Assembly: GCA_007128895.1 (NCBI GenBank)
Contig: SKWO01000052.1
Location: 1-32,587 of the forward strand
Source: Gammaproteobacteria bacterium
Lineage (GTDB): Bacteria > Pseudomonadota > Gammaproteobacteria > SKWO01
Length of the DNA stretch: 32,587 nt
Reading direction: 5' to 3'
Shown: one piece after another, positions 1 through 32,587 of the stretch
How positions within the stretch are numbered: the stretch's first letter is position 1
Layout of the letters: the number at the start of each line of letters is the position of its first letter
The notes under the pieces: model-generated
Told to the model about the DNA's origin: nothing
Seen by the model: only the letters and a program-made list of their open reading frames with translations
The model's database searches: none
Position numbers and translations under genes: made by a program

Positions 1-186
1 GAAGTGGGGGTTGATTTCCCAGTCCGGCTCGTCGATCCAGCCGATGTGGATGGCGCCGACCGGGTGGCCGACAAAGAGGAACTCCATGCCCGAACGCACG
101 TCGATGAGTACCGCACGCGGGTCGTCCTGCAGCAGCTGCCACGCTGCCTTCGGGTGCAGCTCCTGGACTGCTTCACGATGACTCAT
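1..186 (-). CDS. rhodanese-like domain protein (3' end outside window)
   Basis: Only the first 62 codons are visible; the frame runs open to base 1. The translation starts MSHREAVQEL and contains LIDVRSGMEF and GHPVGAIHI, the opening strand-helix pattern of a single rhodanese domain. The catalytic cysteine loop would lie beyond the window, so activity cannot be judged. The ATG at 184-186 is preceded by AAGGA at a good distance, which fixes the start. Rhodanese proteins carry sulfur as a cysteine persulfide. The gene diverges from a TtcA-family tRNA thiolase gene, so supplying sulfur for tRNA thiolation is a reasonable inference, not shown. A 16-bp palindrome sits directly upstream. Confidence 0.8.
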   Translation of the reverse strand, partial: MSHREAVQELHPKAAWQLLQDDPRAVLIDVRSGMEFLFVGHPVGAIHIGWIDEPDWEINPHF

Positions 187-194
187 ATTATTTC

Positions 195-210
195 CTTATG
201 CATGCATAAG
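195..210. promoter_or_regulatory. 16-bp perfect palindrome between divergent genes (possible operator)
   Basis: CTTATGCATGCATAAG is a perfect palindrome. It overlaps the ribosome-binding region of the rhodanese gene on the minus strand and lies in the 86-bp spacer shared with the divergent ttcA-like gene. Its position suits an operator for a dimeric regulator of one or both genes. I do not recognise the regulator; the ATGCAT half-site recalls, but does not match, Rrf2/NsrR-type sites. Confidence 0.4.
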
Positions 211-258
211 CTGTTTAAATGATAGCACGGCAGTGCGCCACGGCAAGCCGTTTCGCGG

Positions 259-264
259 TAAACT
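259..264 (+). promoter_or_regulatory. candidate -10 hexamer of the ttcA-like gene
   Basis: TAAACT matches the sigma-70 -10 consensus at four of six bases and ends 8 nt before the ATG at 273. No Shine-Dalgarno sequence is present in that gap. A transcript starting about 7 nt after the hexamer would begin at or next to the start codon. No convincing -35 is seen. Confidence 0.35.
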
Positions 265-272
265 GCGCCCCC

Positions 273-1031
273 ATGAAAGAGCGTGATAGCCTGAAACCGC
301 CCAAAAGCCTGCTGCGTGCCTGTGGACGTGCGATCGCCGACTACGGCATGATCCGCGACGGCGACCGCATCCTGCTCGGCCTCTCCGGCGGCAAGGACTC
401 GCTTGCGTTGCTGCACATCCTGCGCCACTTTCAACGCCATGCCCCGATCCGCTTCCACGTCGCCGCGCTGACCGTCGATCCGATGATCGACGGTTTCGAT
501 CCATCGGTGCTCAAACCGTACCTGGCGGGGCTCGGGGTCGAGTACCACTACATCGCCCAGCCGATCGCCGAGCAGGCTGAGCGGCACATGGAGAAGGACT
601 CCTTCTGCGCCTTCTGCTCGCGCATGAAGCGCGGCATCATGTACACCACCTGTCGCAAGGAGGGCTTCAACGTGCTGGCACTGGCGCAGCACCTCGACGA
701 CCTGGCCGAGAGCTTCCTGATGTCGGCCTTCCACCGTGGCCAGCTGCGCACGATGAAAGCGTGCTACCGGAACGACGCCGACGATGTGCGGGTGATTCGA
801 CCGCTGGTCTATGCGCGCGAGCGGCAGACCGCCGACTTTGCCGCCAGCGCCGCGCTGCCGGTGGTACCGGACAACTGCCCGGCCTGCTTCTCGATGCCGA
901 CCGAGCGCGAGCACTTCAAGGCGCTGCTGGCGGACGAGGAGCGCCGCAGCAAGACCCTCTTTCGCAACCTGCTCAGCGCCATGCGTCCGCTGATCGCCGA
1001 GGGCAGCGAGGAGGCCGGGCGGTCGGCATGA
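273..1031 (+). CDS. ttcA: TtcA-family tRNA 2-thiocytidine synthetase (PP-loop ATPase)
   Basis: 252 aa from the ATG at 273; an upstream in-frame start would add 18 residues unlike the family. The PP-loop SGGKDS is at residues 38-43 and binds ATP to adenylate the tRNA base. C112-x-x-C115, within FCAFCSRMKRG, matches the CxxC that holds the iron-sulfur cluster in TtcA. A second pair, C202/C205 in NCPACF, sits where E. coli TtcA has its third cluster cysteine. TtcA thiolates cytidine 32 of certain tRNAs. The protein is shorter than E. coli TtcA (about 311 aa), mainly at the ends, so it may be a TtcA-like paralogue rather than the orthologue. A divergent rhodanese gene could supply sulfur. The stop overlaps the next gene by 4 bp (ATGA). 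Confidence 0.75.
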   Translation: MKERDSLKPPKSLLRACGRAIADYGMIRDGDRILLGLSGGKDSLALLHILRHFQRHAPIRFHVAALTVDPMIDGFDPSVLKPYLAGLGVEYHYIAQPIAEQAERHMEKDSFCAFCSRMKRGIMYTTCRKEGFNVLALAQHLDDLAESFLMSAFHRGQLRTMKACYRNDADDVRVIRPLVYARERQTADFAASAALPVVPDNCPACFSMPTEREHFKALLADEERRSKTLFRNLLSAMRPLIAEGSEEAGRSA

Positions 1032-1966
1032 GCATGGCACTGGGGCTGTTGCACCTGAGCGCCCGCCTGCCGTGGCGCCTCAACCGTGGGCTGGCGGCGC
1101 TGGTCGGCGGCCTGCTCTATCGACTGCCCAACCGTGAGCGGGCGATCGCCCGCACCAACCTGCGCCTCTGCTTTCCCGAGCTGGATGAGCGCCAGCACGA
1201 GGCGTTGCTGCGCGATGCGCTGCTGGAGACAGCGCGCACCGGCCTTGAGTTGGGCCGCTTCTGGTTCGCGCCGCTGAACGAGGTGCTTGGCATGATCCGC
1301 GAGGTGCGTGGTGAGGCGGCCGTCGAGGCGGCGATGGCGGCCGGGCGTGGTGTGATCATTGCGGCACCGCACCTGGGCAACTGGGAGCTGGTCGGCCTCT
1401 ACTGCAGCCGGCGCTACGCCATGACCAGCCTCTACCGCCCGCCGCGTCGTGTCGCGCTGGATGCGCCGATCCGCACCGCGCGCGAGCGGGCCGGCGCACG
1501 GTTGGTGCCGACCGATATCCACGGTGTGCGTGCGTTGCGTGCCACCCTTGGCGAGGGGCGCATGATCGGGATCCTGCCGGACCAGGACCCGGGCGCCAGC
1601 GGCAGCGCCTTTGCCCCCTTCTTCGGCCAGCCGGCCCGCACCATGCTGCTGCTTTCGCGGCTGGCGGCCAAGAGTGGCGCACCGGTCTTCCTGACCTGGG
1701 CGCAGCGGCACGGGGACGGCTTTGTGCTGCACTTCGAACGTGCCGAGGCGGCCGTGGCCGAGCGCGACGGGGTGGTCGCCGCCACGGCGCTCAACCACGC
1801 CGTCGAAGGCTGCGTGCGTCAGGCTCCGGCGCAGTATCAGTGGTGTTACCAGCGCTTCAAGGCGCAGCCGGACGGGCTGCCGTCGCCCTACCCGGATCGA
1901 CTGCGGCTGAAGAAGCGCCTGCGCCGCCTGCGCAAGCGGCTGCGTCGACTGAAGGGTCAGTCGTAG
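1028..1966 (+). CDS. lipid A late acyltransferase, LpxL/HtrB family
   Basis: 312 aa from the ATG at 1028, which overlaps the ttcA-like stop, so the two genes are translationally coupled. The catalytic HX4(D/E) motif is H115-LGNW-E120, within APHLGNWELVG. A later GILPDQDPG segment and the ending QYQWCYQRFK are family hallmarks. LpxL-type enzymes transfer an acyl chain from acyl-ACP to lipid A precursors at the inner face of the cytoplasmic membrane. The C-terminus is unusually basic (about residues 290-309, repeats of RLRKRLRRL type), which could help bind phospholipid headgroups. Whether it is LpxL, LpxM or LpxP cannot be told from sequence alone. The last 10 bp overlap the 3' end of a convergent paralogue, leaving no room for a terminator. 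Confidence 0.88.
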   Translation: MSMALGLLHLSARLPWRLNRGLAALVGGLLYRLPNRERAIARTNLRLCFPELDERQHEALLRDALLETARTGLELGRFWFAPLNEVLGMIREVRGEAAVEAAMAAGRGVIIAAPHLGNWELVGLYCSRRYAMTSLYRPPRRVALDAPIRTARERAGARLVPTDIHGVRALRATLGEGRMIGILPDQDPGASGSAFAPFFGQPARTMLLLSRLAAKSGAPVFLTWAQRHGDGFVLHFERAEAAVAERDGVVAATALNHAVEGCVRQAPAQYQWCYQRFKAQPDGLPSPYPDRLRLKKRLRRLRKRLRRLKGQS

Positions 1967-2880
1967 GGGGAGGGCTCGCCGTTCGGGCGGGTCTTGAACA
2001 GGCGCAGGGTCCACATGTACTGGCGCGGGTCGCGTCGTACCATCCGTTCCAGCTCCTGGTTCATCCGTTCACTGCCGGCCTGCTCGTCATCGGTCGGGTA
2101 GTCGGTCAGGGGTGGGTCGATGGTGACGCGATAGGTGCCGGTGGCAGGGTCGAGGCGGGTCATGCAGGGCAGGATGGTCGCCCCGGTGACCCGTGCCAGA
2201 CGTGGCAGGGCGGTGATGGTGGCAGTGGGGAGACCGAAGAAGGGGAGGAAGCGCCACTCACTGCCGCGCACATGGCTCAGGTCCTCGTCCGGCAGGTAGT
2301 AGAAGGCGGCGCCGTGCTTGATCGCGCGGATGATCGGTCGTAGCCCTTCGTCGCGCGTATGCAGGTGCCCCCGGAAGCGGGTGCGCCCCCGCCAGACCAG
2401 TCGGTCGGCCAGCGGATTTTTCATCCGCTTGACCAGGCCGACCGCAGCGAAGCGGCGGCTGATCGCCAGGGCGCCGAAGTCGAGCGCGACGCTGTGGCCG
2501 GTGAGCAGGATCACCGGTTGGCCGGCCTCGACACAGCGCCTCAGGTGCGTCTCGCCCTCGACCATCAGCAGCCGCTCCAGTGCCGCTTCGCTGCGCCACC
2601 AGAGCAGACCGTAGTCGGCCACGGCGCACGCCATGGTGGCTAGGTTGTCGCGCAGCAGCGCCTCGCGCCATGCCGCGCTCTGTTCGGGGAAGGCCAGCGC
2701 CAGGTTGGTGCGCGCGATGCGCACGCGCCGGTTGTTGCTGCGCCGGTAGAGCGTGGCCACGCCGCGTGCGGTGGCATGGCGCAGCCGCCACGGCAGGCGC
2801 AGGAAGAGGCGGTAGAGGCCGAGCGCCAGCCATAGCGGCCAGTGGCGTGGGGCGGTCAGGGAGGCAGGCGAGCGGCTCAT
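1957..2880 (-). CDS. lipid A late acyltransferase, LpxL/LpxM family (second copy)
   Basis: 307 aa. The HX4D catalytic motif is H129-SVAL-D134 in TGHSVALDFG. FYYLPDEDL and the end PRQYMWTLRLFKTRPNGEPSPYD-like stretch fit the family. An N-terminal hydrophobic stretch (about residues 15-30) fits membrane attachment. It probably adds the other secondary acyl chain of lipid A, next to the convergent paralogue at 1028-1966; that division of labour is inference. The start overlaps the stop of the upstream fructosamine-kinase-like gene by 4 bp, so the two form an operon. The 3' end overlaps the convergent acyltransferase by 10 bp. Confidence 0.88.
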   Translation of the reverse strand: MSRSPASLTAPRHWPLWLALGLYRLFLRLPWRLRHATARGVATLYRRSNNRRVRIARTNLALAFPEQSAAWREALLRDNLATMACAVADYGLLWWRSEAALERLLMVEGETHLRRCVEAGQPVILLTGHSVALDFGALAISRRFAAVGLVKRMKNPLADRLVWRGRTRFRGHLHTRDEGLRPIIRAIKHGAAFYYLPDEDLSHVRGSEWRFLPFFGLPTATITALPRLARVTGATILPCMTRLDPATGTYRVTIDPPLTDYPTDDEQAGSERMNQELERMVRRDPRQYMWTLRLFKTRPNGEPSPYD

Positions 2881-3776
2881 CGGAGTTCGGCCAGCAGCCG
2901 CTGCACCATCTGCCCGGCCTGTGTGCCGTAGCCACCGCCGAAGAGATGGTGGTGGTTGAGCACATGGTAGAGGTTGTACAGATCGCGCCGTACCCGGTAG
3001 CCGGGGTCGCGCGGCAGTACGGCGTCGTAGGCGGCATAGAAGGCCGGGGGAAAGCCACCGAAGAGTTCGGTCATGGCCAGGTCGGCCTCGCGGTCACCGT
3101 GGTAGCTGGCCGGGTCGAAGAGCACCGGTTCACCGGCGCAGGTGGCGGCATTGCCGCCCCAGAGGTCGCCGTGCAGCAGGGCGGGGTGGGGGCGGTAGTC
3201 GGTGAAGAAGTGGTCGAGTTCGGCCATCAGGCGCTGTAGCGGATCGAGGATGGGGGTCAGTCCGTCGCGGTGTGCCAGCTGCCATTGGTGGCCGAGGCGC
3301 TGCTCGCGGTAGAAGCGGACCCAGCCATCGGCGAATCCGTTGGGTTGCGGCGTGGTGCCGATGAAGTTGTCCTGGGCCCAGCCGAACCGTTCGCGCTGTC
3401 TGCTGTGCAGGCGGGCGAGGGCGTGGCCGAGCTGGGTTGCGGTGCCCTGGTCAAGTGGGGCGAGGGGCAGGTACTCCAGGATCAGCCAGGCTGTCTTGTC
3501 GACGACCAGCGTGGCCAGTGGGCGCGGCACGCGCACCGAGCCGTCCTCGTGGAGCGCGTGCAGCGCCTCCTGCTCGGCCTCGAGCAGGGCCAGACGGTCG
3601 GCCCGGTTGCTCTTGGCGAAGAGGTCGCCACGTGAACTTTCCAGCCGCCAGGCGTGGTGGATGCAGCCGCCGCTTACCGTGGTGGCGCGGTGGAGGGTCA
3701 GCGGCGTGCCGAGTTGCCGACCGAGCGCGACGGCAAGCGCCGACCAGTCTTCTGTGGAGTCGCGTTTCAGGCCCAT
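2877..3776 (-). CDS. fructosamine kinase family protein
   Basis: 299 aa from the ATG at 3774-3776; an upstream in-frame ATG at 3824 would add residues unlike the family. The catalytic loop HGDLWGGN is at 202-209 (base D204), and a metal-binding FDPASYHGDREADLAM follows from 219. GGCIHHAW near 36-43 forms the nucleotide loop. This fold phosphorylates ketoamines (fructosamine-3-kinase family), a repair of glycated proteins; bacterial members may act on free ribulosamines or related sugars. The gene overlaps the downstream acyltransferase by 4 bp, so both should be made from one transcript, though no functional link is obvious. There is no Shine-Dalgarno sequence, but a -10-like TAGAAT lies 11 nt upstream. 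Confidence 0.85.
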   Translation of the reverse strand: MGLKRDSTEDWSALAVALGRQLGTPLTLHRATTVSGGCIHHAWRLESSRGDLFAKSNRADRLALLEAEQEALHALHEDGSVRVPRPLATLVVDKTAWLILEYLPLAPLDQGTATQLGHALARLHSRQRERFGWAQDNFIGTTPQPNGFADGWVRFYREQRLGHQWQLAHRDGLTPILDPLQRLMAELDHFFTDYRPHPALLHGDLWGGNAATCAGEPVLFDPASYHGDREADLAMTELFGGFPPAFYAAYDAVLPRDPGYRVRRDLYNLYHVLNHHHLFGGGYGTQAGQMVQRLLAELR

Positions 3777-3787
3777 GATGGAGCGGA

Positions 3788-3793
3788 ATTCTA
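3788..3793 (-). promoter_or_regulatory. candidate -10 hexamer of the fructosamine-kinase/acyltransferase operon
   Basis: On the minus strand this reads TAGAAT, five of six matches to TATAAT, and ends 11 nt before the ATG. A start site 6-7 nt downstream would leave a leader of about 4 nt, which agrees with the absence of a ribosome-binding site. The -35 region is weak. Confidence 0.35.
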
Positions 3794-3912
3794 CTCTGCG
3801 CCGCCCGGTTATGCACATCGGCACGACAAATCATGGAGTTGGCTGCGAGAGGTGTCCAGACATTTGCATGATCCGGGGTTTTCTTTGCAAGATAATGTTT
3901 ATTCAGGGTTAA

Positions 3913-3942
3913 TTGACATGAACAAAAGATGAACAATATAAC
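3913..3942 (+). promoter_or_regulatory. sigma-70 promoter candidate upstream of priA
   Basis: A perfect -35 TTGACA (3913-3918) and a -10 TATAAC (3937-3942, five of six) are separated by 18 bp in an AT-rich stretch (about 3880-3942) that stands out from the GC-rich surroundings. The predicted start near 3949 gives a leader of about 185 nt before priA. This is the best promoter match in the window. The gene-free stretch 3777-4133 holds this promoter, the DnaA boxes and one small stem-loop; I see no gene in it. Confidence 0.6.
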
Positions 3943-3985
3943 GGTCATGCCGTGGTGGCGGGCACTTGGCCCGCTTTTCCCGCCG

Positions 3986-4020
3986 CTGTCCACAGGGTTA
4001 TCCACAGGCGCTGGGGATAA
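3986..4020 (+). promoter_or_regulatory. cluster of DnaA-box-like 9-mers upstream of priA
   Basis: TTATCCACA at 3998-4006 is a perfect DnaA box. CTGTCCACA at 3986-3994 differs from it at two positions, 12 bp upstream. TGGGGATAA at 4012-4020 is TTATCCCCA on the other strand, one mismatch. The cluster sits just downstream of the predicted priA start site, beside an AT-rich stretch. DnaA binding here could repress or tune priA. It is not the usual oriC context, since no dnaA, dnaN or mnmG is nearby. Confidence 0.55.
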
Positions 4021-4038
4021 GGACGAATCACCTCGTCC
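4021..4038 (+). other. small stem-loop in the priA leader
   Basis: GGACGA, a 6-nt loop, and TCGTCC form a 6-bp hairpin directly after the DnaA-like boxes. No T-tract follows, so it is not a typical intrinsic terminator. Its role is unknown. Confidence 0.3.
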
Positions 4039-4133
4039 TCTCCGAGGGTTAGCGCACGCAATGAAGAATTGGGTTGAACGATGGCCGCCAAGTGACAGGG
4101 CCAAACGGTCGGCTATCGGGTAGAGTAGGCCGT

Positions 4134-6320
4134 ATGGATTCATGCATCCTTCGCGTCGCGATCCCGTCACCGCTGCGCCGCTTCTTCGACTATCTGCCCC
4201 CGGCGGCGCAGCCCGACGTCGCGGTCGGTTGCCGGGTCTGGGTGCCGTTCGGACGCACGCGGCAAGTCGGCGTGGTTGCCGCCGTGGCCGACCGCAGCGA
4301 GCTGCCACCGGAACGGCTGCGCCGGGTCGAGGCGGTGATCGACCCGACTCCGGTGCTGCCACCCTCGGTAACGGCGCTGCTGTACTGGGCGGCCGGCTAC
4401 TACCACCACCCGCCGGGGGAGGTGTGGCAGGCGGCGCTACCGGTGGCGCTGCGTCGAGGCGAGGTGTTGCGTCCGCCGCGCATCACCCGCTGGCAATTGA
4501 GCGAGGCGGGGCGCGCAGTCGATCCGGCGACCTTGGCGCGGGCACCGCGCCAGGCCGCGTTGCTGGCGCGACTGGCCGCCTTTCCCGACGGCGCCGGTAG
4601 CGACGAGCTGGCCGGTGAGGGGGATTGGCGCGGCGCCTTGCGTACCCTCTGCGACAAAGGCTGGGTGGTGCCGATCGAGGGCGCGGCGGTGGTGGCGACG
4701 GCAGCGCAGCCCGGCCACCCGCTCAATCCGGAACAGCAGCGGGCGGTCGATGCGATCGGCGCCGGGCTGGGCGGTTTTGCCGCCTTCCTGCTCGAGGGGA
4801 TCACCGGCAGTGGCAAGACCGAGGTCTACCTCCATGTGGTCGAACGGGTCCTGGCCGCGGGGCATCAGGTGCTGGTGCTGGTGCCGGAGATCGGTCTGAC
4901 GCCGCAGCTGGTCGCGCGTTTTCGTCGCCTCGGTGCGCCGCTGGCGCTGCTCCACTCCGACCTTGCCTCTGGCGAGCGGCTGGCGGCGTGGCAGGCGGCC
5001 GCCGACGGCAGTGCCCGGATCGTGATCGGCACCCGCTCGGCCGTCTTCACCCCGCTGCCGCGGTTGGGGCTGGTGATCATCGACGAGGAGCACGACGCCT
5101 CGCTCAAACAGCAGGAGGGCTTTCGCTATTCGGCACGCGATGTCGCGGTGTGGCGGGCGCGCCAGTGCGCGGTGCCGGTGGTGCTGGGCAGCGCCACCCC
5201 GTCGCTGGAATCGCTGGCCAACGCCGAGGCGGGGCGCTACCACCTGCTCCACCTGCCGCAACGGGCCGGCGGCGCCAGCTCACCGACGCTGCGGGTGGTC
5301 GACATGCGCGGCCTGTCGGTGCGTGAACCGCTGGCGCCGGCGCTGGAGACGACCATGCGCGAGCACCTGCAGGCAGGCGGCCAGGTGCTGCTCTTTCTCA
5401 ATCGGCGTGGCTTTGCGCCGGTGCAGATGTGTGGGGGGTGCGGCTGGGTCGGCGAGTGCCGCCGCTGCGATGCGCGCCTGACCCTGCACCGGCGCGAGCA
5501 CCGGCTGCGCTGCCACCACTGCGGTGCCGAGCAGCGGGTGCCGGAGCAGTGCCCGACCTGCGGCAGCAGCGAACTGGTGCTGCTCGGCCACGGTACCGAA
5601 CGCATCGAGGCGCTGCTGCAGGAGCGCTTTGCCGACCACGTGATCCTGCGTATCGACCGTGACAGCACCCGCCGGCGGGGTGCGTTGGAGGGGCTGCTGG
5701 CACAGGCGCAGGCGGGGCACGGTGAGATCCTGCTCGGTACCCAGATGGTCGCCAAGGGCCACCACTTCCCCGGCGTGACCCTGGTTGCCGTGCTGGACGC
5801 CGATCAGGGGCTTTTCAGTGCCGATTTTCGTGCCCCGGAGCGGCTGGCTCAGTTGATCGTCCAGGTGGCCGGGCGGGCCGGGCGAGCGGAGCGACCCGGC
5901 GAGGTGGTGATCCAGAGCCGCCAGCCGGCCCACCCCTTCTGGTCGCGTCTGCTCGAAGGCGGCTACCGGCGGGTCGCTGCCGACGAGCTGGCCGAGCGCC
6001 GCGCCGCCTGCTGGCCACCGGCCAGCCTGCTCGCCCTGCTGCGGGCCGAGGCGACCGGACAGGCCGCCCCGCTCGCCTTTCTCGAACAGGCGGCCCGGCT
6101 GGCGCGCCAGATCGGCCACGACGGCGTCGATCTGATGGGGCCGCTGCCCGCCCCGATGGAGCGGCGCGCCGGCCGCTACCGGGCGCAGCTCTTGCTGCAG
6201 GCGACCCGGCGCAGCGATCTGCACCGTCTGCTCGCGGCGTTGGCGCCGGCCCTGGAGGGGCTGGCCGAGGGGCGCCGGGTACGCTGGTCGCTCGATGTCG
6301 ATCCGCTGGAGCTGTTCTGA
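4134..6320 (+). CDS. priA: primosomal protein N' (replication restart helicase PriA)
   Basis: 728 aa, normal for PriA (E. coli about 732). The start at 4134 gives MDSCILRVAIPSPLRRFFDY, matching the family's N-terminal DNA-binding domain; a TTG start at 4074 was rejected. Walker A TGSGKT is at 224-229 and the DEAH-type box D317-E-E-H320. A zinc-binding insert holds eight cysteines from C433 (CGGCGWVGECRRC) to about residue 475. Motif V/VI-like GTQMVAKGHHFPG and QVAGRAGRAERPG are intact. PriA is a 3'-5' DNA helicase that recognises stalled forks and reloads DnaB. The leader carries a strong promoter and DnaA boxes. A methyltransferase gene starts on the base after the stop codon, so the two are co-transcribed. 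Confidence 0.97.
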   Translation: MDSCILRVAIPSPLRRFFDYLPPAAQPDVAVGCRVWVPFGRTRQVGVVAAVADRSELPPERLRRVEAVIDPTPVLPPSVTALLYWAAGYYHHPPGEVWQAALPVALRRGEVLRPPRITRWQLSEAGRAVDPATLARAPRQAALLARLAAFPDGAGSDELAGEGDWRGALRTLCDKGWVVPIEGAAVVATAAQPGHPLNPEQQRAVDAIGAGLGGFAAFLLEGITGSGKTEVYLHVVERVLAAGHQVLVLVPEIGLTPQLVARFRRLGAPLALLHSDLASGERLAAWQAAADGSARIVIGTRSAVFTPLPRLGLVIIDEEHDASLKQQEGFRYSARDVAVWRARQCAVPVVLGSATPSLESLANAEAGRYHLLHLPQRAGGASSPTLRVVDMRGLSVREPLAPALETTMREHLQAGGQVLLFLNRRGFAPVQMCGGCGWVGECRRCDARLTLHRREHRLRCHHCGAEQRVPEQCPTCGSSELVLLGHGTERIEALLQERFADHVILRIDRDSTRRRGALEGLLAQAQAGHGEILLGTQMVAKGHHFPGVTLVAVLDADQGLFSADFRAPERLAQLIVQVAGRAGRAERPGEVVIQSRQPAHPFWSRLLEGGYRRVAADELAERRAACWPPASLLALLRAEATGQAAPLAFLEQAARLARQIGHDGVDLMGPLPAPMERRAGRYRAQLLLQATRRSDLHRLLAALAPALEGLAEGRRVRWSLDVDPLELF

Positions 6321-6977
6321 ATGGCGTGTCCGGTCTGCGACGGAGCCCGCTTGCGCCCCTTCATGCAGGTCGACGGTCGCGACTACTGGCGCTGTGACGA
6401 CTGCCTGGCCACGTTGCTGGAGCCGGCCCAGCGACCGACCCTCGAGGCCGAGCGCCGGGAGTACCGGCTCCACCGTAACCCCCCGGACGACCCCGGCTAC
6501 CGGCGCTTTCTGGGACGGTTGGTCGTGCCGCTGCTGGCCCGCCTGGCACCGGGGAGTGAGGGCCTCGACTACGGCTGCGGCCCCGGTCCGGCGCTGGCCG
6601 CGATGGTGGTGGCGGCAGGCCACCGGATGGCACTCTACGACCCCTGCTTTGCGCCGGACTCGACGGTATTGGCGCGCCGCTACGACTTCATTACCTGCAC
6701 CGAGGTCATCGAGCACTTTCACCGGCCGGCGGCCGAGTTTGCCCGGCTCGATGCACTGCTGCGCCCCGGCGGCCTGCTGGCGGTGATGACCTGCCTGCAG
6801 GACGATGATCGCCGCTTTGCCGGCTGGCACTACCGGCGCGACCCGACCCACGTCGTCTTCTACCGCGAGGCGACCCTGCGCCGTATCGCCGCGCGGCACG
6901 GCTGGCAGTGCGACTTCCCGGCGCGCAACGTCGCCTTTTTTCGCCGGGGCGTGTCACCGGTGGCCGGTTCGGGATAG
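6321..6977 (+). CDS. class I SAM-dependent methyltransferase with N-terminal zinc ribbon
   Basis: 218 aa, starting immediately after the priA stop. Two CxxC pairs (C3/C6 and C25/C28) look like a small zinc ribbon. The SAM-binding motif I is DYGCGPG at 83-89, followed by FITCTEVIEHF and LLRPGGLLAVMT, typical of the Methyltransf_12/23 type. The substrate is not predictable. It sits between priA and argS, a position empty in Pseudomonas aeruginosa as I recall it. Its dependence on the priA transcript is likely from the zero spacing. The end contains TAGAAT (6975-6980), a possible -10 for argS. Confidence 0.85.
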   Translation: MACPVCDGARLRPFMQVDGRDYWRCDDCLATLLEPAQRPTLEAERREYRLHRNPPDDPGYRRFLGRLVVPLLARLAPGSEGLDYGCGPGPALAAMVVAAGHRMALYDPCFAPDSTVLARRYDFITCTEVIEHFHRPAAEFARLDALLRPGGLLAVMTCLQDDDRRFAGWHYRRDPTHVVFYREATLRRIAARHGWQCDFPARNVAFFRRGVSPVAGSG

Positions 6978-7017
6978 AATGTTGGCCCCTTGATCCACTC
7001 TCTGCAGGAAGCCGGCC

Positions 7018-8769
7018 TTGCTCAAAGATCACCTCCAGCAACTGCTCGCCACCGCCCTTGACGGGTTGGCCGAGTCCCCCGAGGCACCGCCGTCGATCCA
7101 TGTCGAGCGTACCCGTGACCGGGCGCACGGCGACTTTGCCAGCAACCTGGCGATGGTGCTGGCCAAGCCGCTGCACCGCAAGCCGCGCGAGATCGCCGAG
7201 CTGCTGGTCGCCGCTCTGCCGGCCTCGGCGCAGGTCGCCAGGGTCGAGATCGCCGGCCCCGGCTTTATCAACTTCTTTCTCACCCCCGAGGCGCTGCGTG
7301 GTGTCGTCGCCGAGGTGCTGACGCAGGGGGCGGCCTACGGCCGCTCGCGCCTCGGTGAGGGGCGCCGCGTGCAGGTCGAGTTCGTCTCCGCCAACCCGAC
7401 CGGGCCGCTGCACGTCGGCCACGGCCGCGGCGCGGCCTATGGCGCCTCGGTGGCCGACCTGCTCGAGGCGACCGGCTTTGCGGTCCACCGCGAGTACTAT
7501 GTCAACGACGCCGGGCGCCAGATGGAGATCCTCGCCGCCAGCGTCTGGCTGCGCTACCTGGAGCTGTGCGGTGAGACACTGCCCTTCCCGGCCAACGGCT
7601 ACAAGGGCGACTACATCTTCGACATCGGCGCCACGCTGCACCGTGAGCACGGCGACCGGCTGCGCCGTGCCGCCGCCGAGCTGCTCGACGGCCTGCCACC
7701 GGACGAGCCGGACGGCGGCGACAAGGAGCTCTATATCGACGCCGTCGTCGCCCGTGCCCGGGCCCTGCTCGGCAGCGAGGCGTGGCGCACCGTCTTCCGT
7801 GCCGGTCTCGACGCGATCCTCGGCGACATCCGCAGCGATTTGGAGGCGTTCGGCGTCACCTACGATGAGTGGTTCTCCGAGCTCTCGCTGACCGAATCGG
7901 GCGCGGTCGATCGCGCCATCGAGCGGCTGCGTGCCGCCGGCCACCTCTACGAGGAGGGCGGTGCCCTCTGGTTCCGCTCCACCGACTTCGGCGACGAGAA
8001 GGACCGCGTCGTGGTGCGCGACAACGGGGTGAAGACCTACTTCGCCTCCGACATCGCCTACCACATGGACAAGCTCGAGCGCGGCTTCGACCGCGTCATC
8101 GACGTCTGGGGTGCCGACCACCACGGCTACGTGCCGCGCGTGAAGGCGGCGCTGCGTGCGCTGGGCGACGATCCCGACCGCCTCGACGTGCTGCTGGTCC
8201 AGTTCGCCGTGCTCTGGCGCGGCGGCGAGAAGGTGCAGATGTCGACCCGCTCCGGCGAGTTCGTCACCCTGCGCGAGCTACGCGAGGAGGTCGGCAACGA
8301 CGCCGCGCGCTTCTTCTACGTCATGCGCAAGTGCGAACAGCACCTCGACTTCGACCTCGATCTGGCCCGCTCGCAGAGCAACGAGAACCCGGTCTACTAC
8401 ATCCAGTACGCCCATGCCCGGGTCTGCAGCGTCTTCCGCCAGCTGGCGGAGAAGGGGCTGGCGCACGATCGCAACGCGGGGCTGGCGGCCCTCGACCGCT
8501 TGAACGAGGCCCACGAGGAGGCGCTGCTGGTGCTGCTGTCACGCTACCCCGAAGGGGTCGAGACGGCCGCGCTGGCCCACGAGCCGCACCAGCTCGCCCA
8601 CTTCCTGCAGGAGCTGGCGGCGGCCTTCCACACCTACTACAACGCGCACGTCTTCCTGGTCGATGACGGCGCCCTGCGTGATGCCCGTCTGGTTCTGATC
8701 GACGCGGTGCGCCAAGTCATCGCCAACGGCCTCGGCCTGCTCGGTGTCCGTGCACCGGAGGCGATGTAG
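7018..8769 (+). CDS. argS: arginyl-tRNA synthetase
   Basis: 583 aa from a TTG codon at 7018 preceded by AGGAAG at 8-nt spacing; no ATG or GTG in frame gives the family N-terminus, and LKDHLQQLL aligns with the start of the N-terminal Add domain. [18 protein letters not shown] carries the class I HIGH-type signature (HVGH at 132-135). The KMSKS position holds MSTRSG (from 408), as usual for ArgS. The C-terminal anticodon-binding helical domain is present to the end ([10 protein letters not shown]). The enzyme charges tRNA-Arg. A TAGAAT -10 candidate at 6975-6980 could give argS its own promoter. The stop overlaps the next gene's GTG by one base. Confidence 0.97.
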
Positions 8770-9395
8770 TGGCACGCGCCCAGGCCCGTCGCACCAGCCG
8801 TCGGCCGGCCAGTCGGCCGCTGCCAGGCTGGATCTGGCTGCTGAGCGGCCTGATGATCGGCCTCTTCGTCGCCTTCGTCGTCTGGCTTGGGGTGCTGCCG
8901 TTGCGCGATCCGCCGACGGCGGTCCCGCCGGAGGCCGCAGCGCCGCCGACGGCCGCGCCAGCCCCCGCAGCGGCTGCTCCGACCGCGGAGCCACCCAGCC
9001 GTCCCCGTTTCGACTTCTATACCCTGTTGCCGGAGATGGAGGTGGTGGTGCCGGAGAGCCGCCCGCTGCCGCCCCCGGCACCGCGCCCATCCACGGAGCC
9101 GCGACCCGAAGGGGCAGAGGCGACGGCGTCGGCCCCGCCGCCGCCCGTCGAGCAGCCCGGCCACTACCTGCTTCAAGTCGGCTCCTTCCGCCGTGCCGAG
9201 GAGGCCGATCGCTTGCGCGCCAGTCTGGCGCTGCTCGGTATCGTGTCGACCGTGCAGACAGTCACCATCGACGGTGACGAGACCTGGCATCGGGTACGGA
9301 TCGGCCCGTACCGTGATACCGGGCAGCTCAATTCGGTGCGCCAGCGGCTGCACGACAACGGTATCGAATCGGTTGTGCTGAATGTGAGACCATGA
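8769..9395 (+). CDS. SPOR domain protein, FtsN-like
   Basis: 208 aa from the GTG at 8769, sharing one base with the argS stop. A short basic cytoplasmic tail (1-18) is followed by one membrane helix (about 20-42), a Pro/Ala-rich linker, the segment FDFYTLLPEMEV and a C-terminal SPOR domain (about 130-206: YLLQVGSFRRAEEADRLRA, then RVRIGPY). SPOR domains bind denuded septal peptidoglycan. The gene order argS then SPOR protein matches the Pseudomonas locus, where this gene precedes hslVU. A cell-division role like FtsN is likely but the essential FtsN segment is hard to assign. In this genome a substrate-binding lipoprotein gene follows instead of hslV. Confidence 0.85.
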   Translation: MARAQARRTSRRPASRPLPGWIWLLSGLMIGLFVAFVVWLGVLPLRDPPTAVPPEAAAPPTAAPAPAAAAPTAEPPSRPRFDFYTLLPEMEVVVPESRPLPPPAPRPSTEPRPEGAEATASAPPPPVEQPGHYLLQVGSFRRAEEADRLRASLALLGIVSTVQTVTIDGDETWHRVRIGPYRDTGQLNSVRQRLHDNGIESVVLNVRP

Positions 9396-9420
9396 TGGAC
9401 TGACCCACAAGGGGGTGCAC

Positions 9421-10437
9421 GTGAGGGGAGCGCGCAACAGGGAAAGGGGGCGGCTGTTCTGGTTGCTGGCCATGCTGTTGCTGGTAGCCGGCTGTGAACG
9501 CGGTCAGCCGCCGCTCTATATCGGCGCCAATATCTGGCCCGGTTACGAGTTCCTCTTTCTGGCCGACCAGCTCGGTTTCTACGCCGAAGAGGGGGCCAAT
9601 GTCCGCATGGTCGAATTCCTCTCCCTGGGCGATTCGCGCCGCGCCTTCGAGCGCGGCCAGGTCGACCTCTTTGCCGCTACGCCGGTTGAGGTGCTGGTAG
9701 CCAGTGAACAGTCGGCTCGCGAGGTGCGGGTCTTCTACGCCACCAGCATCTCGCTCGGGCCCGATGTGATCATGGCTGCGCCGCAGATCGGTTCGGTGGC
9801 CGAGCTGCGTGGACGGCGGGTGGCGATCGAACCGGGTACCCTCGATATCCTGCTGCTGTATGCCGCTTTGGCCCAGTCGGGGCTGACACTGGACGACGTG
9901 GTGCTGGTGCCGATGGCGCAGGCCCACATGCCACAGGCCTTGCAGGAGGGGCTGGTCGACGCGGTTGCGGTCTATCCGCCCGAGTCGATCGAGATCGAAC
10001 AGAGCGTGGCCGGCTGCGCCGAGGTGACCCACCGCTGTGTCCTGTTCGATTCGGGCCAGGTGCCGGGGCTGATCATCGACATGCTGGTGACCGACCGTGC
10101 CGTGGTCGAACAACGCGGTGGTGATCTGGCGGCGGTGGCGCGCGCCTTCGACCGTGCGGTCGCTTGGGCGCTGGAATACCCGCAGCAGGCCCACGCGCTG
10201 ATGGCGCAGCGACAAGGGCTTTCGGCTGATGATTTTGTCCGCAAGCTGGCTGGTCTGCGTATCCTGCGCCTGGATGAGCAGGCGCGCTGGCTGGTCGCCG
10301 GCAATGGGGTTTACCGCAGCCTGGAGCAGGCGGCCTATGCCCTGGGTTCGACCGGGGTGCTGCTGAAGCCGGTCGAGACCGAGCCCCTGCTGACTACCGT
10401 GGCAGTGCCCGGCGCGCTGCCGAGTCCGGTGCGCTGA
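9421..10437 (+). CDS. substrate-binding lipoprotein, NitT/TauT (NMT1/SsuA) type, without transporter genes
   Basis: 338 aa. Two in-frame GTGs exist (9415, 9421); AAGGGGG at 9409-9415 is too close to the first, so 9421 is preferred. A lipoprotein signal ends in the lipobox LVAGC (C25). The mature part has IGANIWPGYEFLFLADQLGF, VDLFAATPVEVL and LRGRRVAIEPGT, matching the NitT/TauT periplasmic binding-protein fold that in relatives binds sulfonates, nitrate or pyrimidine precursors. No permease or ATPase gene is near. The stop overlaps the start of a sensor kinase gene (TGATG), so a sensing role, presenting the ligand to the kinase, is more likely than import. The ligand is unknown. Confidence 0.88.
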   Translation: MRGARNRERGRLFWLLAMLLLVAGCERGQPPLYIGANIWPGYEFLFLADQLGFYAEEGANVRMVEFLSLGDSRRAFERGQVDLFAATPVEVLVASEQSAREVRVFYATSISLGPDVIMAAPQIGSVAELRGRRVAIEPGTLDILLLYAALAQSGLTLDDVVLVPMAQAHMPQALQEGLVDAVAVYPPESIEIEQSVAGCAEVTHRCVLFDSGQVPGLIIDMLVTDRAVVEQRGGDLAAVARAFDRAVAWALEYPQQAHALMAQRQGLSADDFVRKLAGLRILRLDEQARWLVAGNGVYRSLEQAAYALGSTGVLLKPVETEPLLTTVAVPGALPSPVR

Positions 10438-11933
10438 TGCGGGTTTGGCAGCCAACCCTGGCCCAGCGCAGCCTGTTGCCGCTGCTGCTGGGCTTTGCCG
10501 TGATCGCTGCCGTCGGCCTGACCCTGCTGTGGCACTTCTACCAGAACCATATCGATCAGCGTCAGCTCGAGCGGGCCAAGCTGCTGGCCGAGGCGGTCCA
10601 CCACGCTGCCGGGGCGACCCACGATGTGACCGCCCTGCAGCGCTTCGTCATGAGCATGGCGGCCGAGCGCGAGGTCGTCCTGATCGTGGTGGCCGTAGGT
10701 GAACCGCTGCGCGTGGTCGCAGCTAGCCGCCACACTTGGCGAGGCGCACTGCTCGAGCACCTGCCCCACGCCGGGCTGGCGGGCGTGATGGGGCAGGTGC
10801 ACAGCCAGCGAGGCGACCGGCTCTTCAGTCGTTATCAGAACGCCGAGATATGGGTTGTCGAACCGCTGCTCTACGGGACGCAGAGTGAGGGCAAGGCGCT
10901 GCTCGAGCGCGGTGTGGTCGGGGTGGTGGTCGATGTCGAGGCGATCCCCCCCTTTGTTGTCACTGGCCTCTTCGTCACGGCGGTTCTGCTGATGGCGCTG
11001 CTGCTGCTCTTCGTCACGGTCTATGCTTGGGGGCTGCGCCGCCATGTGCTGCAACCGATGCAGCGGATCAATGCGGCGGTGCTCAAGCGCGCGGCCGGCG
11101 ATCGCACCGCCCTTGTGCCTGCGCTCGCCGGGCGAGAAATGGCCGAGGTGGCCAGGGCGATCAACCAGATGATCGAGGAGATGGAGCGGGCGCGTCGCGA
11201 GGCAGAGGTCGCCGAGCAGACCAAGAGCGCCTTTCTGGCCAATGTCAGCCATGAGCTGCGCACCCCGCTCAATGCGATCGTCGGCATGGGTGAGCTGCTC
11301 GCCGAGAGTCCGCTGGATGCGGAGCAGCAGCACCATCTGGCGCGGCTGCGCCAGGCCGGCGACCACCTGCTGGCGCTGGTCGATGACCTGATCAACCTGA
11401 GCCGGCTCGAAGGCGGGCGGCTGCAGTTGACCTGCGAACCGTTTGTGCTACGTGGTTGGCTGCAGGATGAGTTTGACTATCTGTTGGCCATGGCACGCGA
11501 GAAGGGGCTGGAAGCGACCCTTGTCACCAACGACCTGCCGGAGCTGTTTGTCGGTGACCGTCGGGCCTTGCGCGTGGTTCTGATCAACCTGATCGGCAAC
11601 GCGATCAAGTTTACCGAGCAGGGGCGTGTCGAGGTGGAGGTTGTTCGCGCTGGCGCCGACCGGGTACGCTTCAGCGTACGTGATACCGGTGTGGGCATCC
11701 CGGTCGAGCGGTTGCAGGCGGTGCGCGAGCCGTTTGCACAGGCCGACGAGAGCCTGACGCGGCGCTTCGGTGGCGCCGGACTTGGCTTGCCGGTGGCGCA
11801 GCGTCTGGTCACGTTGATGGGCGGGCAGCTGGAGATCGAGAGCCGGGTCGGCGAGGGGTCGACCGTCGCCTTCAGTCTGCCGCTGCAGTGTCCACAGTCG
11901 ACGCCGCAGCCCGGGGTGCCATGGCACCAGTGA
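10437..11933 (+). CDS. membrane sensor histidine kinase, no adjacent response regulator
   Basis: 498 aa. Transmembrane helices at about 13-33 and 173-198 enclose a periplasmic sensor region of roughly 140 residues that I cannot assign to a family. HAMP follows (about 199-255), then HisKA with the phospho-acceptor H272 in FLANVSHELRTPLNA, and a HATPase domain (about 375-485) with N388 in NLIGNAIKFT, DTGVGIP and GGAGLGLPV. All catalytic boxes are intact. There is no receiver domain and no response-regulator gene in the window, so its partner lies elsewhere. It is coupled by a 1-base overlap to the substrate-binding lipoprotein gene and overlaps the downstream zinc peptidase gene by 13 bp. The likely arrangement is a binding protein docking on the periplasmic domain. 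Confidence 0.93.
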   Translation: MRVWQPTLAQRSLLPLLLGFAVIAAVGLTLLWHFYQNHIDQRQLERAKLLAEAVHHAAGATHDVTALQRFVMSMAAEREVVLIVVAVGEPLRVVAASRHTWRGALLEHLPHAGLAGVMGQVHSQRGDRLFSRYQNAEIWVVEPLLYGTQSEGKALLERGVVGVVVDVEAIPPFVVTGLFVTAVLLMALLLLFVTVYAWGLRRHVLQPMQRINAAVLKRAAGDRTALVPALAGREMAEVARAINQMIEEMERARREAEVAEQTKSAFLANVSHELRTPLNAIVGMGELLAESPLDAEQQHHLARLRQAGDHLLALVDDLINLSRLEGGRLQLTCEPFVLRGWLQDEFDYLLAMAREKGLEATLVTNDLPELFVGDRRALRVVLINLIGNAIKFTEQGRVEVEVVRAGADRVRFSVRDTGVGIPVERLQAVREPFAQADESLTRRFGGAGLGLPVAQRLVTLMGGQLEIESRVGEGSTVAFSLPLQCPQSTPQPGVPWHQ

Positions 11934-12610
11934 TCCTGATCGCCGGCCTGCTCCTGCTGGTCGCCCTGTTTGGCCCGCAGCTCTGGGTGCAGCGGGTGAT
12001 GCGCCGTTACAGCCAGCCGCTCGACCACCTGCCGGGCACCGGCGGCGAGCTGGCGCGCCACCTGCTGGACCGCTTTCGCCTGCAGCATGTGACCGTGGAG
12101 CCGACCGATACCGGTGACCACTACGACCCGCAGGCGCGCGCGGTTCGCCTCTCGCCGGAGAACCTGAACAACCGCTCGCTGACCGCTGTCGCCGTCGCCA
12201 CTCACGAGGTCGGTCACGCTATCCAGCACGCCCTCGGCGAGCGCAGCTTCCACTGGCGTGGCCGCATGGTGGTGTTGGCCAACTGGGCGCAGAAGGCGTC
12301 GGTCATGGCGATGATCGCGATCCCCTTCATCACTCTGCTGACACGCGCCCCGGTCGGCGGCGCGCTGATGTTTCTGCTCGCCCTGCTGGCGATGGGCACG
12401 GCGGCACTGACCCACCTGATCACCCTGCCGGTGGAGTGGGACGCCAGCTTCGGCAAGGCGCTGCCGATCCTGCAGGCCGGCCGCTATGTCGATGAACAGG
12501 AACTCGGCGCCGTCCGTTCGATCCTGCGCGCCGCCGCCTTCACCTACGTTGCCGCCAGCCTCGCCAGCCTGCTCAACCTCGGCCGCTGGCTGGTGATCCT
12601 GCGGCGGTGA
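11921..12610 (+). CDS. membrane zinc metallopeptidase (YugP-like, PF04298 type)
   Basis: 229 aa from the ATG at 11921; a GTG at 11888 is also possible but gives a non-family extension. An N-terminal membrane helix (about 3-19), the zinc motif H95-EVGH99 in ATHEVGHAIQHA, and two hydrophobic segments near 125-165 match the neutral zinc metallopeptidase family typified by Bacillus YugP. LPVEWDASFGKAL supplies the conserved third ligand region (Glu). Substrates are unknown. The 13-bp overlap with the kinase gene ties it to the substrate-binding-protein/kinase unit, so it could be an effector of membrane-protein turnover for that system; this is inference only. Confidence 0.82.
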   Translation: MAPVILIAGLLLLVALFGPQLWVQRVMRRYSQPLDHLPGTGGELARHLLDRFRLQHVTVEPTDTGDHYDPQARAVRLSPENLNNRSLTAVAVATHEVGHAIQHALGERSFHWRGRMVVLANWAQKASVMAMIAIPFITLLTRAPVGGALMFLLALLAMGTAALTHLITLPVEWDASFGKALPILQAGRYVDEQELGAVRSILRAAAFTYVAASLASLLNLGRWLVILRR

Positions 12611-12618
12611 TGCGGCAA

Positions 12619-12897
12619 CTACTCCCTTGTCTGGTTCAGGTCATTCACATCCCTGGCGAGCCACGCCTTGATCAGGGATTGGTACGGCATATCCCGCCTG
12701 TTGGCCTCGATCTTGATTCTGTCGAGCAGCGTCTCGGGGAGGCGCAGTGAGATGGTCTTGGTGGAGGGCTTCAGATTGGGCAGGCGAGCGCGCTGGGCGC
12801 GATCCCAGTCGACATACTCCGTGGAGTCGTGGGACTCCCAGAAGGCACGCTCCTCGGCCTCATCAGGAAACTCAGGACTCTGCCTTGGCGTAATCAT
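12619..12897 (-). CDS. CopG/BrnA-type antitoxin (PF12441-like), toxin partner absent
   Basis: 92 aa. The sequence has EERAFWESHDSTEYVDW followed by ISLRLPETLLDRIKIEANRR and MPYQSLIKAWLA, the layout of CopG-antitoxin proteins: an acidic toxin-binding arm, then a ribbon-helix-helix DNA-binding domain. These normally pair with a BrnT-type RNase toxin encoded just upstream. Here only 40 bp separate it from the VWA gene and the other side is the convergent zinc peptidase gene, so no toxin fits. It may be a relic, an anti-toxin against an incoming module, or a plain regulator. The stop lies 8 bp from the end of the convergent gene. An inverted repeat upstream could be its own operator. Confidence 0.85.
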   Translation of the reverse strand: MITPRQSPEFPDEAEERAFWESHDSTEYVDWDRAQRARLPNLKPSTKTISLRLPETLLDRIKIEANRRDMPYQSLIKAWLARDVNDLNQTRE

Positions 12898-12911
12898 AAA
12901 CGGCTCTCTTC

Positions 12912-12937
12912 GTATATCCTCAAAATATACAGATCTG
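12912..12937 (-). promoter_or_regulatory. inverted repeats upstream of the antitoxin gene (candidate autoregulatory operator)
   Basis: GTATAT (12912-12917) and ATATAC (12925-12930) form a 6-bp inverted repeat with a 7-bp centre, followed at once by the palindrome CAGATCTG (12930-12937). They lie 15-40 bp before the ATG in a short AT-rich patch. Ribbon-helix-helix antitoxins usually repress their own promoters by binding such paired short sites, so an operator is likely by analogy. Confidence 0.45.
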
Positions 12938-14188
12938 TCAGTTCAACTGCACCCGCTCGCCCCACGGTACCGGTGCCTTGCCCTTGACCAGCCAGAGGAC
13001 CGGGTAGTCGGGGGCGCGTGGCGGAAATTCGCCGTGGGCGTCGGTGAACCAGATCAGCAGGTCGGGGCGGCGGTCCTGGCGGGCGATCCAGTCGAAGACC
13101 GGGGTGAAGCGGGTGCCGCCGCCGCCGTGCAGGCCGCTAGGCAGGGTGAAGGCGTCCCATGGTTGGAAGTGCCACGGCGCCTGCGGGGCCAGCTCGCTGT
13201 CGCAGGCGAGCAGAGTGACGTGGGCGCGGACCTGCGCCTTGAGGCCGTCGATCTCGCTGACGAAGGCGGCCAGTTCGGCATCCTCGACCGAGCCGCTGGT
13301 GTCGAGGGCGACGACCAGTTCGAGGCCGTGGCTGCGCAGGCTGGGCAGGATGGCGTCGCCCTCGCGGCGTGACGGGCGCAGGTAGCTGTAGTCGTCGCGG
13401 GCGATGGCGTGCAGGTGGCGGGCGAGCAGGGCGCGCCACGGCAGGCGCGGCTGCAGCAGGCGGTCGACCAGCCGCGCCATGCCGCCACCGAGCTTGCCGG
13501 CCTGCTGCGCCTGCTGGGCGGCGCCGGCCAGGTGCTGCTGCCACTTCTTCTCCAACTGTTCGCGTTCCGGCTCGCTCAAGGGGGGCGGCCGTCCGGCGGC
13601 GGCCCCTCCTTCGGCGGCGCTGGCCTGCTGTTGTTGCTGACGGCCGTCGTCGCCGTGGTCGCCAGCGCCCTGGTCGCCGCGGGCATCGTCGCGGCGCGTA
13701 TTGTCGTCGGTTCCGTCACCGCCCGGCCCTTCGGCGTCGCGGTCGTAGAGGTGGTCATCGAGCAATTCGCTGTCGTCGTGGTCTTCGATGAAGGGGTAGA
13801 TCTCTTCGGCGGTCATGCCGCGAAATTCGTCGAGGATGACGACGCCGGGCGGGGGGATGAGCCCTTCGTCGAGCAGCAGCGGGTTGACGGCGTGGTCGCA
13901 GGCGACGTCCCAGCGGCGCTTGACGCGGTGTTGGCGCCGGGCGAAGTGGGCGAGGGCACAGTGGAGCGCCTCGTGGGCGAGGACGAACTGGAGCTGGCCG
14001 CCGCGCAGACCGGCGATGTAGCTGGGGTTGAAGTAGAAGGCGCGGGCGTCGGTGGCGACGGTCGGGCACCAGTCGGGGTTGGCCTCGACCAGCGGCAGGC
14101 GCAGCACCAGCGCGCCGAGAAACGGCTTGTCGAGGATCAGGCGGGTACGCGCCGCAGTGAGGCGGTCGAGGGGGGAGGTGGCGGTCAT
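12938..14188 (-). CDS. VWA-like/metallopeptidase-domain protein, partner of MoxR ATPase (DUF2201 type)
   Basis: 416 aa from the ATG at 14186-14188; the frame stays open upstream only through the repeat element. The N-terminal part has a zinc-peptidase-like H72-EALH76 in FVLAHEALHCALAHFA. A low-complexity acidic and Gln/Ala-rich linker (about 135-235) leads to a C-terminal VWA-like domain with the metal-site motif DTSGS at 296-300 and LLACDSEL. This domain pair matches DUF2201 proteins, which are encoded beside MoxR AAA+ ATPases and are thought to act with them in chaperone or metal-insertion tasks. The ATPase gene lies upstream on the same strand, separated by a 250-bp gap holding a multi-hairpin element. 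Confidence 0.88.
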   Translation of the reverse strand: MTATSPLDRLTAARTRLILDKPFLGALVLRLPLVEANPDWCPTVATDARAFYFNPSYIAGLRGGQLQFVLAHEALHCALAHFARRQHRVKRRWDVACDHAVNPLLLDEGLIPPPGVVILDEFRGMTAEEIYPFIEDHDDSELLDDHLYDRDAEGPGGDGTDDNTRRDDARGDQGAGDHGDDGRQQQQQASAAEGGAAAGRPPPLSEPEREQLEKKWQQHLAGAAQQAQQAGKLGGGMARLVDRLLQPRLPWRALLARHLHAIARDDYSYLRPSRREGDAILPSLRSHGLELVVALDTSGSVEDAELAAFVSEIDGLKAQVRAHVTLLACDSELAPQAPWHFQPWDAFTLPSGLHGGGGTRFTPVFDWIARQDRRPDLLIWFTDAHGEFPPRAPDYPVLWLVKGKAPVPWGERVQLN

Positions 14189-14229
14189 TCGGAGATATCC
14201 ATGCCGATCCGCACGCCGTACTGGAGGGC

Positions 14230-14412
14230 AGGAGTGGGGCAGGTCCAGTCGGCGGCGTACACGAACAGGATGTTCGTGTCCGAGCCCCCATGGGCGAGTT
14301 GCAATGCAACGAGCGCACGGCCAAGGATGGCCGGGCCGGACTTGGGGGCGAAGCAGGAGTGCGAAGCCCACAAGGGTTTACGGCGTCCGCCGACTGGACC
14401 TGCCCCACTCCT
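14230..14412 (+). repeat. 183-bp multi-hairpin element with 26-bp perfect inverted ends (element 1)
   Basis: The ends 14230-14255 and 14387-14412 are perfect 26-bp inverted repeats (outer end AGGAGTGGGGCAGG). Inside, read on this strand, are: a 9-bp hairpin with loop GGA (14259-14279); GTTG/CAAC (14298-14310); a 6-bp hairpin with loop AGGA (14318-14333); and a longer stem, 14341-14374, tipped by GCA-GGAG-TGC. The core ends in TTTACGGCGTCC (14377-14388). The same core ending occurs in element 2 at 28584-28689, where the arms are different in sequence but also complementary. It could be a MITE-like repeat or a structured RNA; the loops resemble CsrA/RsmA sites. The flanking genes are read on the other strand. 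Confidence 0.75.
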
Positions 14413-14438
14413 AGAGGTCGCATTAGAACCCATAGCGC

Positions 14439-15485
14439 CTACTCGTTATAGAGCATCAGGTCGGCCACCTGTTCGGCCCAGGGGGCGAACTGCGGCAGGG
14501 CAAAGAGCGGCTGGCCGACGGCGCGGTAGAGGTCGGAGACCAGCATCACGCCCATCTCGCGCAGCGGCAGGGTGGCGGCGTAGTCGAGGATGTGGCCGGT
14601 GACGCGATCGGCCTCGGGCTTGCCCTGGTGCTGCAGGGCGCGGGCGACGAGGGCGGAGGCGACGGCGTACTGCAGGTCGATCTCGTCGGGGGCGGCGACC
14701 GGCTCGCCCCGGCAGATCGCCTCGATATCGGGCAGCCGGTCGAGGTGGCTGATGTAGGCGTTGAGCTCGATGCCGGCGGCCTCGCCGACGCAGCCCTGCA
14801 GGGCGTCGAGCAGCAGGGCCGGGTGGCCGTCGAACTTCTGCAGGGCGCGGTGGGCGAACTCCCAAGAGCGCGGCGAGGGGAAGGCGGCGTGGTTGCGCTC
14901 GGGGTCGAAGTCGAAGAGCAGCTCGGGGCGGAAGCGCAGGAAGGCGATCAGCCGTTCGTCGATGCGCTGTTCGAAGGCCCAGGCGACCCAGTCCTCAAGG
15001 TGGGTCTCCAGCTCGAAGTGGGCGAAACGGTTGGCCAGTGGCGCCGGCATGGCGTAGGTCACGCCGCGGTCGCCCTGGCGGTTACCGGCGGCGAAGATGG
15101 CCCAGCCCTCGGGTACCCGGTAGGCGCCGAGGCGCCGGTCGAGGATCAGCTGGTAGGCGGCGGCAGAGACGCTCGGCGGAGCGGCGTTGATCTCGTCGAG
15201 GAAGAGGATGCCGTGCGCCGGGTCGCGGCCACTCTCCGGCAGCAGCGCCGGCGGGGCCCACTCGACCCGGTCGCCGGCGCGAAAGGGGATGCCGCGCAGG
15301 TCGCTCGGCTCCATCTGCGAGAGGCGGATATCGACCACCGGGGCACTGTGGCGGGCGCCGATGGCGGCGACCAGCTGCGACTTGCCGACGCCGGGCGGCC
15401 CCCAGATCATCACCGGGGTGTGGTGGCCGTCGTTGACGGAGAGAAATTCACGGTCGAGAATGGTGGAGAGGTGTGACGGGCGCAC
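14439..15485 (-). CDS. MoxR-family AAA+ ATPase
   Basis: 348 aa from a GTG with a strong AAGGAGG ribosome-binding site 5 nt upstream. Walker A GPPGVGKS is at 29-36 and Walker B ILFLDE at 93-98; AAGNRQGDRG (sensor 1) and LANRFAHFEL (arginine finger region) follow, as in MoxR-type ATPases. These form hexamers that remodel or activate partner complexes, usually with a VWA-domain protein. The partner gene lies downstream at 12938-14188. The 250-bp gap between them, filled by a structured repeat, is unusual because this pair is normally close together, so partner expression might be separately set. A weak promoter (TTGACC overlapping the upstream betT stop) is possible. Confidence 0.92.
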   Translation of the reverse strand: MRPSHLSTILDREFLSVNDGHHTPVMIWGPPGVGKSQLVAAIGARHSAPVVDIRLSQMEPSDLRGIPFRAGDRVEWAPPALLPESGRDPAHGILFLDEINAAPPSVSAAAYQLILDRRLGAYRVPEGWAIFAAGNRQGDRGVTYAMPAPLANRFAHFELETHLEDWVAWAFEQRIDERLIAFLRFRPELLFDFDPERNHAAFPSPRSWEFAHRALQKFDGHPALLLDALQGCVGEAAGIELNAYISHLDRLPDIEAICRGEPVAAPDEIDLQYAVASALVARALQHQGKPEADRVTGHILDYAATLPLREMGVMLVSDLYRAVGQPLFALPQFAPWAEQVADLMLYNE

Positions 15486-15543
15486 GGCGCCTCCTTGCGG
15501 TTGGGCTTCTTATTCCGAGTAAACCGCAAAGGTACTCGTTGGG

Positions 15544-17526
15544 TCAAGTGCGCCCTTTCGCGGTGAGGAAGTGGACGTGCCGTTCATACTGCTCGAGCAC
15601 GTCGTTGAGGATGTCGGCCTTGCTCCAGCCCATGATGTCGTAGTCCTGCCCGCCCTCGCTGAGGTGGACCTCGGCACGGTAGTAGCGCAGCGCCTCGGCA
15701 CGGTCGCCGCGGGTGTCGCGCATCACCAGGGTGGGCGGCTCGTAGGCGCGCGGGCGGGCCGAGTAGTAGAAGTCGACTTCGTCACCGTGGCGCACCTCGA
15801 CCCAGGCACGACCGTCCTCCCCCTCGCCCACCTCGGCGTCGAACCCCTGCTTGCGCAGCTCGCCGGCCACCTCTTCGAAGGCGGGACGGGCGACCTCGGC
15901 GATGAAGCGGATGACCTCGTGCCGTTTGGGATGGTGCAGCAGGTCACGCAGCCGCTTCTGCCACGGCACCGCGGCGTGTGGTCCGCGCGGGGTCACACGC
16001 GCCTCCTTCAGGCTCATGCGCTTGACCGCCTCGATGCGCAGCGCGCGCAACAGCCCCCAGCACATCAGTACCATGATGATGGCAAAGGGCAGGGCGCTGG
16101 CGATGGTCGCGGTCTGCAGCGCGGCCAGGCCGCCGGCGATCAGCAGGGCGGCGGCGATGATGCCTTCGACCACGGCCCAGAAGACCCGCTGCCAGGTCGG
16201 CGACGGCTCGTCGCTGCCGCCCGAGGTGAGGATATCGACCACCAGCGAGCCGGAGTCGGAGGAGGTGACGAAGAAGGTCATCACCAGCAGCGTGGCGATC
16301 AGTGCGGTGAGCGAGGCCAGCGGCAGGTGCTCGAAGAATTGGAACAGGGCGACCGAGGTGTCGGCGGCGACGGCATCGGCCAGCTCGCCGCCCCCCTGCA
16401 TCATGATCAGGTAGAGGGCGGTGTCGCCGAAGAAGGTCATCCACATGAAGGTGAAGCCGACCGGCACCAGCAGGACGCCAGCGGTGAACTCGCGGATGGT
16501 GCGCCCGCGCGAGACGCGGGCGATGAACATGCCGACGAAGGGCGCCCAGGCGATCCACCAGCCCCAGTAGAAGAGGGTCCAGCCACCGATCCAGTCGGTC
16601 GGTTCGTAGGCGTAGAGGTTGAAGGTCATCTCGAAGAGGCTGGAAAGGTACATGCCGGTGTTCTGCACCAGCGTCTGCAGCAGGAAGACGGTGGGGCCGA
16701 AGAGCAGGACGAAGGCGAGTAGCGCCGCGGCCAGGATCATGTTGAGTATCGAGATACGGCGGATGCCGCCGTCCAGCCCCAGCACCACCGAGCCGGTGGC
16801 GATGGCGGTGATGACGGCGATCAGCACGACCTGGGTGGTCACGCCGACCGGGATGCCGAAGAGGTAGTGGAGGCCGGCATTGACCTGGATGACGCCAAAG
16901 CCAAGCGAGGTGGCGACGCCGAAGAGGGTGCCAAGCACGGCAAAGATATCCACGGCGTGGCCGATCGGCCCGTGGATGCGCTCACCGATCAGCGGGTAGA
17001 GCGAGGAGCGGATGGTCAGCGGCAGGCCGTGACGGAAGCTGAAATAGGCCAGTGCAAGCGCCACCACCGCGTAGATCGCCCAGGCATGAATGCCCCAGTG
17101 GAAGAAGGTGATGCGCATCGCCTGACGCGCCGCCTCGACCGTCTCTGCCTCGCCGACCGGGGGGCTGACGTAGTGCATCACCGGCTCGGCGACGCCGAAG
17201 AACATCAGACCGATGCCCATGCCGGCGGAGAAGAGCATGGCGAACCACGAGGTGTAGCTGTAGTCGGGCTGGCTGTGGTCGCTACCGAGCTTCACATGGC
17301 CGTGGCTGGAGAGGGCCAGCACCACCATGAAGACCAGAAAGCCGGCCACGGCCAGCACATAGAACCAGCCGGCCGATTCGGTCACCCACGCCTGGGTGGC
17401 ACTGAACAGTGTACCGGCCAGCTCGGTGTAGATCGCCGCAAAGAGCACGAAGCAGACGGTGAGCAGCGCCGAGGTGATGAAGACCGGCGGATTGATGCGG
17501 ATGCGTGGTGGCGTGGGGGTTTGCAT
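15544..17526 (-). CDS. betT: BCCT-family choline/betaine transporter, BetT-like
   Basis: 660 aa from the ATG at 17524-17526, close to E. coli BetT (677 aa). About twelve membrane helices span residues 15-510. GMGIGLMFFGVAEPVMHY and FFHWGIHAWAIY are BCCT signatures, and the FRHGLPLTIRSSLYPLIG stretch is close to BetT. TSSDSGSLVVD lies in helix 10-11. A C-terminal cytosolic extension of about 150 residues, typical of BetT and linked to osmotic activation, is present. It probably drives proton-coupled choline uptake for glycine-betaine accumulation; betaine itself is an alternative. No betA/betB/betI genes are near. It diverges from pepN, and its promoter appears to lie directly against the start codon. 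Confidence 0.85.
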   Translation of the reverse strand: MQTPTPPRIRINPPVFITSALLTVCFVLFAAIYTELAGTLFSATQAWVTESAGWFYVLAVAGFLVFMVVLALSSHGHVKLGSDHSQPDYSYTSWFAMLFSAGMGIGLMFFGVAEPVMHYVSPPVGEAETVEAARQAMRITFFHWGIHAWAIYAVVALALAYFSFRHGLPLTIRSSLYPLIGERIHGPIGHAVDIFAVLGTLFGVATSLGFGVIQVNAGLHYLFGIPVGVTTQVVLIAVITAIATGSVVLGLDGGIRRISILNMILAAALLAFVLLFGPTVFLLQTLVQNTGMYLSSLFEMTFNLYAYEPTDWIGGWTLFYWGWWIAWAPFVGMFIARVSRGRTIREFTAGVLLVPVGFTFMWMTFFGDTALYLIMMQGGGELADAVAADTSVALFQFFEHLPLASLTALIATLLVMTFFVTSSDSGSLVVDILTSGGSDEPSPTWQRVFWAVVEGIIAAALLIAGGLAALQTATIASALPFAIIMVLMCWGLLRALRIEAVKRMSLKEARVTPRGPHAAVPWQKRLRDLLHHPKRHEVIRFIAEVARPAFEEVAGELRKQGFDAEVGEGEDGRAWVEVRHGDEVDFYYSARPRAYEPPTLVMRDTRGDRAEALRYYRAEVHLSEGGQDYDIMGWSKADILNDVLEQYERHVHFLTAKGRT

Positions 17527-17532
17527 GCCCTG

Positions 17533-17562
17533 ACAGTAAGGTGCCGGGCGCCGCTGTGTCAA
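17533..17562 (-). promoter_or_regulatory. candidate betT promoter adjacent to the start codon
   Basis: On the minus strand a perfect -35 TTGACA (17557-17562) is followed by an 18-bp spacer and a weak -10 TACTGT (17533-17538). Only 6 nt separate the -10 from the ATG, so transcription would begin at or about the start codon. CAGGG in that gap is too close to act as a normal ribosome-binding site. Confidence 0.4.
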
Positions 17563-17679
17563 GGCAGGGCGTCTTCCGGTCGAATCGTGTAAAGGGCATC
17601 AACGTGGCCGGCTGATGCAGCCCCGGGAGCTCTGGGTCTGGTATGGTATGCAGCGGATTGAAACGCAACAGGAGCCCCG

Positions 17680-20328
17680 ATGAGTCAGCCGACCCCCGTC
17701 TACCTGCGTGACTACACCCCGCCGCCGTGGCGGGTCGAGACGGTCGCGCTCGAGTTCGAGCTGGCGCCGCACGCGACGCGGGTGCGGGCGCGGTTGGCGC
17801 TGAGGCGTCATCCGAATGGCGACCCCGCCGCGCCGCTGGTGCTCGACGGTGAGGGGCTGCAGACGCAGCAGGTGGTACTGGATGGTCGCGAGCTGGCAGC
17901 CGGCAGCGGCTACCGTATCGACGGCAGCCGGTTGACCGTGCTCGATGCGCCGTCGTCGTGCGTGGTGGAGACCGAGGTGGTCATCAACCCACAGGCCAAC
18001 ACGGCGCTGGAGGGGCTCTATCGCTCCAGCGGCAACTACTGCACCCAGTGCGAGGCGGAGGGCTTTCGCCGCATCACCTGGTACCCGGATCGGCCCGACG
18101 TGATGGCCCGCTTCACGGTACGCATCACCGCCGACCGGGTGAGCTGCCCGGTGCTGCTCAGCAACGGCAACCGCCTCGACGGCGGTGAGCTGGCCGATGG
18201 TCGCCACTGGGCGCTGTGGGAGGACCCGTGGCCGAAGCCGGCCTACCTCTTCGCCCTGGTGGCCGGTGACCTGGTCTGCATCGAGGACCGCTTCACTACC
18301 GCGTCGGGGCGCGCGGTGGCGCTCGAGATCTATGTCCAGGCGCGCAATCGCGACCGCTGCGCCCACGCCATGGCGGCGCTGAAAAAGGCGATGCGCTGGG
18401 ACGAGCAGCGCTACGGCCGCGAGTACGATCTGGACCGCTACATGATCGTCGCCGTCGACGACTTCAACATGGGGGCGATGGAGAACAAGGGGCTCAATCT
18501 CTTCAACGCCTCGTGCATCCTGGCCGATGCGCAGATCGCTACCGACCGCGACTACGAGACGATCGAGGCGATCATTGCCCACGAGTACTTCCACAACTGG
18601 ACCGGCAACCGCATCACCTGTCGCGACTGGTTCCAGCTCAGCCTCAAGGAGGGGCTGACCGTCTTCCGCGATCAGCAGTTCACCGCCGAGACGACCTCCG
18701 AGGCGGTCAAGCGCATCCGCGACGTGACCCTGCTGCGTACCCGCCAGTTCGCCGAGGACGCCGGCCCGATGGCCCACCCGGTGCGCCCCGACCACTACAT
18801 CGAGATCAACAACTTCTACACCATGACGGTCTATGAGAAGGGGGCCGAGCTGGTGCGCATGCTCTACCACCTGGCCGGCCCCGAGGGTTTTCGCCGTGGC
18901 TGTGACCGCTACTTCGAGCGCCACGACGGCCAGGCGGTGACCTGCGACGACTTCGTCGCCGCCATCGCCGACGCCAACGGCCTTGACCTGAGCGCCTTCA
19001 TGCGCTGGTACGATCAGGCCGGCACCCCGGTGGTGCGCGCGCAGGGCCACTTCGACGCCGCCACGCAGCGCTACACGCTGGAGCTGAGCCAGCAGACGCC
19101 GCCGACGCCGGGGCAGCCGCACAAACGGCCGCTGCCCATCCCGCTGCGTCTCGGGCTGGTCGGCCCCGATGGCGCCGATCTGCCGCTGCGGCTGGAGGAC
19201 GAGGCGCCGGAGGCGGTGCCGACCGAGCGGGTGGTCGAGCTGCGCGAGGCGCAGCAGCGCTTCGTCTTTACCGGGATCGAACAAGCGCCGCGGCCCTCCC
19301 TGCTGCGCGGCTTCTCCGCCCCGGTGCGGCTGGCGTACGACGACAGCGACGACGACCTGCTCTTCCTGCTAGCCCACGACAGCGACCCGTTCAACCGCTG
19401 GGAGGCGGGGCAGCGCTTCGCGGTGAATGCGATCATGCGGCGCGTCGCCGGTGGTGGCGAGGACGACGCGGCGCAGCGGTTGGCTGCGGCCTTTGCCCGG
19501 CTGCTCGACGAGCGCGCGATCGATGCCGCCTTCGTCGCCGAGGCGGTCGCGTTGCCGGACGCGCTCTACCTGGCCGAGCAGCTGCCGTGGGGCGAGGCGG
19601 TGACGGTCTACGATCCGCAGGCGATCCACGCCGCGCGCGAGGGGCTGCACGCCGCATTGGCCGAGCTGCTGCGCGATACATGGCAGGCGCTCTACCAACG
19701 TCTGGACGACGCCACCCCGTACCGCTACGACGCCGAGCAGGCGGGGCGGCGTGCGCTGAAGAACCGTGCCCTGGGCTACCTGAGTGCGCTCGACGGCGGT
19801 GAGCGGCTGGCCGTGGCACAGTACGAGCGCGCCGACAACATGACTGACCGTATGGCGGCGCTGACGCTGATTGCCGACAGCGAGCAGTGCGCCGAGCGCG
19901 AGCGGGTGCTGGACGACTTCCTTGAACGGTGGCGCGGCGATGCAGTGGTGATGGAGAAGTGGTTCGCCGTGCAGGCCGCCTCACGCCGCCGCGATACGTT
20001 GGAGCGGGTGGGTGCGCTGCTGGAGCACAGCGAGTTCGATCTGCACAACCCGAACAAGGTGCGCGCCGTACTCGGCACCTTCGCCCTGCGCAACCCGGTG
20101 CGCTTCCACGACCCCTCCGGGGCCGGCTACGCCCTGCTGGCCGAACAGATCGTGCGCCTGAACGCGATCAATCCGCAGATCGCCGCCCGCCTGGTTACCC
20201 CGCTCGGCCGCTGGCGCCAGCTCGATGCGCCGCGCGGCGCGCAGATGCGTGCGCAGCTTGAAGATATTGCCGCCGCGCCACAACTGGCACGGGACGTCCA
20301 CGAGATGGTCACGAGGGCGTTGGCCTAG
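17680..20328 (+). CDS. pepN: aminopeptidase N
   Basis: 882 aa from an ATG with AGGAG upstream (E. coli PepN 870 aa). The exopeptidase motif GAMEN is at 265-269, and the zinc motif H301-EYFH305 lies in AHEYFHNWTGNR with the downstream Glu in SLKEGLTVFRDQQF. Positions agree with E. coli PepN (H297, E298, H301, E320). The long C-terminal helical domain is complete. PepN is the major cytoplasmic M1 aminopeptidase that finishes peptide breakdown. Its TAG stop is formed by the first three bases of a MITE-like element, so insertion fixed or altered the last residues (ending TRALA). The gene diverges from betT across 153 bp. Confidence 0.97.
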   Translation: MSQPTPVYLRDYTPPPWRVETVALEFELAPHATRVRARLALRRHPNGDPAAPLVLDGEGLQTQQVVLDGRELAAGSGYRIDGSRLTVLDAPSSCVVETEVVINPQANTALEGLYRSSGNYCTQCEAEGFRRITWYPDRPDVMARFTVRITADRVSCPVLLSNGNRLDGGELADGRHWALWEDPWPKPAYLFALVAGDLVCIEDRFTTASGRAVALEIYVQARNRDRCAHAMAALKKAMRWDEQRYGREYDLDRYMIVAVDDFNMGAMENKGLNLFNASCILADAQIATDRDYETIEAIIAHEYFHNWTGNRITCRDWFQLSLKEGLTVFRDQQFTAETTSEAVKRIRDVTLLRTRQFAEDAGPMAHPVRPDHYIEINNFYTMTVYEKGAELVRMLYHLAGPEGFRRGCDRYFERHDGQAVTCDDFVAAIADANGLDLSAFMRWYDQAGTPVVRAQGHFDAATQRYTLELSQQTPPTPGQPHKRPLPIPLRLGLVGPDGADLPLRLEDEAPEAVPTERVVELREAQQRFVFTGIEQAPRPSLLRGFSAPVRLAYDDSDDDLLFLLAHDSDPFNRWEAGQRFAVNAIMRRVAGGGEDDAAQRLAAAFARLLDERAIDAAFVAEAVALPDALYLAEQLPWGEAVTVYDPQAIHAAREGLHAALAELLRDTWQALYQRLDDATPYRYDAEQAGRRALKNRALGYLSALDGGERLAVAQYERADNMTDRMAALTLIADSEQCAERERVLDDFLERWRGDAVVMEKWFAVQAASRRRDTLERVGALLEHSEFDLHNPNKVRAVLGTFALRNPVRFHDPSGAGYALLAEQIVRLNAINPQIAARLVTPLGRWRQLDAPRGAQMRAQLEDIAAAPQLARDVHEMVTRALA

Positions 20329-20490
20329 CAGTCTGTCGGACTTAACGCTGATCTACTGCGGAAAAGCCGGCTTGGTCATATTTTCCGATCTTTCTCGTCA
20401 AATAGAACCACTATTCTCCTCAAAAGGTCGAAAAATCTGCCTCAAACCGGCTTCCCCTCGCTACGGCCGGTTAAGTCCGACAGGCTGCTA
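20326..20490. mobile_element. 165-bp MITE-like element with 21-bp terminal inverted repeats
   Basis: The ends 20326-20346 and 20470-20490 are 21-bp inverted repeats with one mismatch (TAGCAG(T/C)CTGTCGGACTTA plus 2 bases). GCC flanks both sides (20323-20325 and 20491-20493), a possible 3-bp target duplication. The interior is more AT-rich than its surroundings and encodes no transposase. The left end supplies the pepN stop codon; the right end encodes the last 15 residues and stop of the convergent phosphate symporter gene. The parent transposon is not in the window and its family is unknown to me. Confidence 0.75.
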
Positions 20491-22262
20491 GCCTCTTCAG
20501 GCAGCGTGTCGCCGGGCGGCTCTGAACCCGGTTCGACGGCTTCGGCAGGCGTACCTGTGGCGTCGTCGCCAGTGGACGGGGTGTCGGTGGTCTGTGCTTC
20601 GGCGTGCTCGTCGCCCTCATCCTCGTCGTCATCGTCGCTCTCGACCTCGGCGTGCAGGAGCTTGCGCAGCTTGTGGCTGTAGATGGCCGCCTTACTCGCC
20701 TGGTCGAGGATGCGGCGGATGTCCGAGAGCATGTCGAGGTGGGCGACCATGCGCCGGATGGGCAGATGGCCGGCGGTGCCGGCGTGCAGCAGGCGGCGTT
20801 TGGCCTCCTGATAGCCCTCTTCGCACGCTTTCAGCGCCTTGCGCAGCCGCTTCGGCTTGAAGCCGTCGAGATCGGCATCGGCCTGGTTGATCAGGGCAAC
20901 CGCCGCGCGCTTGTATTCGGCGATGCTGGCGGCCAGATCGGAGTCCTCGATATCACCCGGCTTGTTGCCATTGATCTCCAATGCGTGTTCGAGCATGTCG
21001 TCGTAGTACTGGGTGATGCGCACGCCGTTGGCAAAGGCGCCGGCCAGCTCTTCCGGCATGTCGGTACTGCGGGTGACCCGGTTGCTGAAATCGCCGACGG
21101 CCAGCACCAGCTTGTCGACCGCCCCCTTGTCCTGGGCCAGACGGCGCGCACTGCTGGTCTCGGCGCTGATCGACTCCTTGGCCGCGCGGCGGGCGATCTC
21201 ACCGATCCGTGTCAATTCGAGATTGAGTGCTTCCAACGCCAGGCTTGGGGTGCCGGCCAGTGTGCTGTCGAGGTGGCGCGGGCGGCCTTCATCCTCTTCG
21301 GCGGTGACGAAGAGCCGTTCCAGCCGGGCGACGATGAAGGGGGTCAGCGGCCACATGATCGTGGTGCCGGTCACCTTGGTCATGGTGTGGAAGATCGCTA
21401 AGGTGACCGCCGGTGTCGGGTCAAGGCCGAGCATCCGGGCGATGAAGGCGACCACCAGTAGCAGGAAGGGCAGGAAGGCAAAGGCGACGATGCCGGTGAT
21501 GACGTTGAAGATGACGTGCGCCAGCGCGGCCCGTTTGGCATTGGAGGTGGCACCGATGACGGCGAAGAGCGCCGTCGAGGTGGTGCCGATGTTGGCGCCG
21601 ATGACCATCGCCGCGGCTGCCGTGAGTGGGATCAGGCCGCTGCCGGCGGCGGTCAGGGTCACGGCCAGCGCGGCGCTGGACGAGTTCATGATGACAGTCA
21701 GCACGATGCCGATCATGACAAAGAGCAGCAGGCTGAGCAGGCCGCTGTCGGCAAAGCGCTCCAGGTCGGCGCCCTCGCCGAGGTCGCCGAAGGTCTCCTT
21801 GAGGATGTCGATACCCAGGAAGAAGATGCCGAAACCGGTCAGCGCCTCGCCCAGTGCGCCGCGCCGGGTTCCGGCGCCGGTGACGCGCAGCGCCATGCCA
21901 ACGGCAATGGCCGGCATCGCCAGTGCCTGCAGGTTGACCTTGAAGCCGACGATGGCGACCAGCCAGCTGGTGGCCGTGGTGCCGATGTTGCTGCCGATGA
22001 TGACACCGACCGCCTGGAAGAGGGTCAGCAGACCGGCGTTGACGAAGCCGATGGTGGCGAAGATGACCGCCGTCGAGGACTGCACCATCGCCGTGATCAT
22101 CACGCCGGAGGCGATACCGCGCGGCGTGGTGGCAGTGCCGCGGGCGAGGATCTCGCGCAGGGCGTCGCCGGCGGCCACCTTGAGGCCATCGGTCATCAGC
22201 TTCATGCCGAGCAGGAAGAGGCCGACGCCACCGAAGAAAGTCAGGGTCATGGAGAGATTCAT
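20442..22262 (-). CDS. Na+/phosphate symporter family protein with PhoU-like domain
   Basis: 606 aa from the ATG at 22260-22262 (a second ATG is four codons in). The membrane part (about 1-310) contains two Na_Pi_cotrans repeats: GGVGLFLLGMKLMTDGL, VQSSTAVIFATIGFVNAG and NSSSAALAVTLTAAG, with the QSS-type motifs that bind Na+ and phosphate. A PhoU-like helical region follows (about 340-535), then an acidic low-complexity tail. The last 15 residues (SSLSDLTGRSEGKPV) are encoded by the MITE-like element, so the original C-terminus was replaced. Phosphate import or export is the family role (YjbB, NptA). No ribosome-binding site is evident. It diverges from cobW across 58 bp. Confidence 0.9.
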   Translation of the reverse strand: MNLSMTLTFFGGVGLFLLGMKLMTDGLKVAAGDALREILARGTATTPRGIASGVMITAMVQSSTAVIFATIGFVNAGLLTLFQAVGVIIGSNIGTTATSWLVAIVGFKVNLQALAMPAIAVGMALRVTGAGTRRGALGEALTGFGIFFLGIDILKETFGDLGEGADLERFADSGLLSLLLFVMIGIVLTVIMNSSSAALAVTLTAAGSGLIPLTAAAAMVIGANIGTTSTALFAVIGATSNAKRAALAHVIFNVITGIVAFAFLPFLLLVVAFIARMLGLDPTPAVTLAIFHTMTKVTGTTIMWPLTPFIVARLERLFVTAEEDEGRPRHLDSTLAGTPSLALEALNLELTRIGEIARRAAKESISAETSSARRLAQDKGAVDKLVLAVGDFSNRVTRSTDMPEELAGAFANGVRITQYYDDMLEHALEINGNKPGDIEDSDLAASIAEYKRAAVALINQADADLDGFKPKRLRKALKACEEGYQEAKRRLLHAGTAGHLPIRRMVAHLDMLSDIRRILDQASKAAIYSHKLRKLLHAEVESDDDDEDEGDEHAEAQTTDTPSTGDDATGTPAEAVEPGSEPPGDTLPEEASSLSDLTGRSEGKPV

Positions 22263-22308
22263 ATCTGTTTATGATAGCGCGTCATTTGTTCCGTGTCGCC
22301 GGAATGGT

Positions 22309-22314
22309 TAAAGT
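22309..22314 (+). promoter_or_regulatory. candidate -10 hexamer of the CobW gene
   Basis: TAAAGT matches TATAAT at four of six bases and ends 6 nt before the ATG at 22321, with no ribosome-binding site in between. A transcript from here would be leaderless. The context GGTTAAAGT resembles GGTAAACT before the ttcA-like gene. Confidence 0.3.
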
Positions 22315-22320
22315 GCACTG

Positions 22321-23304
22321 ATGGACGAGCGACCAACCCCTATCCCGGTCAACCTGATTACCGGCTTTCTCGGTGTGGGTAAGACCACCGCCATCGGCCA
22401 TCTGCTGGCCCGGGTGCCGTCGGGGGAGCGTTGGGCGGTGCTGATCAACGAGTTTGGTGAGGTCGGTGTCGATACCGAGTTGCTAGAGAGTGGTGGGGTC
22501 GCGGTGCGCCAGGTGGCCGGCGGCTGCCTCTGCTGTGTCGCCAGCCAGGCCTTTACCGTTGGGCTCCACCAGCTGATCCGACAGGAGCGCCCCGACCGTA
22601 TTCTGATCGAGCCGTCCGGCCTGGGTCACCCGGCCCGTGTGATCGATCAGTTGAGCGATGCCCAATACCAAGGCGTGCTGGCGCTGCGCGCCGTTGTGAC
22701 GCTGCTCGACCCGCGCCACCTTGCCTCGCAGCGCCACCGCGAGCACGTCAATTGGCAGGACCAGATTGCGCTGGCCGATGTGCTGGTGGCGAACAAGATC
22801 GACCGCTGCGGCGACGAGGCACGTGAGGCCTTTGTCGAGTTGGCCGCCGGGTTGCACCCGGCGCGGGGGCAGGTCGCGCTGGTTGAGTACGGCGCGGTCG
22901 ATCCCGTCTGGCTCGACCGGCCCCACGACGCCCGCTTGGTCGCCGGCTCGCCGCAGGCGCACCACCACCGTCGCGATCACCACCACGGCATCGAGCGGCA
23001 GGATGAGGCGTGGCTGACCATCGCCGGTGGCGGCGACGGCTACCACAGCTGCGGCTGGCGCTTTGCTCCCTCGCTGCGCTTTGACGCCGCGCGGCTGGAG
23101 CAGCTGCTGCTTAGCGGTGCATGGGAACGGGTCAAGGGGGTGGTGGCAACCGAGCGCGGCTGGGTGCGCCTCAACCGGGTGGCTGGCGAGGGCGGGCTGG
23201 TGCCGTGCGCGGCGGCCACGGCGGGACGGCTGGAGATCATCGATGCGGTACCGATCGACGCGGCGCGGCTCGACGCCAAGCTGCGGCGTATCGCTGGCTA
23301 TTGA
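22321..23304 (+). CDS. CobW/COG0523-family GTPase (metal chaperone)
   Basis: 327 aa. Walker A GFLGVGKT is at 15-22, the metal-binding GGCLCC motif at 67-72 (C69, C71, C72), ILIEPSGLG for the G3 region and NKID at 158-161. A His-rich stretch HHHRRDHHHG (214-223) precedes the CobW C-terminal domain. Proteins of this family hand metals such as zinc or cobalt to target enzymes using GTP; the CxCC motif and His cluster favour zinc. No Zur-type operator could be recognised in the 58-bp divergent spacer shared with the phosphate symporter. The 3' end overlaps the convergent DUF255 gene by 7 bp. Confidence 0.9.
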   Translation: MDERPTPIPVNLITGFLGVGKTTAIGHLLARVPSGERWAVLINEFGEVGVDTELLESGGVAVRQVAGGCLCCVASQAFTVGLHQLIRQERPDRILIEPSGLGHPARVIDQLSDAQYQGVLALRAVVTLLDPRHLASQRHREHVNWQDQIALADVLVANKIDRCGDEAREAFVELAAGLHPARGQVALVEYGAVDPVWLDRPHDARLVAGSPQAHHHRRDHHHGIERQDEAWLTIAGGGDGYHSCGWRFAPSLRFDAARLEQLLLSGAWERVKGVVATERGWVRLNRVAGEGGLVPCAAATAGRLEIIDAVPIDAARLDAKLRRIAGY

Positions 23305-25109
23305 ATCCTTGCGATGTGGCTGGCGTGGTCCAGCGGCGCTGCACCAGCGTGGTTGAGTGAGGCGCGCTCGATAGCGGCGGCCCGCTGCTGCCATACCCCG
23401 TCGGGCTCGCGGCCCAGTACGCGGGCCAGTTCCAGCAGCACGGCGGTTGGCGCCGGCAGGTAGCCGTCGGTCGGCAGGGCCACGGCGCCACCGTAGCGCA
23501 GCAGCGGGCGCTCCTCCGGATGCCAGCCTGCGGTATCGTGAAAGCGCTCCCAAGCCGCGTCGGCCAGCTGCTCTGCCTGGGTGGCCAGCACCGTGTCGTT
23601 GTGGCGGTGGGCCCAGTCGAGCAGCCCGGCGGCGGTGTGGGCGTAGTCCTCCAGCGTGCCCGTGCCGAGCGGTTCACCGGCGGGGCCGAGTGCCCGTAGA
23701 AGCTGTTCGCCATCCCACAGTCGGGTGGTGATGAATCGGGCCAGGTGGTCGCCGGCCTCACGGTAGTGAGGCTGATCCGGTGCCAGGGCGAGGGCAGAAA
23801 GGGCCAGCCCATTCCATGCGGCCACTGCCTTGTCGTCGCGAGGCAGGCTACGCTGGTCGCGTGCCGCCCGCAGCCGGGTTCGTACCGTCTCGATCGACTG
23901 CGCGGCCTGGTCGGGTTCGATCGACAGGGCCGCCGCGACGGCCGCCGCATCGCGCTGCGGGATCAGGTGGTGGCCGTGGTCGAAGAGTGGCGGGCGATCA
24001 AGGCCGAAGTGGCGCACGGCCGCCGGGAGCAGTTCGCCGCCGAGGGCACGGCCCAGTTGGTCGGGGCGCCACAGGTAGTAGCCGCCCTCGACGCCGTCAC
24101 CATCCTCGGCCGAGAGTGCCGAACGCAGCCCTCCGTCGTGACGCGCCATCTGTTCCAGCATGAAGTCGAGTGTCTCCTCGCCGATCCGCTGCCAGCGCGG
24201 TTCGTTCAGGCGGGCGGCGGCGCGCAGATAGAGCGCGGCCAGCTGGGCGTTGTCGTAGAGCATCTTCTCGAAGTGCGGCACCTCCCAGTTGGGGTCCTCG
24301 GTGTAGCGAAAGAAGCCGCCGGCGAGGTGGTCGCGCAGACCGCGGGTGGCGATCTGCGTCAGGGTCAGCTGCAAGTGGGCATCGAGTTCAGGGGCGTGGC
24401 CGTACAGCGCGAGCAGGGCACCGAGCAGCGGGGTGCGCGGAAATTTGCTCTGGTCACCGAAGCCGCCTTCGAAGTCATCGGCCTCGGCCAGTGCCGCGGC
24501 CGTCAGTCGGCGGCGCAGTTCGGCAGCGCGTTCCGGTGCGGCTTGCGGCTGGTCGGCCGCCGCGCGGGCGTACCCCTCGGCGGCCTCGCGGATCGTCTCC
24601 GGGCTTGTCTGCCACTGGTGTCGCGCCTCCTGCAGTGTATTCAGGAAGGTGTCACGTGGCTGGTAAACCAGGCCGTGCCAAGGGCGTCCCTCGGGGGTGA
24701 CGAAGACATTGAGCGGCCAGCCGGCGATGCCGCGATGGCTGCGGAGGAAGGCAATCAACTGCTCATCGGTGGCGAGGTCGATCTCACGGTCGAGCTTGAC
24801 GGGAATAAAGTGGCGGTTGAGCAGTGCGGCCACCTCGGGGTCGCGGAAGCTTTCGCGCTGCATGACGTGGCACCAGTGGCAGGCGTAGAAGCCGCTGGAG
24901 AGGAAGAGGGGGCGGTTGAGCCGTTGCGCCAGCTCAAGGGCGGTGTGGTCCCAGGGCTGCCAGTGGACCGGGTCGTCGGCGTGCAGCTGGAGGTAGGGTG
25001 AGGCGTGGCCGGTGAGGCGATTGTCCAGCACGGCGGCGGCGTGAAGCGTGGCTACCGACCCTCCAAGCACGATCAGCAGCAGACCGGCGATGATGGGTAG
25101 CCGCTTCAC
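23298..25109 (-). CDS. DUF255 thioredoxin-domain protein (YyaL/Spata20-like) with signal peptide
   Basis: 603 aa. An N-terminal signal-like helix (about 4-24, cleavable after LHA) precedes NRLTGHASPYLQLHADDPVHWQPW and a thioredoxin-like CHWCH motif (C77, C80), the hallmark of DUF255. The rest is an alpha/alpha-barrel, glycoside-hydrolase-like region with GGFFRYTEDPNWEVPHFEKMLYD and DDKAVAAWNGL. Most bacterial relatives are cytosolic; a signal peptide suggests export here. The function of the family is unproven. It is the last gene of the his-hinT-tat run and its start overlaps tatC by 4 bp, but the signal has no twin arginine, so Sec export is more likely than Tat. Confidence 0.88.
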   Translation of the reverse strand: MKRLPIIAGLLLIVLGGSVATLHAAAVLDNRLTGHASPYLQLHADDPVHWQPWDHTALELAQRLNRPLFLSSGFYACHWCHVMQRESFRDPEVAALLNRHFIPVKLDREIDLATDEQLIAFLRSHRGIAGWPLNVFVTPEGRPWHGLVYQPRDTFLNTLQEARHQWQTSPETIREAAEGYARAAADQPQAAPERAAELRRRLTAAALAEADDFEGGFGDQSKFPRTPLLGALLALYGHAPELDAHLQLTLTQIATRGLRDHLAGGFFRYTEDPNWEVPHFEKMLYDNAQLAALYLRAAARLNEPRWQRIGEETLDFMLEQMARHDGGLRSALSAEDGDGVEGGYYLWRPDQLGRALGGELLPAAVRHFGLDRPPLFDHGHHLIPQRDAAAVAAALSIEPDQAAQSIETVRTRLRAARDQRSLPRDDKAVAAWNGLALSALALAPDQPHYREAGDHLARFITTRLWDGEQLLRALGPAGEPLGTGTLEDYAHTAAGLLDWAHRHNDTVLATQAEQLADAAWERFHDTAGWHPEERPLLRYGGAVALPTDGYLPAPTAVLLELARVLGREPDGVWQQRAAAIERASLNHAGAAPLDHASHIARIQ

Positions 25110-26032
25110 GTCGTTGGGTCGCCCCCCTTCTTGTGAGATTCACGCCCGGCCGACTCCTGCTCCATCCGCTCCAGTTCCGCCTCCATCTGCTCAGGCGTCA
25201 TCGGACGGTAGGCCTCGGGATCGTCGTCGGCACCGGTCGGTGCACCACCGGCGTCGGCGCTTGCTGCCTCATTCGCGTCTTCCGGCTTGCGTTCGAAACG
25301 CTTGGAGAGTAGCAGGCCGATCTCGAAGAGCAGCCACATCGGCAGGGCGAGCAGGGTCTGCGAGATGATGTCGGGCGGGGTGAGCAGCATGCCGACGACG
25401 AAGGCGCCGACGATGATATAGGGGCGCTTGGCGGCCAGGCTCTGCGGTGTGGTGACGCCGGCGGCGACCAGGATAATGGTGGCGATCGGCACCTCGAAAG
25501 CGACGCCGAAGGCGAAGAACATCTTCAGCACGAAGTTGAGGTAGTGGTTGATGTCGGTCATCACCGCCACCCCTTCCGGTGCCATCGAGGTGAGGAAGGC
25601 GAAGACCAGCGGGAAGACGACGTAGTAGGCGAAGGCCATGCCGAGATAGAAGAGGGCGGCGCTGGAGAAGAGCAGCGGCCAGACGATGCGGCGTTCGTTT
25701 TCGTACAGCCCGGGGGCGACGAAGGACCAGAGCTGATAGAGCAGGTAGGGGATGCAGGCGAAGAAGGCGACGATCAGGGCCAGCTTGAACGGGGTCAGAA
25801 AGGGCGAGGCGACCTCGGTCGCGATCATGCTGGTCCCTTCCGGCATGTGGCGCATCAGCGGCTCGGCCAGGAAGAGGTAGAGCGTGTTGGCGAAAGGGAA
25901 GAGAGCGAGGAAGAGGATCGTGATTGCCACCACCGAGCGCAGCACGCGGTCGCGCAGTTCGACCAGGTGGGTGACGAAGGGCTGCTGGGGCAGGATCTCT
26001 TCGCCGGTCTTGGGGTCGCGTAGTGCGGCCAT
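25106..26032 (-). CDS. tatC: twin-arginine translocase subunit TatC
   Basis: 308 aa, longer than the usual 250 because of an acidic, probably unstructured cytoplasmic tail (about 245-308). FVTHLVELRDRVLRS near the N-terminus is the conserved TatC motif that contacts twin-arginine signals; FKLALIVAFFACIPYLLYQLW, APGLYENERR and LLTPPDIISQ follow over six membrane helices. TatC with TatB forms the receptor of the Tat pathway for folded, often cofactor-bearing proteins. It shares one base with the tatB stop and overlaps the DUF255 gene by 4 bp. Confidence 0.97.
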   Translation of the reverse strand: MAALRDPKTGEEILPQQPFVTHLVELRDRVLRSVVAITILFLALFPFANTLYLFLAEPLMRHMPEGTSMIATEVASPFLTPFKLALIVAFFACIPYLLYQLWSFVAPGLYENERRIVWPLLFSSAALFYLGMAFAYYVVFPLVFAFLTSMAPEGVAVMTDINHYLNFVLKMFFAFGVAFEVPIATIILVAAGVTTPQSLAAKRPYIIVGAFVVGMLLTPPDIISQTLLALPMWLLFEIGLLLSKRFERKPEDANEAASADAGGAPTGADDDPEAYRPMTPEQMEAELERMEQESAGRESHKKGGDPTT

Positions 26033-26409
26033 CAGGGCGCCTTGTCTCGCGTTGGGTCCACCGCTTCGTCGATCAGGCGGTTGCCGGCTTGTGCGGGCGG
26101 CTCACTCGGGGCGCTCCGGGTGGCCGGGTCGTCGATGGCCTTGACCAGGTAGTCGTCCGGCTGGCTCGGGCGTTCGGTCTCGATGCTGCTGTTGAGGATA
26201 CGCTGCACATCGTCGAGCCCGCTCTTTTTCATGATCTCCTCATTGCGGATCTCGCGCTCGACTTCGTGCTTGACCGCATTGATGTAGTAGCGCGCCTTGC
26301 CCACGTAGAGGCCGACGGTGCGCACGAGACCGGGCAGGCGGTCGGGGCCGACGACCAGCAGGGCGACGACCAGGATGATCGCGATCTCGAGAAAGCCGAC
26401 ATCAAACAT
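26032..26409 (-). CDS. tatB: twin-arginine translocase subunit TatB
   Basis: 125 aa. It starts MFDVGFLEIAIILVVALLVVGP-like: a short N-terminus, one membrane helix and the Gly-Pro hinge typical of TatB, followed by an amphipathic helix (RLPGLVRTVGLYVGKARYY) and a charged tail. Together with TatC it binds signal peptides. The order tatA-tatB-tatC is standard; spacing to tatA is 22 bp. Confidence 0.95.
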   Translation of the reverse strand: MFDVGFLEIAIILVVALLVVGPDRLPGLVRTVGLYVGKARYYINAVKHEVEREIRNEEIMKKSGLDDVQRILNSSIETERPSQPDDYLVKAIDDPATRSAPSEPPAQAGNRLIDEAVDPTRDKAP

Positions 26410-26431
26410 GGCCGTGGCCGGGCGTCAGGGG

Positions 26432-26683
26432 TCAGACCTTGGGCTTCTCGTCCTCGTGACGGGTCGCCTCGGCGTTGATCACTTCACCTTCGCGCCCTGC
26501 CAGCTTGGCCGGGTCCTGCTGTTGCGGCTTGCCATCGGGGCTCTCCTCGCCTTCCTTGACGGCGTCACGGAAGCCCTTCACGGCGCTGCCGAGGTCGCCA
26601 CCGAGGTTGCGGATCTTCTTGGCGCCGAAGAGCAGCAGGACGATGACCAGAATGATGAGAAGTTGCCAGATGCTGATACCCAT
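26432..26683 (-). CDS. tatA: twin-arginine translocase subunit TatA
   Basis: 83 aa. The sequence [20 protein letters not shown] is followed by [18 protein letters not shown], i.e. one membrane helix, the FGxKK hinge and the amphipathic helix with the invariant Phe-Gly region of TatA. Multiple TatA copies form the translocation pathway. A GGAG ribosome-binding site lies upstream. It follows the HIT-protein gene by 27 bp on the same strand. Confidence 0.96.
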
Positions 26684-26710
26684 GGTGTGAGACTCCGCGA
26701 TAAGGTGTGG

Positions 26711-27055
26711 TCAGAAGCCGGGCAGGCGCTTGCCGCCCAGCAGATGGATGTGCAGGTGGAAGACCACCTGGCCGCCCCCTGCGCCGGTATTGATGATGGT
26801 GCGGTAGCCGTCGGTCAAGCCCTGTTCCCGGGCCAGTTCCGGCAGTTTGAGCATCATGTGGGCGATCAGTTCGGCGTCATTGGCGGCCAGGTCGTCGAGG
26901 CTGGCGATGTGCTTGCGTGGAATGGCCAGCAGATGGACTTCGGCCTTCGGCGCGATGTCGCGGAAGACGACCATCTGTGCGTCCTGATAGACGATGCTGG
27001 CCGGCAGTTCGCCGGCCACGATCTTGCAGAAGATGCAGTCGGGTTGGGTGCTCAT
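26711..27055 (-). CDS. hinT: HIT-family nucleotide hydrolase, HinT-like
   Basis: 114 aa. [14 protein letters not shown] at the N-terminus holds the zinc-type cysteines (C7, C10) and the histidine triad is H100-L-H-I-H104. HinT proteins hydrolyse AMP-linked substrates such as adenylated amines and aminoacyl-AMP. The start overlaps the hisE stop by 4 bp. The hisI-hisE-hinT-tatABC order is common in gamma- and betaproteobacteria, so this linkage is conserved although the functional reason is unclear. Confidence 0.92.
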
Positions 27056-27369
27056 TCCGTTCGCCTCGCCTTCTCTTCGATGCCGGAGAGGCCGAACCGG
27101 CGTTCCAGTTCGGTCAGGACATCATCGGGGCCCAGCCCTTGGTGGGCCAGCATGACGAGGGTATGAAACCATAGATCGGCCGTTTCGTAAACAAGCGCCC
27201 GGGCGTCGCCGTCCTTGGCGGCGATCACCGTCTCGGTCGCCTCTTCGCCGATCTTCTTGAGGATGGTGTCGAGCCCCTTGCTGTAGAGACGGGCCACATA
27301 GGAGCTTTCCGGGTCGGCGCCCTTGCGCGCCTCGATGACCTCGGCCAGTCGGTTGAGTGTCTCGCTCAC
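27052..27369 (-). CDS. hisE: phosphoribosyl-ATP pyrophosphatase
   Basis: 105 aa. [24 protein letters not shown] and the [16 protein letters not shown] end are classic HisE, an all-alpha MazG-like fold with metal-binding Glu residues in EEATE. It removes pyrophosphate from phosphoribosyl-ATP, step 2 of histidine synthesis. It is a stand-alone gene, separate from hisI, with 4-bp overlaps on both sides. Confidence 0.96.
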
Positions 27370-27748
27370 GAGCTGTAGATCTCCTTCGGGTCCTTGAGGA
27401 CCGGTTCGCGTACCTGCCAGCCGTCTCCCTCCAGGCGGCGGTAGAAGCAGCTTTCGCGACCGGTGTGGCAGGCGATGCCGCCGATCTGACGCACCGTGAG
27501 CAGGACGACATCGCCGTCGCAGTCGAGGTCGATCGCCGCCACCTGCTGGATGTGGCCGGACTCCTCACCCTTGTGCCAGAGCCGGTTGCGTGAGCGCGAC
27601 CAGTAGACGGCGCGCCCTTCGCTGGCGGTCAGTTCGAGCGCCTCGCGGTTCATCCAGGCGACCATCAGGATGCGGCCGCTGTCGGCGTCTTGGGCGATGG
27701 CAGTGACCAGGCCGCGCTCGTCCCAGCGCACGGCATCCAGCCAGGCGC

Positions 27749-27752
<4 letters not shown>
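27366..27752 (-). CDS. hisI: phosphoribosyl-AMP cyclohydrolase
   Basis: 128 aa. [33 protein letters not shown] and a [11 protein letters not shown] zinc-binding motif identify HisI. It opens the adenine ring of phosphoribosyl-AMP, step 3 of histidine synthesis. The start overlaps hisF by 4 bp and the stop overlaps hisE by 4 bp, so translation is probably coupled. Confidence 0.97.
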
Positions 27753-28522
<770 letters not shown>

Positions 28523-28583
28523 CGGGGATAGCCTCTGGTTGCGTGGCTGTTCGAGGGCTGGCCTGCCGGGCGTTGGGTGGCGT

Positions 28584-28689
28584 CGGCCTTCACGTCGGCC
28601 ACGGCAAGGGACGCCGTGAATGCCTCCATGCAGGCTCTGCGCAAACATCCCTGTTTGCGAAGCCCTTGCCGTGGCCGACGCGAAGGCCG
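28584..28689 (-). repeat. 106-bp multi-hairpin element between hisA and hisF (element 2)
   Basis: The arms 28584-28610 and 28663-28689 are 27-bp inverted repeats with one difference (28592/28681), which is a G-U pair in minus-strand RNA. On the minus strand an 8-bp hairpin CGCAAACA-GGGA-TGTTTGCG (28640-28659) is followed by a GCCT/AGGC hairpin (28622-28635) and TTCACGGCGTCC (28608-28619). The last core matches element 1 at 14377-14388 except for one T/C. ACAGGGATGT matches the core of the known CsrA/RsmA binding consensus. The element lies in the sense strand of the his transcript. No T-tract follows, so it is not a plain intrinsic terminator. Confidence 0.75.
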
Positions 28690-28703
28690 TGTCAGCCGGG
28701 GCA

Positions 28704-29444
28704 TCATGCCTGCGCGTACCGGTCGGCCAGCGCCTGCGCCTCGGCGAAGTCGAGGCTGCCCTCGTAGATGGCGCGGCCGGTGATGGCACCGACGATGCCT
28801 TCGTCGGCCACTTCGCACAGGGCGCGGATGTCGTCGATCGAGGTGATGCCGCCGGAGGCGATGACCGGGATGGTGATCGCCTGGGCCAGCTTGACGGTGG
28901 CCTCGACGTTGACCCCCTGCATCATGCCGTCGCGCGAGATGTCGGTGTAGATGATCGCCTCGACACCGTCGCGCTCGAAGTGCTGGGCGAGGTCGATGAC
29001 GTCGTGGCGCGACAGCTTCGACCAGCCGTCGATGGCGACCTTGCCCTCCTTGGCGTCGAGGCCGACGATGACATGGCCGGGAAACTGCAGGCAGAGGTCG
29101 GCGATGAAGTGGGGGGTGTTGACGGCGCGGGTACCGATGATGACGTAGCGTACGCCGGCGTCGAGGTAGCGCGCGACGGCCTCCTCGTCACGGATACCGC
29201 CGCCGATCTGGATGTCGAGATCGGGGAAGGCGTCGGCGATGCGTCCGACTACCGCGGCGTTGACCGGTTCGGCGGCGATGGCGCCGTCCAGATCGACCAG
29301 ATGGAGGCGACGGGCACCGGCCTCGACCCAGCGCGCGGCGGCCTCGACCGGATCATCGGCAAAGACGGTGACGTCGTCCATGCGCCCCTGGCGCAGACGG
29401 ACGCACTTGCCGTCCTTGATGTCGATCGCGGGAATGACCAGCAT
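28704..29444 (-). CDS. hisA: phosphoribosylformimino-AICAR ribotide isomerase
   Basis: 246 aa from the ATG at 29442-29444 with GAGGA upstream. [20 protein letters not shown] (catalytic D8), [19 protein letters not shown] and [16 protein letters not shown] fit the HisA (beta/alpha)8 barrel. It converts ProFAR to PRFAR, the substrate of HisFH. Gap to hisH is 28 bp upstream; the gap to hisF downstream is 181 bp and holds element 2. Confidence 0.97.
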
Positions 29445-29472
29445 GGTAGTGTCCTCTTGCTTGCGTGTTGGG

Positions 29473-30126
29473 CTACAGCGTGCCGTCCCAGGCCAGAAAG
29501 TTGGCATAGAGGCGCAGGCCGGCGTGTTGGCTCTTTTCCGGGTGAAACTGTACTGCGAAGAGGTTGTTGTGGGCCACTGCGCAGGTGAACGGCAAGCCGT
29601 ACTCGCTGGTGGCGGCGCTCAGGCTCGGGTCGCCCGGCTCGACGTAGTAGCTGTGGACGAAGTAGAAACGGGTGCCGCTCTCGATGCCGGCCCACAGGGG
29701 GTGGGTGCGGGTCGGTACGACCCGGTTCCAGCCCATGTGCGGCACCTTGAGGCGTGCCGCCTCGCCGCCGATTGCATCGAGTTGCTCGGTAAAGCCGCGC
29801 ACCTTGCCGGGCAGGATGCGCAGGCATTGAGTGCCACCGTTCTCGTCGCTGGTCTGCATCAGTGCCTGCATGCCGACACAGACACCCAGCAGTGGACGAC
29901 TGGCGGCCACTTCGTGGATGGTGGTGTCGAGGCCGAGGCGGATCAGCTCGGCCATGCAGTCGCGGATGGCGCCCACGCCGGGCAGCACAACGCGATCACA
30001 GCCGAGGATGGTGCGACGGTCCCCGGTGACGATCACCTCGGTCTGGCCATGGGCGGCACGCTCGAGGGCCTTGGCGACCGAGTGGAGGTTGCCCATTCCG
30101 TAGTCAATGACGGCGACACTGCTCAT
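29473..30126 (-). CDS. hisH: imidazole glycerol phosphate synthase, glutaminase subunit
   Basis: 217 aa. The class I glutamine amidotransferase triad is complete: C83 in GVCVGMQ, and H195/E197 in [15 protein letters not shown] and the N-terminal [14 protein letters not shown] are typical HisH. It releases ammonia from glutamine and passes it to HisF. The catalytic loop reads VCVGMQ rather than the common ICLGMQ, a conservative change. Confidence 0.97.
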
Positions 30127-30153
30127 GCGCTGGCTCTTCCGGCTGGGTGGTGG

Positions 30154-30747
30154 CTACAGGGCGCCCTTGGTGGAGGGGAGCTGGCCGGCTGCACGTGGGT
30201 CGACCTCGCACGCCATGCGCAGGGCGCGGCCGAACGCCTTGAAAATCGCCTCGGCGATGTGGTGGGTGTTGCGCCCGCGCAGCACGTCGATATGCAGGGT
30301 CAGCGCGGCGTGGTTGACCAGCCCCTGAAAGAATTCGCCAACCAGTTCGGTATCGAAACGGCCGATCTTCTCGCTGGGAAATTCGGCGGCGAAGGTCAGT
30401 CCCGGGCGACCGGAGAGGTCGACCACCACGCGCGCCAGGGCCTCGTCCAGCGGGACGTAGGCGTGGCCGAAGCGGCGGATGCCTGCCTTGTCGCCCAGCG
30501 CAGCGCGTAGCGCCTGGCCGAGGGTGATGCCGACGTCTTCGACGGTGTGATGGTCGTCGATGTGCAGGTCACCGTCGGCAGCGATCTCCAGATCGATCAT
30601 GCCGTGGCGGGCGATCTGGTCGAGCATGTGGTCGAGAAAGGGTACGCCGGTCTCGAGTCGGGCGCTGCCGCTGCCGTCGAGATGGGCGGTGAGCGAGATA
30701 CGGGTCTCGCGCGTGGTGCGCTCAATGGTGGCCTTGCGTTCTGACAT
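30154..30747 (-). CDS. hisB: imidazoleglycerol-phosphate dehydratase
   Basis: 197 aa, the monofunctional form without the HisN-type phosphatase domain seen in E. coli. [16 protein letters not shown] and [19 protein letters not shown] carry the manganese-binding histidines, repeated at [10 protein letters not shown] and [15 protein letters not shown]. It dehydrates IGP to imidazole acetol phosphate. It is the first gene of the minus-strand run and diverges from fnr. A promoter candidate is just upstream. Confidence 0.97.
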
Positions 30748-30751
30748 GATC

Positions 30752-30780
30752 GTTGTATGCTGATGCCGCGGTGATGTGAA
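30752..30780 (-). promoter_or_regulatory. sigma-70 promoter candidate for the his-hinT-tat run
   Basis: On the minus strand TTCACA (30775-30780, five of six to -35) and TACAAC (30752-30757, four of six to -10) are separated by 17 bp. The -10 hexamer ends only 4 nt before the hisB ATG, so the transcript would start inside or at the start of the gene unless another promoter is used. No histidine-rich leader peptide (attenuator) is visible. Confidence 0.35.
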
Positions 30781-30856
30781 TTAAATAGTACCGTAATTCG
30801 GCTCTTGGAGAGAACCGTTTTCTGTCATTCAGGGGTGCAACGGGAGGTGGTGGTTC

Positions 30857-31657
30857 ATGTCGGCAGCGCAGCCACACAAGGTCGTCAGCCTGGCCGAGTT
30901 CAAGGCTGCCTGTCAGAGTTGCAGTCTGTTTCAGCTCTGTCTGCCGATGGGGATCGCCGACAACGAGCTGGCGCTGTTGGACAAGATCATCCGGCGCCGG
31001 CGCCCGCTCAAGCGGGGCGAGCACCTCTATCAGCAGGGGCACTCCTTTCAATCGCTCTACGCCGTACGCAGTGGCTCGATCAAGACCTACGCCACCACCG
31101 AGGACGGTCGGGAGCAGGTGACCGGCTTTCATCTGCCTGGGGAGTTGCTGGGGTTGGACGCGATCTGTACCGAGCGCCACGGCTGTGCGGCGGTCGCATT
31201 GGAGACCTGCACGGTCTGCGAGCTGCCCTATGATCAGGTCGACCGTCTCAACGAGTTCCTGCCTGGGTTGCAGCAGCAGCTGGTGCGCATGATGAGTCGG
31301 GAGATTCTCGGCGGACAGGCGCTGCTGGCGTTGCTCGGCAAACGTAGCGCCGAGGAGCGGTTGGCGGCCTATCTGCTCAATCTCTCCGGGCGATTTCAGC
31401 GGCGCGGTCTCTCAGGTACCGAATTCATCATGAGCATGTCGCGAACCGATATCGGCAATTACATGGGGCTGGCGGTGGAGACGGTCAGTCGCATGTTTAC
31501 CCGTTTTCAGGAGATGGGCATCCTCTCGGTGCGACGCAAGCACGTCGTGGTGCATCAGCCTGAGCGCCTAAGGGCGATCGCCTGCCAGTCCGGTGGCTGC
31601 ACCGTTTTGGGGCGGGCTGGAGCGGCACTTCCTCAGACTGAGACCAAAAATGGCTGA
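30857..31657 (+). CDS. fnr: FNR/ANR-type oxygen-sensing transcription regulator
   Basis: 266 aa with GGGAGG before the ATG. N-terminal cysteines C19, C22 and C28 (CQSCSLFQLC) plus C121 (TVCELPY) match the four ligands of the FNR [4Fe-4S] cluster (E. coli C20, C23, C29, C122). The cyclic-nucleotide-binding-type fold is followed by a helix-turn-helix whose recognition part reads VETVSR, with E208, S211 and R212 matching the residues that read TTGAT. Low oxygen should allow dimerisation and DNA binding. About 25 extra residues at the C-terminus are not typical. The gene is upstream of ccoN, and an FNR box lies in the spacer, so it probably controls that oxidase. Confidence 0.93.
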   Translation: MSAAQPHKVVSLAEFKAACQSCSLFQLCLPMGIADNELALLDKIIRRRRPLKRGEHLYQQGHSFQSLYAVRSGSIKTYATTEDGREQVTGFHLPGELLGLDAICTERHGCAAVALETCTVCELPYDQVDRLNEFLPGLQQQLVRMMSREILGGQALLALLGKRSAEERLAAYLLNLSGRFQRRGLSGTEFIMSMSRTDIGNYMGLAVETVSRMFTRFQEMGILSVRRKHVVVHQPERLRAIACQSGGCTVLGRAGAALPQTETKNG

Positions 31658-31714
31658 GCTGACGGCCCGGTGTGCGTCTTTTCGCGCACTTTGCTGGTGC
31701 GGAACGTCTCTTTT

Positions 31715-31728
31715 TTGATCTGCGTCAA
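31715..31728 (+). promoter_or_regulatory. FNR/ANR box in the ccoN promoter region
   Basis: TTGATCTGCGTCAA matches the consensus TTGATnnnnATCAA at nine of ten specified bases. With the usual class II spacing (centre at -41.5) transcription would start near 31763, with AACACT (31751-31756) in the -10 position, leaving a leader of about 137 nt before ccoN. It sits 58 bp after the fnr stop. Activation of the oxidase operon at low oxygen is the likely role. Confidence 0.7.
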
Positions 31729-31899
31729 TGTTGGATCCCTTGAATTCCTCAACACTACGCCCGTCAGAGTGTACCTGTCGACTTGCCGCGCGTATTCCAG
31801 CGGGGGGAGCGGGGGAGATAAAAAAGGGTGCGCTCAGGTAAGCCGGCAGTTGGCGGTGGTCCTGGGCGATACATGGTTCTGGGCTAGAGGAGACTACTC

Positions 31900-32587
31900 G
31901 TGGAAGCGACACAAGTAGAAAAGAAATACGATCTGGAAGTCGTGCGATGGTTCATCGTCATGGCCGCCGTCTATCTGGTGGTGGCCACCCTGGTGGGTGT
32001 GATCATCGCTTCGCAGTTGGCATGGCCGGTGATGAACTTCGATATTGCCGAGCTGACCTTCGGGCGCCTGCGTCCATTGCATACCAATGCCATCATCTTT
32101 GCCTTCGGTGGCTGTGTCCTGATGGCCACGGCGTACTACACCGTACAGAAGACCTGCGGCGTCTCGCTGTGGAGCAACAAGCTGGCCTGGTTTACCTTCT
32201 GGGGCTGGAATCTGATCATCGTCCTGGCGGTCATCACCCTGCCGCTGGGTATCACCCAGGGCAAGGAGTACGCCGAGCTGGAGTGGCCGATCGACATTCT
32301 GATCGCCGTGGTCTGGCTGGCTTACAGCTTCAACTTCATCATGACCCTGGCCAAGCGCAAGACCCCGCACATCTATGTGTCGAACTGGTTCTTCCTGGGC
32401 ATGATGGTGATGATCACCTACCTGCACGTGGTCAACAGCCTGGCCATCCCGGTCGGTATGTGGAAGTCGTACTCGATCTTCTCCGGCGTGCAGGATGCGA
32501 TGATCCAGTGGTGGTACGGCCATAATGCGGTCGGCTTCTACCTCACCGCCGGCTTCCTCGGCATCATGTACTACTTCGTGCCGAAGC
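31900..32587 (+). CDS. ccoN: cbb3-type cytochrome c oxidase subunit I CcoN (3' end outside window)
   Basis: The first 229 codons are present, from a GTG with GAGGAG upstream. The translation begins [18 protein letters not shown] and has several membrane helices. [14 protein letters not shown] (H61) is a low-spin heme ligand region and [19 protein letters not shown] contains a copper-B histidine (H208). CcoN is the catalytic subunit of the high-affinity terminal oxidase used at low oxygen; ccoO, ccoQ and ccoP would be expected beyond the window. The upstream fnr gene and FNR box fit induction at low oxygen. Confidence 0.95.

Follow-up and report, generated by a model that had tools for sequence, protein, structure and literature searches.

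A CTAG-flanked MITE at the pepN/symporter junction of a gammaproteobacterial genome, with ends common to IS1182-family ISs and a full-length hairpin

The window (the whole stretch of DNA analyzed here, 32,587 nt, contig SKWO01000052.1 of assembly GCA_007128895.1 from Gammaproteobacteria bacterium) contained the two convergent genes pepN and a Na/phosphate symporter gene (named as such in an earlier note made from the sequence), with a mobile element located between the two and partly inside each of them. The features of this junction were as follows:

17680–20328, + strand: pepN, aminopeptidase N, 882 aa, with a native C-terminus
20325–20328, no strand: left CTAG, the target word, holding the presumed native TAG of pepN
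20325–20346, + strand: left terminal inverted repeat including the target word, common to IS1182-family ISs
20325–20491, no strand: the whole element as one imperfect hairpin, with compensatory changes in its stem over 30 copies
20326–20490: MITE unit compared across copies, 165 bp
20329–20487, no strand: MITE proper (CAG...CTG) in the CTAG-duplication reading
20442–20489, - strand: last 15 codons plus TGA of the symporter, element-encoded
20442–22262, - strand: Na/phosphate symporter gene, 606 aa
20470–20491, - strand: right terminal inverted repeat including the target word
20488–20491, no strand: right CTAG, the second copy of the target word

The 165-bp element with 21/22-bp inverted ends at 20326–20490, as it had been described in the earlier note, was real: its arms (20325–20346 and 20470–20491) were 22 nt long and 95% complementary, its edge held the TAG of pepN (GCC-TAG, with TAG at 20326–20328), and it encoded the last 15 residues plus TGA of the symporter. 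It was short, carried no transposase gene, and possessed terminal inverted repeats, all of which are MITE characters. Because its ends recurred in at least 120 contig stretches and it folded far below shuffles, the 165 bp was not a chance arrangement, and the MITE-like nature proposed earlier was borne out. The source genome (81% complete, 86 contigs) contained one full element copy plus a few fragments (e.g., C31:139–156, near a contig end), and no IS1182-family transposase was found in this 81%-complete assembly.

The end pattern was detected in at least 120 stretches of the GTDB genome collection, together with 10 stretches of the viral collection, and thus the case of no other copies anywhere, on which the earlier note would have been abandoned, did not arise. 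Its named hosts included beta- and gammaproteobacteria and Verrucomicrobia; the spacing of paired ends was mostly 164–167 bp, alongside classes of shorter and longer spacing, and each of the 16 genomes with a match had from 1 to about 110 end matches per strand. Many dispersed copies, as expected of a MITE, were accordingly seen across genomes, while the source genome had only one full copy. Copies left out of the counts were elements of >400 bp, copies with a repeated flank, and single ends (including single-ended matches at contig edges), as well as copies closer than 100 bases to a locus end (this limit was 40 or 60 in earlier counts); the count of flanking bases on 68 copies also kept elements of >1400 bp. 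A covariance model of the element recognized members in 10 of the 56 genomes of a class sample, the source genome included, and also matched genomes outside its training (G008, G014, G021, and G040). G052 and G055 displayed 27 and 19 matches of this model, respectively, and no IS1182 transposase match, and thus their element copies seem to outlive the transposase or to be moved by another enzyme.

Three further observations concerned the distribution of copies: (i) two 166-bp copies (2405–2570 and 2691–2856) were located 120 bp apart in locus L050; (ii) the ends were present in the MAGs L040, L119, L015, and L051, which bore the names Klebsiella pneumoniae, Bordetella parapertussis, and Akkermansia muciniphila, and poor binning, rather than a wide host range, may lie behind these names; and (iii) the sequence beside two MITE copies of Undibacterium (L206–L208 in G068; query 124–244 and 488–616) matched many places in G068, G233, G235, and G254, and it is another interspersed repeat of this genus.

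The same ends were found 1.5–3.0 kb apart with a transposase inside at four loci (L124, L036, L058, and L014). With the IS1182 model (cut-off 270), the three intact transposases tested reached 363, 316, and 333 bits and carried DDE and DUF772 domains; thus, 1.5–1.7-kb ISs shared the element ends and coded for a protein above the IS1182 cut-off. The type of the parent transposase could thereby be traced through the ends, as the earlier note had proposed, to the IS1182 family, and the ends common to the element and IS1182-family ISs assigned the former to the MITEs of this group. A protein search supplied 11 plasmid ISs, and the nine of them with both ends matched were all preceded by C and followed by G, which gives CTAG on each side. 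The MITE interior had no similarity beyond the ends to nine ISs compared with it, among which the true parent may not be included. A search of 20 genomes revealed no IS1182 transposase in 6, though these carried end or model matches. The 11 transposase loci examined in copy-bearing genomes comprised four with element ends on both sides (L335, L336, L337, and L349; L335 and L349 overlap), one with a single poor end match (L334), and six with none; as only some transposase loci had the element ends, several IS1182 groups coexist.

Two of the above IS loci had peculiar structures: the IS1182-type element at 1464–4471 of L014 (Pontiella sulfatireligans) was split by another transposase gene as a nested insertion, with the inserted ORF (2571–3434) being integrase-like by its sequence, and the transposase frame of the IS at 5743–7314 of L036 reached the very end of the IS, with TAG formed by the edge plus the flanking G. 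The IS1272 transposase is reported to lack its own stop in the same way, according to the accessible part of PMC4923244. A likeness of the GTTAAGT/ACTTAAC cores to integron attC was considered and dropped, these words being the ends of the transposon.

A GCC target duplication had been suggested for the element, and this was wrong: the repeated word was CTAG, flanking the element on both sides at 20325–20328 and 20488–20491. The MITE copies had C on the left in 64/68 and G on the right in 60/68. Exact empty sites were obtained for full ISs that share these ends: for three plasmid ISs, IS-free plasmids with 100/100 identical flanking bases on each side were available for comparison, and the empty site was CTAG in all three, with CTAG on both sides and no flank lost at the filled sites. 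At a fourth IS (L261 versus L275, flanks 87% and 85%), the aligned place read CAG rather than CTAG, and this comparison was uninformative or against a CTAG target. For MITE copies, the searches of 43 genomes for the genus Undibacterium (G068) and of 149 genomes for Pseudomonas gave only diverged homologues in place of exact empty sites, and no near-identical empty site was found for the pepN/symporter locus. Judged from the letters, the duplication is compatible both with CTAG and with TA inside C and G, and the TAG would be pre-existing either way.

The pepN end was read in 29 fetched relative loci out of the 38 relatives with a match: it lay within 6 residues of that in the window in 28 of the 29 and 13 residues later in the remaining one. 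Relative G048, whose genome gave no element match in either search, had a pepN gene ending in CTAG. Similar comparisons were made for two other MITE copies: (i) for the Undibacterium copy L206, 13 of 14 element-free homologues stopped at the same codon (TAG, TAA, or TGA), and the remaining one ended two codons earlier; and (ii) for the Pseudomonas copy L085, a stop (TAG or TAA) was present at the matching codon in three of the six homologues listed and in none of the other three. With the empty sites already reading CTAG and the pepN end kept in relatives, the pepN TAG appears to be native and part of the target, the element having landed on this stop rather than written it.

The change concerned the symporter tail only. 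With the element, it had 606 aa and ended in ...PEEASSLSDLTGRSEGKPV (equally given as ...EEASSLSDLTGRSEGKPV); with the flanks joined at one CTAG, it had 596 aa, ended in ...PEEARPTPS, and overlapped the pepN end. Symporter matches in relatives extended at most to residue 542, and in relative G019, which carried the same convergent pair, the genes were 220 bp apart and the symporter ended in ...SKRAEQK. Since this tail is not conserved in relatives anyway, the functional effect of the new one is probably small. The source genome also contained, at G000:C5:9341–10327, another symporter homologue that was only distantly similar (27% identity). Accordingly, the earlier claims that the element writes two stops and that one insertion reset both C-termini held for one gene each time: the symporter TGA and tail were element-encoded, while the pepN TAG would be copied from the target and its end was the same in 28/29 relatives. 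Conservation of both C-termini in relatives, named in the earlier note as counting against it, was likewise found for pepN and not for the symporter tail.

The gene context was tallied for 106 distinct copies, with genes called by a home-made codon model that was checked on the window only. There were 54 tandem, 25 convergent, and 18 divergent settings, plus 8 locus edges and 1 copy inside a called gene; the convergent/tandem/divergent split showed no departure from 1:2:1 (P = 0.32), and gene 3′ ends and gene starts facing the element showed no bias (107 versus 95; P = 0.44). A stop exactly in CTAG was found at 30 of the 107 facing gene 3′ ends, on 27 elements, which is well above chance, and any other stop distance accounted for at most 3 of the 107; at three elements, both convergent genes ended in the CTAG copies. 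The expected clustering of copies at gene 3′ ends was thus seen as exact landing on stops and was lacking as a general trend. Sorted by frame, 30 stops were at TAG, 3 in the next frame (-20), and 1, that of the symporter, in the third frame (-49), which speaks against random truncation, since the latter predicts similar counts in the three frames.

CTAG itself was scarce around the copies: in 546,360 bases from 101 loci, 297 CTAG words were seen outside elements versus 1952 expected from base composition (about 6.6-fold rarer), and these 297 were distributed as 170 in genes, 109 between genes, and 18 at stops. Copies were at stops in 27/105 as compared with 18/127 for CTAG words outside genes (Fisher P = 0.031, with copies being non-independent), a modest stop excess over CTAG supply. 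Because CTAG is rare and a C before a TAG stop makes CTAG, TAG stops are a natural landing place, and target choice together with loss of insertions inside genes is the simplest account of the positions. Landing at stops by means of stop-supplying ends, as envisaged in the earlier note, was not borne out; it follows from the CTAG target.

The same data bear on two rival explanations. The first, that the element ends supply stops and the insertion truncated or extended both genes, draws on the TAG constant at the edge, on the frame one step on (which stopped after 5 codons in 100/106 element ends), and on the element-encoded symporter tail; however, the empty sites were CTAG already, the gene ends of pepN and L206 were native, the stops were almost all in one frame, and the third frame was open in 29/106 ends (median run 29 codons versus 18 shuffled). 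This explanation is very unlikely for the element as a whole and stands for the symporter tail only. An all-frame stop device was also rejected: two frames stopped quickly and the third did not. The second, that insertion occurred in the IS1272 manner into terminator hairpins downstream of genes, with stops being hit incidentally, takes its support from IS1272/TnSha1, for which hairpin targets, blunt insertion, partial deletion of the target, and no duplication are described in the accessible part of PMC4923244, IS1272 belonging to the IS1182 family. It seems hardly tenable here: the mean complementarity of flanks was 4.28 versus 4.14 after re-pairing (sd 0.12), a flank score of >= 6 was reached in 10/68 versus about 9% re-paired, CTAG was duplicated with no flank loss in 3/3 sites, and convergent pairs were not in excess.

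The whole element folded into a hairpin on both strands: -73.8 kcal/mol on the + strand (z -9.3 versus shuffles) and -85.0 kcal/mol on the - strand (z -9.1). With the ends trimmed, 50 of the 53 approximately 166-bp copies were palindromic well beyond shuffles, and when six model-found loci were folded alone, three had z <= -6.6 and three had z from -1.6 to -2.4. Among 30 copies with <90% mutual identity, pair-keeping changes on both sides were observed in 29 of 45 pairs, with 201 compensatory cells versus 70 in shuffles; the covariation score was 0.388 versus 0.155 shuffled (sd 0.009) and <= 0.162 with the partners slid, the hairpin structure being derived from the same alignment, which favors it in the slide control, and the copies sharing descent. 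Interior G-U and A-C cells numbered 53 versus 54 (31 versus 54 without one mostly G-U pair), and given these about equal counts, the stem seems to be maintained at the DNA level or on both strands rather than as a one-strand RNA. Template-switch correction between arms could be an alternative source of the paired changes; a conserved mismatched block in the stem (left CTACTGCG, right CTCGCTACGA) counted against complete homogenization of the arms.

A functional RNA, such as a 3′-UTR stabilizer or terminator for the convergent pair, that is conserved for the host and incidentally mobile, would fit the compensatory changes in 29/45 pairs and the very high stability on both strands. It is nevertheless unlikely, as there was no G-U excess over A-C and hence no hint that the RNA of this strand is under selection, convergent or 3′ positions were not preferred, no T run followed the element, and 20200–20620 matched none of the Rfam families up to E 1. 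A bolder proposal, possible but rather doubtful, is that, in Proteobacteria and more widely, compensatory change keeps this approximately 165-bp family as a DNA-level hairpin (cruciform or single-stranded) over its entire length, the family persisting without a transposase and using CTAG stops as safe harbors beyond CTAG supply.

The element is very probably a MITE that is non-autonomous, forms a hairpin over its full length, belongs to an IS1182-type group, and was inserted into CTAG at the pepN end. The observations behind this explanation were the ends common to IS1182-family ISs, the CTAG at three empty IS sites, the native pepN end, the stop excess, and the conserved stem. An IS1182-type transposase, acting in trans and no longer present in the 81%-complete assembly, would have moved the element into a CTAG word with duplication of this word; the target CTAG would have been the pepN end (GC-C-TAG), and the pepN stop would have been retained in the left copy. 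The symporter, reading through CTAG on the other strand, would thereby have been shifted into element sequence from a reconstructed ancestral end ...EEARPTPS (596 aa), and the element-free pepN/symporter junction would read GGCCTAGCC. Copies at stop codons may have persisted as harmless ones, i.e., survived by lack of harm.

The resulting rule is that a CTAG-targeting element in CTAG-poor genomes often sits on TAG stops and leaves the protein intact, while the opposite-strand gene at such sites can gain a new tail; this CTAG rule replaces the appealing but wrong idea of a stop-writing mobile element. In addition, this MITE family is large and can be searched for, and its hairpin is supported by covariation, which allows tests of why bacterial MITEs keep long palindromes.

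No description of this MITE family was found in the literature searched, which was largely without subscription papers. ERIC/RUP-type repeats are intergenic imperfect palindromes of about 100–170 bp, and the element resembles them by this general description. IS1182-family ISs (e.g., the IS carrying WP_003458619, and ISAzo2) shared with the element the terminal repeat TAGCAGnCtGTCGGACTTa and the flanking C and G (CTAG), and the element differed from them in being 165 bp long and geneless, with an interior unlike the nine ISs compared. IS1272/TnSha1 resembled the element in the transposase family by name and in gene-end targets (accessible part of PMC4923244), but the element had a probable CTAG duplication and flanks that were not palindromic, unlike a hairpin-targeting one. 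In Pseudomonas syringae pv. actinidiae, the IS1182-family ISPsy36 has the target GGCC and ISPsy32 the target CTAG, as given in the available portion of PMC8027508. MITEPsy1 of Pseudomonas syringae makes a 4-nt duplication at CTAG (or YTAA) and moves in vivo, but it is 100 nt long, has other ends, and is related to ISPsy2 of the IS5 family (PMC3189936, in the part accessible). QMITE2 of Coxiella burnetii is a 150–190-bp palindromic MITE at gene 3′ ends, and in one strain it lengthens EnhC by 33 residues at the C-terminus; it differs by variable 7–11-nt repeats and a GTAG REP inside, and the accessible text of PMC5896051 describes no CTAG target. Thiomargarita MITEs have other end repeats than the element, going by their description in the available text of PMC4853749. 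The present MITE is thus ordinary in kind, and it is noteworthy for its CTAG/stop-codon rule and its compensated full-length hairpin.
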